Source: an uncultured Elusimicrobia bacterium (GTDB lineage: Bacteria > Elusimicrobiota > Elusimicrobia > Elusimicrobiales > Elusimicrobiaceae). Taken from it: a DNA stretch of 64,000 bases. The notes under the pieces are model-generated. The model saw only the letters and a program-made list of their open reading frames with translations, ran no database searches and was not told where the DNA came from. Made by a program: the position numbers and the translations under genes. Positions within the stretch are counted from its first letter, which is position 1. Each line of letters opens with the position of its first letter. Below, piece after piece: positions 1-64,000 of the stretch. The DNA is taken from positions 1-64,000 of the forward strand of contig CAMZGO010000004.1 of assembly GCA_947306425.1 (NCBI GenBank). The letters are read 5' to 3'.

Positions 1-1414
1 ACTGCCCGTTGCTCTTGCCAAATTCCCCGTCTATCTCATAACTGCCATCCCATGCTGTGCAAAATCTTAATGTCGTTAATCCCGCTTGACATGCTTCTTT
101 GGATTCAAAGGTGCTGCGTACTACATTACAATCTGAATGATCACAATCCCCAGAACTCCAAGAACAAAAACTATCACCGTTACACGAAGAACTGCCAGTA
201 TAAGATTTGCAAGGAGTGGAACTCTTGGAAGTACACGCCCCTGTTATAGTACAATAATCGGGAAGATTACTACAAGAAGTTAAATCGCCGCAAGTACTTT
301 CTTTATTATGACAACTTGCTTCATTTTTTTGGCAGTATGTACTAGGAAGAGTAAAATCACCTAAAGGACGACAGTATCCAGAAACAAACTGACAGTATTC
401 ATCATCATGTATGCAGGATTTAGACAAAGAACCTTCGGGTTTATCCCACTTACAAGGCTGGCCTAAGGTATTCCTAGCATTTTCACAGTCTTCTTGAGTA
501 TGATATTGTAAGCTGCAACCATCATAGCCTGCAACAGTATAACTTTTTGTAACACATTCAGCCGGTTTCCACTCACACGATTGGTCATTGTTACAGGCAT
601 TTTCATCTGAATCAAAATTATGACACTGTGTATCCTCTTTATCGGTACAGGTAAAGCCGCTGGTACTACAATATGAAGAACTATCAGCACACTCACTATA
701 ACTACTAATACTTTCACATGCATTGTCTTTTAGCTTACAATATGCCCATCTACAATCATCGCAACAGGAGATACCGGAAGTAGTATCTGTACTATACTGT
801 AAGTGTACCGGTACGCCCTTACAAATATTATCTACGCCTGAACCTTGGGCCGGGTACATCGCTATTGTCCTTATCGGAGGCGTGGAATCAGGACTATATG
901 GGTTTGCATTTGCCTGATACTTAAAGATGTCAAATAAAATTGATTGTATCGGAAAATCCCCGCTTGCTACTGTGCTTATATGATTACCATTACCACCAGA
1001 ACTAGCACTGGAATCTGAACTTTCCACTTTCCTTACAGGGTTTGAACATGTTACTTCAGCACACAAGGTCAAACAATGGTTCGGATATGGTGCTGCTGTT
1101 ACTGTATCAGGAAAAACATTATCAAATTCTATTAATGCTGAATTTACCCACGGGTCAACGGAAGACTGTCCATATCCATTTTGAACAGAATCAGTCCAAA
1201 AAGATCTATCAAGAACAGATGAATATTCCGAAGGCGAAACTATACACTGGAAATTGGCTGAAGCAGATAGAGGATATCCAACATAATTATTTGTTACCAT
1301 TGCCGTTTGGGCAAATAAACAAACCGTACCAAACAAAACAATAAAAAGCGCACCCAAAACAGGCACTGCTCTAAAATATACTTTACCTAAACCACTTTTG
1401 TTATCATTCATCAT
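1..1414 (-). CDS. Cysteine-rich secreted/surface protein, 5' part only
   Basis: An uninterrupted reading frame of 471 codons runs from a tandem ATG-ATG at 1414 off the left edge of the window, so the C terminus is missing. AAGGTG lies 10 nt upstream of the first ATG. Residues about 17-36 form a hydrophobic signal or anchor ending FAQ. The rest is polar, rich in Ser, Asp and Asn, and holds about 36 cysteines, denser towards the C-terminal half. Short units recur in which C-x-W is followed by another Cys (SCEWKPAEC, PCKWDKPEG, FCSWSSGDC), suggesting a repeated disulphide-bonded module. I do not recognise the family. An extracellular, disulphide-rich surface protein or adhesin is inferred. It lies 56 bp behind the TPR gene and on the same strand. 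Confidence 0.8.
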   Translation of the reverse strand, partial: MMNDNKSGLGKVYFRAVPVLGALFIVLFGTVCLFAQTAMVTNNYVGYPLSASANFQCIVSPSEYSSVLDRSFWTDSVQNGYGQSSVDPWVNSALIEFDNVFPDTVTAAPYPNHCLTLCAEVTCSNPVRKVESSDSSASSGGNGNHISTVASGDFPIQSILFDIFKYQANANPYSPDSTPPIRTIAMYPAQGSGVDNICKGVPVHLQYSTDTTSGISCCDDCRWAYCKLKDNACESISSYSECADSSSYCSTSGFTCTDKEDTQCHNFDSDENACNNDQSCEWKPAECVTKSYTVAGYDGCSLQYHTQEDCENARNTLGQPCKWDKPEGSLSKSCIHDDEYCQFVSGYCRPLGDFTLPSTYCQKNEASCHNKESTCGDLTSCSNLPDYCTITGACTSKSSTPCKSYTGSSSCNGDSFCSWSSGDCDHSDCNVVRSTFESKEACQAGLTTLRFCTAWDGSYEIDGEFGKSNGQ

Positions 1415-1470
1415 TTAATCAAAACACCTTAATTACTATATTACTATTTTCGCAACTTTTGAGCAAAATG

Positions 1471-3054
1471 TCAATATTTTTTTAAACTTTCTGCCTTTGC
1501 CCGCTTCAACCCCTTCTTTGCTTTTTTATTTTCGGAATTCATTTTAAGGACATTTTCATAATGCCTAATAGCGTTCTCAAAATCTTTCAAAACAAAATAT
1601 AGTTCCGCTTTATGTAGATAAATTTCTTCGTCCTCCACTTCAGGCAAAGAGGAAAATATTTTTTGTGCTTCATCATATTGCCCTGCCTTAAAATAATACC
1701 AGGCAAGAGAATCTAAATAAGCAATTTCTTTGGGGCTTAATTTCAAAGCACGCATTACAAAATCGCGGCCCTCTTCTAAATTTTTCTTATTATCATTGTC
1801 AATCAAGAAATATCCCAAAAAATTTAATGCTTCCGCATTATTAGGATTTACTTTAAGTAATTTTCGCAAAAGTTCCTCCATTTTTGAATATTTCTTTCGC
1901 TCGTAAAGCAAAGTTGCATAATTAAAAAGTACAAGCTCATTTTCAGGAGAATTTTTTAAAATTTTTTCAAACACTTTTTCTGCTTTATTATATTCTTTTG
2001 CATCAATTAATGAGAGAGCATAGAAATAAGCGATTTCTTGATTGTCGTCAAATTTTTTATATGCGTTTTCCATTAAAGCAAGCAGTTCGTCTTTATTGGA
2101 AAGCATGCTTAAATAGTAACCGGCCTTGACTTGCAAAGACGGATTATTATCAAAATCTTTAATTTTTTTGAGGTAATTTAAAGCATTTTCATAACGGCCC
2201 TCTTGTTCTTCTTTAAGGACAAAATAACGTAAAGCATAAACGTTTGTTTCATCTAAATTAATAAGTGCCATAAAATATTCCTGCACCTTTTTTTCATCAT
2301 TATTAAGCAAAGCAAAATGTGCTAACATTTCTAAAACTTGTATATCGGCAAGACCGTCTTGTTGCATATCTTGATAAACTTTATAAAGGTTCTTATCGTC
2401 TTTTTTAGCTTGGTAAATTTTAATTAAAGCACTGTAAATTTCCTTCTTATTTTTAGTATATTTCAAGGTGTCATTTAAAGTTGAAATTGCTTTTTCTTCC
2501 TCTTTATTCTTTAAATAGATTTCGGCAATTTTTAAAGATATAAAAGCATCTGCCTGAGGGAAATTTTGAGAAATACTTTGCAAATATTCTATTGCTTTTT
2601 TTTGATTTTTGCTTGATAAAATGTTTGCATAGTGGAATGCAAGGTCCAAATTTTCTGGGTTATCATTTAGGGCTTTTTCATACTCTCCTAAAGCATTGGT
2701 TAAGGCACCTTCTCTTAAATAATAATCCCCAAGCAAAGTATAATTTTGCCATGTCTTATTCTTTATATTCTGAAGTTGTTCTTTACAAAAACTAAATTCC
2801 TTTTCCAAACTATTTAACGCCAGGTAACAATATTCTTGGATTATGGTTTTATCTTCGGGCGACTGCACCATAAGTTCTTTAAGCAAAGCCGCTGCTTCCA
2901 ACGGCTGATTATTATCTTTCAAAAAAAGCACCTGCAAAAATTTATTATAAAAATCCGCCCTCTTTTGTGCATTTTCAGATAAAGCAAATTCACCTTCCCA
3001 CGCGTGCAAGGAAACAGATATCAAGCATAGCAAAATTAAAATTTTTATCTTCAT
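1471..3054 (-). CDS. Secreted TPR-repeat protein
   Basis: The 527-residue product starts with a signal peptide (MKIKILILLCLISVSLHA). Helical repeats of about 34 residues with the TPR pattern fill the rest, for example YALSLIDAKEYNKAEKVFEK near the middle and AWYYFKAGQYDEAQKIF near residue 455. No enzymatic domain is visible. TPR proteins are scaffolds, so a periplasmic or outer-membrane-associated assembly role is likely, but the partner is unknown. The start codon overlaps the end of rimI by 4 nt (ATGA), so it is probably the last gene of the operon that begins at 5702. The C terminus is rich in lysine. Confidence 0.85.
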   Translation of the reverse strand: MKIKILILLCLISVSLHAWEGEFALSENAQKRADFYNKFLQVLFLKDNNQPLEAAALLKELMVQSPEDKTIIQEYCYLALNSLEKEFSFCKEQLQNIKNKTWQNYTLLGDYYLREGALTNALGEYEKALNDNPENLDLAFHYANILSSKNQKKAIEYLQSISQNFPQADAFISLKIAEIYLKNKEEEKAISTLNDTLKYTKNKKEIYSALIKIYQAKKDDKNLYKVYQDMQQDGLADIQVLEMLAHFALLNNDEKKVQEYFMALINLDETNVYALRYFVLKEEQEGRYENALNYLKKIKDFDNNPSLQVKAGYYLSMLSNKDELLALMENAYKKFDDNQEIAYFYALSLIDAKEYNKAEKVFEKILKNSPENELVLFNYATLLYERKKYSKMEELLRKLLKVNPNNAEALNFLGYFLIDNDNKKNLEEGRDFVMRALKLSPKEIAYLDSLAWYYFKAGQYDEAQKIFSSLPEVEDEEIYLHKAELYFVLKDFENAIRHYENVLKMNSENKKAKKGLKRAKAESLKKY

Positions 3055-3503
3055 AAATTCAGTTTAAGGAGTAAGGCATCCTCCCCCATATTATAAAATT
3101 TTTTACGCACACTTACACAAGTAAATTTAAACTTTTCGTAAAATTTCTGTGCGGATATATTTGCGGAAGAAACCTCTAAAGTAACTTCTTTTACACCTTG
3201 GTTTCTTAAAAAATTTAAAGTATGATTAAATAGTTCCGTACCGAAATTTTTACGTTGATATAACGGGGAAACAGCAAAATTAGTAATTTCTGCACTTTCA
3301 AAAACAAAACGGCAGGCACAAAAAGCAAGCGGAATTTTTTGATTGTCTTTCTTATCGGTTAAAATAAATATTCTTGAAGTTTTTTGCCCGGCTTCTGTTT
3401 GGAAATCTTTACCGGTCCAAGGGGCTGCAGTTTTGGTTTGCCTGCAAATTCCAACTAAGTTTTCGGCTAAAATACCGCCTGAAAATATACTTATTTCCCG
3501 CAT
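3051..3503 (-). CDS. rimI: Ribosomal-protein-alanine N-acetyltransferase-like GNAT
   Basis: This 150-residue GNAT protein would transfer acetyl from acetyl-CoA to an N-terminal amine, classically that of ribosomal protein S18. The acetyl-CoA loop is seen in NFAVSPLYQRKNFGTEL (usual core Q/R-x-x-G-x-G/A; here the first Gly position is Asn). It is followed by LEVSSANISAQKFYEKFKF and the C-terminal RKKFY...EDALLLKL that marks the RimI branch. It overlaps tsaB by 13 nt and the TPR gene by 4 nt. Adjacency of rimI, tsaB and tsaE is common in bacteria and supports the name. The true substrate cannot be read from sequence. Confidence 0.85.
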   Translation of the reverse strand: MREISIFSGGILAENLVGICRQTKTAAPWTGKDFQTEAGQKTSRIFILTDKKDNQKIPLAFCACRFVFESAEITNFAVSPLYQRKNFGTELFNHTLNFLRNQGVKEVTLEVSSANISAQKFYEKFKFTCVSVRKKFYNMGEDALLLKLNL

Positions 3504-4195
3504 AATTCAAACCGCGCCGGTTTTAAATATAGGGGTGTCAAAACTTCTTCTTTAGTTTGAGTACCTAAATATTTTTGCGCGGCACTAAGCAACATTTGCG
3601 GTGTTAAAAAATTTATTTTTGAATAAGAAAAACTTTTACCGAAATATTTTTTGAGTAATTGTTTTTCAGCAGCCCAGCCGGCCAAAAATAGAGGAACTTT
3701 ACAGGCGGAAAGTTCCGTTTGCAAGGCTTCAAAATTTAACCATTTAGGTGCATTTGAACCAATAAATGAAACGAAATATTCTTCCCTGAAAGCAGGCAAA
3801 ATTATGACTGCTTTACCATGCGGATTTTGGGCCTGCCATTTTTTAAAACTATCACTTTCCAATACGGCAGGGCCTAAGACGTTAAATATATCTGCACTTG
3901 CAATATTTGTACCATTAATCTCAGCTAAAACAGAAGCCAAAGTAACGCCGATTCTTATGCCCGTAAAACGCCCAGGGCCTTTAATAAAAAAGAAATTTTT
4001 TGTATCCTTTAAAGTTTTACCGGCCTTTTTATATAATTTTTTTAGAAGCGGGAATAAAATTTCTTCCTGTTTAATACCGTCTTTAACGGCGGAATAAATT
4101 TTACCTTCTGAAAATAATACCGCCATTAAAGGGGCGGAAGAACTATCCAGCATTAGAGTTAAATTATTATTTTGTTTTGTATTTTCTTTTTGCAT
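3491..4195 (-). CDS. tsaB: tRNA threonylcarbamoyladenosine biosynthesis protein TsaB
   Basis: TsaB is the scaffold partner of TsaD in making the t6A37 modification of ANN-decoding tRNAs. The 234-residue product has the ASKHA N-terminal strand LMLDSSSAPLMAVLF and the family motif GPGRFTGIRIG at residues 73-83 (usual form GPGSFTGLRIG). The C-terminal half is poorly conserved, as is normal for TsaB. The ATG at 4195 has GAGGG five bases upstream, although the gene starts inside tsaE (37 nt overlap). TsaD and TsaC are not in this window. Confidence 0.93.
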   Translation of the reverse strand: MQKENTKQNNNLTLMLDSSSAPLMAVLFSEGKIYSAVKDGIKQEEILFPLLKKLYKKAGKTLKDTKNFFFIKGPGRFTGIRIGVTLASVLAEINGTNIASADIFNVLGPAVLESDSFKKWQAQNPHGKAVIILPAFREEYFVSFIGSNAPKWLNFEALQTELSACKVPLFLAGWAAEKQLLKKYFGKSFSYSKINFLTPQMLLSAAQKYLGTQTKEEVLTPLYLKPARFELCGK

Positions 4196-4650
4196 AGGCC
4201 CTCAATTATTTTTTGTGCTGTTTTGCCAATTGCTTTAAAACGGATTTGACGCTTATCTCCTTCAAGTAAAATTACTGTTATTTCCAAGCGGTTTTGCGGG
4301 AAAAAACTTTTTGCGGGTTCAGGCCACTCCACAAGTAAAACGGAAGTATGGTCCTCCAACATTTCTTCAAAACCCAAGTTGAACATTTCCCCTTCATCAA
4401 GGCGGAATAAATCAGCATGATATAAATTAAATTTATCCCCTTTATATTTTTTAAGCAAAGAAAAACTTGCACTGACAGTAGTTTTTTTAAACCCAAGTTC
4501 TTTAACAATTTCCTTAACCATTACCGTCTTGCCGGCCCCTATAGGACCGCTGAAAAATAAGATTTCCCCCCCTTTCAATTGCTTAGCGACTTGCCTTGCA
4601 AGTTTTTGTGTTTGAGATATATTTTCAGAAGTTAAAAGTAAACTTTCCAT
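4159..4650 (-). CDS. tsaE: tRNA threonylcarbamoyladenosine biosynthesis ATPase TsaE
   Basis: TsaE is the small ATPase that resets the TsaBD complex during t6A synthesis. The P-loop GPIGAGKT is at residues 35-42, followed by the typical FSLLKKY and YHADLFRL segments and LLVEWPE. I chose the ATG at 4650 (MESLLL) because GGAGG lies 8-9 nt upstream. An in-frame ATG further upstream would put 26 atypical residues in front and overlap the preceding gene. The length of 163 residues is usual for the family. One base separates it from the upstream gene and it overlaps tsaB. Confidence 0.93.
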   Translation of the reverse strand: MESLLLTSENISQTQKLARQVAKQLKGGEILFFSGPIGAGKTVMVKEIVKELGFKKTTVSASFSLLKKYKGDKFNLYHADLFRLDEGEMFNLGFEEMLEDHTSVLLVEWPEPAKSFFPQNRLEITVILLEGDKRQIRFKAIGKTAQKIIEGLCKKKIQNKIII

Positions 4651-4651
4651 T

Positions 4652-5095
4652 TCACTTAACCTCCAAAATATTATATGTTTTGGAATTCGCAAAAACTTGT
4701 GCTGCAGTTTTATCAAGAGCAATAACACCGTCTACTACAAAATGATATTTATATTTTCCTTTCGGCAAAGCTAAATCTAAAGTAAAAATTTCAATTTCAT
4801 TCCCGCTTTTATTTAAGATGAGAGGGTAAGCACCCCATGCATTAAAATCACCTTCCAAACGGACCTCTTGTGCCGTAGGGGAAGCATAAGAAAATGTTAC
4901 CTTCTGCGGATTCAGCCCCTCATATTTATGCGGTTTGATAACAGGCTTTGTTTGTATATATTCGTGCGTTGCCAAAATATCAGGCTGATAAAAATTTTCA
5001 AAATGCTGGAAACTAACCATAAATACTACTGCCAAAGCACCGCAGAGAAAACCGTAAAAAAATAAAGCCGGTAAATTTAAAGCATTATTCTTCAT
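4652..5095 (-). CDS. Membrane-anchored protein with CBM48/AMPK-type glycogen-binding fold
   Basis: The product is 147 residues if it starts at MKNNAL (5095). It has one transmembrane segment (about residues 9-30) and an E-set domain at its C terminus. RLEGDFNAWGAYPLIL followed by PKGKYKYHFVVDG is the pattern of the CBM48/AMPK-beta glycogen-binding domain, found in glycogen-branching enzymes and kinase subunits. Here it stands alone on a membrane anchor, so alpha-glucan binding at the membrane is an inference. The start overlaps the radical SAM gene by 11 nt and lacks a strong ribosome site, which suggests translational coupling. A longer N terminus (from 5164) is possible but would overlap more. 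Confidence 0.75.
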   Translation of the reverse strand: MKNNALNLPALFFYGFLCGALAVVFMVSFQHFENFYQPDILATHEYIQTKPVIKPHKYEGLNPQKVTFSYASPTAQEVRLEGDFNAWGAYPLILNKSGNEIEIFTLDLALPKGKYKYHFVVDGVIALDKTAAQVFANSKTYNILEVK

Positions 5096-5702
5096 CAAAA
5101 TACTCTCTGATAAAAAATTCAGCACCAAGTTTTTCGGCAAGCATTTTGGCTTTTTTCCCGTCAATACCCTGATTGCTTACAACTGATACCGCCACTTCCT
5201 TTATATTTTTGGCGGCTTGGCGCACAAAATCTTGCATAGCCTCAAAAGAATTTTCCGAATATTGCGGCAAAGGGCGTACGATTTTAAGCCATGTTTCATT
5301 ATCTGTGGCATTTAAACTTATGTTAATCTTGTCAATATAAGGCGCAAGTTCTTTTGTTATATCACGCCCCCAAACAAGCGATCCAAGCCCCAAAGTGTTA
5401 AGACGGAGCGGGTAAGAATATTTTGCTTTTAGCTGTTTTGCGGTTTCAAGTAAAACAGGGAGTGCCATAGTAGGTTCCCCATAACCGCAAAAAACAATTT
5501 CCTTAGGCGTAAAACCGGATAAAATTTGTTTATCAATTTCCGCTAAAACTTCGCTTGCGGACGGCTCTTTACCGCCTAAATCTAAATTATAACCATGGAA
5601 CATTTTGCTGCCCTTGCTTTTTGCGCAAAATACGCAAGCGTTAGGGCAACGGTTAGTTAAGTTTATGTAAAATGAACCTTTGAATTGATAAACAATAGTC
5701 AT
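5085..5702 (-). CDS. TatD-linked-type radical SAM protein
   Basis: The product has 205 residues. C19-x3-C23-x2-C26 (NRCPNACVFC) binds the 4Fe-4S cluster that cleaves S-adenosylmethionine. FCGYGEPT is the glycine-rich SAM motif, and NISLNATD is a later core strand. The N-terminal block YINLTNRCPNACVFC matches the small radical SAM family often found next to tatD nuclease genes. Its reaction is unknown to me. It is the first gene of the operon. TAAAAT at 5710-5715 lies seven bases before the ATG and there is no convincing ribosome site, so the mRNA may be leaderless. Confidence 0.8.
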   Translation of the reverse strand: MTIVYQFKGSFYINLTNRCPNACVFCAKSKGSKMFHGYNLDLGGKEPSASEVLAEIDKQILSGFTPKEIVFCGYGEPTMALPVLLETAKQLKAKYSYPLRLNTLGLGSLVWGRDITKELAPYIDKINISLNATDNETWLKIVRPLPQYSENSFEAMQDFVRQAAKNIKEVAVSVVSNQGIDGKKAKMLAEKLGAEFFIREYFDEE

Positions 5703-5716
5703 ATTCCTAATTTTAC

Positions 5717-5826
5717 AACCCCACTCCTAACCTCTCCGCCTTAAGAAGGGGAGAGGAATTATAGGAAATATTCCTCCTACTCCCCGCCCCTTTCGCAAGA
5801 AAGGCGGAGGGGCTGGGGGTGGGGTT
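5717..5826. repeat. G/C-rich palindromic intergenic repeat
   Basis: This 110 bp block is flanked by AACCCCAC and GGTGGGGTT as inverted ends. It contains two internal hairpins: CTCTCC...GGAGAG, and CCCCGCCCC...GGCGGAGGGG with loop TTTCGCAAGAAA. The core TACTCCCCGCCCC and GAATTATAGGAAAT recur near 38626-38682 and 53923-53980, and a related G-rich part occurs inside the MITE near 30200-30270. It is a dispersed REP/MITE-like repeat with no coding capacity. Its strong composition contrast with the AT-rich surroundings stands out. Confidence 0.75.
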
Positions 5827-5876
5827 ATCAAATAAAACGATAAATACTCCTATATAAATTATACAATTTTAATTGG

Positions 5877-5882
5877 TATAAT
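5877..5882 (+). promoter_or_regulatory. -10 box (TATAAT) for queH, leaderless arrangement
   Basis: A consensus TATAAT ends six bases before the queH ATG. With normal -10 to start-site spacing, transcription would begin at or one base from the A of ATG. No Shine-Dalgarno sequence precedes the gene. Confidence 0.65.
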
Positions 5883-5888
5883 CTAGAT

Positions 5889-6425
5889 ATGGCGAATTTA
5901 CTTTTACTTTCTTGCTGCGCACCTTGCAGCGCGGGCGTAATTAAAAAACTTGCAAATGAAGGTAAACAGTTTTCTGTTTTATTTTTTAACCCAAATATTG
6001 CACCGCTTGAGGAATATCAGAAACGTTTAGAGGCAAATAAAAAAGTGTGCCGATATTTTGGTGTAAATTTTATTGAAATGCCGCCGGACCACAATGCTTG
6101 GCTTAAAGCCGTTGCCGAAGGTTTTGAAAAGGAGCCGGAGCGCGGAATGCGCTGTAAAAGATGTTTTTTATACCGTCTAAAACAAACCGCGAAATATGCC
6201 AAAGAAAACGGGTTTACGGAATTTAGTTCCGTTTTAGGCATTTCCCGCTATAAAGATTTAGAAAGTGTTAATGCAGCCGCGGAAATTGCACAAAAAGAAT
6301 TTGAAATTGTTTATGATTTTACGAATTGGCGCAAAAATGCCGGCGAACAGGAAGGCATAAAAATTGCCAAGCAATTAAATTTATACTTTCAAAATTACTG
6401 CGGATGTGAATTTAGTAAAAGATAA
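5889..6425 (+). CDS. queH: Epoxyqueuosine reductase QueH
   Basis: QueH reduces epoxyqueuosine to queuosine in tRNA, the last step of queuosine synthesis, and replaces the unrelated QueG. The 178-residue product has the family cysteines in order: S-C9-C10-A-P-C13 at the N terminus, RCKRC near residues 88-92, and YCGCEFS at the C terminus. These bind an iron-sulphur cluster and an adjacent metal. RYKDLESVN is also typical. The gene stands alone, divergent from the radical SAM operon and convergent with the pilin gene at 6437. Confidence 0.92.
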   Translation: MANLLLLSCCAPCSAGVIKKLANEGKQFSVLFFNPNIAPLEEYQKRLEANKKVCRYFGVNFIEMPPDHNAWLKAVAEGFEKEPERGMRCKRCFLYRLKQTAKYAKENGFTEFSSVLGISRYKDLESVNAAAEIAQKEFEIVYDFTNWRKNAGEQEGIKIAKQLNLYFQNYCGCEFSKR

Positions 6426-6436
6426 TAGTATAAAAA

Positions 6437-6943
6437 TCAGTAAAAGAGATAAACACTGCGTCCGGCAATAACATTCTTATATACTGCACCTAATTTTTTA
6501 CATATTTTATTTGCTTGATTATTATTAGCATCTACAATACAAGTACCCTGATTCTTTGCACCGTAATTAGACGCATAATACCCATATCTAAACTCTACTT
6601 CAACATCCGTATTATTAACTTCATATATAACAGCGTTGCTATCATTTGAAAGCATAAACCAACCCCAATCGGTATAATAATAATTGCCATTTTTTCTATT
6701 ATATGGAACATCTACATCCAAGTCATCCATATTTATTGTCCCGACATTATGTATTAAACGATAATTTGTTCTGGCTTCTAGTAAAGCACGCATAACAGGG
6801 TAAAGCCCTTTGATTTTTGCCACTTTAGTTGCTACCTGATATTGCGGTAAAGCAATCGCCGCCAATATTCCGATAATCAAAACTACCACTAACAACTCAA
6901 GCAAGGTAAAACCTTTGCAATTTTTTTGTTTTTCTTTTTTCAT
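6437..6943 (-). CDS. Type IV pilin-like protein (structured-RNA leader class)
   Basis: A prepilin leader of 11 residues ends KG before F12, and E16 is the conserved Glu at position 5 of the mature protein. The hydrophobic helix runs to about residue 38 (ALPQYQVATKVAK). The 168-residue protein has a variable, Tyr/Asn-rich globular part with one Cys pair near the C terminus (TCIVDANNNQANKIC). It would be processed by prepilin peptidase and assembled into a pilus or pseudopilus; none of that machinery is in this window. AAAGGAG precedes the ATG. Upstream lie a palindromic repeat and a structured RNA (7168-7420). Similar pilin-like proteins are abundant in Elusimicrobium. Confidence 0.93.
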   Translation of the reverse strand: MKKEKQKNCKGFTLLELLVVVLIIGILAAIALPQYQVATKVAKIKGLYPVMRALLEARTNYRLIHNVGTINMDDLDVDVPYNRKNGNYYYTDWGWFMLSNDSNAVIYEVNNTDVEVEFRYGYYASNYGAKNQGTCIVDANNNQANKICKKLGAVYKNVIAGRSVYLFY

Positions 6944-6970
6944 TTTATTTCTCCTTTATTTTATTTAAGA

Positions 6971-7139
6971 TTTTCCTTATTGCCTCCACCCGTATGCCTT
7001 GTCATACGGGCGGGAGGTGCCGAACTTGTGAGGCGGAAGGGGGATAAATAAGGAAAACTTAATACCCCCATCCGTCAAGCAAAAACAAGTTTTTGCTTGC
7101 CCCCCTCCGCCCGTCCACGACGGGTGAGGGCAATATGGA
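6971..7139. repeat. Composite palindromic repeat in pilin leader
   Basis: TTTTCCTTATT at 6971 and its inverse AATAAGGAAAA ending at 7057 bound a first unit that contains CCCGTATG...CATACGGG. A second unit contains a perfect 11 bp hairpin at 7076-7099 (CAAGCAAAAAC / GTTTTTGCTTG) and CCCGTC-CAC-GACGGG at 7110-7124. It lies between the structured RNA and the pilin ribosome site, the same place the G/C-rich repeats occupy before the pilins at 38717 and 54007. Confidence 0.7.
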
Positions 7140-7167
7140 AAACCTTTTAAAATCTCTCAAAAGACGA

Positions 7168-7420
7168 AGCCAAATAAAAACGGCTCTTATTTCGGAGCCT
7201 ATGAAATATCCTTAATAATAGCCGTAGTTTATCTGATGATAAACATTTGGCATATAGCACCTCGGGGATCAACCAAGTTGCTATATGCCTTAACGACCAT
7301 TTTTGGTTTTCATAGGCGCTATTTCTAGCTATCCGTTTCTAACGGTTCCAAAAACAGTTTTAAATTTTTTAAGCCGCTTTTAACTCTGATTTTTACGGCT
7401 TACATTAAAATTGACCTCGT
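7168..7420 (-). ncRNA. Structured RNA, pilin-leader family (copy A)
   Basis: Read on the minus strand. A -10-like TATACT is at 7432-7427, then GAGG (7418-7415), then ATG immediately followed by TAA (7405-7400). Next come hairpin P0 (7402-7370), P1 (UUUUUGG 7354-7348 with CCAAAAA 7306-7300) holding two small hairpins, and a 41 nt hairpin P4 (7289-7249). Another hairpin (P5) follows. A pseudoknot pairs CCUAUGAAA (7316-7308) with UUUCAUAGG (7206-7198). A closing stem ACGGCU/AGCCGU is followed by five U. The same plan occurs at three other sites with different stem sequences. The pilin at 6437-6943 lies downstream. I do not recognise it as a known riboswitch class. Confidence 0.8.
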
Positions 7421-7447
7421 AACTAAAGTATAACATTTTTTATAAAA

Positions 7448-8938
7448 TTAATCATCCCTGTAGATTTCACAATTTTGAATATCTAAATTGGCACACAAAG
7501 CATTTAAATCATCTTCTTTTTGGGCTATAAGCAATATTTTATCGCCTTCCTGTAACTCCGTAGTACCGCGTGCTATTATATATTTACCCCTACGTTTTAA
7601 CATTATTGGCAAAGCATTATCTTCAAGCCCGAGTTGGCGTATTGTCATGCCGTGTTTAAGCAACTCCGGCGTAACTTTAATCTCTGAAGTTATAGCAATA
7701 TCTTCGGGAACATATACGGCAAAATCTTTATGTTTATAGTCAGTATCTAAGACATTAAACACTCTTGCAAAAAGCGGAACAGTAGTTCCCTGTAAAACAA
7801 GGGAAATAATCGTTATAAAAAATACTATATTAAAAATCGCCTTTGCAAAAGGTACCCCATCTACATAGGGGTAAGTAGCAAAAATTATGGGTACGGCTCC
7901 GCGAAGGCCGACCCAGGAAATAAATAATTTAGCTTGCTTTGTTATTTTTTTAAATGGCCATAAGCACAAAAATACGGTTAAAGGCCTTGAAATAAAGGTC
8001 ATAAATAAAGCAATAGCTATTGATACGGGTGCAAAAACAATAAGTTCACTGGGATTAACTAAAAGACCAAGCGCCAAAAACATTATTATCTGGCAAAGCC
8101 AGGCAATACCATCAAAAAATACTGTAACACTTTTCTTATAAGCGACCTTGTTATTACCAACTACAAGCCCCGCTATATAGACCGCCAAATAACCATTACC
8201 GTGCAAAAAGTCAGTAGCGGAAAAAATAAATAAAGCAAAAGATAAAAGTAAAACAGAATATAGGGAAGAATAATCCAGGTTTATACGATTCATTATAACA
8301 ACTGCCAAACGCCCCAAAATATACCCAAAAACAATGCCTAAAACAAATTGTATGACTAAGGTCCAAAGTATGATATCAATACTTAAATTGCTAAGTTTCA
8401 CAAAACTTATAAGCATAATTGTTAGCATATAAGCCATAGGGTCATTACTACCGCTTTCAAGTTCAAGTAAAGCACGAACATTACCTTGAATATGTAAATT
8501 TCTTGCTCTTAAAATTGAGAATACCGAAGCAGAATCCGTTGAAGACATAACCGAAGCCAACAATAAACATCCAATGAACCCAAAACCTTGTTTCAGCGAC
8601 GGGAAAAGATAAGCAAACAAACCGGTAAACACCGCCGTAAGTAAAACACCTAAAGTAGATAATATAATACCTTCCCAGGCAATAGGTTTAATATCACTTT
8701 CGCGCGTATCCATACCACCTGAAAACAAAATAATACTTAAAGCCACCATACCTATAAATTGTGCAATTTTGAAATTAGAAAACTGTATTCCAAGCCCGTC
8801 ACTTCCAAAAAGCATACCGACAATTAAAAACAGCAACAAAGCCGGCACACCAAAGCGGTATCCGGTCTTGCCTGCCAATATGCTGACAAACAAAAGCATT
8901 GAGCCTATAAGCAAGAAATTTCCTGCACTGAAAGTCAT
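7448..8938 (-). CDS. Cation/proton antiporter, CPA1 family with C-terminal TrkA-C-like domain
   Basis: The product is about 496 residues and starts at MTFSAGN (8938), where AGAGG lies seven bases upstream inside the end of lptB. A CPA1-type membrane domain with about 12 helices includes GSNDPMAYML, the ND site expected to bind the cation. A cytosolic C-terminal segment (EVKVTPELLKHGMTIRQLGL...GDKILLIAQKEDD) resembles TrkA-C. This architecture matches the NhaP2/CvrA K+(Na+)/H+ antiporters, which regulate cytoplasmic cation level and pH. Ion specificity cannot be read here. It is the last gene of the envelope operon starting at 14584. Confidence 0.85.
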   Translation of the reverse strand: MTFSAGNFLLIGSMLLFVSILAGKTGYRFGVPALLLFLIVGMLFGSDGLGIQFSNFKIAQFIGMVALSIILFSGGMDTRESDIKPIAWEGIILSTLGVLLTAVFTGLFAYLFPSLKQGFGFIGCLLLASVMSSTDSASVFSILRARNLHIQGNVRALLELESGSNDPMAYMLTIMLISFVKLSNLSIDIILWTLVIQFVLGIVFGYILGRLAVVIMNRINLDYSSLYSVLLLSFALFIFSATDFLHGNGYLAVYIAGLVVGNNKVAYKKSVTVFFDGIAWLCQIIMFLALGLLVNPSELIVFAPVSIAIALFMTFISRPLTVFLCLWPFKKITKQAKLFISWVGLRGAVPIIFATYPYVDGVPFAKAIFNIVFFITIISLVLQGTTVPLFARVFNVLDTDYKHKDFAVYVPEDIAITSEIKVTPELLKHGMTIRQLGLEDNALPIMLKRRGKYIIARGTTELQEGDKILLIAQKEDDLNALCANLDIQNCEIYRDD

Positions 8939-8948
8939 TAAAAACCTC

Positions 8949-9668
8949 TTACATTTTAAAGTTTTCGCCCAAATATAATTTACGGGCGTTATCATCCGAT
9001 AATAATTTATCGGGGCTGCCTTCTACCAAAATTTTGCCGTCATAGATTAGATAAGCGCGCTCGGTTAAAGGTAAGGTTTCACGCACATTATGGTCGGTAA
9101 TTAATATACCAAGCCCGCGGCTTTTAAGTTTAAAAATCATTTCCCTAAGTTCCGCAACAGTTATCGGGTCAATACCGACGAAAGGCTCATCAAGTAAAAT
9201 AATTTTAGGGTTACTTATCATACAACGGGCAATTTCCATACGCCGCTTTTCCCCGCCGGATAATGTCCACGCTTTTTGCTTGGCAAGTTTAGTTAAACCA
9301 AATTCCGTAAGAAGTTGTTCCACCCTTTCTATTCTTTTTTTAGGATTTGCTTCAAGACGTTCCAAAATAGCAAGCAAATTTTCCTCTACAGTAAGGCCGC
9401 GGAAAATTGTCGGTTCTTGCGCCAAATAACCAAGCCCGCAGCGCGCCCTCTCATACATAGGAAGTTTTGTAACATCTTTACCGTCAATAAATACCTTGCC
9501 CGAACTAGCAGCTATAAAACCAACAATCATATAAAATGAAGTTGTTTTCCCCGCTCCGTTCGGTCCAAGCAATCCAACAATTTCACCCGAATTAACTTTT
9601 AAAGAAACCCCTTTTACCACCAGGCGTTCTTTATAGGCCTTTTTTAAATCTACACCTAAAAGTTCCAT
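8949..9668 (-). CDS. lptB: LPS export ABC transporter ATPase LptB
   Basis: LptB is the ATPase that powers extraction of LPS from the inner membrane (LptB2FG). The 239-residue product has Walker A GPNGAGKTT, the Q-loop LAQEPTIFRGLTVEENL, signature LSGGEKRR, Walker B IILLDEP with FVGIDP, and the H-loop TDHNVRE. The LAQEPTIFRGLTVEEN stretch is specific to LptB among ABC proteins. I use the ATG at 9668, preceded by AAGGA six bases upstream, just after the lptA stop. LptF and LptG are not in the window. Confidence 0.95.
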   Translation of the reverse strand: MELLGVDLKKAYKERLVVKGVSLKVNSGEIVGLLGPNGAGKTTSFYMIVGFIAASSGKVFIDGKDVTKLPMYERARCGLGYLAQEPTIFRGLTVEENLLAILERLEANPKKRIERVEQLLTEFGLTKLAKQKAWTLSGGEKRRMEIARCMISNPKIILLDEPFVGIDPITVAELREMIFKLKSRGLGILITDHNVRETLPLTERAYLIYDGKILVEGSPDKLLSDDNARKLYLGENFKM

Positions 9669-9670
9669 AA

Positions 9671-10384
9671 TCAATCCTTTAACTTTTTAAGATTTTCTTT
9701 TGTAAGCAAATCCTTTTCCAAAGTAATCCAACCCTGTGAATTACCTAAAGCCTTAAACTCCTGCGTATTGGTATTAACGGTAATTTTGTCCGCTTGGAGT
9801 GCATAACTGCCGTCTTTATTTTTACCGATAAGAACAGGCCTTACTTTTAATGCTTCAAAAATACCGTTGATTCTGTCAAAAGTTGCACTTTCTGCCTTTA
9901 AGGTATTTTCTTTATCACTTAACTGTACATTACCGCTTACTTCAAAAAAACTTGCTTTCTTTGAAAATTCCACTTTATCTGCAATTAAAGTATAAATATT
10001 GTCAGGCGTTAGATAGATTATTTTTACTTGTGCTTTCTTAGTACCTTTGGCAAAGCCGAGGTCCTTTCTTTGGTTATAAAACACTTTATCTGCTGTTAAG
10101 GACAGGTAAGTTTCCCCTTCTATCCTTGATAAAAATACATTACCGGAAAGTTCATATTCTTTTGCTTTTCTTTTTGATAAAGCCCTATCTGCCAATATTT
10201 TGTAAACATCATTTTCGTAGCGGACATTTCCTATAAATTCTTCTTCAAAAACATCTTTTCTTATAACCCACCTATCACTTTTTACCATACCACCCAAAAG
10301 AAGTGAAATATCCCCCTCTTGTGTTTGACAAAAAACAAAAGGTGCAAGAAGAAAAAAGAAAAAAATCAAGTAAATATTCTTCAT
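9671..10384 (-). CDS. lptA: LptA/OstA-like periplasmic LPS transport protein
   Basis: This 237-residue protein has a signal peptide (MKNIYLIFFFFLLAPFVFC) and repeated beta-strand units of the OstA_N type (YELSGNVFLSRIEGETYLSLTADKVFY, FFEVSGNVQLSDKENTLKAESATFD). LptA forms the periplasmic bridge for LPS between LptC and LptD. It is longer than the Escherichia protein (about 185), which suggests one extra jelly-roll repeat. Its position between lptC and lptB, with a 4 nt overlap with lptC, supports the call. Confidence 0.85.
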   Translation of the reverse strand: MKNIYLIFFFFLLAPFVFCQTQEGDISLLLGGMVKSDRWVIRKDVFEEEFIGNVRYENDVYKILADRALSKRKAKEYELSGNVFLSRIEGETYLSLTADKVFYNQRKDLGFAKGTKKAQVKIIYLTPDNIYTLIADKVEFSKKASFFEVSGNVQLSDKENTLKAESATFDRINGIFEALKVRPVLIGKNKDGSYALQADKITVNTNTQEFKALGNSQGWITLEKDLLTKENLKKLKD

Positions 10385-10905
10385 TTTAATGCTTTTAAAC
10401 CGTCTAAATTAGGGGGTAAATCCGTTACTTGGTTAAAAATTTCTATATTGGCAAACCCGTTATCTGCTTTCAAAGCCTTACCTTTAACAGTTACCCCTCC
10501 CCTCTTTAAAGTGAAAGGAACATTTGTCCAGGCTGTTTTGGTGTCTGTATTATAAAAAAGTTTCTCGGTAGTAAGTTTTGAATTATCCTCTTTGACATTA
10601 ACTGTTACCGATCCCCAAAAAGTTATAACATTCTCTTTAAAGGATGCATTTTTCGCAATAAGGGTTGCTTCGTCTTTCTGACCGGAATTAAAAATAATTT
10701 TCGGGTTCACCATTGTAATATAACGGTCATCATAAAAATCGGCAGAACTTGCTTTAAGTTTCCAAGATGTAGCGCCGGAAGAAGTTTCCTGCATAACAAC
10801 ATCTTCCGCTCTTTGTGCAGGGATTACCTGCCCCGCACCTGAAGTATTATTTTGGCAGGCGCTTATCAAAAAAGGTAAAAAAATAAATATTAGAAACTTT
10901 TTCAT
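10381..10905 (-). CDS. lptC: LptC-like LPS export protein, predicted lipoprotein
   Basis: The start at 10905 (MKKFLIFIFLPFLISAC) gives a lipoprotein signal with lipobox LISAC and a 174-residue product. The body has the LptC pattern of strands (SWKLKASSADFYDDRYITMVNPKI, FWGSVTVNVKEDNSKLTTEKLFYN). LptC normally has an uncleaved membrane helix; here a lipidated cysteine would anchor it instead, an inference from the lipobox. It follows kdsD by one base and overlaps lptA by 4 nt. An in-frame ATG ten codons upstream is less likely. Confidence 0.82.
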   Translation of the reverse strand: MKKFLIFIFLPFLISACQNNTSGAGQVIPAQRAEDVVMQETSSGATSWKLKASSADFYDDRYITMVNPKIIFNSGQKDEATLIAKNASFKENVITFWGSVTVNVKEDNSKLTTEKLFYNTDTKTAWTNVPFTLKRGGVTVKGKALKADNGFANIEIFNQVTDLPPNLDGLKALK

Positions 10906-10906
10906 C

Positions 10907-11905
10907 TCACTTTTTTGCAAGGGCGATAAATTCAATTAAATTATCTTTATCTAAAAAACCAATAACTTTATTTTTAGAGTCTACCACCGGTGCATTATCA
11001 AATTTACGCTCATTTATAATTTTTGCCGCTTCTATGGCAGGCATATCTTTAGGGAAAGCAAAGGGGTTTTGTGTCATTACTTTGGTTATCTTAAGGTTTA
11101 ATATATCTTGCTTTTTTTGGAGTAAACGCCTTAAATCACCATCGGTAAAAAAACCTTTTAAACACCCCTTTTTGTCAACAACGGCTGCAGCGCCGGTTTT
11201 ATTTTTAGTCATTACAAGCAAAGTATCTTGCACCGTTGCACTTTCTGAAACTACGGGGTTTTTCCCTTTAAACATAATGTCTTTAACGAAATAAGTCAAC
11301 AATTTACCAAGGGTCCCGCCGGGATGAAAAAAGGCAAAGTCCTCTTTATGAAAATTCTTAATTTGCATTAAGCATATTGCCAAAGCATCGCCTAAAGCAA
11401 GCATCGCGGTTGTGGAGGAAGTCGGCGCAAGATTGTAAGGACAGGCCTCACGTTTAACTTTAACTTCAAGGCAAATATCTGCCATTTTACCAAGCGTGGA
11501 ATTTTTGTGCCCTGTTAAAGCAATAATTTTAATACGCTCTTTTTTAAGGGGGGTTAGAATTTTACTTAATTCTTCCGTCTCACCTGAAAAAGATAAAGCC
11601 AATACAATATCTTTAGTGGTAATCATACCAAGGTCCCCATGCAGGGCCTCTGTCGGATGTACAAAAAAGGAGGGTGTCCCCGTAGAAGCCAAAGTAGCAG
11701 AAATTTTGCGCCCTATATGCCCGCTCTTACCAATACCGACAACTACTAACCTCCCTCCGGATTTGCTTACAAGCAAGGCAGCATTAACAAAATCTTTCCC
11801 AAGCAATTTTGCAGTATCATTAAGGGCAGTTTCTTCTGAAACAAAAACTTCTTTAGCCCTTTTTAAAATATTTTCACTCTGTATTTTCTGGTTTATTTTA
11901 GCCAT
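10907..11905 (-). CDS. kdsD: Arabinose-5-phosphate isomerase (SIS plus two CBS domains)
   Basis: KdsD converts ribulose 5-phosphate to arabinose 5-phosphate, the first step of Kdo synthesis. The 332-residue product has a SIS domain at about residues 35-190 (GIGKSGHIGRKISATLASTG, HPTEALHGDLGM, SFSGETEEL) and two CBS motifs at about 210-330. Length and domain order match the KdsD/KpsF family. GGAGG seven bases before the ATG at 11905 is a strong ribosome site, placed inside the small ORF upstream. Confidence 0.95.
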   Translation of the reverse strand: MAKINQKIQSENILKRAKEVFVSEETALNDTAKLLGKDFVNAALLVSKSGGRLVVVGIGKSGHIGRKISATLASTGTPSFFVHPTEALHGDLGMITTKDIVLALSFSGETEELSKILTPLKKERIKIIALTGHKNSTLGKMADICLEVKVKREACPYNLAPTSSTTAMLALGDALAICLMQIKNFHKEDFAFFHPGGTLGKLLTYFVKDIMFKGKNPVVSESATVQDTLLVMTKNKTGAAAVVDKKGCLKGFFTDGDLRRLLQKKQDILNLKITKVMTQNPFAFPKDMPAIEAAKIINERKFDNAPVVDSKNKVIGFLDKDNLIEFIALAKK

Positions 11906-12063
11906 GGGGTAACCTCCGCAGAAATAGTTCTTTTATGATACGGCTTCGGTAGTTTGTCAGTTACCGCGCTGATAATAAAAAATAGGACAAGCAGACAAGC
12001 ATAAATAACAGCAACTGCTTTAAAAGTCTTGATAAATGTCTCTTTTAAATCATCTTTTGGCAT
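11893..12063 (-). CDS. Small membrane protein between kdsA and kdsD (56 residues)
   Basis: A 56-codon ORF starts at ATG 12063 inside the end of kdsA (19 nt overlap), with GAGG seven bases upstream. It ends at TAA 11893-11895, overlapping the kdsD start by 13 nt. The product starts MPKDDLKETFIKTFKAV, then has one transmembrane helix (AVAVIYACLLVLFFIISAV) and a short basic tail (DKLPKPYHKRTISAEV). Coupling on both sides and the strong ribosome site argue that it is real. I do not recognise the family. KdsC usually sits near this position in proteobacterial operons but is a phosphatase of about 190 residues, so this is not KdsC. Confidence 0.75.
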   Translation of the reverse strand: MPKDDLKETFIKTFKAVAVIYACLLVLFFIISAVTDKLPKPYHKRTISAEVTPWLK

Positions 12064-12893
12064 TTCGTTACCTCGTCAATAACGGTCATTTGCTTTATAA
12101 CTTCTTTTAATTCCGGCAAACTTAAAGTATTTGCTTTATCGGAAAGGGCTTGTTCCGGGTGCGGATGTGCCTCAAAAAATACACCTGCAATACCTGCACC
12201 GGCAGCGGCACGCGCCAAAGTTAGAGCAACGGTTTTATCACCGCCGGTTGAACCTGCACCGGACGGTTTTTGCATAGAGTGTGTTAAATCAAAAATAACG
12301 GGGTAAGCGCTACGGCGCATAATTTCAAAACTGCGCATATCTACCACCAAATCACCGTAACCGAAAGAGGCCCCGCGTTCCGTAAGCAAAATATTTCTAT
12401 TGCCTGTGCTTTCAATTTTCTTAATAATTTCACAAACCGCTTGCGGTGCTAAAAACTGCCCTTTTTTGACATTAATTACTTTACCCGTTTTTGCGGCTGC
12501 CAAAACCAAATCCGTTTGACGGCACAAAAAAGCCGGTATTTGTAAAATATCTGCAACTTTAGCAGCTTCTTTTGCTTGATAAGGTTCGTGAATATCTGTT
12601 AAAACCGGCACTTTATACTTTTGTTTTACTTCGGCGAGCAAAGCAAGGCCCTTTTCAAGCCCTACACCGCGGTAAGAATTAATTGAACTTCTATTTGCTT
12701 TATCAAAAGAGGCCTTAAAAACGAAAGGTACTTTTGCCCTTTTCATCAAAGCACAAATTTGTTTGGCAGTATCTAAAAATACCTTTTCGCCCTCAATTAC
12801 GCAAGGGCCGCCCATAAACACTAAAGGCAAAGTGTTTGAGAATTTAATATTACCAACTTTTACTGTTTTTTGTTTTATATTCATTTTTTCCAT
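12045..12893 (-). CDS. kdsA: 3-deoxy-8-phosphooctulonate (Kdo-8-P) synthase
   Basis: KdsA condenses phosphoenolpyruvate with arabinose 5-phosphate to make Kdo-8-phosphate for LPS inner core. The 282-residue TIM-barrel protein shows GGPCVIEG, FKASFDKANRSS, LTDIHEP, DILQIPAFLCRQTDL, NVKKGQF and DLTHSMQKP, all class features. The start at 12893 or the in-frame ATG at 12884 are both possible. It follows mgtC by four bases. Presence of kdsA, kdsD and lptABC in one operon shows the organism builds a Kdo-containing outer membrane. Confidence 0.96.
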   Translation of the reverse strand: MEKMNIKQKTVKVGNIKFSNTLPLVFMGGPCVIEGEKVFLDTAKQICALMKRAKVPFVFKASFDKANRSSINSYRGVGLEKGLALLAEVKQKYKVPVLTDIHEPYQAKEAAKVADILQIPAFLCRQTDLVLAAAKTGKVINVKKGQFLAPQAVCEIIKKIESTGNRNILLTERGASFGYGDLVVDMRSFEIMRRSAYPVIFDLTHSMQKPSGAGSTGGDKTVALTLARAAAGAGIAGVFFEAHPHPEQALSDKANTLSLPELKEVIKQMTVIDEVTKCQKMI

Positions 12894-12897
12894 ACAG

Positions 12898-13539
12898 TTA
12901 ACGGTCCAAACTTATAATTTGATTATCTGTAACAAGTTCTCTAAAAATTAATTTAAAAGAATTTTCGGACATATCCGTAACAAGTTTTAATACAATTTTC
13001 CCGTCCGATTTATAAAATTGTTTTTTGATTATTGTTCCGCCGGCATTTTTAATAGCATTATCAACTTTGGTAACAACTTCCATATTAGGTTCGCATTTAA
13101 CGGTGATATATTCAAAAGTTTTGACGGAATCAAAAGCATTTAAGGCCCTTCTCAAAAATATTTGCAAAATAAGCACACAAATTACAGCAAAACCGGCAAA
13201 AGCAAATTCACCATACCCCGTTGCCATACCTACAGCAGCAACTACCCAAATACCTGCCGCCGTAGTTAAGCCTGAAATTTTGTTACCTTCCCTTATTATT
13301 GAACCGGCACCCAAAAAACCGACGCCGGTTACTATTTGGGCAGCGATTCTTGCCGGATCTCCGCCGAAATATTGTGCCGATAACAAAGATACTATTGCAA
13401 AAACCGTTGAACCCAAACAAATTAAAGTATTTGTTGAAAACCCTGCCGGTTTATCATGGTACTGCCTCTCAAAACCCAACACAGCCCCGAAGAAGAACGA
13501 TAGAGATAATCTAATTAAAGCATCAGTTAATGTTATCAT
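12898..13539 (-). CDS. MgtC/SapB family membrane protein
   Basis: The 213-residue product has about five transmembrane helices and the MgtC signature: RLSLSFFFGAVLGFERQ, GSTVFAIVSL, DPARIAAQIVTGVGFLGAGSII and GLTTAAGIWVVAAVGMA. A small cytosolic ACT-like tail follows (about 140-213). MgtC proteins affect growth at low magnesium and, in pathogens, the F1Fo ATPase; the function here is unknown. It starts one base after the DUF1646 stop and is part of the envelope operon. Confidence 0.88.
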   Translation of the reverse strand: MITLTDALIRLSLSFFFGAVLGFERQYHDKPAGFSTNTLICLGSTVFAIVSLLSAQYFGGDPARIAAQIVTGVGFLGAGSIIREGNKISGLTTAAGIWVVAAVGMATGYGEFAFAGFAVICVLILQIFLRRALNAFDSVKTFEYITVKCEPNMEVVTKVDNAIKNAGGTIIKKQFYKSDGKIVLKLVTDMSENSFKLIFRELVTDNQIISLDR

Positions 13540-13540
13540 T

Positions 13541-14584
13541 TTAATTCACACTAGGCAAAACTTCAAGCACTATAAAATAGAGCAACATTATCGCAACACC
13601 TATTGGTAATGCCTGTTTTGCCCACTCCTTACTTTTAATTTTAAATTTTGAAGCACAAATTATATTTGGAATATTACCCGGTATCAAAAAGCCGCCTGAA
13701 ATTACTAAACCCATAAGTAAAAATTCAATTTGAGTATTTGTCATACTCGGCACAATTTCGGCTGCGGCCAAAGTAGCATTATCTAAAATTGCGGAAATTG
13801 AGTTGGCCCAATACAAAGCAGCCAAAGGTAATTTCATAATACTTATTTCCGCCAAAGGTGTAAGACCATGCCCGAAAAATACCAAAGCCATAATAAATAG
13901 ATAAACTTTCGCGGCACGTATTACAATATCTTTTGCACTGTCTGCTTCCACGTGATGTTGATTTTTATTTTGTACATCTTTAGTACGCCCGGCCATATAA
14001 GCAAAAAATATCACACCCGGTATGATCAGATACCAAAGCAAATCAAGAAGATAAAAAAATGTTGCGTGGTGGGGCTCTCCCGAAAGTTTACTTATAACTA
14101 TTGTTGAAAGCGGTTCACCTATAGGCGTTAAAATTGCACCGAAACCGATAGCAAAACAGCCCATAACAATAACATGTACGGTGTCGCGTCTTGTCAAACG
14201 TAAAGTAGAGGCGATTTCACAAAGTATCAAAGCAGCAATTATTGCAGTTATTACACTTGACAAAAACCCCAAAGTGGCGACAAACAAAACTATAGTACCT
14301 TTTAAGCCGATTTTTATCTCCACATGCTCAATAAAATTTGTGATTACTTTCCTGAATTTCCTAAAAAGTAACCCGATAATTAACACAGCCAAAGATATTT
14401 TTACCGGTTCCATTAAAGCATCTCCTACGAGATGCCAACTCCAAGCCCCTATAGTAGTTACGGCAATAAGGCCAAGGACAAACAAAAAAGTTTCAAGCTG
14501 CTGCTCTACGGCATGAACTAAAAAAGGCAAAAATAATGCCAATAAAATTACTACTGTTAAAATTATAATCACAAGTGTACTCAT
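13541..14584 (-). CDS. DUF1646-type putative ion permease
   Basis: A 347-residue integral membrane protein with about ten helices. The segments GAILTPIGEPLSTIVISKL and FLIPGNIPNIICASKFKI resemble the two inverted half-sites of IT-superfamily sodium-coupled transporters. The best family match I can recognise is DUF1646. The substrate is unknown. It heads the envelope operon. GAGGGGAG precedes its ATG, and a TATAAT -10 box is at 14601-14606, giving a leader of only about ten bases. Confidence 0.75.
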   Translation of the reverse strand: MSTLVIIILTVVILLALFLPFLVHAVEQQLETFLFVLGLIAVTTIGAWSWHLVGDALMEPVKISLAVLIIGLLFRKFRKVITNFIEHVEIKIGLKGTIVLFVATLGFLSSVITAIIAALILCEIASTLRLTRRDTVHVIVMGCFAIGFGAILTPIGEPLSTIVISKLSGEPHHATFFYLLDLLWYLIIPGVIFFAYMAGRTKDVQNKNQHHVEADSAKDIVIRAAKVYLFIMALVFFGHGLTPLAEISIMKLPLAALYWANSISAILDNATLAAAEIVPSMTNTQIEFLLMGLVISGGFLIPGNIPNIICASKFKIKSKEWAKQALPIGVAIMLLYFIVLEVLPSVN

Positions 14585-14600
14585 AAACTCCCCTCTTTAT

Positions 14601-14606
14601 ATTATA
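14601..14606 (-). promoter_or_regulatory. -10 box (TATAAT) of the nine-gene envelope operon
   Basis: TATAAT on the minus strand, 16 bases before the ATG at 14584, with GAGGGGAG in between. No other good promoter is visible down to lptB, and gene gaps are 10 bases or fewer, so this probably drives the whole operon. Confidence 0.6.
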
Positions 14607-14637
14607 CTATAAATTGGAAAATCTAACTTTCTTGTTT

Positions 14638-15102
14638 TTAGTCTGAGAAAGGACACCAGTTTATTTTTCTTTTTGTTCCGCCAAAATATTTGTATGCCAA
14701 TTTATTTTTAAGCAGTAATTTTGATAGGTCTATTTCTTCGCCGAATAAGATATTTTTTACCTCGCAAAGTAAGCGAAAATATTTGTCACGCTCGCAATTC
14801 TTTAAAATAATACTACCAACTGATAGGAAATCTTGTGTTAATTTCTTGGCTCTTTTGGCGGCGGCTTTTTCGCATTTATTTGCTGTTTTTATTTCAGGTG
14901 TATCAATATCTTTTACCCGCACTGATATATTACTGCAAAATATAGGGTAACCGCAAGGCAGATTTACTTTAAAAGTATCGCCGTCATAAACAGAAACAAT
15001 TTTGACATCATAAAAATCTTGTACAGGTTTTGCAAACAAAATACTAGCAACGAATAATAAACAAATAATTATCAGTGTCTTTTTAGAAATAAAAACGGCC
15101 AT
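14638..15102 (-). CDS. Secreted staphylococcal-nuclease-like (SNase) protein
   Basis: The product is 154 residues from the ATG at 15102. A signal peptide (MAVFISKKTLIIICLLFVASILFA) is followed by an SNase OB-fold: VKIVSVYDGDTFKVN, SVRVKDIDTPEIK, ERDKYFRLLCEV and LSKLLLKNKLAYKYF. The catalytic set (Asp in DGDT, Arg in VRV, Glu in TPE, Arg in KYFR) appears present, so it should cut nucleic acids in the periplasm or outside the cell. No ribosome site precedes the ATG. The first codons overlap the 3' stem and U run of a structured RNA (15091-15332), so how it is expressed is unclear. In-frame ATGs upstream lie inside that RNA. Confidence 0.85.
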   Translation of the reverse strand: MAVFISKKTLIIICLLFVASILFAKPVQDFYDVKIVSVYDGDTFKVNLPCGYPIFCSNISVRVKDIDTPEIKTANKCEKAAAKRAKKLTQDFLSVGSIILKNCERDKYFRLLCEVKNILFGEEIDLSKLLLKNKLAYKYFGGTKRKINWCPFSD

Positions 15103-15332
15103 AATTATTTTATGCCTATACAAATCCATAAAATAAAAATAGCCGTAGCCCTCTAAAGAGGACATTTGGTATAAATCAAAAGGTTAATTAGGCCCTTTGA
15201 TTTATACCTTACGCACTATTTTTGGTTTGTACAGGATCTTTATGAATTTTACTCATAAAGATGATCTCTTTTCACAAAAGAGTCCAAAAATAGAATGAAA
15301 GTCGCAAAAAACGACTGTATACTATTATTATA
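15091..15332 (-). ncRNA. Structured RNA, pilin-leader family (copy D, before nuclease)
   Basis: Minus strand. TATAAT (15332-15327) is followed by P0 (15316-15300, AGUCG/CGACU). P1 is UUUUUGG (15290-15284) with CCAAAAA (15225-15219) and encloses two hairpins. P4 is a long hairpin (15208-15168), followed by a P5 hairpin. The pseudoknot pairs CCUGUACAAA (15235-15226) with UUUGUAUAGG (15124-15115), one G-U pair. The closing stem is formed by ACGGCU (15146-15141) and GGCCGU (15100-15095), then a U run. It shares the order and single-stranded motifs (ACCAAAAAU, AAAUGU after P4) of the other copies but lacks the start-stop ATG. Its 3' end overlaps the nuclease start codon. Confidence 0.78.
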
Positions 15333-15450
15333 TCAAAATTGAAAGGTAAAACGGACAAAGTCACTCTGTAGCACTGTACTAAAATAAAAACTAAAATTTA
15401 TCAAAAATACGCCGACGGCAAATAACAACAATTGCAGATTGCTTATTTGC

Positions 15451-15456
15451 TATAAT
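15451..15456 (+). promoter_or_regulatory. -10 box (TATAAT) for smpB, leaderless arrangement
   Basis: TATAAT ends six bases before the ATG at 15463 and no Shine-Dalgarno sequence is present. Transcription is expected to begin at the start codon. Confidence 0.65.
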
Positions 15457-15462
15457 ATATAC

Positions 15463-15930
15463 ATGAGAAAGAAAGGCATTGAGGTCATCGCCACCAACCG
15501 CCAAGCCCTGCACGAGTATTTCATCTTAGATACTTTTGAGGCAGGCTTAGTTTTACTCGGTGCTGAAATAAAGGCTCTCCGTAACAAGGAGTGTTCCTTA
15601 CGCTCGGCTTTTGTCCGCATAGACGGGGGCGAAGCACAAATTATAAATCTAAACATCAAACCTTATGCTTTTAATACCCATACGGTTTTGGACCCTACAA
15701 GAACACGCAAATTGTTACTTAACCGTAGGGAGATAAATAAACTTGCCGCCGCAAGCGAAGTTAAAGGGCAAACTATTGTTCCGCTTGAAATATATCTTAA
15801 AAACGGCTGGGCAAAAGTTAAAATCGCTTTAGCAAAAGGTAAACATTTATTTGATAAGCGCAAAACCCTAAAGGACAAAGCGGTCGCACGTGATATGGAA
15901 CGCAGTTTCAAAAATAAATTTAAGTTGTAA
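15463..15930 (+). CDS. smpB: SsrA-binding protein SmpB
   Basis: SmpB delivers tmRNA to stalled ribosomes for trans-translation. The 155-residue product (from MRKKGIEV) has the OB-fold motifs ATNRQALHEYFI, LGAEIKALR, SLRSAFVRIDGGEA and NINIKPYA-like NLNIKPYAF, and the basic tail HLFDKRKTLKDKAVARDMERSFKNK. Upstream in-frame codons are disfavoured because a consensus -10 box overlaps them. The tmRNA gene itself was not found in the window. Confidence 0.95.
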   Translation: MRKKGIEVIATNRQALHEYFILDTFEAGLVLLGAEIKALRNKECSLRSAFVRIDGGEAQIINLNIKPYAFNTHTVLDPTRTRKLLLNRREINKLAAASEVKGQTIVPLEIYLKNGWAKVKIALAKGKHLFDKRKTLKDKAVARDMERSFKNKFKL

Positions 15931-15970
15931 TTTGATATACTATATAATATCGCATTAAATAAGGAGAATT

Positions 15971-18520
15971 ATGAAAATACACTCTTTTAAAGTAACACCG
16001 GATTTGCCGGATAATATGAAATTTTTGGAAGAACTTTCCAATAATATGTGGTTTGCGTGGAATTGGGATGCTATTAATTTGTTTGTTAAGATTGATGAGA
16101 AACTTTGGGAGCAAAGTTTGCGTATGCCCAAATGGCTTATGGCAACAGTATCCCAAAAACGTCTTGAAGAATTAAGCAAAGATAAAGATTTTATCGCCCA
16201 GCTTAATTATGTGGAATCTCTTTATAGAAATTATCAAAAAGAACAAAGCACCTGGTTTAACAAGGTTAAAGGGGAAGGCAAAGATAATTTTTTAACGGCA
16301 TATTTTTCCATGGAATACGGTATAGGTGAGGGTTTGCCGATTTATTCCGGCGGGCTTGGTATGCTTTCGGGCGACCATATTAAAAGTTCAAGCGACCTCG
16401 GCCTTCCTTTAATCGGCGTTGGTTTATTCTATCAAAAAGGTTATGTAAAGCAAGTTTTGAATAAAGACGGCTGGCAAGGGGAACAATATCCGGAAAATGA
16501 CTGGGCCCACATGTCAGTAGAACCGATTTTAAAAGAGGACGGAAACCACTTAACCGTTGATATACCGCTCGGTCGTGAAGTTATAAAAGCAATGATTTGG
16601 CGTGTACCTGTAGGGCGGACTTGCCTTTATTTGCTTGATACCAATTTACCGGAGAACCCCCCGCAGCACAGAAGCATAACCGAGCAGCTTTACGGCGGTG
16701 ACAGGGAAAACCGCATTAAACAGGAAATAGTACTTGGCATCGGCGGTGTAAAAGCCTTAAAAGTTTTAGGCTTAAAACCTACGGTTTACCATATTAATGA
16801 AGGGCATTCTGCTTTCTTGCTTTGTGAACGAATTATTGAAATTATGCAAGAACGCAAAATATCTTTTGACGAAGCACGTGAAATTGTTTGGGCAACTTCA
16901 GTATTTACAACACACACACCGGTAATCGCCGGCAATGAACATTTTGATTTTAATTTGGTCAAAAAATTTATGGAACCCTATGTATTGCAACTTGGTATAG
17001 GTTGGGACAGATTCCTTGATTACGGTAAAGAAACACCGCAATCACCAATGTTTTGTATGACGGTATTTGCTTTAAAACTTTCCGCTTATTTAAACGGTGT
17101 GGCTAAGTTACACGGCAAAGTCTCGCGCGAAATGTGGCATGAGGTATGGCCAAGTTTAAATGTAAACGAGGTACCTATAACAAGCATTACGAACGGGGTA
17201 CACTCAGCAAGCTGGGTAAGCCATGAACACAATGATTTATACAAAAAATATATCAATAACTCGCCTAATGCCATGGAAGATTTTGAGCATACCGATTGGA
17301 ACAAAGTAAACGATATCCCTGCCGAAGAACTTTGGCAAACGCATAATTTGCGTAAAGATAAACTTATTAAACATATCCGCGCAAAGATGGTACGTCAAGC
17401 AAAACGCCTGGCTACAAATTTAAAGATAGCAAAAAAGGCCGGCAACGTTTTACATGAAGGTGTTTTAACTATCGGTTTTGCCCGCCGTTTTGCTACTTAT
17501 AAACGTGCAACCTTGCTGTTTAAAGATCCGGAACGTTTGGCAAAGATTGTCAATAATCCTGACAGGCCGGTACAATTCGTTTTTGCCGGTAAAGCACATC
17601 CGGCAGACAGTAACGGTAAAGAATTTATCAAAAAAATATTTAACTATATGCTTGACCCAAGGTTTAACGGCAAAATCGTCTTTGCCGAAGATTATAATAT
17701 GAACCTTGCACGCTATATGGTACAAGGTGTAGATGTGTGGTTAAATAATCCTATCAGACCTATGGAAGCATCAGGTACAAGCGGTATGAAAGCAGCCTTA
17801 AACGGTGCTTTGGCACTTTCAATTTTAGACGGTTGGTGGGATGAAGTCGGCCCTTGCGATTTTAGCTGGTCCATAACCGGTTCGGAAAGTTATAAAGATG
17901 GAGAAGAGCGCGATGAAGTGGAAAGCCAAGCGCTTTATAACTTACTTGAACAGGAAGTAATCCCTACCTATTATGACCGTGATGCGGACGGGTTACCTCA
18001 AAAATGGATTAAAAAAATGAAAGATTCCATTTCCTCCATCGTACCTTTCTTTAATACTAACAGAATGGTGCAAGAATATTATGATAAATTTTATACTAAA
18101 GCCCATTATTACGGCAATATTTTAAACACTAAAGGACGTACTGCGGAAGTTGCCGCCTGGCGCAAACAAATTGCCGATAATTGGCCCCAAGTAAGCATTA
18201 CAGACACAACAGGTCAAATTGACGGGGAAGTATTAGTCGGCCAAAGAATTAAAATTACCGCTGATGTTACATTGGGTACTCTAAAACCGGAAGAAGTGGT
18301 AGTGCAATTACAAATAGGCACACGCGGTATGGGTGGTGCTTTTGAAAGCGTAAAAGATATTGCTATGAATTTTGTCAAGCAAGAAAACGGCATTTACAAA
18401 TATGAAATTGAAATACAGCCGGAAACAAGCGGCAGGCAAGATTATGCTTTGAGGATTCTCCCTTTCAATGCAAGCGTTCCGCATCCTTTTACGCCGTTAT
18501 TTGTACGCTGGGAAATGTAG
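15971..18520 (+). CDS. glgP: Alpha-glucan phosphorylase
   Basis: This GT35 enzyme releases glucose 1-phosphate from glycogen or maltodextrin. The 849-residue product belongs to the shorter alpha-glucan phosphorylase subfamily, with an N-terminal domain of unknown function (NMWFAWNWDAINLF) before the catalytic core. Core motifs include FSMEYGIGEGLPIYSGGLG, VYHINEGHSAF, TTHTPVIAGNEHF and EASGTSGMKAALNG, in which K607 should bind pyridoxal phosphate. About 100 C-terminal residues form an extra beta-rich domain. AAGGAG precedes the ATG. TATAAT is at 15943-15948. Confidence 0.95.
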   Translation: MKIHSFKVTPDLPDNMKFLEELSNNMWFAWNWDAINLFVKIDEKLWEQSLRMPKWLMATVSQKRLEELSKDKDFIAQLNYVESLYRNYQKEQSTWFNKVKGEGKDNFLTAYFSMEYGIGEGLPIYSGGLGMLSGDHIKSSSDLGLPLIGVGLFYQKGYVKQVLNKDGWQGEQYPENDWAHMSVEPILKEDGNHLTVDIPLGREVIKAMIWRVPVGRTCLYLLDTNLPENPPQHRSITEQLYGGDRENRIKQEIVLGIGGVKALKVLGLKPTVYHINEGHSAFLLCERIIEIMQERKISFDEAREIVWATSVFTTHTPVIAGNEHFDFNLVKKFMEPYVLQLGIGWDRFLDYGKETPQSPMFCMTVFALKLSAYLNGVAKLHGKVSREMWHEVWPSLNVNEVPITSITNGVHSASWVSHEHNDLYKKYINNSPNAMEDFEHTDWNKVNDIPAEELWQTHNLRKDKLIKHIRAKMVRQAKRLATNLKIAKKAGNVLHEGVLTIGFARRFATYKRATLLFKDPERLAKIVNNPDRPVQFVFAGKAHPADSNGKEFIKKIFNYMLDPRFNGKIVFAEDYNMNLARYMVQGVDVWLNNPIRPMEASGTSGMKAALNGALALSILDGWWDEVGPCDFSWSITGSESYKDGEERDEVESQALYNLLEQEVIPTYYDRDADGLPQKWIKKMKDSISSIVPFFNTNRMVQEYYDKFYTKAHYYGNILNTKGRTAEVAAWRKQIADNWPQVSITDTTGQIDGEVLVGQRIKITADVTLGTLKPEEVVVQLQIGTRGMGGAFESVKDIAMNFVKQENGIYKYEIEIQPETSGRQDYALRILPFNASVPHPFTPLFVRWEM

Positions 18521-18542
18521 TTTTTGATTACTGAGGTGCGCC

Positions 18543-18995
18543 TTGAATATCGTCTTGATTAACCCTGAAATTCCGTTTAATACAGGCAACATCGGGCGCA
18601 CTTGTGTTGCAACAAATACGCATTTGTTCCTTGTCGGGAAACTTGGCTTTAAGATTTCCGACAGGGAAATTAGACGCAGCGGGCTTGATTATTGGCCTAA
18701 ATTAAAATATACTTTAATTCCTACCTGTGATGAGTTTTTTGATAATTTACCCAAAGATGCACGCCTGTTTTTCTTTTCTACAAAAGGCAAAAAATGTTTG
18801 TGGGACATTAAATTTGAGAAAGACGATTATTTAATTTTCGGCTCGGAATCTTGCGGTTTACCGCGTGATTTTTACACGAAATATGCCGATAAACTTTACA
18901 CTATTCCCATGCCTGGGGATGTCCGCTCCTTAAACTTATCTACTTCCGCTGCAATTTGCTTGTACGAAGCCTTAAGGCAAATGAGAAATTTATAA
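18543..18995 (+). CDS. trmL: tRNA (cytidine/uridine-34-2'-O)-methyltransferase TrmL
   Basis: A SPOUT methyltransferase that methylates the ribose of the wobble base in tRNA-Leu isoacceptors. The 150-residue product has the full TrmL signature: LINPEIPFNTGNIGRTC, the knot motif LIFGSESCGLP, and IPMPGDVRSLNLSTSAAICLYEALR. The start is TTG at 18543 with GAGG just upstream; no ATG is available before the conserved N terminus. It follows glgP by 22 bases and is probably cotranscribed. Confidence 0.93.
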   Translation: MNIVLINPEIPFNTGNIGRTCVATNTHLFLVGKLGFKISDREIRRSGLDYWPKLKYTLIPTCDEFFDNLPKDARLFFFSTKGKKCLWDIKFEKDDYLIFGSESCGLPRDFYTKYADKLYTIPMPGDVRSLNLSTSAAICLYEALRQMRNL

Positions 18996-18997
18996 GT

Positions 18998-19465
18998 TTA
19001 TTTTTGTTTATAATAATACCACCAACCTGTGCCTGATGTCGAACCGATATTATCCCCTGTATCTCTTTTACAAATACGGTCTCTTATACTATTTCTATCA
19101 TACCCCACTACACGGCAAGCAAATGGTCTACCTGTACTTCTGTTAAGCGTATATTCTATCTCTCCACCTGTAATATTTATACTACAATATATTCTATTAT
19201 TTCCTTTATCTTCAAAAATATAACAACTTATACCTTTCGGTATTGTTATATCTAAATTATTCTGAACTCCTACATAGGTACCATGTATTAAATAGTATCT
19301 TTGTGCCGCATCTTGTACATTTCTGGTAATTGTTTTAACAGTTGACAATTTTGCTTTTCCAACTGCTAGCTGATATTGCGGCAAAGCAATAGCTGCTAAA
19401 ATACCTATAATTAAAACTACTACCAATAATTCTATTAAGGTAAAACCTTTTTTATTTATACTCAT
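18998..19465 (-). CDS. Type IV pilin-like protein (T-tract class)
   Basis: Prepilin of 155 residues with a six-residue basic leader plus G7 before F8 and Glu at mature position 5. The helix is followed by ALPQYQLAVGKAK and a variable globular part with cysteines at about residues 81, 93, 121 and 137. AGGAG precedes the ATG. The upstream region carries a 13 nt T tract next to TTGACA rather than the structured RNA leader seen at other pilins. It is convergent with trmL, with two bases between stop codons. Confidence 0.92.
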   Translation of the reverse strand: MSINKKGFTLIELLVVVLIIGILAAIALPQYQLAVGKAKLSTVKTITRNVQDAAQRYYLIHGTYVGVQNNLDITIPKGISCYIFEDKGNNRIYCSINITGGEIEYTLNRSTGRPFACRVVGYDRNSIRDRICKRDTGDNIGSTSGTGWWYYYKQK

Positions 19466-19506
19466 AATATCTCCTAATTTGATTTATACAGTATTTTTAT
19501 TTATAT

Positions 19507-19532
19507 ATTTTAGAAAAAAAAAAAAAATGTCA
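19507..19532 (-). promoter_or_regulatory. TTGACA - T13 - CTAAAAT element upstream of pilin
   Basis: On the minus strand TTGACA (19532-19527) is followed by 13 T and CTAAAAT, 42 or more bases before the ATG. It reads as a -35 box with a homopolymer spacer, or as an A/T-rich upstream element for a more proximal promoter. Nearly the same element precedes the pilin at 20804. Confidence 0.5.
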
Positions 19533-19597
19533 AGCAAAAGTTAGGAATCCGATAAATTGGTATAAAATAAAGTAAAATATTATATAGGATTTTTAAC

Positions 19598-20788
19598 ATG
19601 AACCCAAAAGTTATACTATTAATCTTGTTTTTAATTAATCTATTTAACTATATTGATAGACAAGTGTTATTTGCCGTCTTTCCCCTGCTTTCAGAAGACT
19701 TGAATTTAAACGACGGCCAACTTGGCTTACTCGGTTCAGTATTTATGATTGTTTACACCTTAACTGCACCTATTATTGCTTACTTTGCGGACCGTTCTCC
19801 GCGTCAAATTTGGGTTTCCGCCTGCGCCGTTTTATGGAGCGGTGCAACCGCGTTAACCGGTATGGCAAAAGATTTTTATCATATTGCCATAGCACGCAGT
19901 TTTATAGGTGTAGGCGAAGCAGGTTTTACAAGTGTTTCCCCCTCACTTGCAGCGGAAGGTTTTAAGCCTGAACTCCGCGCGCGCATACTTGCGATTTTAG
20001 GGCTTGCTCTCCCTCTTGGCAGCGCGTTTGGTTATTTGCTGGGAGGTTTAATCGGGCAACATTATGGTTGGCGCATAGCATTTTACGCTTTATCAATACC
20101 GGGCTTTTTGCTTGCCTTTTGGGCCTTAATTTATATTAAAGATAAAAGACAAATACAAAATACCGAACAAATAAAACTTACAAATTACCTACAATTTTTT
20201 AAAAGCAAGAGTTTTGTTTACCTATGCTTGGGAGAGGCTATGGCAACTTTTACACTCGGCGGTCTTGCTGCATGGATGCCGACATATTTCCACAGATATT
20301 ACGGTTTTACCGTAGCACAAGCAGGCACATATTTCGGTGCACTCATAATTATTGCAGGGATTATCGGAACTTTAGGCGGCGGTATTTTGGCTGATTTTTT
20401 AATTAAAATAACAAAAAAGGCCTATTTTTATACAACTTTGCTTGGTTATGCTATTGCTTTGCCTTTTGGACTTTTGGGGCTTTTGTGCGAAAATCAAACC
20501 CTTGCTTTAATTTGCTTTGGTATAGCGATGAGTTTTGTTTTCTTACAAACAGGTGCGTTAAATGCTGCAATTATAAGTATAACTTCGCTAAAAATACGTT
20601 CCATGGCTTTTGCCCTTAATATTTTCATCATTCATGCTTTGGGGGATGCAATTTCCCCGATGACTATAGGCAAAATTTCACAAACCTTTGATTTGCATTT
20701 GGCAGTTTTAGTTGCCATAATATTCTTACTGCCTGCCATAGCATTTTGCTACCTAGCCGCCCGTACATTTAAAGGGCAAGAATTGTAA
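19598..20788 (+). CDS. MFS transporter, spinster-like
   Basis: A 396-residue major facilitator protein with 12 predicted helices. The N terminus LINLFNYIDRQVLFAVFPLL and the loop FADRSPRQIWVSACAVLWSGATALTG match the spinster-like group of MFS permeases. GVGEAGFTSVSPSLAAEGF is the conserved motif in helix 4-5. The substrate is unknown. AGGA precedes the ATG. It sits alone between two pilin genes on the other strand. Confidence 0.85.
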   Translation: MNPKVILLILFLINLFNYIDRQVLFAVFPLLSEDLNLNDGQLGLLGSVFMIVYTLTAPIIAYFADRSPRQIWVSACAVLWSGATALTGMAKDFYHIAIARSFIGVGEAGFTSVSPSLAAEGFKPELRARILAILGLALPLGSAFGYLLGGLIGQHYGWRIAFYALSIPGFLLAFWALIYIKDKRQIQNTEQIKLTNYLQFFKSKSFVYLCLGEAMATFTLGGLAAWMPTYFHRYYGFTVAQAGTYFGALIIIAGIIGTLGGGILADFLIKITKKAYFYTTLLGYAIALPFGLLGLLCENQTLALICFGIAMSFVFLQTGALNAAIISITSLKIRSMAFALNIFIIHALGDAISPMTIGKISQTFDLHLAVLVAIIFLLPAIAFCYLAARTFKGQEL

Positions 20789-20803
20789 ATTATTTTTTAT
20801 TTA

Positions 20804-21277
20804 TTAGTAAACCCAATAGCAAAGACCACTATTATTGGGGCAAGTCGGATATGCCTTTTTCGTTTCTTGTTTACACAAAATATTTGTGGGATGAGAGAGA
20901 TCTGCAGTGTAAACGTAACACAAATCAGGCTTAAGCGGATCTTTGTAAACGTAATAATTTACTTTAACCCCCAAAATATATCTACTCACCATAAACCGTG
21001 CACCGCCGCTCATTAAATCAGCAGTAATATCACTTGTTTGAAATTGTAAACCCAAGGCACTATAATTCGTAGGATAAGTGTCATTTTTTAAATAATAAAG
21101 ATGTATAGCTTCATCAATAATTCTTGCCCTAGATTTTAACTCGGAAAACTTAGTTCTTGCTACCGACAATTTATATTGCGGCAAAGCAATTGCTGCTAAA
21201 ATACCTATAATTAAAACTACAACTAAAAGTTCCAACAAAGTAAAACCTTTACGATTTTTTTTACAATTTTCTAACAT
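20804..21277 (-). CDS. Type IV pilin-like protein (T-tract class)
   Basis: Prepilin of 157 residues. The leader ends KG11 before F12, with Glu at mature position 5. After the common helix (ALPQYKLSVARTK) the globular region is unlike the other copies and ends in a Cys-rich tail (CKQETKKAYPTCPNNSGLCYWVY). GTGAGG precedes the ATG. Upstream at 21311-21337 is the same TTGACA/T-tract/CTAAAAT element as at the pilin at 18998, with the tract one base longer. Confidence 0.92.
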   Translation of the reverse strand: MLENCKKNRKGFTLLELLVVVLIIGILAAIALPQYKLSVARTKFSELKSRARIIDEAIHLYYLKNDTYPTNYSALGLQFQTSDITADLMSGGARFMVSRYILGVKVNYYVYKDPLKPDLCYVYTADLSHPTNILCKQETKKAYPTCPNNSGLCYWVY

Positions 21278-21310
21278 AAATTACCTCACAATAATATAGT
21301 TTATATTAAT

Positions 21311-21337
21311 ATTTTAGAAAAAAAAAAAAAATGTCAA
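21311..21337 (-). promoter_or_regulatory. TTGACA - T14 - CTAAAAT element upstream of pilin
   Basis: TTGACA at 21337-21332, a 14 nt T tract, then CTAAAATAT. The tract length differs from the matching element at 19507-19532. Confidence 0.5.
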
Positions 21338-21397
21338 CAACAATTTTTGAAGTCATAAAAATGAACACAAAAAATTAAAATATGTTAAAATTGTTTT

Positions 21398-21763
21398 ATG
21401 GGTGTTACAGAATCTAAAGAAAATTATTTGGAAATAATTTATATCTTAAAAACCCAACAAAAAGAGGTCCATGCAATTGATATTGCAAATTACCTCGGTT
21501 TTGCAAGGGCAAGTGTTAGTATTGCCTTAAAAGCGCTAAAAGATGAAAAATATATTTTCATTGATGATAAATCCCACATAACCCTAACCTCCAAGGGAAA
21601 AACCGTTGCCTTAAAAGTATACGAAAAGCACAAAATTCTTTCCGCATGGTTTATGGCAATGGGAGTAGACGAAAAAACAGCCTTAAAAGATGCCTGCAAG
21701 ATTGAGCATATAATATCTAACAAAAGTTTTAAGGCTATTAAAAATTACTTGAATAGCAAATAG
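21398..21763 (+). CDS. DtxR/MntR-family metal-dependent regulator
   Basis: A 121-residue winged-helix regulator. SKENYLEIIYIL, DIANYLGFARASVSIALKALKDEKYI (recognition helix) and YEKHKILSAWFMAMGV...DACKIEHIIS follow the MntR plan. It is shorter than Bacillus MntR (142) and lacks an SH3-like domain. At the metal site, the Asp expected in the N-terminal helix is Asn (KENYLE), while the His in EKHK and the Glu-His pair in KIEH remain. Metal specificity is therefore open. A TAAAAT box ends six bases before the ATG, a leaderless arrangement. Confidence 0.85.
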   Translation: MGVTESKENYLEIIYILKTQQKEVHAIDIANYLGFARASVSIALKALKDEKYIFIDDKSHITLTSKGKTVALKVYEKHKILSAWFMAMGVDEKTALKDACKIEHIISNKSFKAIKNYLNSK

Positions 21764-21845
21764 ATATGCAAGCGCGTTTTATGCGTTTGAGAGCCCTATG
21801 CGGAACATAACGCGTAAAACTAATATACAACATTTAAGAAATTGG

Positions 21846-21851
21846 TATAAT
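21846..21851 (+). promoter_or_regulatory. -10 box (TATAAT) for dnaB operon, leaderless arrangement
   Basis: TATAAT ends six bases before the dnaB ATG at 21858. There is no ribosome site. Confidence 0.65.
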
Positions 21852-21857
21852 ATAAGT

Positions 21858-23255
21858 ATGTCAAACGAAAAACTACCCCCACAAGCATTAGATGCTGAAA
21901 TGGCCTTGCTCGGCTCAATGATGATAGAGCAAGATGCCCTTGAACGCGCTATAGGTATAGTAAGCGTAGAACATTTTTATAAAACCGCACATCAAAAAAT
22001 ATTTACAGCTATAAAAAATCTTGCTGTTAAGGACCAAGCTGTGGACCTTATTACCCTTACCGAAGAACTTAAACGCGAGGGATTTTTAGCCGAAATCGGC
22101 GGTGAAAGATATTTAGCGGAATTAATGTCCAAAGTATCCACTGCCGCCCATGTGGAACATTATGCCAAAATCGTTTATGATACAGCCATGTTAAGGGAAC
22201 TGATAAAAATATCAACTTCCACCGTTGAAAATTGTTATAAAAATGCCGAACAGGAACCAAGCGCCTTAATTGACGAAGCACAAGGCAAATTATATACTTT
22301 AAACCAAAAACAGCAAAAACAAGGTTTTGTTTCCAGCAAAGAAATGTCCCTTGAAGCGATGGAACAAATTGAAAAACTTATAGTAGACAAAAATCCCATT
22401 AAAGGTGTTCCGACCGGGTTTAGCGAATTTGATACAATGACCGGCGGATTAAGGAAAGGGGACCTTATAATCTTGGCTGCACGCCCTTCACAAGGTAAAA
22501 CGGCAATGGCTTTAAATATAGTACAAAATGCACTTGATAAAGGTGTTCCGGTGGCAATGTTTTCTTTGGAAATGGGCCGTTTTCAAATTTATCAAAGAAT
22601 GGTTTGTACGGCAGCACAAGTCAGTTTACATAATGTAAGCACAGGTACTTTCCAAAAGTCAAGGTGGCGTGAACTTGCTTCTAAAATACAAAAACTCGGC
22701 ACACAACCTCTTTATATTGATGATACCCCCGGTGTAACCATAACCGAAATCCGTATGCGTGCACGCCGTTTGGCACGGGAATTACAGAAACAAGGCAAAG
22801 AACTCGGCCTTATTGTTATTGATTATATAGGCCTCATCACTAGCGGGAAAGCAAAAATTGAATCTCGCCAGCAAGAGGTATCGGAAATTTCCAGAATGTT
22901 AAAAGAACTTGCAAGGAATATGAATGTGCCTGTCTTGGCATTATCCCAACTTAACAGAAATACCGAAAAAGGCCGGGCAGATAACCGCCCGCAACTTTCA
23001 GATTTGAGGGAATCAGGCTCTATTGAACAAGATGCTGACGTCGTAGCATTAATACACCGCGAAGGTTATTATAAATGGCAGGATGAAAATTTAAGAAATA
23101 AAGCAAATTTAATTTTGGCTAAACAGCGTAACGGCCCCGTAGGTACTATTGACCTTAATTGGTACAGTGAATATACTTTATTTACAAATCCCGCCCTGGT
23201 AAGTGATGAAGCCGTTGCGGATGCTCTGGCCGCATCAAGTGATATTCCGCTATGA
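21858..23255 (+). CDS. dnaB: Replicative DNA helicase DnaB
   Basis: DnaB is the hexameric helicase that unwinds DNA at the replication fork. The 465-residue product starts MSNEKLPPQALDAEMALLGS, the typical N-terminal domain. The RecA-like domain has Walker A ARPSQGKTAMALN, FSLEMGRFQIYQRM, Walker B LIVIDYIGLI, and LSQLNRNTEKG...LSDLRESGSIEQDADVV. The first ATG of the longer frame (21798) is rejected because TATAAT overlaps that region and the conserved protein begins at 21858. It heads the operon through radA. Confidence 0.96.
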   Translation: MSNEKLPPQALDAEMALLGSMMIEQDALERAIGIVSVEHFYKTAHQKIFTAIKNLAVKDQAVDLITLTEELKREGFLAEIGGERYLAELMSKVSTAAHVEHYAKIVYDTAMLRELIKISTSTVENCYKNAEQEPSALIDEAQGKLYTLNQKQQKQGFVSSKEMSLEAMEQIEKLIVDKNPIKGVPTGFSEFDTMTGGLRKGDLIILAARPSQGKTAMALNIVQNALDKGVPVAMFSLEMGRFQIYQRMVCTAAQVSLHNVSTGTFQKSRWRELASKIQKLGTQPLYIDDTPGVTITEIRMRARRLARELQKQGKELGLIVIDYIGLITSGKAKIESRQQEVSEISRMLKELARNMNVPVLALSQLNRNTEKGRADNRPQLSDLRESGSIEQDADVVALIHREGYYKWQDENLRNKANLILAKQRNGPVGTIDLNWYSEYTLFTNPALVSDEAVADALAASSDIPL

Positions 23256-24352
23256 CGATACCTTTTCTCCGCCCTACTTTTGCTGAAATAAATTTAAAAG
23301 CTTTGAAAAATAACATTTTGAAGGCAAAAGCCTTGATTTCTAAACGAGGACAAGGGCAAATAAAAATACTGTTACTTGTAAAAGCCAATGCTTACGGCCA
23401 TGATGCAGGGCTTATTTCCAAATACGCACAAGAAAATAATCTTGTAGATTTCTTGGGTGTTGCTTCAATAGAAGAAGGTATGGAATTACGTCAAAAAGGC
23501 ATAACTTTACCCATTTTAGTACTTGGCAGTATTTGGCCCTTTGACGGCTTTGAATATGCCATAAAAAATAGTCTTTCCGTTACTGTGGCAAGTGTTAAAG
23601 CAGCAAAATTTTTAGCAGAACTTTCAAACAAATTGGGAATCAAAGCCTATGCCCATGTTAAACAGGAAACGGGTATGAACCGTATTGGCTCGCGCCGGCC
23701 TGCAGCAATAGAAATATTAAAGATTTTAAACTCCTCCCCTTTTGTTAAAGTGGAAGGGGTTTTCAGCCACTTTGCAAAAGCAAATGACCATGAATATTCA
23801 AGCCGGCAAATTAATTATTTCACCGAATTTTTGAATGAAGCAAAAATGAAAAATTTAGATACCGGTATTTGTCATTTGTCCGCTTCCCAAGCATTTTTAA
23901 ATTATCCGCAAGCGCAATTTGATATGGTCAGGCTTGGCCACCTTGCTTACGGTCTGGAACCGGATTTTAAACCGGTACTCTCCTTAAAATCAAAGGTTGT
24001 ATTTATAAAAGATGTAAGGAAAGGCGTAAGTATAGGTTACGGCGGAACATTTATTACCAAAAAACCTTCAAAAATTGCTACTATACCATTAGGATATGGT
24101 GATGGTTATCCGCGGTCCTTATCTAATAGAACAGAGGTAGAAATTCTGGGTAAACGCTGCCCGCAAATTGGCAATATTACCATGGATATGATGATGGCGG
24201 ATATCAGCGAACTGGGCGATATTAAAATAGGTACGGAAGTAAATTTAATAGGTAAACATATAACTGCTTTAGAACTTGCGGAAAAATGCGGAACTATTGA
24301 TTATGAAATTTTAACTAATATTTCCCGCCGTGTTCCGCGAATCGGAGTATAG
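23252..24352 (+). CDS. alr: Alanine racemase
   Basis: Alr makes D-alanine for peptidoglycan. The 366-residue fold-type III PLP enzyme has LLVKANAYGHD (Lys binds PLP), HVKQETGMNRIG, HLSASQAFLN and the catalytic-Tyr segment IPLGYGDGYPRSLSN, plus GNITMDMMM. ATGA overlap of 4 nt with dnaB shows coupling. Length and motif order are normal. Confidence 0.95.
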   Translation: MTIPFLRPTFAEINLKALKNNILKAKALISKRGQGQIKILLLVKANAYGHDAGLISKYAQENNLVDFLGVASIEEGMELRQKGITLPILVLGSIWPFDGFEYAIKNSLSVTVASVKAAKFLAELSNKLGIKAYAHVKQETGMNRIGSRRPAAIEILKILNSSPFVKVEGVFSHFAKANDHEYSSRQINYFTEFLNEAKMKNLDTGICHLSASQAFLNYPQAQFDMVRLGHLAYGLEPDFKPVLSLKSKVVFIKDVRKGVSIGYGGTFITKKPSKIATIPLGYGDGYPRSLSNRTEVEILGKRCPQIGNITMDMMMADISELGDIKIGTEVNLIGKHITALELAEKCGTIDYEILTNISRRVPRIGV

Positions 24353-25129
24353 ATGTTTAAAAAATTCGGGAAATTTTTAATATATTTTTTTACTCAATTC
24401 GGTCTTGCTACCGAAATGATTAAAGACTCTGTTTTCTGGTTTTTCAAAAGCAAACTTGAAATTTCCCAAACCCTACAACAAATACTTAAAATCGGTGTAG
24501 AAAGTGTCCCCGTTATCCTAATGACGGGTCTATTTGTCGGTATGGTACTTGCTTTACAGGCCGGAAATACAATGCAAAATATTCTAAGCGAACCTTTGTA
24601 TATAGGATTGCTTGTCGGGTTTTCTTTAGTACGCGAACTTGGGCCGGTGCTTACTGCTTTTGTAATAGCAGGGCGTGCAGGAGCAGCAGTTACTGCGGAA
24701 ATAGGTACCATGCGCGTAACTGAGCAAATTGATGCCCTAAGCACACTTGGTACAAACCCGATAAGATATTTGGTTATTCCGCGTTTAATTGCTTTTATGG
24801 TATCTATACCAATATTGACTTTGTTTTCAGATATTATGGGTATTTTCGGCGGTTATGTGGTAAGCGTGGAAGCCCTTGGCGTACCCTCGCACACATACAT
24901 AAGCGATATAACAACTTATTTGGGAATTGATGATTTAATGCACGGCCTTATTAAGGCAATATCTTTTGCTTTTGCAATCGGGGTAATTTGTTGTTATAAA
25001 GGTCTTAATACAAGAAACGGTGCGGAAGGGGTAGGCAAATCCACCACCGGTGCAGTAGTTATAAGTATGGTCATAATTTTGGTTATTGACTATTTCCTGA
25101 CGGCAATTTTACATGCCTTTGGTGTATAG
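24353..25129 (+). CDS. mlaE: MlaE/YrbE-type ABC permease
   Basis: Permease of the Mla phospholipid transport system in the inner membrane. The 258-residue product has about five to six helices and the family motifs VPVILMTGLFVGMVLALQ, LVRELGPVLTAFVIAGRAG and EIGTMRVTEQIDALSTLGTNPI. It starts directly after alr and is followed by mlaF and mlaD, the standard core of the complex. MlaA, MlaB and MlaC are not in the window. Confidence 0.93.
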   Translation: MFKKFGKFLIYFFTQFGLATEMIKDSVFWFFKSKLEISQTLQQILKIGVESVPVILMTGLFVGMVLALQAGNTMQNILSEPLYIGLLVGFSLVRELGPVLTAFVIAGRAGAAVTAEIGTMRVTEQIDALSTLGTNPIRYLVIPRLIAFMVSIPILTLFSDIMGIFGGYVVSVEALGVPSHTYISDITTYLGIDDLMHGLIKAISFAFAIGVICCYKGLNTRNGAEGVGKSTTGAVVISMVIILVIDYFLTAILHAFGV

Positions 25130-25130
25130 T

Positions 25131-25889
25131 ATGATTAAGATTGAAAACTTAAAAAAACATTTTGGCAGTAAACATATTTTAAACGGCGTTAATTTGGAAA
25201 TAAAAGACGGCGAGGTTACCACCATTATCGGCGGTTCAGGTACGGGTAAAAGTACTTTGATAAAATGTATAATACGTCTATTGGAACCGGACGGGGGTAA
25301 AATCATAGTAGACGGCCAAGATATTACCCACTTAAATAACGAATTTGAACTTGCAAAGCTGCGAAAAAATTTCGGTTATTTGTTCCAAGAGGGTGCATTA
25401 TTTGATTCTTTGACAGTAGGGGAAAATGTTACTTTCGGGCTTAAATACTTAACTGATACTCCAAAAAGCGACTATGCTAAAATTGCTAGAGAAAAATTGG
25501 CTCTTGTCGGTCTAAAAAATATTGAAAACTTGCGCCCTTCGGAACTTTCTGGCGGTATGAAAAAGCGCGTTTCCTTAGCGCGTGTTTTGGCTACAAACCC
25601 AAAAGTAATTTTATATGACGAACCGACAAGCGGCCTTGACCCTATAATGTCGGAAATTATCAGTCAATTAATATTAGATTTGAAACATAAACTTGGGGTA
25701 ACTTCAGTAGTTATTACGCATGATATGAAAAGTGCTTTTGAAATTTCTGATACCCTCGCCATGCTTTATGAGGGAAAAATGCAGCTTGTGGCATCAAAAG
25801 AGGAGTTTAGACGAACCCAAAACCCTTATGTTAAACAATTTATAGCAGGCTCAGCAATAGGGCCTATACAAATGAAAATTTCGGATTAA
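25131..25889 (+). CDS. mlaF: MlaF-type ABC transporter ATPase
   Basis: ATPase of the Mla lipid transporter. The 252-residue product has Walker A GGSGTGKST, Q-loop FLFQEGALFDSLTVGENV-like LFQEGALFDSLTVGENV, signature LSGGMKKRVSLARVL, Walker B LYDEPTSGLDP and H-loop THDM. FQEGALFDSLTVGENV is typical for MlaF. I use the ATG at 25131, one base after the mlaE stop; an in-frame ATG 18 bases upstream overlaps mlaE. Confidence 0.94.
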   Translation: MIKIENLKKHFGSKHILNGVNLEIKDGEVTTIIGGSGTGKSTLIKCIIRLLEPDGGKIIVDGQDITHLNNEFELAKLRKNFGYLFQEGALFDSLTVGENVTFGLKYLTDTPKSDYAKIAREKLALVGLKNIENLRPSELSGGMKKRVSLARVLATNPKVILYDEPTSGLDPIMSEIISQLILDLKHKLGVTSVVITHDMKSAFEISDTLAMLYEGKMQLVASKEEFRRTQNPYVKQFIAGSAIGPIQMKISD

Positions 25890-25901
25890 AGAGGTATAAA
25901 T

Positions 25902-27179
25902 ATGAGTACTGAGACAAAAGTTGGTTTATTTACTTTCATAGGCATAGTTGTTTTAGGCATTTGTTTTTACACTTTGGGTAATTTTTCGGTTACGAAAGGT
26001 TATGAAATCAAGGTTTATTTTTCCGATGTTTCAGGATTACCGGCAAAATCAAATGTCCGCTTAAACGGTGTTGAAGTAGGTAAAGTAAAAGAACTAAAAC
26101 TTGAAAACGGGCAGATTTTGGCTATCCTTAAAATAAACGAAGGGGTAATAATTTATAAAGATGCCAATTTCGCTATTGCGGCTACAAGTTTAATCGGTAC
26201 TAACTATTTGCAAATTGAACAGGGGCATCCTCAAAGCGGTGTTTTGGAAGCGGGGGCGATAGTATATGGTCATAGTTTACCCTCAATAACCAATATGATT
26301 ACCGAAGCCTTAGAATCAATACAAAACCTGACTGCCGGCATAAGTGATAACGGTAAATTTGCCGATGACATCGGTAAAACTTTACAAAATTTGCGTGAAC
26401 TTTCTGGTAACTTAAACGAATTAATTTTTTCTTTAAGACCATACTTAAAAAAATCAATGGAAGAGGTTAGTGAACTTACAAAGGCCTCAAATGAAGTGAT
26501 TCAGGATTTACAAACCGGAAAAGGGCTTTTCCCCGCCTTGATATCTAACCAACAAATGAAAGAAGACGTAGAGCAAACCTTAGCCAATATTAAACAAGTC
26601 AGTGCCGATGCAAAAACCTTTATAGGCCAAATTGCACGGTTCAGGATTTTTTGGCTTTATGATGCTTACTATCAGCCACACGGCGGGCTTGGTTCTTCGG
26701 ATTTATTTGTTAAATTTGTACCCGGTAACGGTTACACTTACTATAGTTTCGGTGTTTCAAACTTAGGTAATAAAGATAATTTACCGAAGAACGATAAGGA
26801 CTTTAGGGACTATAACCAAATTGATGCACGCCTCGGTGTTTACAATCAATGGGGCGATTTGGCTGTGGGTATGATTCGCGGTGCCGGCGGTGTACGCGCT
26901 GCAGTTAAACCCTTTTATAAGGCAGATAATTTTATTGTTAAGAATTTTTCAATATACGGTGAAGCCACTGATTTCGGCCGCAAACGCGAAATCAACGGCC
27001 GTATGTTTGATAAACCCTTTTATGCCGTTGGTGCACAGGCCTGGATTAATAAGAATTTCGGTCTTAATGTCAGGTATAATGATATTGCTGAAGCATCTGC
27101 TTTCCAAGTCGGTGCTAACTTATCATTTGAAGATAAGGAACTTGCTTCCTTACTCGGCCTTGCAAGTATGGCAAAATAA
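25902..27179 (+). CDS. mlaD: MlaD-type MCE protein with long C-terminal beta-rich domain
   Basis: The 425-residue product starts with one transmembrane helix (TFIGIVVLGICFYTLG) and an MCE domain at about residues 35-115 (YFSDVSGLPAKSNVRLNGVEVGKV). A helical segment follows (about 130-240: LESIQNLTAGISDNGKFADDI). From about residue 246 the protein is aromatic and beta-rich, with alternating strands (YTYYSFGVSNLGN, DLAVGMIRGAGGVRAAV, FIVKNFSIYGEATDFG), like an outer-membrane barrel or porin-like domain. Classic MlaD has only the first two parts (about 180 residues). The fusion could let one chain span from inner to outer membrane. AGAGG precedes the ATG. Confidence 0.88.
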   Translation: MSTETKVGLFTFIGIVVLGICFYTLGNFSVTKGYEIKVYFSDVSGLPAKSNVRLNGVEVGKVKELKLENGQILAILKINEGVIIYKDANFAIAATSLIGTNYLQIEQGHPQSGVLEAGAIVYGHSLPSITNMITEALESIQNLTAGISDNGKFADDIGKTLQNLRELSGNLNELIFSLRPYLKKSMEEVSELTKASNEVIQDLQTGKGLFPALISNQQMKEDVEQTLANIKQVSADAKTFIGQIARFRIFWLYDAYYQPHGGLGSSDLFVKFVPGNGYTYYSFGVSNLGNKDNLPKNDKDFRDYNQIDARLGVYNQWGDLAVGMIRGAGGVRAAVKPFYKADNFIVKNFSIYGEATDFGRKREINGRMFDKPFYAVGAQAWINKNFGLNVRYNDIAEASAFQVGANLSFEDKELASLLGLASMAK

Positions 27180-27188
27180 GCGAGCATT

Positions 27189-28535
27189 ATGAAATTTAAA
27201 ACAGTTTATACTTGTCAAAAATGCGGTTTTAACTCCCCTAAATGGCTGGGGCGCTGCCCTGATTGCGGGGAATGGAACAGTTTCGCCGAAGAAGTTATTC
27301 AAGAAGAATCAAAAACAGCAAAAACAAAAAAATCATTTACGGAGTTTTCTTCCGAAATTACGCCTCTGAAAGAGGCAAGCGCAAAAGAAGAAAAACGAAC
27401 ACCGACGGGAATAACTGAGTTTGACCGCTTAACTTCCGGCGGGCTTGTAGACGGGCAAATAACCTTGCTTGCAGGTGCACCGGGTATAGGTAAAAGCACT
27501 TTAATGCTTCAAATTGCCTCCGCTTTATCAAAAACACAAAAGGTTTTGTATATTTCAGGGGAAGAATCTTTGGAGCAAATCGCCTCGCGCGCAAAACGCT
27601 TAAAGGCAAACGGGGAAAATATTTTTTTACTTTCCGAAACAAATATACAACGTATTTTAGAAGCAATAAAAAAAGTTGCCCCGCAAGTGTTGATAGTGGA
27701 CTCCATACAAACCGTTTATCATCCGGAATTTAATTCTGCTTCCGGTACTTTAAGCCAAGTACGGGAAAGCGCAGGTGAAATTTTACGTGCGGCAAAACCA
27801 AACGGAATAATTACTTTTATTTTAGGCCACATTACAAAGGACGGTGCTCTGGCAGGCCCGAAAGTCCTTGAACACATGGTGGACACAGTTTTATATTTTG
27901 ATAGTGATTCCGATAATATTTTACGCATTTTGCGCGCACACAAAAACCGGTTTGGTTCCACTTCTGAAATTGCCCTCTTTAAAATGACAGCCGCAGGCCT
28001 TGAAGATGTATTGGACGCAAGTGCATACTTTGCACAAACATCAAGGAGTAAGAAAATTATCGGCAGGGCTTTCTCTATAGCTTTAGAAGGCACCCGCCCT
28101 ATTTTAACCGAAGTACAGGTTTTAACTTCAATGACACATTTCCCGTATCCGCGCCGTATTGCAACAGGGCTTGATTTAAACCGTTGCCAAATGCTGCTTG
28201 CAGCACTTGAAAAGCATATCGGTTTAAATTTAGATAATAAAGATGTCTATATTTCTCTAACCGGCGGAACAAAAATTATTGACCCGTCTTTGGATTTGGC
28301 AATATGTGCAGCGGTTATAAGTTCCGTTAAAGATAAACCTATTTCCGGCACTTCCGCTTTTATTGGGGAAGTCGGCATTTTAGGGCAGGTTGCGCCCGTT
28401 CCTTTAACAGAACGGCGCATAAAAGAAGCCGCGCGCCTTGGAATGAAAGATATTTTCACCCCAATTCTAAAAGAGAATCCGAAAATTAAAGTTGAGCAGC
28501 TTGAAGATTTATACAGTTTATCATTAAAGTGCTAG
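27189..28535 (+). CDS. radA: DNA repair protein RadA (Sms)
   Basis: RadA promotes branch migration in recombination repair. The 448-residue product has a zinc finger at C9, C12, C23 and C26 (CQKCGFNSPKWLGRCPDCGEW), a RecA-like domain with Walker A GAPGIGKST, the KNRFGSTSEIALF motif, and a Lon-protease-like C-terminal domain without the protease Ser. Domain order and length match the family. It starts nine bases after mlaD and ends the operon. No clear terminator follows; an inverted repeat CTTAGGGAC/GTCCTAAAG is at about 28573-28606. Confidence 0.95.
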   Translation: MKFKTVYTCQKCGFNSPKWLGRCPDCGEWNSFAEEVIQEESKTAKTKKSFTEFSSEITPLKEASAKEEKRTPTGITEFDRLTSGGLVDGQITLLAGAPGIGKSTLMLQIASALSKTQKVLYISGEESLEQIASRAKRLKANGENIFLLSETNIQRILEAIKKVAPQVLIVDSIQTVYHPEFNSASGTLSQVRESAGEILRAAKPNGIITFILGHITKDGALAGPKVLEHMVDTVLYFDSDSDNILRILRAHKNRFGSTSEIALFKMTAAGLEDVLDASAYFAQTSRSKKIIGRAFSIALEGTRPILTEVQVLTSMTHFPYPRRIATGLDLNRCQMLLAALEKHIGLNLDNKDVYISLTGGTKIIDPSLDLAICAAVISSVKDKPISGTSAFIGEVGILGQVAPVPLTERRIKEAARLGMKDIFTPILKENPKIKVEQLEDLYSLSLKC

Positions 28536-28700
28536 CATTAAATTTTTTCATTGATTTATAAAAATCTCAAGAACTTAGGGACAAAAACGAGAAAAAGTCC
28601 TAAAGATTATGAACCCCAACAAAAAAATTCTTACGTTTAAGAAATAAATATAAATTCTAGACTTAATTTACATTACGGAGCTTTCATACTTACAAACATA

Positions 28701-29177
28701 TTAACCAAGAGTTTTACATATTTTACGCCCTATATTTGTATTTCCGTAACACCCTCTCTGTCTAGGATAATCTGAATTTAACAACCATTCTGTTATATAG
28801 AAATCTGATTCATTTTGACATTCATAATAATAACGATTTTCATCTTTGGCATATTCAGGACAATAAGCATACCGAATGTTATATGCAGAACCATTTATCA
28901 AATCAAATCTAAAATAATTATCACATACACCTGTTCCTTTTATTTCTTGACAATTCGTATCTAAATCCAAATCCTTGTGATGGCTAGAATAATGACCGTG
29001 AATTAAATAATAAATTTCTTCCGCTTGTTTTAATTGAAAAACTATCTCTCGCATATTAGCAAGACGGGCCCTTATAATTGTAATCCTATATTGCGGCAAA
29101 GCAATAGCCGCTAAAATACCGATAATTAAAACTACAACCAAAAGTTCAATTAATGTGAAACCTAATTTATTTTTCAT
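28701..29177 (-). CDS. Type IV pilin-like protein (T-tract class, tandem copy 1)
   Basis: Prepilin of 158 residues: short leader MKNKLG, cleavage before F7, Glu at mature position 5. The variable part after ALPQYRITIIRARLAN carries several cysteines (TNCQEIKGTGVC, YCPEYAK, YECQNES, GCYGN, RKIC). The first 29 or so codons and the upstream 115 bp are nearly identical in DNA sequence to the pilin at 29423, and the similarity stops abruptly at the end of the helix. Ribosome site is GGAGG. Confidence 0.92.
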   Translation of the reverse strand: MKNKLGFTLIELLVVVLIIGILAAIALPQYRITIIRARLANMREIVFQLKQAEEIYYLIHGHYSSHHKDLDLDTNCQEIKGTGVCDNYFRFDLINGSAYNIRYAYCPEYAKDENRYYYECQNESDFYITEWLLNSDYPRQRGCYGNTNIGRKICKTLG

Positions 29178-29291
29178 AAAACCTCCTAAAATGCTTTATA
29201 CAGCGTTTTTGTTTTATTATGTATAAATTTTACCAAAAAAAAAAAAAAAGCAAGTCAAGATCAATTTTGAGAGATTAAACAAGTGTTTTAT
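29089..29291 (-). repeat. Pilin 5' cassette, direct repeat copy 1
   Basis: About 203 bp nearly identical to 29856-30059: 5' flank, T tract, ribosome site and codons 1-29 of the pilin. The coding 3' parts of the two genes are unrelated. Weaker similarity continues upstream to about 29362 (matching up to 30134). Confidence 0.85.
29235..29259 (-). promoter_or_regulatory. T15 tract with TTGACT upstream of pilin
   Basis: Minus strand: CTTGACTTGC, 15 T, GG, TAAAAT. Compared with the second cassette, which has one extra base (TTGCG), the distance from TTGACT to TAAAAT differs by one. Confidence 0.45.
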
Positions 29292-29422
29292 GTTTTAAAA
29301 AATAATATCCCCCCACACTTTGTGGAATTTAGGAAGCAAAATTGATGATAAAAATAAAAAGTAAAACTTAAAAATTGGGCAGCAGTAGTAAAAAAATACT
29401 TATTGGATTAGGTTTCTTAAAT

Positions 29423-29944
29423 TTAAGGAAGAGCCCACATAGCAGTCCAAACATTTTCATTTACATATTTAGGTTTACCATTAAAAATTTTTTCACAGTA
29501 ACTTCCTAAAACTCCATTAAAAATATGGGTACTTCTTTTCCTGTTTTCAAAACATAAATTTGTTTCTTTCGGAACCACTGAATATGGATGTTCCTTAAAT
29601 TTAAAAAACCCTGTCCCCGCATATTTTCCCTGTGTACGAGTCATCCCTATTCCGAATTGTCCTGCATCAATACTATAATTTACATTAATTACCCATTCTC
29701 CACCCCCTTTAAAATCTGAAGGAATATCAACATCTAATTCTTCTATGGAAGAAGGATAATTGCCCGTAGCTACTTGATATAGCATAGCAGCTTGATATGC
29801 ACTTTGCAATAATGTTAAAGCTTGCGCGGCTTTACTTTTTTCTACCGCTTTTTTATATTGCGGCAAAGCAATAGCCGCTAAAATACCGATAATTAAAACT
29901 ACAACCAAAAGTTCAATTAATGTGAAACCTAATTTATTTTTCAT
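29423..29944 (-). CDS. Type IV pilin-like protein (T-tract class, tandem copy 2)
   Basis: Prepilin of 173 residues with the same leader as the 28701 gene (MKNKLG, then F7). The rest after ALPQYKKAVEKSKAAQ differs entirely: fewer cysteines (LCFENRK, GSYCEKIF) and a Gly/Tyr-rich middle resembling the common pilin fold (VDIPSDFKGGGEW). Ribosome site GGAGG. It lies 245 bp upstream of the first copy and in the same direction. Confidence 0.92.
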   Translation of the reverse strand: MKNKLGFTLIELLVVVLIIGILAAIALPQYKKAVEKSKAAQALTLLQSAYQAAMLYQVATGNYPSSIEELDVDIPSDFKGGGEWVINVNYSIDAGQFGIGMTRTQGKYAGTGFFKFKEHPYSVVPKETNLCFENRKRSTHIFNGVLGSYCEKIFNGKPKYVNENVWTAMWALP

Positions 29945-30059
29945 AAAACCTCCTAAAATGCTTTATACAGCGTTTTTGTTTTATTATGTATAAATTTTAC
30001 CAAAAAAAAAAAAAAACGCAAGTCAAGAGCAATTTTGAGAAATTAAACAAGTGTTTTAT
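29856..30059 (-). repeat. Pilin 5' cassette, direct repeat copy 2
   Basis: Second copy of the cassette at 29089-29291, offset by 767-768 bp. It differs at a few bases, including one extra base beside the T tract (30002-30016). Confidence 0.85.
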
Positions 30060-30126
30060 ATTGAAGAAAAATAATATTTCCGCTACACATTTCGCGGAGT
30101 TCACGAAACGAAATTGTAGGTTAAAA

Positions 30127-30485
30127 TAAAAAGTGGTCTAATGGTCAAAAATGTTGCTGATTAAGTATCTTTTCCTTAAAATTGTTGCTCTTTTATTTTC
30201 CTCCCCCTTTGCCGTTTTATTTTTGCCTTAGCAAAAATAAGAAAGGGCGGAGGGGTTAGGGGTGGGGGTTGCCCATTAATACATTTTACGTCTCTGAAGT
30301 TTACTAATAAGGTACCCCCCTCTTGCCTCGCAAATAAAATTTGCTCGGCTTTCTCCCGCCCATTTTTTACATAGATAAAGACCGTAAAAAATGGGTGGCG
30401 AAAATAAAAGAGAAAGCAAAAAAATAACATTCCATCATTTTTGATACGGTATTAGCAACATTTTTTACCATTAGGCCTAAAAAGT
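30127..30485. mobile_element. MITE with 24 bp inverted ends and 8 bp target duplication
   Basis: A 343 bp body (30135-30477) begins GGTCTAATGG-TCAAAAATGTTGCT. It ends with the inverse of GGCCTAATGG-TAAAAAATGTTGCT, so 22 of 24 end bases match. TAAAAAGT flanks both sides (30127-30134 and 30478-30485), a likely target-site duplication. The paralogous site at 29355-29362 has a single TAAAAAGT with no insert. The interior holds perfect hairpins (30216-30239, and CCCATTTTTTAC/GTAAAAAATGGG near 30359-30395) and a G/C-rich repeat, but no transposase. Ends starting GG with 8 bp duplication fit several IS families; I cannot assign one. Confidence 0.85.
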
Positions 30486-30502
30486 AAACTTTTAAAACAA
30501 AA

Positions 30503-30530
30503 ACCCCTGCACTTTCGCGCAGGGGTTTTT
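30503..30530 (-). terminator. Intrinsic terminator after nifJ
   Basis: Stem CCCCTGC (30504-30510) with GCAGGGG (30519-30525); on the minus strand it is followed by TTTTTGTTTT. It is flanked by T runs in both directions but lies 15-40 bases past the nifJ stop. Confidence 0.85.
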
Positions 30531-30544
30531 GTTTCAAAAAAGAA

Positions 30545-33500
30545 TTATTTTACTTCTTCTTTTTCTACCGGTAAAGCAGCAAGTTGTTTATAGAGTTTGC
30601 GCTTATAGGCATATTCTTCTTCGGCAATCTTGGTAAGTGCTGCTGCACGTTCCGGGTTCATCTTTGCAAGATTTTTGAAACGTGTTTCGCCGCCAAGATA
30701 GTCAGCCAAAGGAATTATAGGTTCACCGCTGTCAACTTTAAGCGGGTTAAGCCCTTGTGCCTTCAAAGCAGGGTTAAAGCGGTAAAGTATCCAGCGCCCG
30801 CTTTGAACAGCTTTCTTAGCTTCAAGCAAACCTTTGCTCATATCAATACCGTGGGCAATACAATGTGAGTAGCAAATTACCAAAGCCGGGCCGTCATAAG
30901 CTTCTGCTTCGGCAAGTGCTTGAACGGTTTGGTTCATATTTGCACCCAAGGCGACTTGTGCAACATAGATGTTGCCGTAAGTCATGGCAATCATACCAAG
31001 GTCTTTCTTCGGCATTGTTTTACCGCCTGCGGCAAACAAGGCAACTGCACCCATAGGTGTTGCTTTGGACATTTGACCGCCTGTGTTAGAGTAAACTTCG
31101 GTATCCATTACCATAATTTTGATATTTTTACCGCTTGCTAAAACGTGGTCTAAACCGCCGTAACCGATATCATAGGCCCAGCCGTCACCGCCCAAAATCC
31201 AGACAGATTTCTTGACTAAGTAATCTGCTAAAGCGAGCATACGCTCATTTTTGGTTTTGGTTTTTAAAGCGGCTACTCTTTCGCGTTGTGCATCAATTTC
31301 TGCTGTTGTATGTTGCGGAGCATTTAAGATTTCGTCAACGAGTTTATCGTCGCCGATTTCGGCTTTGATTTCTTTAAGTTGCGCCATGGCATCACTGAAA
31401 AGTTGGTCGTATGCCAAGCGAATACCAAGCCCGAATTCTGCGTTATCTTCAAACAAGGAGTTTGCCCAAGCAGGACCTTTACCGTCATCGCGTTTACAGT
31501 ACGGGGTTGTCGGCAAGTTACCGCCGTAAATTGAGGAGCAGCCCGTTGCGTTCGCGATTGCAAGGTGGTCGCCGTGTAATTGGGTTAAGAGTTTTACATA
31601 AGGTGTTTCACCGCAGCCTGCGCATGCGCCGGAGAATTCAAATAAAGGTTTCTGTAATTGTGAACCTTTAACTGTTTCTTTCTTGGTTTTAACGTCGGCT
31701 GATTTGATGTTTAAGAAAAATTTAAAGTTTTCGCTTTCAGGTTTTCTTAAAGGAAGTTGCTCAACCATATTGATTGCTTTTTTGGTTGGGTCTTTCTTAT
31801 TTTTTGCCGGACAGTTTACGATACATGCACCGCAACCTGTACAATCTTCAACAGCAACTTGGGTTGTAAATTTAAGGCCGGCAAGGTCTGCTTTACCGTC
31901 TGCTGATTTAAAGGTTTTGGGTGCGCCTGCAAGTTCTTTTTCCTGATAGGCTTTAATTCTGATTGCTGCGTGCGGGCAAACTAAAGAACAAATACCGCAT
32001 TGTATGCAAGTTTCCGGATCCCAAGACGGGCACATTAAAGCAATATTGCGTTTTTCATATTGTGTTGTACCTGTCGGGAAAATACCGCCTTTCGGCATTT
32101 TTGAAGTTGGTAAAGTATCACCGTGATAGGTAATCATTTTACCCAAAACATCTTTTACGAATTCCGGTGCATCTGCAGGAACAGGGGATTGCATTGAAAT
32201 TGTGGATGTTACTTTGTTGGGGTATTTAATTTCATGTAAACCGTCTAAAGAAGCATCAACTGCGGCATAGTTTTTATTAACAATTTCTTCGCCTTTTTTG
32301 GAATAAGTTTTCTTGATTGCTTCTTTAATTGCGTCTATTGCAACTTGTTTTTCAATTACACCGCAAATGCTGAAGAAAGCAGTTTGCATGATGGTGTTTG
32401 TTCTTGAACCCATACCGGTTTTCATGGCAATATGGGAAGCGTCAATGGTATAAACTTTGAGTTTTTTATCAATGATTTGTTGTTGAACTTCTTTGGGTAA
32501 TTTGTCCCAAACTTGGTCTGCGGCATACGGGGCATTGATTAAGAAAGTCGCCCCTTCTTTTGCATTCCTTAAAATGTCATATTTTTCAAGGAAAGAGAAA
32601 AGGTGGCAGGCAATAAAATCTGCTTCTTCAATCAAGTACGGTGCGCGGATGTATTTTTTACCAAAGCGGATATGTGAAGTCGTCATTGAACCTGATTTTT
32701 TGGAGTCGTACACGAAATACCCTTGGGCAAAATTATCGCTTCTTGCACTGATGATTTTCATTGTATTTTTGTTTGCGCCGACTGTACCGTCAGAACCTAA
32801 ACCATAGAACATAGCATTAAAGGTTCCGTCTGTTGCTGATGTTTTGAAAGCAGGGATTTTTAAAGATTTACCGCCCAAGTCATCATCAATACCAACGATA
32901 AAACTTGTGATAGGTTCTTTTGCATCCAAGTTATCAAATGCGGCTTTTACCATGGCAGGGGTAAATTCTTTAGAACCGATACCGTATCTGCCGCCGATAA
33001 TTAAAGGTGTTGTTGTAAATTTTGCTTTTGCTTCTTTGGTTAAGAAAGCGGCACAAACATCTTCAAATAAAGGTTCACCGATTGAACCGGGTTCTTTTGT
33101 TCTGTCAAAAACTGCAATTTTCTTAACTGTTTTGGGGAAAGCATTAATAAAGTCTTCTGCGGCAAAAGGCCTAAAGAGTTTAACTTTAAGTACGCCCACT
33201 TTTTCGCCCGGCATATTTTCAACTGCGGTTTGTGCGACATCTGCACCGGAAGCCATAATTACAACAACCTTTTCCGCATCTTTCGCGCCGACATATTCAT
33301 ATAAATCGTATTGTCTGCCGGTTAATTTGGCGAATTTATCCATATATTTCTTTAAGATTTTAGGTGTGGCTAAATAGTATTTGTTTACGGCTTCGCGCCC
33401 TTGGAAATAGACATCCGGATTTTGTGCGGTACCGCGGATAGTCGGGTGTTCGGGGTTCATGGCATTTGCGCGGTATTGGGCAACTAAATTATCATCAATC

Positions 33501-34081
33501 ATTTCTTTCATTGTTTCTTTGGATATTACGTCAACCATATTAAGTTCATGGGAAGTCCTAAAACCGTCAAAGAAATGCAAGAAAGGAACTTGTGCTTCAA
33601 GCGTTGCCGCTTGGGAGATTAAGGCAAAGTCCATAGCTTCCTGAGCGTTAGCGCTTGCAAGCATAGCCCAACCTGTTTGGCGGACTGCCATAACGTCACT
33701 GTGATCACCGAAAATTGAAAGTGCATGTGTTGCAATAGCACGGGCTGAAACATGGAAAACCGTCGGTGTAAGTTCACCGGCAATTTTGAACATGTTAGGA
33801 ATCATTAAAAGTAAACCTTGTGAAGCGGTAAAAGTAGTGGTCAAAGCACCGGCAGATAAAGCACCGTGTACTGTACCGGAGGCACCGCCCTCTGATTGTA
33901 ACTCGGCTACTACGGGGACATTACCCCAAATATTTGTTTCCCCTTTTGCGCTTTTTGCATCGCAAATTTCACCCATCGTGGAAGATGGTGTAATCGGGTA
34001 AATTGCAATAACTTCATTTGTAGCATGGGCGACATGCGCGACAGCGGTATTGCCGTCCATAGCAGTTAATTTTTGTGACAT
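30545..34081 (-). CDS. nifJ: Pyruvate:ferredoxin (flavodoxin) oxidoreductase, single-chain
   Basis: This enzyme converts pyruvate and CoA to acetyl-CoA, CO2 and reduced ferredoxin in anaerobes. The 1178-residue chain starts MSQKLTAMDGNTAVAHVAHA (ATG 34081, AAGGAG upstream). Order: pyrimidine-binding domain (YPITPSSTMGE), transketolase C-like and EKR linker, two 4Fe-4S motifs near residues 690-770 (CIQCGICSLVCPHA, DCTGCGACIVNCPAKN), then the thiamine-diphosphate domain (GACAGCGETPYVKLL, GGDGWAYDIGYGGLDHVLA). Length matches homodimeric PFOR. It points to fermentative, anaerobic metabolism. It is monocistronic with its own terminator. Confidence 0.96.
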   Translation of the reverse strand: MSQKLTAMDGNTAVAHVAHATNEVIAIYPITPSSTMGEICDAKSAKGETNIWGNVPVVAELQSEGGASGTVHGALSAGALTTTFTASQGLLLMIPNMFKIAGELTPTVFHVSARAIATHALSIFGDHSDVMAVRQTGWAMLASANAQEAMDFALISQAATLEAQVPFLHFFDGFRTSHELNMVDVISKETMKEMIDDNLVAQYRANAMNPEHPTIRGTAQNPDVYFQGREAVNKYYLATPKILKKYMDKFAKLTGRQYDLYEYVGAKDAEKVVVIMASGADVAQTAVENMPGEKVGVLKVKLFRPFAAEDFINAFPKTVKKIAVFDRTKEPGSIGEPLFEDVCAAFLTKEAKAKFTTTPLIIGGRYGIGSKEFTPAMVKAAFDNLDAKEPITSFIVGIDDDLGGKSLKIPAFKTSATDGTFNAMFYGLGSDGTVGANKNTMKIISARSDNFAQGYFVYDSKKSGSMTTSHIRFGKKYIRAPYLIEEADFIACHLFSFLEKYDILRNAKEGATFLINAPYAADQVWDKLPKEVQQQIIDKKLKVYTIDASHIAMKTGMGSRTNTIMQTAFFSICGVIEKQVAIDAIKEAIKKTYSKKGEEIVNKNYAAVDASLDGLHEIKYPNKVTSTISMQSPVPADAPEFVKDVLGKMITYHGDTLPTSKMPKGGIFPTGTTQYEKRNIALMCPSWDPETCIQCGICSLVCPHAAIRIKAYQEKELAGAPKTFKSADGKADLAGLKFTTQVAVEDCTGCGACIVNCPAKNKKDPTKKAINMVEQLPLRKPESENFKFFLNIKSADVKTKKETVKGSQLQKPLFEFSGACAGCGETPYVKLLTQLHGDHLAIANATGCSSIYGGNLPTTPYCKRDDGKGPAWANSLFEDNAEFGLGIRLAYDQLFSDAMAQLKEIKAEIGDDKLVDEILNAPQHTTAEIDAQRERVAALKTKTKNERMLALADYLVKKSVWILGGDGWAYDIGYGGLDHVLASGKNIKIMVMDTEVYSNTGGQMSKATPMGAVALFAAGGKTMPKKDLGMIAMTYGNIYVAQVALGANMNQTVQALAEAEAYDGPALVICYSHCIAHGIDMSKGLLEAKKAVQSGRWILYRFNPALKAQGLNPLKVDSGEPIIPLADYLGGETRFKNLAKMNPERAAALTKIAEEEYAYKRKLYKQLAALPVEKEEVK

Positions 34082-34244
34082 GTGAATCTCCTTAAAATTA
34101 AAATACACTTACATTGTAGCATTTTTAACGGTGCCATTGTATAACTCTTATAGTAACAAATTATATTATTGAGACCTTTTATTTATATATTGCAGTCTAT
34201 ATGGTGAAAAGTATGTCTAATTCTTCCACATTTGCAGAACTCTT

Positions 34245-37200
34245 TTAACAGTTAATATCCCAACAGTAAGTACCGAAAACTTCCTCCAAATAGTGCACTA
34301 AAACACCATCTAAAGTTATTTTATACGGGGTTTGGATTAAATGTGTTTTGTCACCGTCAGGAATATCAAAGTACACCTCACATAAACCTTTTGTTTTTAG
34401 TAATAGTTCCTTTAATTTAACCAATGGTGTATTCTTTACATTAGCAGGTAAATGTATAATAAGTTTTTTGGCTTTGCGGGAAATCAGAGAAAACACCGGC
34501 TCCACGCTGGAAACGCTTATTTCTGCCCGGGCAGACATTTCATCCCCTCTAATTTCCCCGTGTATTACAAGAATCTGGTTTATGGCAACGCTATCAGAAA
34601 TTTGATTCCATACTTTGTTAAAAATATTTGCGGTTAAAGAATATTTTTCATCTTCAATAGTTAACTGCGCCCAATTTTTTTTATCACGCGTTTGGCGTTT
34701 TTTAAGGCGCGTTATGATACCGGCAACGGCTACAGTACCGGTATAGGGACTCTCGTTAATTTTTGTTATTGAATCTTTTAAAATCTTATTTAAATGCCTT
34801 TGGTATTTCGCAAGCGGATGTCCGGAAAAATACACCCCAAGTACTTCCCTTTCCGTATTAAGCATTTGGATATGACTCCATTTATCTACTTTAACATAAG
34901 TAACTTTAGGGACAGTGAAATTAAACATTTCCTCTCCAAATAAACTTATAGCAGCTTCCTCTTTTTCCTCATTCATGTCATCTACCAATTTAATAGTGGA
35001 TTCAACATTTGCAAGCCAATTCGGGCGGCTTACTTCCGGTTTAGTATCCGGCGTAAAAGAGTCAAAAGCCCCTGCCATTACTAAAGACTCTAAAACTTTT
35101 TTATTTAATTGATTTGAAACCACCCTGCTGCAAAAATCAAAAAGGTCTTTAAAAGGTCCTTTTTCATCGCGTGCTTTGACTATGGCAAGTGTTATCTCTG
35201 TACCGACATTTTTTATAGCGTTTAAACCATAGCGTATGGCTTCTTTACCGTTTGGCAAAGTTTCTACGCTAAAGTCGCTTAAAGATTTTTGAACGTCAGG
35301 CGGCAAAATTTCAAACCCCATTTTTCGTGCTTCTTCCAAGTATGTGGCAATTTTATTTTCTTTATCTGTTGCACCGATTGCATTATGCCCGATTTCGTTT
35401 GTGAGTGCCGCACACATAAATTCAATAGGGTAATTTGCCTTCAAATAAGCAGTTTGATAAGATACCAAAGCATAAGCTACCGAGTGCGACTTATTAAAAC
35501 CGTACTCTGCAAATTTGGCCATTTGGTCAAAAATCTTAGTGGAAGTCTTTTCCGAACAATCATGCACTTTTGCGCCCTCAATGAATTTAGCGCGGTAACC
35601 TTCCATAATATCAATTTTCTTTTTACCCATTGCTTTACGCAAAGAATCTGCTTCCCCCGGGGTAAAACCGCTGAGGGCTTTGGAGACTTCCATAATTTGC
35701 TCTTGGTAAATCATGGTACCGTATGTTTCTTCCAATACAGGTTCCATTAGTTTATGTTCTACGGTGATGGGTTCAAGGCCGTGTTTTCTTTTTACAAAAC
35801 TATCAAGCATACCGCTCTGCATAGGCCCCGGTCTATATAGGGCAACCAAAGCCGAAATATCACTAAAAGCAGACGGCTGTAACCTTTTAACCAAATCTTT
35901 CATACCGGAACTTTCTAATTGGAACACACAAGTTGTTTCGCCTTTGGCAAGTAATTCAAAAGTTTTCTTATCATCAGTTGGAATAGTTGCTATATCAATA
36001 TCAATGCCTCGTAATTTCTTTATTAATTTAACGGCATTATCAATAACCGTCAAAGTACGGAGGCCCAAAAAGTCAATTTTAAGCAAACCCATATCGGAAA
36101 TAGTATTTCCTTCATATTGCGTGGTAATAATATCTTTTGTACCTTTTGCAAGAGGTGTATATTTTGTAACTTCTTCCTTAGTAACCAAAACCCCGGACGC
36201 GTGCACCCCCGTATGGCGTTTCAGACCTTCAATTTTTGATGCATAATCAAAAAGTTGTTTTACTTTTGAACTTTTGGCAAGTTCTTTCTTGATTTCGGGT
36301 ACATTTTCAATAGAATCAGCAATAGTTGCGTTTAAAGCATCCGGTATAAGTTTAGATAAGCGGTTGGCTTCTGTTGCTTCAAAACCAAGTACGCGCGCGG
36401 TATCTTTTAGGGCAAGTTTCGCCTTCATTGTACCGAAAGTGATGATGCTCGCCACGTTTTTTATACCGTATTTCCTGCGCATATAATTTATAACTTCTTC
36501 ACGGCCAGCATCTGAAATATCAATATCAAGATCCGGCATACTTACGCGGTCAGGGTTTAAAAATCTTTCAAACAGAAGTTTATTTTTCAACGGGTCCACA
36601 CGGGTTATGTCTATACTGTACGCTACTAAAGAACCTGCCCCTGAACCGCGCCCCGGCCCTATTGGTATATCTTGGCTTCTTGCATATTGTATAAAGTCAG
36701 ACACTATCAAAAAATAAACAGCAAAACCCATATTTGATATTACGCCAAGTTCATATTCAAGGCGTTCTTTATATTGCAGTGGAATATCTTCGGTTTTAAG
36801 TTTCTTTTTAAGCCCTTCATAACAGCGAAAGCGCAAATACTCCGGATAACCCTTAAATTCCGCAGGTATAGGAAAATCCGGCATAACATATCCGTCTTTT
36901 TCTACCTTTACATTACATTTCTCTGCTATTTCAAGGGTGTTTTTTAATGCCTCAGGAACATAAGAAAATAATTTTTCCATTTCCTCGGCTGATTTAAAAA
37001 ACAGTTCATGTGTGCTCATTTTAAGGCGGTTAGGATCATTGAGGGTTCTACCTGTTGCAATACAAATATGTACATCGTGGACTTGCCAGTCCTCACGCTT
37101 TTCATAGTGGCAGTCATTTGTAGCTACCAAAGGAATGCCTGTTTTTTTAGAAACCTCTATCAAATTCTTTAAAATGACAAGTTCTTCAGGTATGCCGTGG

Positions 37201-37748
37201 TCCATAATTTCAAGATAATAATTTTCCGCCCCCAACATATCGCGGTATCTTATGGCAGCTTCGGCAGCAGCGTCAACACCCTGTTGCAAAGCAATTTGGG
37301 AAACTTCACTCTTCATACAACCTGAGAGAACTATTAAACCCTCTCTATTTTCTTTTAAAAGGTCAAAATCAATACGCGGATGATAATAATATCCTTCAGT
37401 CCATGCAGCGGAATTTAACTTCATTAAATTACGGTAACCTTCTATATTTTTTGCCAAAATTGTTATGTGGTTTGTTTGTGCATTTTCCTTTGAACGGTTT
37501 GTATATTTACCTCGGCAGGAATATAATTCACAACCGATTATAGGCTTAATTCCGAGGGAAGTAATTATTTTATAAAATTCCGGTACACCATACATATTAC
37601 CGTGGTCAGTTATAGCCATTGCCGGCATTTTTGCCTTATTTATGCTTTTTAGGAAATCGGAAGGCCCCTTTCCGTTTTTTGTAACCCGGAGCATCCCGTC
37701 AAGCAAAGAATATTCCGTGTGATTATGTAAGTGAACAAATGAACTCAT
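34245..37748 (-). CDS. dnaE: DNA polymerase III alpha subunit
   Basis: The replicative C-family polymerase, 1167 residues. N-terminal PHP domain (HLHNHTEYSLLDGM, TDHGNMYG), palm with PGRGSGAGSLVAY and catalytic PDLDIDIS (usual PDxDxDF), fingers (GPMQSGMLDSFVKRKHG, YQEQIMEVSKALSGF), HhH region and a C-terminal OB fold (VAGIITRLKKRQTRDKKNW). It belongs to the DnaE rather than PolC type. AAGGA lies seven bases before the ATG. Proofreading is presumably supplied by a separate epsilon subunit, not in the window. Confidence 0.96.
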   Translation of the reverse strand: MSSFVHLHNHTEYSLLDGMLRVTKNGKGPSDFLKSINKAKMPAMAITDHGNMYGVPEFYKIITSLGIKPIIGCELYSCRGKYTNRSKENAQTNHITILAKNIEGYRNLMKLNSAAWTEGYYYHPRIDFDLLKENREGLIVLSGCMKSEVSQIALQQGVDAAAEAAIRYRDMLGAENYYLEIMDHGIPEELVILKNLIEVSKKTGIPLVATNDCHYEKREDWQVHDVHICIATGRTLNDPNRLKMSTHELFFKSAEEMEKLFSYVPEALKNTLEIAEKCNVKVEKDGYVMPDFPIPAEFKGYPEYLRFRCYEGLKKKLKTEDIPLQYKERLEYELGVISNMGFAVYFLIVSDFIQYARSQDIPIGPGRGSGAGSLVAYSIDITRVDPLKNKLLFERFLNPDRVSMPDLDIDISDAGREEVINYMRRKYGIKNVASIITFGTMKAKLALKDTARVLGFEATEANRLSKLIPDALNATIADSIENVPEIKKELAKSSKVKQLFDYASKIEGLKRHTGVHASGVLVTKEEVTKYTPLAKGTKDIITTQYEGNTISDMGLLKIDFLGLRTLTVIDNAVKLIKKLRGIDIDIATIPTDDKKTFELLAKGETTCVFQLESSGMKDLVKRLQPSAFSDISALVALYRPGPMQSGMLDSFVKRKHGLEPITVEHKLMEPVLEETYGTMIYQEQIMEVSKALSGFTPGEADSLRKAMGKKKIDIMEGYRAKFIEGAKVHDCSEKTSTKIFDQMAKFAEYGFNKSHSVAYALVSYQTAYLKANYPIEFMCAALTNEIGHNAIGATDKENKIATYLEEARKMGFEILPPDVQKSLSDFSVETLPNGKEAIRYGLNAIKNVGTEITLAIVKARDEKGPFKDLFDFCSRVVSNQLNKKVLESLVMAGAFDSFTPDTKPEVSRPNWLANVESTIKLVDDMNEEKEEAAISLFGEEMFNFTVPKVTYVKVDKWSHIQMLNTEREVLGVYFSGHPLAKYQRHLNKILKDSITKINESPYTGTVAVAGIITRLKKRQTRDKKNWAQLTIEDEKYSLTANIFNKVWNQISDSVAINQILVIHGEIRGDEMSARAEISVSSVEPVFSLISRKAKKLIIHLPANVKNTPLVKLKELLLKTKGLCEVYFDIPDGDKTHLIQTPYKITLDGVLVHYLEEVFGTYCWDINC

Positions 37749-37801
37749 ACATCAGTCCTTAAAAAAAGTTAAAATATATAAAAACGATTGGGGGTGTACC
37801 C

Positions 37802-38347
37802 ATGTTTAAACATTATAGTAAATTATTAGAAAAAAAGGTAAATTCAAAAACAATTTACGAAGGTATAGTAAATTTTAAGGTTGATACGGTTCGCTTAATA
37901 AACGGTACTGTTTCTAAACGCGAATATATGCAACACCCCGGTGCAAGTGCCGTTTTAGCGGTGGAAAAAGATAAAGTGCTGTTTGTTGAACAATACCGCT
38001 ACCCTGTTAAAAAAGTGATGCTTGAAATACCTGCCGGGAAATTGAAACCGCGCCAAACACCTCTGTCCTGTGCTAAAGCTGAGTTAAAAGAAGAAACCGG
38101 TTATACCGCTAAAAATATAAAGAAAATTTTAACTTTTAATACTTCTGCTGCTTTTGCTGATGAAAATTTGCATATTTTCTATGCCTCAGGCTTAAAAGCA
38201 GGTAAAAGGTGTTTAGATGCTGATGAATTCGTTAATGTAAAGTGGCTTTCACTACCCCGCGTTTTTAAAATGATTAAAAAGGGTGAGATTACGGACAGCA
38301 AAACCCTTATTGCCTTGCTGTTTTACAAGGCTTTTTTAAGTAAATAA
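37802..38347 (+). CDS. Nudix hydrolase, ADP-ribose pyrophosphatase-like
   Basis: The 181-residue product has LFVEQYRYPVKKVMLEIPAGKLK, typical of ADP-ribose pyrophosphatases, followed by the Nudix box. The box is degenerate at its start and at the Arg: G-KLKPRQ-TPLSCAKA-ELKEETGY. The EExGY core that binds Mg is intact. It would cleave ADP-ribose or a similar nucleotide sugar to AMP. GGGGGTG precedes the ATG. Divergent from dnaE. Confidence 0.88.
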   Translation: MFKHYSKLLEKKVNSKTIYEGIVNFKVDTVRLINGTVSKREYMQHPGASAVLAVEKDKVLFVEQYRYPVKKVMLEIPAGKLKPRQTPLSCAKAELKEETGYTAKNIKKILTFNTSAAFADENLHIFYASGLKAGKRCLDADEFVNVKWLSLPRVFKMIKKGEITDSKTLIALLFYKAFLSK

Positions 38348-38352
38348 AATGT

Positions 38353-38603
38353 TATGATGAAAGAAAGGAGTTTTTAAAAATGTAGGGTTTAATTCCCTAA
38401 AAAAATTTGAATCTGTTTTTAAAACCGTATTAGATACGGAGAGCTTTAATAAGGCACTGACTAAGTTTAAAAACAGCTGGACAGGCACAAAATTTGTGGA
38501 CTAATTACCCACAGATTTTGTGCCGAATGTTTGTTACTTTGTGGCAAACTATGGCTGTAATATTTAGGTTACTTAGTCAGGCTTGAATATATCAGCCGTT
38601 TTT
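38353..38603 (+). ncRNA. Structured RNA, pilin-leader family (copy B)
   Basis: A -10-like TATGAT (38353-38358) is followed by AAGGAG (38365-38370) and ATG-TAG (38380-38385). P0 is UAGGG/CCCUA (38383-38399). P1 is an 11 bp stem (38413-38423 with 38466-38476) enclosing CCGUAU-UAG-AUACGG (38425-38439) and a second hairpin. P4 spans 38484-38524 (GGCACAAAAU...AUUUUGUGCC) and P5 38529-38549. The pseudoknot pairs CUGACUAAG (38457-38465) with CUUAGUCAG (38572-38580) without mismatch. The closing stem AUGGCUG/CAGCCGU (38551-38557, 38593-38599) runs into UUUUU. The pilin at 38717 lies downstream. Confidence 0.82.
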
Positions 38604-38625
38604 GATTGGCGGAATTTTAAAAGTT

Positions 38626-38682
38626 ATTCCTTATACTCCCCGCCCCTTTCGCAAGAAATACGGAGGGGAATTATAGGAAATA
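38626..38682. repeat. G/C-rich palindromic repeat before pilin
   Basis: ATTCCTTATACTCCCCGCCC at one end and GGAGGGGAATTATAGGAAAT at the other are imperfect inverse sequences around a short TTTCGCAAGAAA loop. It is the same repeat core as at 5717-5826 and 53923-53980. Confidence 0.75.
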
Positions 38683-38716
38683 AAGATTTTGTTAAAAAAC
38701 AAAAAGGAGAAATAAA

Positions 38717-39286
38717 ATGAAAAAAGAAAATAATAAAAATTACAAGTTAGGTTTTACCTTACTTGAACTGTTGGTAGTAGTGCTTATTATTGGTATTCTT
38801 GCAGCAGTAGCTCTACCACAATATAGAATAGCAAAAATGAAAGCCGAAGTAGCAAGGATACTACCTATAATGAAACAGTGGAAAGATTCTTTACAAGAGT
38901 GGAAGCATCTTTATGGTAATTATTGTAAAGATGGGAAAGGGACGGATAATTCTTGTGATGAAATTCCAAACGGTGCAGATTTAGGGGTTAATTGGCCTTC
39001 TGACTGGAAACAGGGCAGTAATTCTTGTGGGGATAATACAGAATGTGTTAGTCCTGGAAGGAAGTGGAACTGTTATACCCACGCTAACGGAAATATTTAC
39101 TGTAAAGAACTTAATAAAAATTTTTCTATAATAATGTACCAACCTGATTATTTTTATGAGGTGCTAAAAGAACTGCGAAATAAAATAGGTTGCACTGCAT
39201 TTAGTGAAGATAGTAAAAAAATATGCCAAAAACTTGGCGGCAAATTCGTTAAAGAATTGGATGGTACTTATTATTATGAACTTTAA
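38717..39286 (+). CDS. Type IV pilin-like protein (structured-RNA leader class)
   Basis: Prepilin of 189 residues, the longest of the seven. The leader ends LG12 before F13, Glu at mature position 5, then AVALPQYRIAKMKAEVAR. The globular part has eight cysteines, including YCKDGKGTDNSCDE, SCGDNTEC and NCYTHANGNIYCKE, and an IGCTAF...KICQKLGG tail similar to that of other pilins here. AAGGAG precedes the ATG. Its mRNA would carry the structured RNA at 38353-38603 unless transcription stops there. Confidence 0.92.
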   Translation: MKKENNKNYKLGFTLLELLVVVLIIGILAAVALPQYRIAKMKAEVARILPIMKQWKDSLQEWKHLYGNYCKDGKGTDNSCDEIPNGADLGVNWPSDWKQGSNSCGDNTECVSPGRKWNCYTHANGNIYCKELNKNFSIIMYQPDYFYEVLKELRNKIGCTAFSEDSKKICQKLGGKFVKELDGTYYYEL

Positions 39287-39291
39287 AAATA

Positions 39292-39309
39292 CCCATGTTT
39301 TTACATGGG
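39292..39309. terminator. Convergent terminator between pilin and alaS
   Basis: CCCATGT (39292-39298) pairs with ACATGGG (39303-39309). T/A-rich runs on both sides let it act for the pilin (+) and alaS (-). Confidence 0.75.
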
Positions 39310-39338
39310 CATTTTATTAATAATTTCTTTATAAACTC

Positions 39339-41963
39339 TTACAAACTTTTTAACTTTTGTTTAAGTTCCGCAAAAGGCATAACTTGGCCGCCGCCTTGTG
39401 CAAAGTCAGGCCGGCCGCCGCCGCGCCCGTCAAGCAAAGCGGAAATTTGACCTGCTAACTTTCCGGCATTTGCACCGCCTGCAAAACTCTTGACCACAAA
39501 AGATGCTTTTCCGTTTAAGGCAGTTATTACCATAATTACAGTGTTCGGGTTTTTGTTTGCGAAGTTATCGGCTAAATTGCGGAGTTCCTTTATTTCTGTA
39601 TTTTCCGCATTAAAGCACATAAGTTTTGTGCCGTCTTTCAAAGTAAAACGTTCTTGCAAAGTTCCGCCGCTGCTGCCGCTTAAAAGTTGGCGGCGCAAAG
39701 TGGAAATTTCTTTTTTGAGCATCTTTTCCTGCTCAAGCATACTTTGAATTTTTTTAGTTAAATTTTCCGGGTGCGTGTTAAGCATTAAACCGGCTGTAAG
39801 CGTGATATTTGTCATCTTCTGCATATTGTCAATTGCGCTTAAACCCGCAACACCCTCAATACGTCTTACACCGCTTGAAACGGCACACTCTTTAAGCACT
39901 CTGATTACCATAATTTCACCTGTGCTTTGAACGTGCGTACCTCCGCAAAGTTCAAGTGAAACAAAACCTTTGCTGTTCATGAAACCTTCTCGGGAAATCA
40001 AGACAAAGCGGGCAGGATCGGCATAATGTTCGCCGAGCAAAGTAACCGCGCCCAAAACTTTGGCATCACTTAATGGGCGGACTTGCGTTTCAACCTTATA
40101 ATTATTTGCAATAATATCAGCCGCATTATTATAAACCGCAATTAAATCTGCTTGGCTGGGTGCTTTTGAAATTGTGTAGTCAAATCTAAACTTTTCCGCA
40201 GATACAAATGAACCCGCCTGATGTACCTGATCGCCCAAAATTTTGCGGAGTGACGCATTTATAACGTGTACCGCCGTATGGTTTGATGCAGTCTTAAAAC
40301 GGTTTATTTCATCCACTTTCAAAGTTACAATATCATGTTCCTTCAAAGAACCTTCCACGACATTTACTCTGTGTAAATAGATTTTTTCAAGCGGTTTTTG
40401 CGTATCGGTAACGGTGGCAATATGTTTGCCGTCTTTTAAAATTGTACCTATGTCGCCCACTTGCCCGCCGCTTTCTGCATAAAAAGGCGTTCTGCCTGTA
40501 ACGACAAAACCGCTGTCTTTTAGTTCTTTCACAGGCTTAAAATTTTTATCAAGCAAGGCAAAAATTTCCGCTTCACAAGCCAGTATTTCATAACCCACAA
40601 ATAAAGTGGACGGAATTTTACTTTCAAGTTGTTGTAAAATTAAAACGTGTTCTTTTTCGTTTTCATCAGTAAATGCTTTAGATGAGGCTTTAGCCTCTTT
40701 TTGCGCTTGATAAAAGCCGGCTTCATCAAGTTTTATATTTTTCTCGGCTAAAATTTCGCGCGTAAGTTCTAAAGGAAAGCCATAAGTTTCATACAAATTA
40801 AATGCCTCTTTGCCGCTAAAAATATTATCTGTATTTTCTTTTAAGATTTCATTTAAGCGGGATTCACCGTCGGTTAAAGTTTTTGCAAAAGCGGTTTCTT
40901 CCGTTTTTAATGCCTCTATAATATGGGCGAGATTTGTAATAAGTTGCGGGTACAAATCTCCGTAAACACTAACTAAAGTCGTTACAAGTTCGTGCATAAA
41001 AGGCGTTTGGCGGCCCATAAGTTTGCCATACCTAAACGCACGCCTGATTAAACGGCGCAAAATATAACCGCGCCCTTCATTAGAAGGCAACACCCCTTCG
41101 GAAAGCAAGAAAGAGGAAGCACGTAAATGATCTGCTACAATACGTAAAGTAGAAATTTCTTGTGCAGTTCGGCCTTCAATTTTCAAAATCTTTTTTGCAT
41201 GGTTTATGATAGGTAAAAATAAATCCGTATCAAATGGATTATCAACATTTTGCATTACCATACATAAACGCTCAAGGCCCATACCGGTATCAATATTTTT
41301 TTGAGGTAAAGGCTCAAGTGTGCCGTTTTCAAGGCGGTTAAATTGCGTAAAAACCAAGTTCCAAATTTCAACGTATCTGCCGCAATTACAGGCGATACCA
41401 TTTTGGGCACAGTTCGTACAGCCTTTGTCTTCGCCAAAATCATAGTAGATTTCCGAACACGGCCCGCACGGTCCTGTAGGGCCCATAGTCCAAAAATTAT
41501 CGTCCTCGCCAAATTCATAAATACGGCTTTTATCAATCAGTGTTGCCCAAATATTATAGGCCTCCTCATCACGCGGTGCAATACCTCCTTTAAAGATACT
41601 TACATATAAACGGTTTTTATCAATTTTTAAAACTTCTGTTAAATAAGTCCAAGCCCAAGTAATGGCTTCTTTTTTGAAATAATCGCCGAAGGAAAAATTC
41701 CCAAGCATTTCAAAAAATGTAAGGTGGCGTTTTGTGAAACCGACATTATCAATATCAGTAGTTCTCAAACATTTTTGGCAGGAAAAAGCATTCTTTAAAT
41801 TCTTCTTTAACCCCAAAAAGTTAGGTTTAAATTGTACCATCCCGGCGGAGGTAAAAAGCAAAGTCGGGTCCCCTTGCGGAACAAGCGGGCTTGAAGGTTG
41901 CTCGGTAAGGCCTTTTTCCTTGAAAAAAGCATTAAAAGTTTTACGAATTTCTTGGCTTTCCAT
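39339..41963 (-). CDS. alaS: Alanyl-tRNA synthetase
   Basis: Class II synthetase charging tRNA-Ala. The 874-residue product has motif 1 (TSAGMVQFKPNFLG), motif 2 region (KRHLTFFEMLGNFSFGDYFKKEA), motif 3 (DTGMGLERL...GRGYILRRLIRRAFRYG), editing-domain zinc ligands (HTAVHVINASLRKIL, CGGTHV) and a C-terminal DHHA1 domain (GGGRPDFAQGGG). Length is standard. TATAAT at 41976-41971 lies seven bases before the ATG with no ribosome site; the box overlaps the divergent promoter of the lipid kinase. Confidence 0.97.
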   Translation of the reverse strand: MESQEIRKTFNAFFKEKGLTEQPSSPLVPQGDPTLLFTSAGMVQFKPNFLGLKKNLKNAFSCQKCLRTTDIDNVGFTKRHLTFFEMLGNFSFGDYFKKEAITWAWTYLTEVLKIDKNRLYVSIFKGGIAPRDEEAYNIWATLIDKSRIYEFGEDDNFWTMGPTGPCGPCSEIYYDFGEDKGCTNCAQNGIACNCGRYVEIWNLVFTQFNRLENGTLEPLPQKNIDTGMGLERLCMVMQNVDNPFDTDLFLPIINHAKKILKIEGRTAQEISTLRIVADHLRASSFLLSEGVLPSNEGRGYILRRLIRRAFRYGKLMGRQTPFMHELVTTLVSVYGDLYPQLITNLAHIIEALKTEETAFAKTLTDGESRLNEILKENTDNIFSGKEAFNLYETYGFPLELTREILAEKNIKLDEAGFYQAQKEAKASSKAFTDENEKEHVLILQQLESKIPSTLFVGYEILACEAEIFALLDKNFKPVKELKDSGFVVTGRTPFYAESGGQVGDIGTILKDGKHIATVTDTQKPLEKIYLHRVNVVEGSLKEHDIVTLKVDEINRFKTASNHTAVHVINASLRKILGDQVHQAGSFVSAEKFRFDYTISKAPSQADLIAVYNNAADIIANNYKVETQVRPLSDAKVLGAVTLLGEHYADPARFVLISREGFMNSKGFVSLELCGGTHVQSTGEIMVIRVLKECAVSSGVRRIEGVAGLSAIDNMQKMTNITLTAGLMLNTHPENLTKKIQSMLEQEKMLKKEISTLRRQLLSGSSGGTLQERFTLKDGTKLMCFNAENTEIKELRNLADNFANKNPNTVIMVITALNGKASFVVKSFAGGANAGKLAGQISALLDGRGGGRPDFAQGGGQVMPFAELKQKLKSL

Positions 41964-41970
41964 ATATAAA

Positions 41971-41980
41971 ATTATATCAT
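41971..41980. promoter_or_regulatory. Overlapping divergent -10 boxes for alaS and lipid kinase
   Basis: Only 23 bp separate the two ATGs (41963 on minus, 41987 on plus). TATAAT on the minus strand (41976-41971) and TATCAT on the plus strand (41975-41980) overlap by two bases. They sit seven and six bases from their start codons. Both -35 regions would fall inside the opposite gene. Confidence 0.55.
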
Positions 41981-41986
41981 ATTAGT

Positions 41987-42850
41987 ATGATACGTTTTAT
42001 AATTAACCCAAGTGCCGGCAAGCACAAAAATTTAAAATTGCTTGAAAAAGACATTAAAAAACTTTTTCCGGAAAGTGAAATTATTTATACCAAATATGCC
42101 GGCCATGCTAAAGAACTTGCGCTTGAAGCCTCTCAAAAGAATTACGGCACTGTAATAGCCGTAGGCGGGGACGGTACAATAAATGAAGTTACACAAGGCT
42201 TGGTTAATTCAAAAACCGCACTTGGAATTATTCCTTGCGGCAGCGGTAACGGTTTTGCAAGGTTAATAAATATGCCGCTTAAAGATAGTTTAAAATGTTT
42301 GGAAATTATTAAACAAAACCATACAAAAAAAATTGACGTGGGCCAAGTAAATAAGGAATATTTTTTAAATGTCGCCGGTTTCGGTTTAGATGCAATAGTA
42401 GCACATAAATTTGCCAAATCTAAAAGGCGCGGAAAACTTCCGTATTTCCAAATCGGCGCAAAAGAATTTTTTAATTTTAAAGCGGAAAAATACACTTTAA
42501 CTTTTACTGACGGCACCCAAAAAACTCTTGCACCGCTTTGCTTGGTTTTTGCAAACGGAACGCAATACGGTAGTAACTTTTTTATAGCGCCAAATGCCCG
42601 TTTGGATGACGGCTTACTTGATATGGTAGTTGTTAAACCGACAAATATTTTCAAAATGCTCTTGGGTTTGCCTAATTTTTTAAAAGACGGTCTAAGCCCC
42701 GTCAAATTAACTGAAACAAAAAAAATTAAAGATGTAAAAATTATTGGTAAAGCACCGTTTTACTATCACATTGACGGCGAACCGCGAATATGCGAAAGCA
42801 GCAAACTTGAAATAAAAATTCTTCCTTTAGCACTTAAAATTGTTTTTTAA
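41987..42850 (+). CDS. Diacylglycerol/lipid kinase family protein
   Basis: The 287-residue product belongs to the DAGK catalytic family (YegS/DgkB/BmrU type). FIINPSAGKHKN, AVGGDGTINEVTQGL (near residue 58), LGIIPCGSGNGFARLI and a C-terminal YHIDGEP are the family blocks. It probably phosphorylates a diacylglycerol-like lipid with ATP at the inner membrane; the exact substrate is not determined. It converges with the terpenoid synthase gene, with one base between stop codons. Confidence 0.9.
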   Translation: MIRFIINPSAGKHKNLKLLEKDIKKLFPESEIIYTKYAGHAKELALEASQKNYGTVIAVGGDGTINEVTQGLVNSKTALGIIPCGSGNGFARLINMPLKDSLKCLEIIKQNHTKKIDVGQVNKEYFLNVAGFGLDAIVAHKFAKSKRRGKLPYFQIGAKEFFNFKAEKYTLTFTDGTQKTLAPLCLVFANGTQYGSNFFIAPNARLDDGLLDMVVVKPTNIFKMLLGLPNFLKDGLSPVKLTETKKIKDVKIIGKAPFYYHIDGEPRICESSKLEIKILPLALKIVF

Positions 42851-42851
42851 A

Positions 42852-43868
42852 TTATTTACTTGGTAAGAGTTCTTTGATAGCGTTGAATTTTTTGTTGAAA
42901 ATATAACCGAAAATCATGTTACTCCACACAAAAAACGGTGTTAAAAACATAGTCTTATAAATTACTTTGCGGGGAAATTTCGGGCGGTATTTTATGTCAA
43001 GCAAATTACGGCTGCATAAAATTGCCTGATAGGTTTCAAGCGCCCACAAAACAGGCCACATCACCGCAGCCCGCGCAAATATTTTATAGAAAGGTATCTG
43101 CTTTAAAAAGTTGGGTGCAACTGCAATATTTTCAAGCCCGAAATGCAACCATTTATAAAGTATCGGGAAAAATAATTTATAGTTTTTCTTTTCAAGCAAA
43201 TCTTGCGGCATAAGGCCATATTTGGTAAGGTCCGTTATGGGCAAATAAATGCGGCCGATTTTTAAATCAGCAGCAATATCTTTCAAAATATTCGTAATTT
43301 GCAAAGCTATGCCGATTTTGCAGGCTTCTTCGGTAAACTTTTTATTTTCCTTTCCGTTAAGTAAAAGTTGGGCCCAAAACATACCTGGCGCGCCGCCCAT
43401 GTGCTTGCAGTAATCTATTGTTTCTTTATCACCCGGAACAGCTTTTAAGAGATAAGTAGGTTCTTCATCTGCAAAATAATTTAAATCCCATTCCATAGCA
43501 GCAGAAACTTTTGTTACAACTTCCAATATATCTTTTTTCTCTTGTTCTTTCAATGAAGCATAAGCATCTAAGCAAAGCGGCAGATTTTCAAGCAAAATAA
43601 TTTCCTTTTCATATTTTTGTTCCGCTTTCAAATTTAAAGCCAAATATTTCGCAAGCAATTCTTTGCTTTGTGTTTTAACTAAATTCGGATAATTTTCAAT
43701 AAAATAAATTCTGTCTTTTAACGGTAAAAATGGAATATCCGTAATAGTATCGGCAATCCTGCACAACAAGTAAGCAACAGTGAAAATTTTTCTTTGCCTG
43801 CTTGGCATTACTTTTGCACTCAAATATAAAGTACGTGCATTTTCTTTTAAGAGGGTATTTAAGTCCAT
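42852..43868 (-). CDS. Squalene/phytoene synthase-like prenyl condensing enzyme
   Basis: A 338-residue trans-isoprenyl head-to-head synthase. The first Asp-rich motif is D40-T-I-T-D44 (ADTITDI), and the second is NILKDIAADLKIGRIYLP near residue 195. YCKHMGGAPGMFW and a hydrophobic C terminus suggest membrane association, as in squalene synthase (product squalene or dehydrosqualene). No other carotenoid or hopanoid gene is nearby, so the product is open. TAAAAT at 43880-43875 ends six bases before the ATG, a leaderless layout. Confidence 0.85.
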   Translation of the reverse strand: MDLNTLLKENARTLYLSAKVMPSRQRKIFTVAYLLCRIADTITDIPFLPLKDRIYFIENYPNLVKTQSKELLAKYLALNLKAEQKYEKEIILLENLPLCLDAYASLKEQEKKDILEVVTKVSAAMEWDLNYFADEEPTYLLKAVPGDKETIDYCKHMGGAPGMFWAQLLLNGKENKKFTEEACKIGIALQITNILKDIAADLKIGRIYLPITDLTKYGLMPQDLLEKKNYKLFFPILYKWLHFGLENIAVAPNFLKQIPFYKIFARAAVMWPVLWALETYQAILCSRNLLDIKYRPKFPRKVIYKTMFLTPFFVWSNMIFGYIFNKKFNAIKELLPSK

Positions 43869-44038
43869 ATTAAAATTTTAACATATTTGGGCATAATGAT
43901 AAACGTGACAAAAATAATTTTTAATTAAGTTACAGCGCGAGAACGAAACCCGGCAAGTATTTTTGAAAAAATTTTTATTTTTTATTTAGCGGCAAAAAAT
44001 TTAAGAAACCAAATTCCATTTTTAGGTATAATATACTT

Positions 44039-44719
44039 ATGGCAGATATAGACATAGAAACAACAATAAGTGATGTAAAACTTTTTTTGGAAAAATTGAA
44101 AAGTGAATTGCCCGAGGTCTTTACTAAACCCGCCGCAGAAACGGAAAATAGCGAAAATAATATAGAGCAAAAACAAGAAACAGCGGGCAAAGTGTTATAT
44201 TTAGGTAATTTATGTGAAGCGGAATTAACTTTAAACACGGAACAAAAACAGCCTACTGTAATTTTGGCAGATAATAAATTTTATATTACTTTAACAAGCA
44301 AAGAACAGAATCCTTCCGCTTTATGCGAAGATTTCTTGCGCCGCAAAGCCCTTGATTTTTTAACAATGCGTGCCAGGGAATTAGCTGCGAAAATGGAAGT
44401 AACTTTTAATAATCTTACTGTTAAGGACCAAAAAAGTTTATGGGGCAGTTGTTCTCAAAAAAATAATTTGAATTTTTCTTACAGATTAATAAAAATGCCG
44501 CGTGCCGTAATTGACTATTTAGTAGTTCATGAACTAGCGCATTTGCTACACTTTGACCATAGTACCGATTTTTGGGCTACCGTAGAAAAGTTTATACCTG
44601 ATTATAAACAGCATCGCCGTTGGCTCAATAATAATAAGTATGCCGTTATGGCGCAAAGTGATGTTTCTTTAGATGTTTTAAAACAAACACAAAATATAAT
44701 TCAAGAGGATACAAATTAA
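44039..44719 (+). CDS. YgjP/WLM-type (DUF45) metallopeptidase-like protein
   Basis: The 226-residue product has a C-terminal zinc-site domain: LWGSCSQKNNLNFSYRLIKMP, VVHELAHLLHFDHSTDFW near residues 160-178 (HExxH) and VEKFIPDYKQHRRWLN. These are the blocks of the DUF45/YgjP family (M48-like gluzincin fold). The first 65 residues are polar and variable. The substrate is unknown. TATAAT at 44027-44032 lies six bases before the ATG. The amidase gene begins at its last base. Confidence 0.87.
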   Translation: MADIDIETTISDVKLFLEKLKSELPEVFTKPAAETENSENNIEQKQETAGKVLYLGNLCEAELTLNTEQKQPTVILADNKFYITLTSKEQNPSALCEDFLRRKALDFLTMRARELAAKMEVTFNNLTVKDQKSLWGSCSQKNNLNFSYRLIKMPRAVIDYLVVHELAHLLHFDHSTDFWATVEKFIPDYKQHRRWLNNNKYAVMAQSDVSLDVLKQTQNIIQEDTN

Positions 44720-46063
44720 GTGTTCAAAAAATTTGTTTTTACCTTAAGTGCTTGCATACTGTTCTGCTTAAGTGTTGCGGCAGAAACGGTGCCTGTTTCC
44801 TTTGAAGGTAAAAATAAAACACCGCTTGAAGTCCGTAACATAGACGGCCAAATTTTTGTTGAAGCACGCGATATGGCAAAATATTTGCGTTTACAGAGTA
44901 ATTTATTTTGGGCCTCCGGACAACTTAATTTACACGGAAAAGCAGGCTTTTTTGCTACTTTAAGGCAAGGCGAAAGTTATGCCACCGTAAAAGGCAAGCA
45001 GGAAGATTTAACCGCCGCACCTTTTATGGAAAAGAAAAGTTTATATGTGCCTTTAACATTTTTCACAGAAGGCCCTGCTTTTGAAGCCGGCAATTATCAG
45101 GCAGCCTTTGACGGTACTAAAATTATTATTGAAAAGTCAGGCCAATTACCCGTCATAGAGAAATCAGACAGGGGAACCTCTCTCCCACAACCAAAAGTAA
45201 CGGAAAAGGCAAAAGAGGAAGAAGAAATCCAAGAACTCGGCGGGGAATTTTTTGAAAATGTAGGCCCTGCGGTAAATTTACCTGCACCGACAATAATAAA
45301 TAAATTAGATACTTCTAAAAAGAATTTACCGTTCGTACCTAAAGATTTAAAGAAAGAAACGGTTCTTCGTGTCTGCATTGATGCAGGCCACGGGGGTAAA
45401 GACCCCGGTGCCAATTATCGCGGTATTGCTAAAGAAAAGGAATTAAATTTATACGTTGCTAAAGAACTTGAAAAAATTTTAAAAAAGAATAGGAAAATTG
45501 AAATTAAAATGACACGTGATAAAGATATCTTTATTCCGCTGGGCACACGGGCACAAATTGCCAATAATTTTAAAGCAGATATTTTTGTTTCAATACACGC
45601 AAACGCCGCACCGAACAAAAAAGCAAAAGGGTTTGAAATATATTTCCGTTCGGATAAAGCCTCCGATAAAGAAGCCGCCCAAACCGCCGCCTTAGAAAAC
45701 GAGGCCTTAAATTATGAATCAAACGGTGTTGGCACCGTAACTTATGCTGATTTGCTTTTAAATTCGCTTGCCGCAAACGAGAATATAAATGAAAGTTCAA
45801 AACTGGCCGCACGTATAAGAAACAGCGTTTCCGATAAAAGCGGAACCTTAGGCATAAAAGTTAATATGAATAATAGCATAAAGCAAGCAAATTTTTATGT
45901 CTTACAAGGTGTAAAAGCACCGTCCGTTTTGGTGGAAATGGGTTATGTTACAAATAAAGACGATAAAAAACGCCTGGGTAATAAAAAAGTTCTCCAAATA
46001 ATGGCCTTATCCATAAGCAACGGTATTATTAATTATGCCCGTCAAGAGGGTTGGAAAATTTAA
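44720..46063 (+). CDS. N-acetylmuramoyl-L-alanine amidase with N-terminal AMIN-like domain
   Basis: The 447-residue product starts at GTG 44720 (GAGG about 10 bases upstream), with a signal peptide (MFKKFVFTLSACILFCLSVAA). Residues about 25-140 resemble a copper-amine-oxidase-N/AMIN-like wall domain. A linker follows, then Amidase_3 from about 215. Zinc ligands are seen in IDAGHGGKDPG, KEKELNL and VSIHANA, and the catalytic Glu in VEMGYVTN. It would cut the stem peptide from N-acetylmuramic acid in the periplasm during cell separation. Confidence 0.92.
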   Translation: MFKKFVFTLSACILFCLSVAAETVPVSFEGKNKTPLEVRNIDGQIFVEARDMAKYLRLQSNLFWASGQLNLHGKAGFFATLRQGESYATVKGKQEDLTAAPFMEKKSLYVPLTFFTEGPAFEAGNYQAAFDGTKIIIEKSGQLPVIEKSDRGTSLPQPKVTEKAKEEEEIQELGGEFFENVGPAVNLPAPTIINKLDTSKKNLPFVPKDLKKETVLRVCIDAGHGGKDPGANYRGIAKEKELNLYVAKELEKILKKNRKIEIKMTRDKDIFIPLGTRAQIANNFKADIFVSIHANAAPNKKAKGFEIYFRSDKASDKEAAQTAALENEALNYESNGVGTVTYADLLLNSLAANENINESSKLAARIRNSVSDKSGTLGIKVNMNNSIKQANFYVLQGVKAPSVLVEMGYVTNKDDKKRLGNKKVLQIMALSISNGIINYARQEGWKI

Positions 46064-46112
46064 ATATTTAAAAAATAACCACGTGCCAGATGCGGGTTTT
46101 CTATATACAAAA

Positions 46113-46136
46113 ACGCAGGCCTATGAAGGCCTGCGT
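46113..46136 (-). terminator. Intrinsic terminator of rpsT
   Basis: Perfect 10 bp stem ACGCAGGCCT/AGGCCTGCGT with a four-base loop; TTTTTG follows on the minus strand. It lies just past the rpsT stop and between convergent genes. Confidence 0.9.
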
Positions 46137-46154
46137 AAAAATTAAAACTTATTT

Positions 46155-46415
46155 TTATTTTGCTGCTTTATTGACAAGTCTGGTAAGGCGGGATTTCTTC
46201 CTGGCAGCTGCTTTTTTGTGAATAACACCTTTTTTTGCAGCTTTATCTAAAGCAGAAGATACCTTTTTCAAATCCGCTGCATTTTTAGATGCTAAAACCT
46301 TTTTTGCAGCCAAGTGAATAGTTTTCTTCAATCCTTTATTTCTGGAATTCCTTTTAACAGATTGCCTTTGTGCTTTTAAGGCGCTTGTGTGACGCCCTGT
46401 TTTCAATTTTGCCAT
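46155..46415 (-). CDS. rpsT: 30S ribosomal protein S20
   Basis: The 86-residue basic protein binds 16S rRNA. KTGRHTSALKAQRQSVKRNSRN at the N terminus and GVIHKKAAARKKSRLTRLVNK at the C terminus are the family signature. AGAGG precedes the ATG. It is a single-gene unit with its own terminator. Confidence 0.97.
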   Translation of the reverse strand: MAKLKTGRHTSALKAQRQSVKRNSRNKGLKKTIHLAAKKVLASKNAADLKKVSSALDKAAKKGVIHKKAAARKKSRLTRLVNKAAK

Positions 46416-46501
46416 TTTATACCTCTACAAAAATTACTTACTCATATATTTTACTTTTTTTTAGTTTTTATGTCTAGTATTTTTTAAAAGATGCAAAATA
46501 A

Positions 46502-46518
46502 ACGGCGATAATAGCCGT
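46502..46518 (-). terminator. Hairpin directly after nadE
   Basis: ACGGC/GCCGT stem (46502-46506, 46514-46518) begins at the nadE stop codon and is followed on the minus strand by TTATTTT. Confidence 0.6.
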
Positions 46519-48321
46519 CTATTTTAATCCCCTAATTTCACCTAACCAAATGGACGGAGAAACATCACTCGGTAAACGTAAACCTGCACGAGGGCTTAAA
46601 GATAATTGTAATACTTTCGGCCCTTCAGGAGAACAAGAGCGTTTAAATTGTTGACTAAAAAACCGCCTGAAAAATATTTCAAGCCAATGTTTAATTTCCG
46701 TTTTAGTAAAATCAGCCCTAAATACTGAAAGTGCAAGTTTATAAATTGCTCTCGGGCCGGAATTATTAACTAAAAAGTGGTACAAAAAGAAATCATGTAA
46801 AATATAGGGCCCTACAAGGTCCTCCGTCTTTTGTATTATTTTACCTTTACCGGCCGGTTTAAGTTCGGGGGAAATCGGTGTTTCTAAAATATCTTTTAAA
46901 ATTTCACTTATTTTTGACGGAGCATTTTTAGCGTATTCTGCGACAATTTCCTTAATTAACGTCTTAGGAATACCGGCATTTAAGCCATACATTGAAAGGT
47001 GGTCCCCGCCGTAAGTTGCCCAACCTAGGGCCAATTCAGACATATCACCTGTACCCAAAACCAAAGCGCCAAGTTTGTTTGAAAGGTCAAATAAAATTTG
47101 TGTACGCTCGCGTGCTTGGGTATTTTCATAAGTTATGTCTACAATATTTTTATTATGCTTTATATCTTTAAAGTGTTGTAATACCGCTTGTTTTATATCA
47201 ATCTCATCAAAACTTACGCCAAGTTCTTTGCATAAAAGTAAAGCATTATTTTTTGTTCTTGCAGTAGTACCAAGCCCCGGTAAAGTGTATGCAAAAATAT
47301 TTTTAAGCGGTAAATTCAATTTTTTGAAAGTATTTACCGCGGCAATCAATGTCAAAGTAGAATCAAGCCCGCCGGAAATACCTAAAATAACTTTGTTTAT
47401 TTTTGTTTGCTCTAAACGACGAGCAAGTGCAAGGGATTGTAAGTCCAAAACCTCAAATAATTCTTGTTTATTTATAGGATTAAAGGGGTGTTTTATATCA
47501 CAAATATTTGAAAATTTAACCGGCTTTGTTTTTAAAATATTTTGATTAATTCCGCAAATTATGGTTTGTTCTTGCATTGTTAAACGCGGGGTTTCTTTCA
47601 AAAGTGTACCTTTACTATATATCAAGGCATTGGCACTGTAGACTTCCTCCTCAGAAGATTCCCCAAAACCGCTTGAAGCATAAACATAAGTACAATCATG
47701 ACGGGCGGAATATTCGGCAACCAAATTTTTAAGTTTTGCTTGTTTACCTAAATACTCGCAATTACTTGCCAAATTACAAATTACATCAATGCCTTTAGGT
47801 ATTGAAAGAGGCGGATTTTTATCTAAATCAAGCCCTATTTTTATTTTCAAAGTTGTATTAAAAATATTGAAAAGCAAATTTGTACCCAAGGGTACTTTTT
47901 GATTAAGTAAAACAATTTTATTTTCTTTTATTTGATTAGCTTGAACGAAATAACGCAATTCATCAGAATTAAGATGTTTCTTGGGAACAATACCCAAAAT
48001 TTTACCTCTATACAATAGAGCACTTGCATTTATAATTTGTTGGTTTATCCTCAAAGGTAAGCCGACAATCAGGGCTGCATCTAACTTTTTGATTTCTTTT
48101 AAAATTTTATTTAATGCCTTTAGGGAATTGTCTATCAACAACGGTTTAAAAAATAAATCACCGCAAGTTGCACCTGTCAGGGCAAGTTCCGATGTAATTA
48201 TAATTTGCGCGCCTTTCTTGATTGCTTGCTTTACCAATTTGATTATATTTTTTGCATTTTTATCGGTATCAGCCAAACACACGCGCGGACATACTGCTGA
48301 AATTTGTAGACCATTTTTCAT
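46519..48321 (-). CDS. nadE: NAD+ synthetase with N-terminal nitrilase-like domain lacking the catalytic Cys
   Basis: The 600-residue product combines an N-terminal carbon-nitrogen hydrolase domain with a C-terminal NAD synthetase domain (ATP-PPase loop SGGLDST near residue 312; GTGDMSELALGW; YGGDHLSMYG). It would amidate deamido-NAD. In the nitrilase half, Glu (TSELALTG) and Lys (IVPKKHL) are present. The segment that normally reads G-x-E-I-C-E-D is KIGLDLDKNP, so the catalytic Cys appears replaced. The enzyme may then use free ammonia. TAAAAT at 48333-48328 is six bases before the ATG. Confidence 0.88.
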   Translation of the reverse strand: MKNGLQISAVCPRVCLADTDKNAKNIIKLVKQAIKKGAQIIITSELALTGATCGDLFFKPLLIDNSLKALNKILKEIKKLDAALIVGLPLRINQQIINASALLYRGKILGIVPKKHLNSDELRYFVQANQIKENKIVLLNQKVPLGTNLLFNIFNTTLKIKIGLDLDKNPPLSIPKGIDVICNLASNCEYLGKQAKLKNLVAEYSARHDCTYVYASSGFGESSEEEVYSANALIYSKGTLLKETPRLTMQEQTIICGINQNILKTKPVKFSNICDIKHPFNPINKQELFEVLDLQSLALARRLEQTKINKVILGISGGLDSTLTLIAAVNTFKKLNLPLKNIFAYTLPGLGTTARTKNNALLLCKELGVSFDEIDIKQAVLQHFKDIKHNKNIVDITYENTQARERTQILFDLSNKLGALVLGTGDMSELALGWATYGGDHLSMYGLNAGIPKTLIKEIVAEYAKNAPSKISEILKDILETPISPELKPAGKGKIIQKTEDLVGPYILHDFFLYHFLVNNSGPRAIYKLALSVFRADFTKTEIKHWLEIFFRRFFSQQFKRSCSPEGPKVLQLSLSPRAGLRLPSDVSPSIWLGEIRGLK

Positions 48322-48415
48322 ATAAATATTTTACAAAAAATAATAGTTATATGCATAACGAGCACTTTATGTACAAAGTACAGAATTTATTGCAAAAACG
48401 CTTTAAATTAAAACC

Positions 48416-50131
48416 TTAATTTCCGCCGCGGTCATCATAGTCTTTTAACTGCCTTGCACGGCTTGGATGACGCAAGCGCCTTATTGCTTTGGCTTCAATT
48501 TGCCTGACACGTTCGCGTGTAACGTTAAACATTTTACCAACTTCTTCAAGAGTACGAGGATAACCCGAATCAATACCAAAGCGGAGCCTTATAATTTTTG
48601 CTTCGCGTTCTGTAAGTTTTGCAAGAACATCAGCCACTTCTTGTTTTCTCAGGAATTCCGCAGTTGAAGCAGCGGGATTTGGGCCGGTTTTATCTTCAAT
48701 AAAGTCCTCAAGATTAGTTTCATCATCATCACCTATCGGGGTTGATAAGGAAACCGGGTCCTGCATAATTTTTAAAATACTTTTTACTTTTTCCGGAGAA
48801 ATGTGCATTGCTTTTGTATAATCCACAACATCCGGTTCCCGACCTTGTTCCTGACGGATTTTATTACCCACTTTGGTTAACTTTGAAACAAGTTCCTTCA
48901 TGTGTACAGGTATACGGATTGTATTGGCTTGGTCAGCAATAGCACGGTTAATGCTTTGGCGTATCCACCAAGTTGCATAAGTGGAAAATTTAAAACCGCG
49001 TTTATATTCAAATTTTTCAACCGCTTTCATCAAACCAAGGCCGCCTTCCTGAATTAAATCAGAAAGTTCCAAACTTGAATTAACATGCTTTTTAGCGATA
49101 GAAACCACCAAACGCAAATTAGCGCGGATAAGTTTAACTTTATCTTGCAAAATTGCATTTTCAAAATTTTCAATACGCTCATTTAATATTGAAAAATCCC
49201 TTTCAGTCATAGGTATAATCTGCATTAATTTGTCATAACGCCTTTGGGTACTCAAAATATTTTCAATACTTCTTTCAAGATGCTCAGCACTGTCAGCATG
49301 AGTTTGAGAGACAAGTTGTTTTTCCGTAATCTTTTTGGCTTTAAACTGTTTTAATATTTTTTGCGCTTGTGCGAGCGGAACGAAATAACAGTCAAAACGT
49401 TCCATATCGTTTTTATAACTTTCAAGTTTTTCGTTTAAGTCCTTAATTTTATTGGTTAAGCGTTTGATTTTATTTTGGTTTAAATTGAGTTTTGTTACCC
49501 TGTCCACCACTTCTTTCTGCTTTTCTTGAAGGGAAGAAGTATATTTGTTTTCCAAAGCGGGGCTTAGTTTTGAATCTTTTAGTTTCATCATCAAATTAGT
49601 AATTTCTTTTTCACGCCTTGCAATTAAAGTGGTTGCTTCTTTTAATTTCTTACGCATATTGGCAAGTTCGCGGTCCGTCCTTTTACCGCGGGGCATAAGT
49701 TCTTTAGTAGTCATTTCATCTTGGTCAACAAGTTCTTCCCACGAACATATTTCACGCATAGTAATGGGGGAAGATAAAATAAGTTGCCTTAAATATTGTT
49801 CCCTGTCGCGAATGTTGCGTGCCAAAGTTATTTCTTCATCGCGGCTTAAAAGCGGAACTTTACCCATTTCGGAAAGATACATTCTTATAGAATTTGAAGC
49901 ATCTACTACCGGTAAAGCTTCTTCCAAAGTTACAGGCCTGTCATTTATAATTGAGGGGGCAAGTTTTTTATCGTTAATGACATCTATACCTAGGTCAATA
50001 AGGTCATTTACGTCTTCAGAATCCATCTCTGAAGAATTCAGCGATTTTGATATTTCATCAGAGGTTAAGTACCCCCTCTCTTTACCTATTTCCGCTAATT
50101 CTTTAAACTTACCATTGTTATTTTTTGCCAT
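48416..50131 (-). CDS. rpoD: Primary sigma factor RpoD
   Basis: Housekeeping sigma-70, 571 residues. Region 1.2 ([22 protein letters not shown]), a long lysine-rich coiled-coil insert (about residues 145-300), region 2 ([51 protein letters not shown]), region 3, and region 4 ([35 protein letters not shown]). The 2.4 and 4.2 helices are the standard ones that read TATAAT and TTGACA. It follows dnaG by 15 bases in the classic rpsU-dnaG-rpoD operon. Confidence 0.97.
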
Positions 50132-50146
50132 AATTTATCTTTCCTT

Positions 50147-51883
50147 TTATTTTGACTTTAATTTTTTTTGTATTTCAATTTGTTCCTTTAAAAGTTCTAA
50201 GGGAACCTGACCCGGGCCGTAAGAACTTAACTGTTGCTGTAACTCTTTATAACGTTTTTGCAAATAAAAATCCTCAATCCTTTTAATAAGGGTTGGAATT
50301 TCTACCTTTGGTTTAAGTCCTTGCGGCAATTCTTTTACTAAAAGTTCCAAAATCAAATCTTTCAATTCCGGTAATGCCTGAAGCATTTTTTGTGTCAAAC
50401 CAAAACCGTCAGCGTTTTCTTTATGCAAAAGCGCTACATTTTTAAGTATAACGCCTATTTGTGTTTTTGACAAGGGGGAATTTTCAAGCCCTTCGCATAA
50501 AGTTATATAGGCAGGATATTTTAAAATTATTCTTACCAAAGAAATTTCGGCCGGTAAAAAACCTTTCAAAATATTTTCCTTTGCCGGTTTGACTTCTTTT
50601 TGCGGTTGATTATTTTGTTTAGCTGCTTGTTTCCCCTGTATTCCTTCAAGCAATATGCTTTGTTCTATACCAAGCCGGTTTGCGGCAAGGGCAATCCACT
50701 CAGCCCTAATAATTTTATCCTGCTGGCGGGAAATTATACTCATAATTTCGGCAGCAAATTCAGATTTTTCTTTTGCGGATATTGCCACCGCACCGTTTAA
50801 AAATTTATCTAATTGATAAGTAACGATATCAGTACCCGTTTTGGTTATTTCCATAAATTTTTCAGCACCGTACTTGATAATATACTCATCGGGGTCTAAA
50901 CCCTCCGGCAGTACTGCGACAGTCACATAAAAACCCTGCTCAAGCAAAATTAAAGCGGTACGTTTTGAGGCCTTTTGTCCTGCTTCATCAGGGTCAAACA
51001 AAATGGTAACGGTATCGGTATAACGTTTTAAAAGTTTGGCATGATTTTCGTTAAAAGAAGTGCCCAACGGGGCTACACAATTTATAACACCCCCTTGGTG
51101 GGCTGCAATAACGTCCATATACCCTTCAAGCAAAACGGCACGCCCTTCTTTACGAATACCGGAAGCCGCAAAATTTAGTGCATATAAAACGCGGCTTTTA
51201 GAAAATAAAGGTGTATCCGGAGAATTTAAATATTTAGGCATACCATCGCCCAAAATACGCCCGCCGAAGGCTACTGTTTCCCCTCGGTGATTCAGAATAG
51301 GAAACATTAAACGGTTTTTAAACAAATCGTTTCCGTTATAATTTGCAAGGCCGGTTTTTTTAAGGTCCTCCGAAGTAAAACCTGCTTTTAAAGCTGCTTG
51401 ACAAAGCCCGTCAAAAAAACTTAAACCAAGTGCAAATTTTTCTACGGTTTCTTTTGTTAAGGAACGCCCTTTAATATAGTTTCTCGCCTGTGTTCCGCGT
51501 TCTGAAAATAGTTGTTTGTGATAAAATTCTTTTGCAAAATCCATCAGTTTATAGAGTTTAAGCCGCGATTTTTCTTCTTCGGTTAAAATTTCTTCCTGAT
51601 ACCAATCAATACCGGCACGTTGAGCTAATTTACGGGCCGCCTCATTAAAAGACATATTTTCTATTTTCATCACAAAATCAAAAATATCACCGCCGGTTTG
51701 GCAGCCAAAACAATAGAAAAGTCCCTTATCGGGGTTTATGGTAAAGGAGGGAGTTTTTTCTTGATGGAAAGGGCAGCAGGCTTTATAAGAAGTACCGGAC
51801 CGACGAATAGAAGGAACATATTCCCGCACTAAGTCAAGAATATCAATACTGTCCCTTATTTTTTCAATTATATTTTGGTCCAT
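50147..51883 (-). CDS. dnaG: DNA primase
   Basis: DnaG makes RNA primers at the fork and works with DnaB. The 578-residue product (from MDQNIIEKI) has the N-terminal CHC2 zinc site (CCPFHQEKTPSFTINPDKGLFYCFGCQTGGD), the TOPRIM core (VLLEGYMDVIAAHQGG, TILFDPDEAGQKAS) and a C-terminal helicase-binding domain. The first codons are not preceded by a clear ribosome site. The hairpin at 51919-51953 lies between it and rpsU. Confidence 0.96.
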   Translation of the reverse strand: MDQNIIEKIRDSIDILDLVREYVPSIRRSGTSYKACCPFHQEKTPSFTINPDKGLFYCFGCQTGGDIFDFVMKIENMSFNEAARKLAQRAGIDWYQEEILTEEEKSRLKLYKLMDFAKEFYHKQLFSERGTQARNYIKGRSLTKETVEKFALGLSFFDGLCQAALKAGFTSEDLKKTGLANYNGNDLFKNRLMFPILNHRGETVAFGGRILGDGMPKYLNSPDTPLFSKSRVLYALNFAASGIRKEGRAVLLEGYMDVIAAHQGGVINCVAPLGTSFNENHAKLLKRYTDTVTILFDPDEAGQKASKRTALILLEQGFYVTVAVLPEGLDPDEYIIKYGAEKFMEITKTGTDIVTYQLDKFLNGAVAISAKEKSEFAAEIMSIISRQQDKIIRAEWIALAANRLGIEQSILLEGIQGKQAAKQNNQPQKEVKPAKENILKGFLPAEISLVRIILKYPAYITLCEGLENSPLSKTQIGVILKNVALLHKENADGFGLTQKMLQALPELKDLILELLVKELPQGLKPKVEIPTLIKRIEDFYLQKRYKELQQQLSSYGPGQVPLELLKEQIEIQKKLKSK

Positions 51884-51918
51884 AGAAATTTCATCTATAA
51901 ACAGGCAAGTTTTTAGGC

Positions 51919-51953
51919 GCAATAGTCCGCCATATAAAATAGCGGACTATTGC
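51919..51953 (-). terminator. rpsU-dnaG intergenic hairpin (probable attenuator)
   Basis: A perfect 12 bp stem GCAATAGTCCGC/GCGGACTATTGC with an 11-base loop follows rpsU. Only a weak T run follows on the minus strand. Known macromolecular synthesis operons have a leaky terminator at this place that lowers dnaG and rpoD expression relative to rpsU. Confidence 0.65.
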
Positions 51954-51963
51954 ACAAAAATTA

Positions 51964-52158
51964 CTAAAAGCGTCTTCTTTTAGTTCTTCTCATTCTGCGT
52001 TGTGCTTCTTGAGATTTCAGTTTTCTTCTGACACTTGGGGGAACATAAGTTTCCCTTTTCTTAATTTCACGAAGAATACCGTTCTTCTCACACTCTCTTT
52101 TGAAGCGTTTTAAGGCCTCTTCCAAGTGTTCGGCATCGCGAACTTTAACAAATACCAT
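51964..52158 (-). CDS. rpsU: 30S ribosomal protein S21
   Basis: The 64-residue basic protein has [25 protein letters not shown] and a C-terminal Arg/Lys tail ending RRTKRRRF. First gene of the rpsU-dnaG-rpoD operon. GGTGG precedes the ATG. Confidence 0.96.
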
Positions 52159-52186
52159 TACTTTTCACCACCTTTTTTTTAGAGGT

Positions 52187-52525
52187 CTATCCCGCCGGCC
52201 ACAAAAAGCGACGCCCTGCCATTAGGTGATAATGAAGGTGCATCACGCTTTGTCCTGCCCCCTTGCCATTATTAGCAACAAGACGGAAATCTTTTATGTT
52301 TGAATCTTTTGCTATTTTTGCCGCAGCCAACTGAATTTTACCGAGTAGCAAAGCATCTTCCTCGGAAGCAGCGGCAATATTTTCAATATGTTTTTTGGGA
52401 ACAATTAAAATATGTGTCGGTGCTTGAGGGTTTAAATCCTTAAAAGCAACGACAAAATCATCTTCATAGACGATTTGACTTTTTATTTCACCTGATATTA
52501 TTTTGCAAAAGATGCAATCATTCAT
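52187..52525 (-). CDS. HIT-family purine nucleoside phosphoramidase-like protein
   Basis: A 112-residue HinT-like protein. CIFCKIISGEI, AFKDLNPQAPTHILIVPKKHI and the histidine triad QSVMHLHYHLMAGR are complete. It hydrolyses nucleoside phosphoramidates or AMP-lysine-type adducts in known members. TATAAT at 52537-52532 lies six bases from the ATG and no ribosome site is visible. Likely cotranscribed with rpsU, which starts 28 bases further on. Confidence 0.92.
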   Translation of the reverse strand: MNDCIFCKIISGEIKSQIVYEDDFVVAFKDLNPQAPTHILIVPKKHIENIAAASEEDALLLGKIQLAAAKIAKDSNIKDFRLVANNGKGAGQSVMHLHYHLMAGRRFLWPAG

Positions 52526-52682
52526 ATATAGATTATAGCAAATCTGCCCCTACGCGCGCAACACATAGGGAAATTTTTCTGCCAGAATAAAATTCTTTTA
52601 CATTGTCTTGTAAATAGATTTATACTACTGATATTTTCACAATTACCGCTATTTATGATATAATTAAAAAGGGGTAGTTAAT

Positions 52683-53447
52683 ATGAAAAAATCAGTAGTC
52701 CTATTTCTTTTTTTATTCTTACCTTTTATTTGCTTTTCAGAAGTATTAATTAATGAAGAGATAGAAGTAAAAGGAGCAAAACCTACGGACCGTTTAACAA
52801 CTTTAGAATTTAACCCGGGTATTGATGTTATAGATGATGCAAAAGGGTTATCTACAAATTTCCTGACAACCAAGTTTTACTATAACCTGCAAGACCCTAA
52901 ATATAATGTGGGTATTGAAGTTCCGCTAATGCGCCGCGACGGCAACAATCAAGGTTTAAACGGGCTTGGGGATATTTTACTCGCCACAAATTATACAGGC
53001 ACAATTTCAAAACAATTTTTATACGGCCTTCAACTTGAACTAAAAACACCGACGGCCAGTAAAAGCGAACTCGGTTGCGGACGTTTTGAAATAAGCCCGG
53101 CAGCTTTTTTGGAATATTCATTTTTAAACGGTTTTTTTGTTGCCGGCGGCATCAAATACTATCACAGTTTTTGGGGAAATTCAGACAGAGCCACAATAAA
53201 TAAAATGCGCATCCGCACAAATTTCGGTTATATTTCACCTACTGACTGGTGGTTAATTGTTGACCCCAAATTATATATGGATTTTGAAAACCATGCACGC
53301 AAAGAATTATATTTGGAATTTGAAGCGGGCTTTATGTTCCGCGGTAATGTCGCATTTTACTTAAAACCGGGTTTTCATGCTGCAGGCTCTTGGCATAGCC
53401 AAGATTGGAATATGCAACTTGGCATCAAATTTTTTGATTTGATATAA
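52683..53447 (+). CDS. Predicted outer-membrane beta-barrel protein
   Basis: A 254-residue protein with a signal peptide (MKKSVVLFLFLFLPFICFS) and alternating aromatic strands with a final Phe-containing strand (WNMQLGIKFFDLI). GDILLATNYTGTISKQFLYGLQLELKTPTAS resembles transporter-like barrels related to phenol-degradation MetA proteins, but I cannot assign a substrate. GGGG precedes the ATG and TATAAT lies further upstream. Single-gene unit followed by tRNA-Gly. Confidence 0.75.
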   Translation: MKKSVVLFLFLFLPFICFSEVLINEEIEVKGAKPTDRLTTLEFNPGIDVIDDAKGLSTNFLTTKFYYNLQDPKYNVGIEVPLMRRDGNNQGLNGLGDILLATNYTGTISKQFLYGLQLELKTPTASKSELGCGRFEISPAAFLEYSFLNGFFVAGGIKYYHSFWGNSDRATINKMRIRTNFGYISPTDWWLIVDPKLYMDFENHARKELYLEFEAGFMFRGNVAFYLKPGFHAAGSWHSQDWNMQLGIKFFDLI

Positions 53448-53525
53448 AAATTTGTTTATTAAAAGTAAAAAAATATTTTTGCACAAAGTTCAAAAAATTT
53501 GTTATAATATTTATGTAAGATTTTT

Positions 53526-53599
53526 GCGGGCGTGGTTCAATGGTAGAACGCGACCTTGCCAAGGTTGAGACGAGAGTTCGATTCTCTTCGCCCGCTCCA
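53526..53599 (+). tRNA. tRNA-Gly (anticodon GCC)
   Basis: Acceptor stem GCGGGCG/CGCCCGC, D arm with GGTTCAATGGTAGAAC, anticodon arm CGACC-TTGCCAA-GGTTG with anticodon GCC, T arm GAGAG-TTCGATT-CTCTT and an encoded CCA end (53597-53599). The only tRNA found in the window. Confidence 0.97.
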
Positions 53600-53602
53600 T
53601 TT

Positions 53603-53632
53603 AAGACCCTTCCAAACGGAAGGGTCTTTTCA
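53603..53632 (+). terminator. Intrinsic terminator of tRNA-Gly
   Basis: AAGACCCTTCC (53603-53613), loop AAAC, GGAAGGGTCTT (53618-53628), then TT. Confidence 0.88.
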
Positions 53633-53646
53633 ATTATATAATTTGC

Positions 53647-53902
53647 TATAATAAAAATGAAGGAGATTTTTTTAATGTAAGTTCTAAAAAGGGCTTAAAA
53701 CAATTTATCTGTTTTTGGATTTGTGCAAAGCACAACGTACTTGAAAAAGTAATGAGTAACTCCAAACACAGTCGTTATCAGGCATGAAATCACTTGGGTA
53801 GCTCCCAATGTGGTTTCGTGCCGAGTGTTTGTCGTTTTACGGCAGGCCACGGCTGGTATATTTGAGGCGGTTACTCATTCTCAAGTGTAGTAGCCGTTTT
53901 TT
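53647..53902 (+). ncRNA. Structured RNA, pilin-leader family (copy C)
   Basis: TATAAT (53647-53652), AAGGAG (53660-53665), then ATG-TAA (53675-53680). P0 pairs UAAGUUCU with AGGGCUUA. P1 is CUGUUUUUGGA (53709-53719) with UCCAAACACAG (53761-53771), one mismatch, enclosing UUGUGC-AAA-GCACAA and ACUU-GAAA-AAGU. P4 is 53781-53822, P5 53827-53847. The pseudoknot pairs AAUGAGUAAC (53751-53760) with GUUACUCAUU (53870-53879) perfectly. The closing stem ACGGCU/AGCCGU (53849-53854, 53892-53897) runs into UUUUUU. The pilin at 54007 is downstream and tRNA-Gly upstream. Confidence 0.82.
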
Positions 53903-53922
53903 ATTGGCTGATTTCAAAAAAA

Positions 53923-53980
53923 ATTTCCTTATACTCCCCGCCCCTTCCTAAGGCGGAGGGGCAAGGAATTATAGGAAATA
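53923..53980. repeat. G/C-rich palindromic repeat before pilin
   Basis: TTTCCTTATACTCCCCGCCC followed by CTTCCTAAGGCGGAGGGG and AATTATAGGAAATA. Same core and orientation relative to the pilin as at 38626-38682. Confidence 0.75.
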
Positions 53981-54006
53981 ACTTTAGTTAAATTACAGGA
54001 GAAATT

Positions 54007-54531
54007 ATGAAAGAAAAAAATATAAACACAAACAAAAAATTCACTAAAGGTTTTACTTTGATTGAACTTTTGGTAGTTGTTTTAATAATCGGTATACTTG
54101 CGGCTATTGCTCTGCCGCAATACCGCCATGCCGTCATAAAAAGCAGATATGCCGCTATGAAAGATATGGTTAGAAGTATAGCACAAATGGAAAGAGATTA
54201 TTATTTAATTCATGATGAATACACACAAAAGTTTTCAGACTTAATTATAGATTTGAACTGTCTAAATGGAAGCAGTGGAAGAAGCTGCGCTATAAAAAAT
54301 AAAATGACAATTTATATAACTGATTGGCAAGTATACGGGATTTTATCAACTAACAAAGCAGAATTATATTTCGCGTCATATTATGACTCTAGTAATATAT
54401 ATTGCCAAGCATATAAAAATAATATTCAACCATCTGATTTCGAATATAAATTTTGCCAAAATGAAACAGGAAAAACTACACCTTGGATTTATCCTAACAA
54501 CAAAAGCTACGTTGCTTTCAAATACAATTAA
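54007..54531 (+). CDS. Type IV pilin-like protein (structured-RNA leader class)
   Basis: Prepilin of 174 residues. A 15-residue leader ends KG before F16, with Glu at mature position 5 and ALPQYRHAVIKSRYAAM after the helix. The globular region has two Cys pairs (LNCLNGSSGRSC; IYCQAYK...KFCQNE). AGGAG precedes the ATG. Structured RNA copy C and a palindromic repeat fill the leader. It converges directly with ccdA. Confidence 0.92.
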   Translation: MKEKNINTNKKFTKGFTLIELLVVVLIIGILAAIALPQYRHAVIKSRYAAMKDMVRSIAQMERDYYLIHDEYTQKFSDLIIDLNCLNGSSGRSCAIKNKMTIYITDWQVYGILSTNKAELYFASYYDSSNIYCQAYKNNIQPSDFEYKFCQNETGKTTPWIYPNNKSYVAFKYN

Positions 54532-55752
54532 CTATATATTTGCAATTAATAAAATCAGCAAACCTAAAAAGAGTAAACACAATGCTAACTTTGTTAAACC
54601 AAGATGTTTGCGCAAGAAATCATTAAATGTTTTTGATTCATAACCCAAAACACTCAAAGCAAAAATAATCACAAGCGGAACAATAAACATAAGGTTATAG
54701 GTTAAAAGGTAAATCATCGCACGCAGAAAGTCTTGATTTGCCTCTTTCAAAATTACGGCTATCGTAGGTAAATAAACTTGCCCCGTGCAAACCGCTTCAA
54801 TCAAAGAAACCAAAAAACCGACTATCACCGCAGCACAAAACAAACGGAAAGCACTTTTGTTTTTATCACGTAAAAAATAACGGATAATTTTATGTATTTT
54901 TTCTTTATAACCTTTCCCTAATTGTAAAATAACCTTATCGGCATTTTTAGTAATTTCGTAAACTATAAAATCATACAAACTCAAAACTAAAAATAATGCA
55001 CAAAGCCCGATTGTCAACCACTTAAAACCCCACATTACATAATAAAAGGATGACATTTTATAAAGGAAATTAAATAAGCCAAGCCCGATTAAAATATATG
55101 CAACAAAAACCGAACCGCAATATGCAGAACCGACTAAAATAATTTCTTTTTTATCATATTTATATACTGAAAGAAAAGATATAAAAAACACAATAACCGC
55201 AAAAGCGCAAGGGTTGATTCCGTCTACCAAACCTGCTACAATTATCGCCCAAAAAGAAATACGCTTAAACATATTTTGTGCTGCTTCTAAAGCTGTATTT
55301 TTAGTTTTATCTTCGCAAAGTTCAGCTTCTTTTTCTTGTTTTATTTTACATTCTTTAATTTGAGCCTGCGTTCCGTAATAAGTTTTTTCTCCCTCACGCA
55401 AAGCCTTTAAAATGGCGGAAGGCCCTTGTGTTCTTATTTGCTCAGGGTAACCAAGCAAAATACTTTTGCCTACTACCATTGCCGGCACACCCATACTTTC
55501 AATACCAAGACCATATTCAAGCATAGTATCGTGGAAAATTATACTGTCTTCCGGTTTTGAAACATCAAACTCCGCAAACTTTGCTTTATCTTGAAAATCC
55601 TGTTTTAATATAGCAAGATACTCTCGCTTAAATTTTTGGCAATGCCCGCAAGTCGGGCTTGTAAAGATTGCAATTTCAAGCTTTTCCTCTCCTGCAAAAG
55701 TCAAAGGCAAACAAAAAAGTAATGCGAGTAAAATAAATAATAATCTTTTCAT
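54532..55752 (-). CDS. DsbD/CcdA-like thiol transporter with N-terminal thioredoxin domain
   Basis: The 406-residue product (ATG 55752, AGGAG upstream) has a signal segment (MKRLLFILLALLFCLPLTFA), then a thioredoxin/glutaredoxin-like domain with CGHC in FTSPTCGHCQKF. Six or more membrane helices follow, with the CcdA cysteines in DGINPCAFAVIVFF and EAVCTGQVYLPTI. Such proteins carry electrons from cytoplasmic thioredoxin to the periplasm. In DsbD the thioredoxin domain is C-terminal; here it is N-terminal. It may keep periplasmic cysteines reduced, relevant to the Cys-rich pilins. Confidence 0.87.
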   Translation of the reverse strand: MKRLLFILLALLFCLPLTFAGEEKLEIAIFTSPTCGHCQKFKREYLAILKQDFQDKAKFAEFDVSKPEDSIIFHDTMLEYGLGIESMGVPAMVVGKSILLGYPEQIRTQGPSAILKALREGEKTYYGTQAQIKECKIKQEKEAELCEDKTKNTALEAAQNMFKRISFWAIIVAGLVDGINPCAFAVIVFFISFLSVYKYDKKEIILVGSAYCGSVFVAYILIGLGLFNFLYKMSSFYYVMWGFKWLTIGLCALFLVLSLYDFIVYEITKNADKVILQLGKGYKEKIHKIIRYFLRDKNKSAFRLFCAAVIVGFLVSLIEAVCTGQVYLPTIAVILKEANQDFLRAMIYLLTYNLMFIVPLVIIFALSVLGYESKTFNDFLRKHLGLTKLALCLLFLGLLILLIANI

Positions 55753-55759
55753 AATTCTC

Positions 55760-57166
55760 CTAAACAATCTTTTTGGTATTAAGCAGGCAAGTTTTACAAG
55801 GGCTGATTTTAATATCTTTAGTTTTAATTTTCTCCGCAATTTGTTTAGCAAAATCTGTTAAGGTAGGGTCCCTGGCGCCAAGCACTAAAACGACATCCCC
55901 CTCCTTTGCTTTCGCGGCAATTAAAGCGGCGGCTTCATTACGGCAAGGAGTATAAACTGCATTTACTCCCAAGTGTTTTAAACCTTGATAAATTAAATTA
56001 GCGGAAATATGTTCCGGTATTGTTCCGCCCGGATAATAAATTTCGCCTAAATACAAAGTGTCTGCCGGTTTAATATTTTGACCAAAGCACTCAATAAATT
56101 CTTTAAGCAATAATTGAACGGAAGTAAAAGCATGCGGCTGGAAAAATACTTGTAATCTTTTCCCCCTCAAATGTGCTGCCTTTAAAGTCGCGGCAAGTTT
56201 ATGCGGGTTATGGGCAAAATCGTCAATAATTTCAATCCCGTTTATCGTTGCGATAGAATTAAAACGGCGGTACACCCCTTTGAAATTTTCAAGCGCAACG
56301 GAAACTATTTTCAGGTCAATATTCATTTCCTTTGCAACTGCGATAACAGCAAGTGCGTCTTTTACATAATGCTCTCCGGGTAAATTAAGTTTAAAATCTT
56401 GCCCGTCTACCGCAAAAGTGGAACCGAAACCGTCAAGCTTAACATTATCCGCATGTGTATTACCGATATTTAAACCAAAAGTTTGTGCAGGTCCAAGCAA
56501 TTCTTTAAGGTTGTCTTCCTCAGCATTGACAATTAGTTTTTTGCAGTTAATACTAAATTTCTGGAAATAACCTTTTAATATAGAAATATCTTTATGGTCA
56601 TGAGCCAAATTAAGCATAACCCCAATTTGAGGATGGTAATTTACCAAAGTACCGTCTGATTCATCTGCTTCAATCACAAGCCAAGAGGTTTTACCGCGGT
56701 ACACATTCCCGTAATAACCTTCTTTTTGGAGTGAAAGCAAAACGCCGCCCGTTATTAAAGAAGGGTCTTTGCCGGCAGCTTTCAGCACTTCAAACATCAT
56801 CGCACTTGTAGTGCTTTTTCCCGATGTACCGGAAATGGCAATAGTTTTATTTTCTTTAACATGTTTTGCCAAAAGTTCGGAACGGTGAATCAAAGGAATG
56901 GAATATTTTTTTGCAATTTGAATTTCAATATTATCAGGCTCTATTGCCGATGTTAATACAACTGCATCTGTATCTTCCGTTATACCGCTGCCATCTTGCG
57001 GGTATAACTTTACACCAAGTTTTTTTAAAGTTTGCCAAATAGGCAAATCGGTAAAACCTTTGTTTATTAAACGGTCTGAGCCACTGACTTCATCACCGCC
57101 CATCGCATGTAGTTGGGCCAAAGCACTCATTCCAATTCCTCCGACACCTACAAAATGTATTTTCAT
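55760..57166 (-). CDS. murC: UDP-N-acetylmuramate--L-alanine ligase family (MurC-like)
   Basis: A three-domain Mur ligase of 468 residues. The N-terminal HFVGVGGIGMSALAQLHAMG and SAIEPDNIEI...IPLIHRSELLA are MurC features. The ATP loop is GTSGKSTT (113-120) where GTHGKTTT is usual, and the next core motif reads LNLAHDHKDI instead of the usual NIEADHxD. These changes suggest a divergent MurC or a related Mpl-like ligase. It overlaps dapB by 4 nt within the diaminopimelate operon, which supports a peptidoglycan role. Confidence 0.82.
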   Translation of the reverse strand: MKIHFVGVGGIGMSALAQLHAMGGDEVSGSDRLINKGFTDLPIWQTLKKLGVKLYPQDGSGITEDTDAVVLTSAIEPDNIEIQIAKKYSIPLIHRSELLAKHVKENKTIAISGTSGKSTTSAMMFEVLKAAGKDPSLITGGVLLSLQKEGYYGNVYRGKTSWLVIEADESDGTLVNYHPQIGVMLNLAHDHKDISILKGYFQKFSINCKKLIVNAEEDNLKELLGPAQTFGLNIGNTHADNVKLDGFGSTFAVDGQDFKLNLPGEHYVKDALAVIAVAKEMNIDLKIVSVALENFKGVYRRFNSIATINGIEIIDDFAHNPHKLAATLKAAHLRGKRLQVFFQPHAFTSVQLLLKEFIECFGQNIKPADTLYLGEIYYPGGTIPEHISANLIYQGLKHLGVNAVYTPCRNEAAALIAAKAKEGDVVLVLGARDPTLTDFAKQIAEKIKTKDIKISPCKTCLLNTKKIV

Positions 57167-57816
57167 TTTAAGTCCTCTAAATAATCATTCATATCATAAG
57201 ATCCTGCTTTCTGCTTTAAAAGCCACTCACCCACATTTACGGCACTTTGCGCAAGCATTTGCCTGTTTAAAAGTTTGTGGGTTAAAATTATTTCTTCATC
57301 TTTATTTGGCGAAGTTAATGTTAAAGTATGCGTACCCGGCACTTGCCCGATACGTTCATAAGTAATTTTATCCTGCACTATATTCAAAGCGGCAGCTAAA
57401 TTTTTTGCTGTACCGCTTGGGGCATCTTTTTTTTGAGCATGATGAATTTCATGTAAAGTCAAAGTATATCCCTTATACATTTTTTTTGCTTCTACCAAAA
57501 GTCTTTTAAACAATGCCATACTTATACTTACATTGGGCGAATAAAATAAAGGTATTTGATTTTCTTTTTCAAAATTTACCTTTAAATTTTCCGGCAAATT
57601 GGTTGTCCCGCACAAAAAAGCCGCTTTCAATTCTTTGGCAAGTTCATAACTTTCCTGCGCACCTTGCGGGGAAGAAAAGTCAATAATCAAATCAACCGCT
57701 TTGGGGCTTGCATCCCCCTTTTCACGTGTTAAAACTACAAAATTATTTTGCGCAAGTATTTGGCACAGGAGTTGCCCCATTTTACCATTTGCACCGTTTA
57801 CCAAAACATTAATCAT
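57163..57816 (-). CDS. dapB: 4-hydroxy-tetrahydrodipicolinate reductase
   Basis: DapB reduces the DapA product with NAD(P)H on the path to diaminopimelate and lysine. The 217-residue product (ATG 57816; GAGG upstream) has the dinucleotide motif VNGANGKMGQ, LCGTTNLPE and the catalytic EIHHAQKKDAPSGTA. It is about 50 residues shorter than the Escherichia enzyme, mostly in the N-terminal half. It overlaps the asd end and the murC start. Confidence 0.93.
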   Translation of the reverse strand: MINVLVNGANGKMGQLLCQILAQNNFVVLTREKGDASPKAVDLIIDFSSPQGAQESYELAKELKAAFLCGTTNLPENLKVNFEKENQIPLFYSPNVSISMALFKRLLVEAKKMYKGYTLTLHEIHHAQKKDAPSGTAKNLAAALNIVQDKITYERIGQVPGTHTLTLTSPNKDEEIILTHKLLNRQMLAQSAVNVGEWLLKQKAGSYDMNDYLEDLK

Positions 57817-58699
57817 TAAAAAATTCCTCAAATAAATAGTCCGCTATTTGACGCCCGTTTAAAGCAGCACCTTTAAGCAAATTATCACATACACACCAAA
57901 AGTGTATTACGCGCTTATCTTCAATATCTTGACGTAAGCGGGAAATAAAGGCCTCACCGCGGCCTTCAACTTCTTTATTTGTATAAACCTTGCCATCCAA
58001 GATAACACCTTTTTGGGAACGTAAGATATCAGGCAAGGTCTGCATATCAAATTCTTCTTTAGCTCGTAGGGTTATAGTCAAGCCGTGCGATACCATAACC
58101 GGCACCCTGACTGTATGTGAAAAAACACGCAAATCCGGTAATCCCAAAATCTTCTTTGCCTCATAAATTCCTTTTAATTCTTCAGAGGTAAAACCATTAT
58201 CTTTAATGCTGCCGATTAGCGGCACACAATTCGCGCGGTATAAGGAATTTGGCTTTTCAAATTCTTCCAAAAGTTTTTTTCCACCGCCTGAAATTGCTTG
58301 ATAGGATGAAGAAAATACTTCTTCCAAAGTATAATGTTTTTTTAGAGGATTTAATGCCAGAACCAAACCGGTAACCGTACAATTGGGACTTGCAATAAGC
58401 CAAGTATCTTTAGTTATTGTATTTGCATTAATTTCAGGTATAACCAAAGGTACGCCATCTTTTTGACGATAATATGAGGACATATCTATCACAAATTTTG
58501 CATAATTTTTAAGTTCCGGCGCAAGTTGCGGGCTGACAGTTTCATCAGTACACAAAATCGCAATATCTACCTTTTGCGGCTTATCTTGCCGCCCAAAACC
58601 AAGCACTTTATAATCTTGTGCATGTGGGGAAGCCTCAAGTTGTTTTAACATCAGCTGCCCTACAATACCGCGAACTCCAAACACACCCACAGTAATCAT
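57809..58699 (-). CDS. asd: Aspartate-semialdehyde dehydrogenase
   Basis: Asd makes aspartate semialdehyde for lysine, threonine and methionine. The 296-residue product has GVFGVRGIVGQLML (nucleotide loop), the active Cys107 in SPNCTVTG, SSYQAISGGGKK and the catalytic-His region FSHTVRVPVMVSHG. It is shorter than typical enzymes (330-370). It overlaps lysC by 4 nt. Confidence 0.93.
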   Translation of the reverse strand: MITVGVFGVRGIVGQLMLKQLEASPHAQDYKVLGFGRQDKPQKVDIAILCTDETVSPQLAPELKNYAKFVIDMSSYYRQKDGVPLVIPEINANTITKDTWLIASPNCTVTGLVLALNPLKKHYTLEEVFSSSYQAISGGGKKLLEEFEKPNSLYRANCVPLIGSIKDNGFTSEELKGIYEAKKILGLPDLRVFSHTVRVPVMVSHGLTITLRAKEEFDMQTLPDILRSQKGVILDGKVYTNKEVEGRGEAFISRLRQDIEDKRVIHFWCVCDNLLKGAALNGRQIADYLFEEFFND

Positions 58700-59424
58700 T
58701 TTATTATCGTCCCCACTTCGCCCGTTTTATAATAAACGATGCGTATTTCAATATTTTTTTCTTTTGCTAATTTAATTGCGTCAGGGTGCAGGACATTTGC
58801 ACCTTCCAAAGCAAGTTTATACATAACATCAAAATCCATTAAATTCAACTTTTGGGCAGTTTTGTTTTTATTTGGGTCTTTATCATACACCCCGTCAACA
58901 TCTTTAATCATTTCCACAAAAGTTGCGCCCTCACTTGCGGCGATGAAAATAGCTGAAACATCAGAACCGCCGCGCTTTAATGTAGTAATTTCTTTATTTT
59001 CGCCAATACCCTGAAAACCGGCAATTATCGGAATATGATTTTGTTCTAATTCTCTGGCTAAACGGTCACTTTTAAGGGCCTTAATTTCTGCTCCTACGTG
59101 TTCCGAAGATGTTGTTAAACCGATTTGCGAACCTGTTAAACTTACAGCAGGCAACCCGGCTTCATTTAAAGCAATAGAAAGCAGGGCAACACTTATACGT
59201 TCACCTGTTGTTATAAGCATATCAAGTTCCCGTTTATTTGGGTTTTTACTTAATGAATAAGCATTATCAAGCAAAATATCTGTCATATTCCCGTTAGCAG
59301 AGGCAACAACTATCGGCTGAAAGCCGGCTTCCCAACGTTTTTTTATTAAGGAAACAGCAAGCCAAATTTTTTCTTTATTAGCTAAAGTGTTTCCGCCGAA
59401 TTTCATTACGGAGATTTGTTTCAT
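58696..59424 (-). CDS. lysC: Aspartate kinase, catalytic domain only
   Basis: Phosphorylates aspartate as the first step of the aspartate pathway. MKFGGNTLANKEKI, LITTGERISVALL, LTGSQIGL, LKRGGSDVSAIFIA and DVDGVYDKDPNK complete the amino-acid kinase domain. The protein stops at about residue 242. The two ACT domains that give feedback control in usual aspartate kinases (about 400-450 residues) are absent, with no frameshift visible at the end. It overlaps both dapA and asd by 4 nt. Confidence 0.93.
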   Translation of the reverse strand: MKQISVMKFGGNTLANKEKIWLAVSLIKKRWEAGFQPIVVASANGNMTDILLDNAYSLSKNPNKRELDMLITTGERISVALLSIALNEAGLPAVSLTGSQIGLTTSSEHVGAEIKALKSDRLARELEQNHIPIIAGFQGIGENKEITTLKRGGSDVSAIFIAASEGATFVEMIKDVDGVYDKDPNKNKTAQKLNLMDFDVMYKLALEGANVLHPDAIKLAKEKNIEIRIVYYKTGEVGTIIK

Positions 59425-60305
59425 ATAAGTAACTCCTTAGGAGTATTGGCTAAAATCTGCTGTATTTTTTGTTTTGTTTCTTCTTGCAAAGCACCGAGGG
59501 GTAAACGCACATCTTCTTCACATAATCCTAAACAAGATAAAGCATATTTTACGCAAGTAGGGTTAACTTCAAAAAATAATCCTTCAATTAAAGGGTAAGC
59601 CATTTTAAAAACAGACATACTTTCTTGAATTTTACCTTCTAAAAATAACTTCTGCATTTTAACAAAAGCCGGGGCCAAAATATTCCCTGCCGCACTTATT
59701 AAAGCCGGGTAATTTAAACCCATTAAAACAGGCCATAAATCATCATTACCGCCCATAAATGTGAGCTGTTTATCAAACAATGTACTTGCTTTTACTACAC
59801 GGGCTATATCATAATCTGCTTCTTTTACAGCCTTTATTTGAGGAACTGCTCCTATAAGTTTGCCCAAAAAATCAATACTTAACCGCTGGCCTGTTCTTGA
59901 AGGAATATGATATAAAACAAGCGGCTTTTTTGCTTCCTTTGCAACAGCGGTAAAATGGGCTATCATACCGTTTAAATTTGGTTTATTATAATAAGGTGTA
60001 ACTACTAAATAAGCATCAGGGTTAATACTTGAGGCTGTTTTTATATTCTGCAAAGTATGTTCGGTAGAGTTAGCCCCCACACCAACTATAATTTTAGCAC
60101 GACCGTTTATTTTGTCTTTACAGAAGGATAATATTTCCTTTTTTTCTGCATCAGTAAGCGCAGGGGGTTCAGCGGTAGTGCCAAGCAAACAAAAGCCGCT
60201 GACACCGGCAGCAAGTTGCCTTTCAATCAAAACAGCAAGCGCCTGATAATCAATTCCACCTGCTTTGAAAGGTGTAATCAAAGCAACAAAAATTCCTTTA
60301 AACAT
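59421..60305 (-). CDS. dapA: 4-hydroxy-tetrahydrodipicolinate synthase
   Basis: Condenses pyruvate with aspartate semialdehyde. The 294-residue TIM-barrel product starts MFKGIFVALITPF (ATG 60305; GGAGG nine bases upstream). The Schiff-base Lys is K161 (AVKEADYD), with Tyr132 in YHIPSRTG and Tyr106 in TPYYNKP. First gene of the dapA-lysC-asd-dapB-murC-ccdA operon, divergent from sppA. Confidence 0.95.
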   Translation of the reverse strand: MFKGIFVALITPFKAGGIDYQALAVLIERQLAAGVSGFCLLGTTAEPPALTDAEKKEILSFCKDKINGRAKIIVGVGANSTEHTLQNIKTASSINPDAYLVVTPYYNKPNLNGMIAHFTAVAKEAKKPLVLYHIPSRTGQRLSIDFLGKLIGAVPQIKAVKEADYDIARVVKASTLFDKQLTFMGGNDDLWPVLMGLNYPALISAAGNILAPAFVKMQKLFLEGKIQESMSVFKMAYPLIEGLFFEVNPTCVKYALSCLGLCEEDVRLPLGALQEETKQKIQQILANTPKELLI

Positions 60306-60363
60306 TGGCAAATCCTCCAAAATAAATTGTATCATTTATATAAGCAGTTTTTACGGAGGTTTT

Positions 60364-61494
60364 ATGGCAGAAGAAAATAAAAATCAGCAAAATGCTGAAA
60401 ATAATAAACTTGAATTGAATCAAGGGGATGTTATAAATCATACTTTTACTTCCTTTGTAGAACAAGAAATTCCGCAAATAGGCAATGATACGGAACATAG
60501 GAAATCAAGTAAAGAAATATTTGGGGTAAAATTTTGGTTAATTTTACTTTGTATAGTGTTTACCTGTTCGATGTTAAGCGGAATTTATTTAATTTTAAAC
60601 CCTTCGTCCAAAAATTTTGCTGTCTATGAAACACAAAAGAAAGAAGACTCCCCTATAAAAATTTTAAAGAGTTCATCTTCTAAAGAAGGTGCTGCCGTTG
60701 TACAAATACGCGGGGTGATATCAGAAATAAATGAAAGCAGTGCTTTCTCCAGTAAGCAAAATGCCTCTGCTCTTGCCCGCCGTATTAGAGATTTAGCAGA
60801 TAAAAAAGAAATCAAAGCCCTTTTACTTGATATAAATTCTCCGGGCGGAACTGTTGCCGCAGTACAAGATATTTACAATGCCTTAAACTATTTTCGCTCA
60901 AAAAAGAAACCTGTTGTTGCATTGATGCGTGATGTTGCCGCAAGCGGCGGTTTTTATGTGGCAATGGCGGCAGACAAAGTCGTTGCTCAACCCGGAACTA
61001 TGACAGGCTCAATAGGCGTAATTCTCCAAACAACAAATGCTCAGGAGTTGCTTAAAAAAATCGGTATTGATTTAAGCGCAATAAAAAGCGGTCAAAATAA
61101 AGATATTGGTGCTATTTACCAATCTCTTTCACCGGAACAAAAAGCCCTTTTGCAAGAAATGATTGATGAAACCTATCAACAATTTTTTGAAGCAGTAAGG
61201 AAAGGAAGGCCAAATATTGATGTTAATACTTTAAGAATTTATGCTGACGGCCGTATTTTCACCGGTGCAAGGGCACAAACCTTGGGTCTTATTGACGGCC
61301 TTGGCGGAGAAGAAAAGGCAAAAGAATATTTAAGCGAATTAACCGGTATTAAAGACATTAAAATATTTACTCCGAAAAATAGATTTATGGAAGATTTTCT
61401 CTTCTCTTTCTCTAACTTGGCTGAAAGTTCTTCTGCGTTAAAGCAGATTACACAGCAACAAACGCCTGCTTTGGCTTATATGCTTAATTTATAA
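60364..61494 (+). CDS. sppA: Signal peptide peptidase SppA
   Basis: The 376-residue membrane protease starts at ATG 60364 (GGAGG four bases upstream). About 55 polar N-terminal residues precede one transmembrane helix (FWLILLCIVFTCSMLSGIYL). The S49 domain has LLLDINSPGGTVAAVQDIY, the nucleophile Ser in DVAASGGFYVA, GTMTGSIGVI and the Lys segment KSGQNKDIGA. It degrades cleaved signal peptides in the membrane. The length corresponds to the short, single-domain SppA. Confidence 0.92.
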   Translation: MAEENKNQQNAENNKLELNQGDVINHTFTSFVEQEIPQIGNDTEHRKSSKEIFGVKFWLILLCIVFTCSMLSGIYLILNPSSKNFAVYETQKKEDSPIKILKSSSSKEGAAVVQIRGVISEINESSAFSSKQNASALARRIRDLADKKEIKALLLDINSPGGTVAAVQDIYNALNYFRSKKKPVVALMRDVAASGGFYVAMAADKVVAQPGTMTGSIGVILQTTNAQELLKKIGIDLSAIKSGQNKDIGAIYQSLSPEQKALLQEMIDETYQQFFEAVRKGRPNIDVNTLRIYADGRIFTGARAQTLGLIDGLGGEEKAKEYLSELTGIKDIKIFTPKNRFMEDFLFSFSNLAESSSALKQITQQQTPALAYMLNL

Positions 61495-61503
61495 GGGGTG
61501 CTT

Positions 61504-62061
61504 ATGTTTTCAACTTTATTTAATTTTGTATTGGAACCCAGCCCAACCATAAACCGAATAATGCAAGAGCGTAAACTTTTACTTGCACTGCTAGGTTATT
61601 GTATAGGTGCCTTTAGTGTTGCTCTTGCTTTCAGCTTACGGGAGGGTACGGGCATTCTGGCTTTTTTAGGTTGTTTTACTGCGGTGTTATTTTTAAGTGT
61701 ATGCATTAGTTTTTTCTTTTCCGCTACTGCGCACTTATTTTTAGAACTCACCACTGGGCGCGGGCGCGCTGCCGGACTGTTTGTTTTGCTTGGAATATCG
61801 GAATTTGCAAAAACTTTATTGGTGGCTTTTACTTTAATTGCACTAAATTTTCCCGCATTATTTGAATATAAAAACTTATTAGGTTTTATAGTGTTTATAT
61901 TGCAACTGCTCTTTGTTTTATATATGATGCAACACGCTTACGGCCTCAGTAAAAAGCGGACATTTTTTGCTTTGCTAATTTCTTTTGTACCGGCAATTAT
62001 TTGCTTTTTTGCTTCTATATTTGTGCTGATAAGTGCAATCTTTTGGCTTATTTTTGCTTAG
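61504..62061 (+). CDS. Yip1-like multi-spanning membrane protein
   Basis: A 185-residue protein with five predicted helices and the N-terminal FVLEPSPTINRIMQERKL, a layout typical of the Yip1/DUF1282 membrane family. Function unknown. I use ATG 61504 because AAGGGG lies at the right distance; an in-frame GTG at 61498 overlaps that site. It follows sppA closely and overlaps the end of mazG by 14 nt on the other strand. Confidence 0.7.
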   Translation: MFSTLFNFVLEPSPTINRIMQERKLLLALLGYCIGAFSVALAFSLREGTGILAFLGCFTAVLFLSVCISFFFSATAHLFLELTTGRGRAAGLFVLLGISEFAKTLLVAFTLIALNFPALFEYKNLLGFIVFILQLLFVLYMMQHAYGLSKKRTFFALLISFVPAIICFFASIFVLISAIFWLIFA

Positions 62062-62461
62062 ATTGGCGGCGTGCTTTAAGGGCCTTTTCTTTAATTTTTG
62101 CGGCTTTCCACATAGCAAGTGCTTCTTCCGGGGTACTTGCTTTTTTATTGCCGAAAACATGGGGATGGCGGCGGATAAGTTTTTTGTTTAAACCATTTAG
62201 TACTTGTGCTAATGTAAAACGTTTTTGTTCTTGGGCAATATGAGCATGAAAAAGAACCTGTAAAAGCAAATCCCCAAGTTCTTCACAAAGATTATCATCA
62301 TCTTTATTTTGTATTGCATTTATAACTTCTTGGCTTTCTTCTTTAAGATTTTTTATTAAACTCTCATGGGTTTGTGCTCTATCCCACTTGCAGCCTTTGG
62401 GGCTGCGTAATATCTTTAATGTATGATTAACTTCTTCAAATAAAACGGATGCTTTTTTCAT
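62048..62461 (-). CDS. mazG: MazG-type nucleoside triphosphate pyrophosphohydrolase
   Basis: The 137-residue, single-domain protein has RSPKGCKWDRAQTHESLIKNLKEESQEV and CEELGDLLLQVLFHAHIA, with the EExxE...ExxD set that binds Mg and NTP. It would hydrolyse NTPs to NMP and PPi. Escherichia MazG has two such domains (about 260 residues); this one has only one plus the RRHPHVFG segment of the C-terminal half. One base separates it from the phosphatase gene. Confidence 0.92.
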   Translation of the reverse strand: MKKASVLFEEVNHTLKILRSPKGCKWDRAQTHESLIKNLKEESQEVINAIQNKDDDNLCEELGDLLLQVLFHAHIAQEQKRFTLAQVLNGLNKKLIRRHPHVFGNKKASTPEEALAMWKAAKIKEKALKARRQSKQK

Positions 62462-63262
62462 TTATGCCACCTTTTTAAAAGTCAATTTCCTTTCTTTATT
62501 TACAACAGGATAAGAATAAGTTCCTTCTAAAACTCTTTGTAATCCTATATCAACTGCCGTAATTCTTCCGTCCTCAGTTTGTACATTTTTCATTGTTCTT
62601 GTATGTCCCAATATTTGTTTAAAAGGAACTTGGTCGTAATTGGAAATTAAAAAACGTAAATCTTCCCAAAAAATACCCCCGTAAATGGCCGGGCCGCCTC
62701 TTATAAAACTAATATTAAAAATAGGATGGCTGTAATCCCCGCTTAAAACCGCTTTTTTAAAGAGCGCATTTATATGTTTAACAAGTTTAGCAGGTGTGAT
62801 TGCCGGTAATTCCTCTTTAAACACTTCATACAATTTATTACAAATCCCGGCATGGGTTATTACAAATCCCCGTACAGTATAAGCGGCTTGCACAGACCCT
62901 TCCTTAATTTGCCTGATAAGTTTATTTCTAAAATCCTCTACTTGAAAATAGGGCAAAGAAGTTATAGTATAATTTTTTTTAAGTATTTCCAGTTCATGAT
63001 TACCGATTAAGCGCACTACCTTGCCGCCGGCTTTCTTGGCTTCTTCCTGCAAAATATCAAGAAGTTTATCAACTTGCATAGGGTAAAAACCGCGGTCAAT
63101 AATATCTCCGATTTGAACCAAAATATTCTTTTTACCGGTCCACTTAAGTTCAGGATTCATCAATTTGGAAGAAATTAAAACACTCGCAAAACCATGATAT
63201 TCACCATGGACATCACCGATAATAAATACTTTTTTGTTTATTATTTTTCTTTTCCTGGCCAT
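62462..63262 (-). CDS. PPP-type metallophosphoesterase
   Basis: A 266-residue calcineurin-like phosphatase with the PPP motif set: IIGDVHGEYHGF, VQIGDIIDRGFYP, RLIGNHELE, ITHAGI and LGHTRTM. It may be a protein phosphatase or diadenosine-tetraphosphatase-like enzyme; the substrate is open. TATAAT (63274-63269) lies six bases before the ATG at 63262, and no ribosome site is seen. Confidence 0.87.
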   Translation of the reverse strand: MARKRKIINKKVFIIGDVHGEYHGFASVLISSKLMNPELKWTGKKNILVQIGDIIDRGFYPMQVDKLLDILQEEAKKAGGKVVRLIGNHELEILKKNYTITSLPYFQVEDFRNKLIRQIKEGSVQAAYTVRGFVITHAGICNKLYEVFKEELPAITPAKLVKHINALFKKAVLSGDYSHPIFNISFIRGGPAIYGGIFWEDLRFLISNYDQVPFKQILGHTRTMKNVQTEDGRITAVDIGLQRVLEGTYSYPVVNKERKLTFKKVA

Positions 63263-63268
63263 ACTAAT

Positions 63269-63285
63269 ATTATACAATTTAGTAT
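63269..63285. promoter_or_regulatory. Closely spaced divergent -10 boxes
   Basis: TATAAT on minus (63274-63269) for the phosphatase and TAGTAT on plus (63280-63285) for the FAD oxidase are five bases apart. Each is six bases from its ATG (63262 and 63292). Confidence 0.45.
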
Positions 63286-63291
63286 AGAGAT

Positions 63292-64000
63292 ATGAGGGAA
63301 ATAAAATTTAAGCAAGCCTTAAAGGAAATAAAAAAAGTAATCGGCAGCAAAAATATTTTACTGTCAAGGACGGAACTTTTGTTAAACAGTTATGACAGCA
63401 GCCCGCTTAAAGCCCGCCCGCAAGCAGTTTTAAATATTAAAAAAACGGAACAAATACCGCCGGTTTTAAAAATACTAAATAAATATAATTTTCCTGCAAC
63501 GGTAAGGATGAGTGCTTCCAATCACGACGGTGCCTGTTTACCTTTAAAGGGCGGTTTTATATTGAATATGGCCGCATTGGATAAGGTACTTGAAGTTAAT
63601 ACCAAAGAACATTATGCTATAGTTGAAAGCGGTGTTATAAATCAAGATTTACAAGATATATTAACCCCGCTTGGCTTCTTTTTTGCACCTGATCCTGCAA
63701 GCCGTACCTTTTCCACAATAGGGGGCAATTTCGCTTTAAATGCCGGCGGGGCAAAAAGTTTAAAATACGGCGCAAGCAGTAACAATTTACTTGGGGCAGA
63801 TGTGGTACTTGCTGACGGTACTGTATTAAATTTAAAACAAGGGCATCCTCTTTTACATCTGCTTGTAAAGAGTGAAGGCACTTTGAGTATCTTCACAAAA
63901 TTGAAAGTAAAAATTATACCGATACCTAATCATAAAGAAAGTTTAGCCGCAGGCTTTTTAAACCTTGAGAACACCATGCAAGCAGTACAAAAAATAATTT
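63292..64000 (+). CDS. FAD-binding oxidase, GlcD/lactate dehydrogenase type (3' end outside window)
   Basis: The frame is open from ATG 63292 to the end of the window (236 codons). The PCMH-type FAD domain is visible: VRMSASNHDGACLPLKGGFILNMAALDKVLEV, GVINQDLQDIL and FAPDPASRTFSTIGGNFALNAGGAKSLKYG, as in glycolate oxidase GlcD and D-lactate dehydrogenases. It would oxidise a 2-hydroxy acid. The GG usually followed by Val before the first glycine loop is retained as KGG. Confidence 0.87.
   Translation, partial: MREIKFKQALKEIKKVIGSKNILLSRTELLLNSYDSSPLKARPQAVLNIKKTEQIPPVLKILNKYNFPATVRMSASNHDGACLPLKGGFILNMAALDKVLEVNTKEHYAIVESGVINQDLQDILTPLGFFFAPDPASRTFSTIGGNFALNAGGAKSLKYGASSNNLLGADVVLADGTVLNLKQGHPLLHLLVKSEGTLSIFTKLKVKIIPIPNHKESLAAGFLNLENTMQAVQKII

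What the first reader, a model, noticed from the sequence alone, without database searches (positions are those of the whole stretch)
1..1414. Long cysteine-rich secreted protein with C-x-W repeats
The first 1.4 kb is one open frame on the minus strand with a signal sequence and about 36 cysteines in 471 codons, including repeated C-x-W...C units. Standard bacterial families with this pattern are few; it resembles in style disulphide-rich surface antigens of eukaryotic microbes, but no homology is claimed. A CcdA-like thiol transporter and Cys-containing pilins in the same window fit an organism that handles many periplasmic disulphides.
Basis: partly seen in the sequence, partly recalled or inferred. 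Interest (0 to 1): 0.55.

Follow-up and report, generated by a model that had tools for sequence, protein, structure and literature searches.

The report
Variable cysteine-rich head of pilus-locus protein
A gut bacterium of the little-known phylum Elusimicrobiota appears to make a giant surface protein, encoded beside its Tad-pilus genes, whose front end carries a fast-changing, probably disulphide-stapled loop that may be a binding or antigenic head; the protein is widespread among its relatives, but the cysteine-rich loop is special to this family of bacteria.

Summary
Bases 2-1414 (minus) are an open 471-codon frame with a signal sequence and 37 cysteines. It is no remnant: the contig ends at base 1 and relatives are complete, at 1049-1824 codons. 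The source is an Elusimicrobiaceae genome. The whole protein has an N-domain with four cysteines, a lineage-specific cysteine-rich insert, a conserved CxWDG block, FlgD-Ig domains and a weakly T9SS-like tail. The insert is 21-30 residues with 0-1 Cys in the sister family, 69-297 residues with 7-35 Cys in the window's genus. Cysteines from the mature start to CxWDG are even in number in 33 of 33 family sequences, as expected if all are paired; C-x-W occurs 31 times against 4.5 in shuffles. The gene heads a Tad-pilus locus with a PorV/PorQ-like gene in 26 of 26 loci checked. Best reading: a surface-exported Tad-locus adhesin or antigen with a variable disulphide head. The unit has no significant match in Pfam or PDB; weak pointers lead to PSI domains. 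An SprA-like protein occurs in 162 of 198 Elusimicrobiota genomes. Surface location, adhesion and export route are inferred.

The parts
2..1414 (-). N-terminal 471 codons of the Tad-locus surface protein (gene cut by contig end)
   Evidence: open frame; full-length relatives P0002 (1650 aa) and P0003 (1640 aa)
1310..1414 (-). signal sequence, residues 1-35 (LFA|QTAMV)
   Evidence: sequence; Q at the mature start conserved in 38 of 42 sequences
863..1309 (-). conserved N-domain, residues 36-184, 4 Cys (C57, C114, C118, C123)
   Evidence: alignment of 42 sequences; 68-70% identical to L038/L039
62..862 (-). cysteine-rich hypervariable insert, residues 185-451, 267 aa, 31 Cys, 4 C-x-W
   Evidence: 36-43% identical to the L038/L039 inserts
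554..625 (-). four-Cys unit 1, residues 264-287
413..517 (-). four-Cys unit 2, residues 300-334
143..211 (-). four-Cys unit 3, residues 402-424
2..61 (-). start of the conserved block CTAWDGSYEIDGEFGKSNGQ (C452), after which the contig ends
   Evidence: this Cys in 42 of 42
1471..3054 (-). TPR protein directly upstream, same strand; a relative of it lies upstream in other genomes of the genus

Best explanation
The gene encodes a giant, Sec-exported, outer-surface protein that belongs to the Tad (Flp) pilus locus of these Elusimicrobiota and most likely acts as an adhesin or surface antigen. The C-terminal ~1100 residues, with FlgD-type Ig domains, form a conserved stalk with a T9SS-like tail. 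A PorV/PorQ-like outer-membrane protein encoded next door, and possibly a divergent SprA-like translocon encoded elsewhere, help it across or onto the outer membrane. The N-domain at the far end displays one loop which, in Elusimicrobiaceae, has been expanded into a string of four-cysteine C-x-W units held by disulphides. The disulphide scaffold lets the loop change sequence and length quickly while staying folded, so it serves as the variable binding or antigenic head. Shown here: architecture, insert boundary and variability, cysteine parity, locus conservation, presence of PorV-like and SprA-like genes. Inferred: surface location, export route, adhesion, partner.
For: Full-length relatives and domains: FlgD-type families in 27 of 27 complete members; PDB at E<=0.1: only FlgD chains, best E 5.6e-4. 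Order-wide: 52 of 60 relatives match at E<=10, 50 of them at E<=0.001; 3 of the 8 without a match (G005, G013, G016) hold the 3' part. Phylum: 90 of 198 genomes. Insert: 21-30 aa with 0-1 Cys in 9 of 9 f2 sequences, 86-161 aa with 7-15 Cys in 14 of 14 of g6, 69-297 aa with 7-35 Cys in 14 of 14 of g1. Cys number from the mature start to the Cys of CxWDG even in 33 of 33 f1 sequences and 7 of 9 f2; rest of the protein even in 20 of 21 complete f1 sequences. Diversification: L038 vs L039 68% identical in the N-domain, 36% in the insert, 76% in the 1127-residue rest; P0001 vs both 68-70%, 36-43%, and 90-95% of the 20 residues held. Paralogues in G015 and G027 show 65-79% N-domain, 39-51% insert, 100% of the 39-103 residues that follow. 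Locus: PorV-like and Tad genes follow in 26 of 26 loci with sequence downstream; family identification of those genes.
Against: No direct evidence of surface location or adhesion. The T9SS-like tail is below its curated cut-off (21.0 against 23 bits) and rings in only 11 of 27 members at E<=0.01. In the own genome the GldL motor and other CTD cargo were not found. The PorV-like gene is over the cut-off of PF03687 but under that of NF033709. The structure prediction of P0001 failed (mean pLDDT 35). Two of nine f2 sequences and one of 21 C-terminal parts break the even rule. Variability among species is also what weak constraint would give.
Confidence: 0.55

Rival explanations
1. Structural or assembly part of the Tad machine (outer-membrane or pilus-base scaffold); the insert is a tolerated decoration that faces outwards and drifts, held by disulphides but without a binding role.
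For: One copy heading the Tad locus in most genomes, conserved order; conserved stalk and N-domain; the f2 and g3-g5 relatives have almost no insert.
Against: Extra copies outside the locus in G015 and G027 with different heads; C-x-W and cysteine parity are kept under strong sequence change, which drift alone would not keep.
Confidence: 0.2
2. The head is variable because it is a target of phages or of host antibodies, that is an antigen or receptor under escape, not primarily an adhesin.
For: Insert identity far below that of its flanks; paralogues with different heads and near-identical 3' parts, 94.6-97.4% of 149-314 bases.
Against: No phage, host or strain-level data here; does not explain why the insert is rich in disulphides.
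Confidence: 0.15
3. Cysteine-rich metal- or redox-active segment.
For: Cysteine density only.
Against: Even cysteine number in 33 of 33, spacing C-x7..9-C-x4..10-C-x-W in 23 units, Sec signal, conserved Trp; one CxxC only in the window protein.
Confidence: 0.04

Closest known systems
Tad/Flp (tight adherence) pilus loci
   Same: The gene is followed by PorV-like, TadE, CpaB/RcpC, secretin, TadZ/TadA and T2SSF-type genes. Tad systems in Elusimicrobia are in print (PMC6668835, one passage seen).
   Different: I recall no described Tad locus headed by a 1000-1800-residue FlgD-Ig protein with a PorV-like partner; searches showed none in their listings.
Type IX secretion cargo with PorV/SprA
   Same: Signal peptide, long Ig-domain body, T9SS-like tail, neighbouring PorV/PorQ-like gene, SprA-like protein in the genome.
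   Different: No GldL motor or further CTD cargo found in the own genome; SprA-like and tail scores below curated cut-offs.
FlgD Ig-like domain proteins
   Same: PF13860 at 62 bits against 27 in P0002; FlgD chains are the only PDB matches of the family profile at E<=0.1.
   Different: Several such domains on a secreted giant protein; no sign of a flagellar role.
PSI domains (semaphorins, plexins, Met)
   Same: Best, non-significant, pointers of the four-Cys unit: Semaphorin-4D 486-508 by sequence profile (E 0.98); a chain of the Sema3A/PlexinA4/Neuropilin complex by Foldseek (E 4.4); a chain of the Met/InlB complex, 514-550, by VIA-align (Z 2.2). That these stretches are PSI domains is recalled.
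   Different: Four Cys per unit, fewer than in PSI (recalled); no Pfam PSI match.
Variable surface antigens of protists (Paramecium surface antigen, trypanosome VSG)
   Same: Repeated C..C..C-x-W..C style (recalled for Paramecium); a trypanosome VSG domain is the best VIA match of the unit (Z 3.6).
   Different: No Pfam match at E<=10; the VSG match is within chance for so small a model.

Membership tests
Tad/Flp pilus locus (neighbouring genes) | RcpC/CpaB | tested here: met
   TIGR03177 125.3 bits over cut-off 71
Tad/Flp pilus locus (neighbouring genes) | secretin | tested here: met
   PF00263 146 bits over 27.5
Tad/Flp pilus locus (neighbouring genes) | TadA ATPase | tested here: inconclusive
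   PF00437 207.8 over 24.9; TIGR03819 329 bits, best family but under its 373 cut-off
Tad/Flp pilus locus (neighbouring genes) | T2SSF platform proteins (TadB, TadC) | tested here: met
   PF00482 69.4 over 25.2; the second protein, cut by the stretch, 24.7, just under
Tad/Flp pilus locus (neighbouring genes) | TadE pseudopilin | tested here: met
   PF07811 31.7 over 22.9
Tad/Flp pilus locus (neighbouring genes) | major Flp pilin and TadV peptidase | not tested
   not looked for
Type IX secretion cargo | C-terminal sorting domain TIGR04183 | tested here: inconclusive
   P0003 21.0 bits under cut-off 23; 11 of 27 members at E<=0.01; the window protein lacks this end
Type IX secretion cargo | SprA/Sov translocon in the genome | tested here: inconclusive
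   SprA-like gene, 87.5 bits, E 3.4e-25 for the own copy, under cut-off 200; no PDB match of its profile at E<=0.01
Type IX secretion cargo | PorV shuttle | tested here: inconclusive
   PF03687 28.1 over 21.4; NF033709 78.6 under 90
Type IX secretion cargo | PorL/GldL motor in the own genome | tested here: not met
   TIGR03513: 0 matches at E<=0.1 in a 99.37% complete genome
Type IX secretion cargo | PorU sortase (C25) | tested here: inconclusive
   PF01364 rang nowhere, controls included
FlgD Ig-like domain proteins | PF13860 | tested here: met
   62 and 56 bits over 27 in two full-length relatives; not in the part held in the window
PSI domain / Paramecium surface antigen | sequence match to the Pfam models | tested here: not met
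   0 families at E<=10 for P0001; neither of these for 9 other N-terminal regions
PSI domain | fold of the unit | tested here: inconclusive
   unit model pLDDT 70.7; Foldseek and VIA pointers not significant

The most novel reading that the evidence does not exclude
Elusimicrobiota carry a reduced T9SS-like export route (SprA-like plus PorV-like, without the known motor) coupled to a Tad pilus, which displays a giant adhesin; in gut Elusimicrobiaceae its head is a hypervariable chain of PSI-like disulphide units used to hold on to ciliates or other eukaryotic cells, a bacterial counterpart of the variable disulphide-rich antigens of protists. Elusimicrobia were proportionally higher in all protozoa-associated rumen fractions in one study (PMC6217230, passage seen), which fits but is at phylum level.
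Probability: 0.12. Interest if true: 0.85.

Novelty: new variant of a known kind. Interest (0 to 1): 0.57.

Why it matters
Large variable disulphide heads on conserved stalks are best known from eukaryotic parasites (recalled); a bacterial one, tied to a pilus locus in a poorly studied gut phylum, would be a ready handle on what these bacteria attach to. The SprA-like gene across the phylum also bears on the statement, seen in papers here, that type IX secretion is confined to Bacteroidetes or to the Fibrobacteres-Bacteroidetes-Chlorobi group (PMC4793230; PMC11205867; PMC7906972, start of abstract).

Tried and rejected
Remnant or frameshift: rejected; the frame ends with the contig and relatives are complete. 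Known cysteine-rich family by sequence: none in Pfam, NCBIfam or PDB. AlphaFold2 on P0001 with two relatives: mean pLDDT 35, discarded. AlphaFold2 on a 35-residue unit with ten rows: pLDDT 70.7, a short helix and a hairpin; structure search gave nothing with E<=0.001. Fusion of the protein with the PorV-like gene in G044: the frame does run through, but the PorV-like part keeps its own Met and signal sequence, so not counted as a fusion. Exact-repeat explanation of the contig break: the shared 3' parts of paralogues in G015 and G027 are 94.6-97.4% identical in DNA, not identical; the reason for the break in G000 is open. Tandem copies in G012: 99.88% identical over 4048 bases, so recent duplication or conversion; the aligned mature parts are identical, the signal regions differ. 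Foreign base composition of the insert: G+C 0.398 against 0.368 for the window, no sign. Literature for this protein: the listings of searches showed no description; one search was too broad to be informative.

Rows left out: four ORF fragments of two loci (three of G048, one of G055) were dropped before the alignment of 42. L067 was not scored for gene order because a longer overlapping frame displaced it, L078 holds no family member in the list, and L038 and the loci cut by a contig end have no sequence downstream. The parity counts take in related sequences and two identical ones.

Full report
What is in the window. Bases 2-1414 on the minus strand are one open frame of 471 codons with a signal sequence and 37 cysteines. 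The window begins at base 1 of contig C4 of a 1.44-Mb, 99.37% complete genome, so the frame is cut by the assembly. Two named relatives found by sequence are 'Elusimicrobiaceae bacterium' metagenome genomes: L038 (JAEEIL010000026.1) and L039 (JAFZUQ010000008.1, titled water buffalo rumen). These are complete at 1650 and 1640 codons. A match to the last 17 residues of L039 begins contig C3 of the window's genome (E 0.245 on its own), and the PorV-like gene that follows the protein in relatives comes right after it there. So about 1150 codons are missing between two contigs.

Architecture. From relatives: signal peptide, N-domain with conserved cysteines, cysteine-rich insert, an invariant Cys two residues before the W of a WDG.Y...GEFGK.NG block, a long region in which FlgD Ig-like domains are recognised (PF13860, 62 and 56 bits over a cut-off of 27; FlgD-type families in 27 of 27 complete members; FlgD chains the only PDB matches of the family profile at E<=0.1), and a tail that resembles the T9SS sorting domain weakly (21.0 bits under a cut-off of 23; 11 of 27 members at E<=0.01).

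The insert is lineage-specific. In an alignment of 42 N-terminal parts, the stretch between TPPxRTI and the Cys before WDG is 21-30 residues with 0 or 1 Cys in 9 of 9 sequences of the sister family f2, 20-25 residues with 1 Cys in the three of genera g3-g5, 61-90 residues with 3-5 Cys in the two of g2, 86-161 residues with 7-15 Cys in 14 of 14 of g6, and 69-297 residues with 7-35 Cys in 14 of 14 of the window's genus. Families beyond f1 and f2 were not examined for the insert.

Disulphides. From the mature start to the Cys of CxWDG the cysteine number is even in 33 of 33 sequences of family f1 and in 7 of 9 of f2; in the rest of the protein it is even in 20 of 21 complete f1 sequences and 7 of 8 of f2. 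These sequences are related, and two of the 33 are identical, so the count is not a probability; but the number ranges from 6 to 40 and the inserts are mostly too different to have simply inherited it. Even numbers across such a range are what full pairing within the N-terminal part would give. C-x-W is seen 31 times among 42 Trp in the genus, shuffle mean 4.5. In 23 four-cysteine units of the form C-x7..9-C-x4..10-C-x-W..C the four Cys and the Trp are invariant; the search pattern itself required them, so only the spacing and number of such units are informative.

Variability. Pairs of relatives show the insert changing faster than its flanks: L038 against L039 68% N-domain, 36% insert, 76% rest; L047 against L050 71%, 46%, 81%; L047 against L043 65%, 35%, 78%; a closer pair, L046 and L048, 91%, 84% and 98%. 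Copies at other loci exist: in G027 one in the usual neighbourhood and two elsewhere (next to a phosphofructokinase and an MFS transporter gene), in G015 two in unusual neighbourhoods, with different heads but the same residues after the head over the 39-103 that are held. Their DNA there is 94.6-97.4% identical, against 79-88% for most matched stretches upstream, though one upstream stretch of 221 bases in G027 and one of 27 bases in G015 are also about 97%. G012 has two tandem copies, 99.88% identical over 4048 bases. The single-contig genome G018 shows one copy plus one weak match, so a stock of silent heads is not general.

Locus. In 26 of 26 loci with a family member and sequence downstream, a PorV/PorQ-like gene and Tad genes follow within a few frames (in L069 the PorV-like part lies in the same open frame; a second copy stands between in L045 and L068). 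In the own genome C3 reads PorV-like, TadE, CpaB/RcpC, secretin, TadZ-TadA-like, two T2SSF proteins, TPR, sensor kinases and a further TadE-like protein. The upstream neighbour, a TPR protein, is shared in the genus; in G022 of g6 a TsaD gene, a 401-residue protein and a GGDEF protein stand upstream, and frames of matching sizes do so in other g6 genomes, so the conserved link is with the Tad side.

Export. An SprA/Sov-like protein, mostly 1750-1950 residues, was found in 59 of 60 relatives and 162 of 198 genomes of the phylum, never over the family's cut-off, and in 0 of 14 control genomes. Full-length scans gave 87.5, 126.3 and 108.2 bits for three of them, with no other NCBIfam family at E<=0.01; a profile of ten found no PDB chain at E<=0.01. 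Of the 20 listed genomes without it 19 are of family f10, many of them small; 16 more are not listed. 89 of the 90 genomes with the surface protein have it; the exception is G184 (compared by eye). It is also in 73 of the other 108, so it must have other uses. In the own genome GldL and TIGR04183 tails were not found; the PorU test was void because nothing rang. A full T9SS is therefore not shown; the export route is inference.

Mechanism. Most likely a Tad-locus surface protein with an Ig stalk and a variable disulphide head (0.55). Steps shown: architecture, insert, parity, locus. Steps inferred: surface exposure, adhesion, partner. Rivals: a structural part of the Tad machine with a drifting decoration (0.2); an antigen shaped by phage or host escape (0.15); a metal- or redox-active segment (0.04).

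Known relatives of the head. None by sequence. Three weak, non-significant comparisons all touch entries of proteins that, as I recall, contain PSI domains, and one a trypanosome VSG domain. With a unit of 21-35 residues this can be the common look of small disulphide hairpins; I report it as a lead only.

Literature. PMC6668835 (one passage) reports Tad systems in Elusimicrobia. PMC4793230 (passage) found T9SS in Bacteroidetes and in no other clade; PMC11205867 (abstract and introduction passages) places it in the Fibrobacteres-Bacteroidetes-Chlorobi group; PMC7906972 (start of abstract in a listing) calls it confined to Bacteroidetes. PMC6217230 (passage) found Elusimicrobia higher in all protozoa-associated rumen fractions. 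No description of this protein turned up in the search listings named under Tried and rejected; subscription papers are not held.

Noticed in passing
L094:7895-13372 (G000:C6:67894-73371, +): SprA/Sov-like protein; such proteins in 162 of 198 Elusimicrobiota genomes, below the curated cut-off but the only NCBIfam family matched in three full-length scans; missing from several small genomes of family f10.
   Followed up: partly
window 30134-30407 and L082:18759-19032: A 274-base element occurs twice, 100% identical, on opposite strands of the two stretches, with a short open frame.
   Followed up: partly
window 6440-6955, 19001-19483, 20807-21280, 28704-29195, 29426-29962, 38696-39283, 53992-54528: At least seven scattered single type IV pilin-like genes with nearly the same N-terminal methylation motif (two checked by Pfam).
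   Followed up: no
   Followed up: partly
L045:4647-8864 and 9053-13207 (genome G012): Two tandem copies of the surface protein gene, 99.88% identical over 4048 bases, while the signal regions differ.
   Followed up: partly
G000, G001, G004, G008, G013, G015, G024, G026, G029, G031: Contigs of many metagenome assemblies break inside this gene; in G000, G004, G008, G013 and G026 only the last 17-49 codons turn up on another contig.
   Followed up: partly
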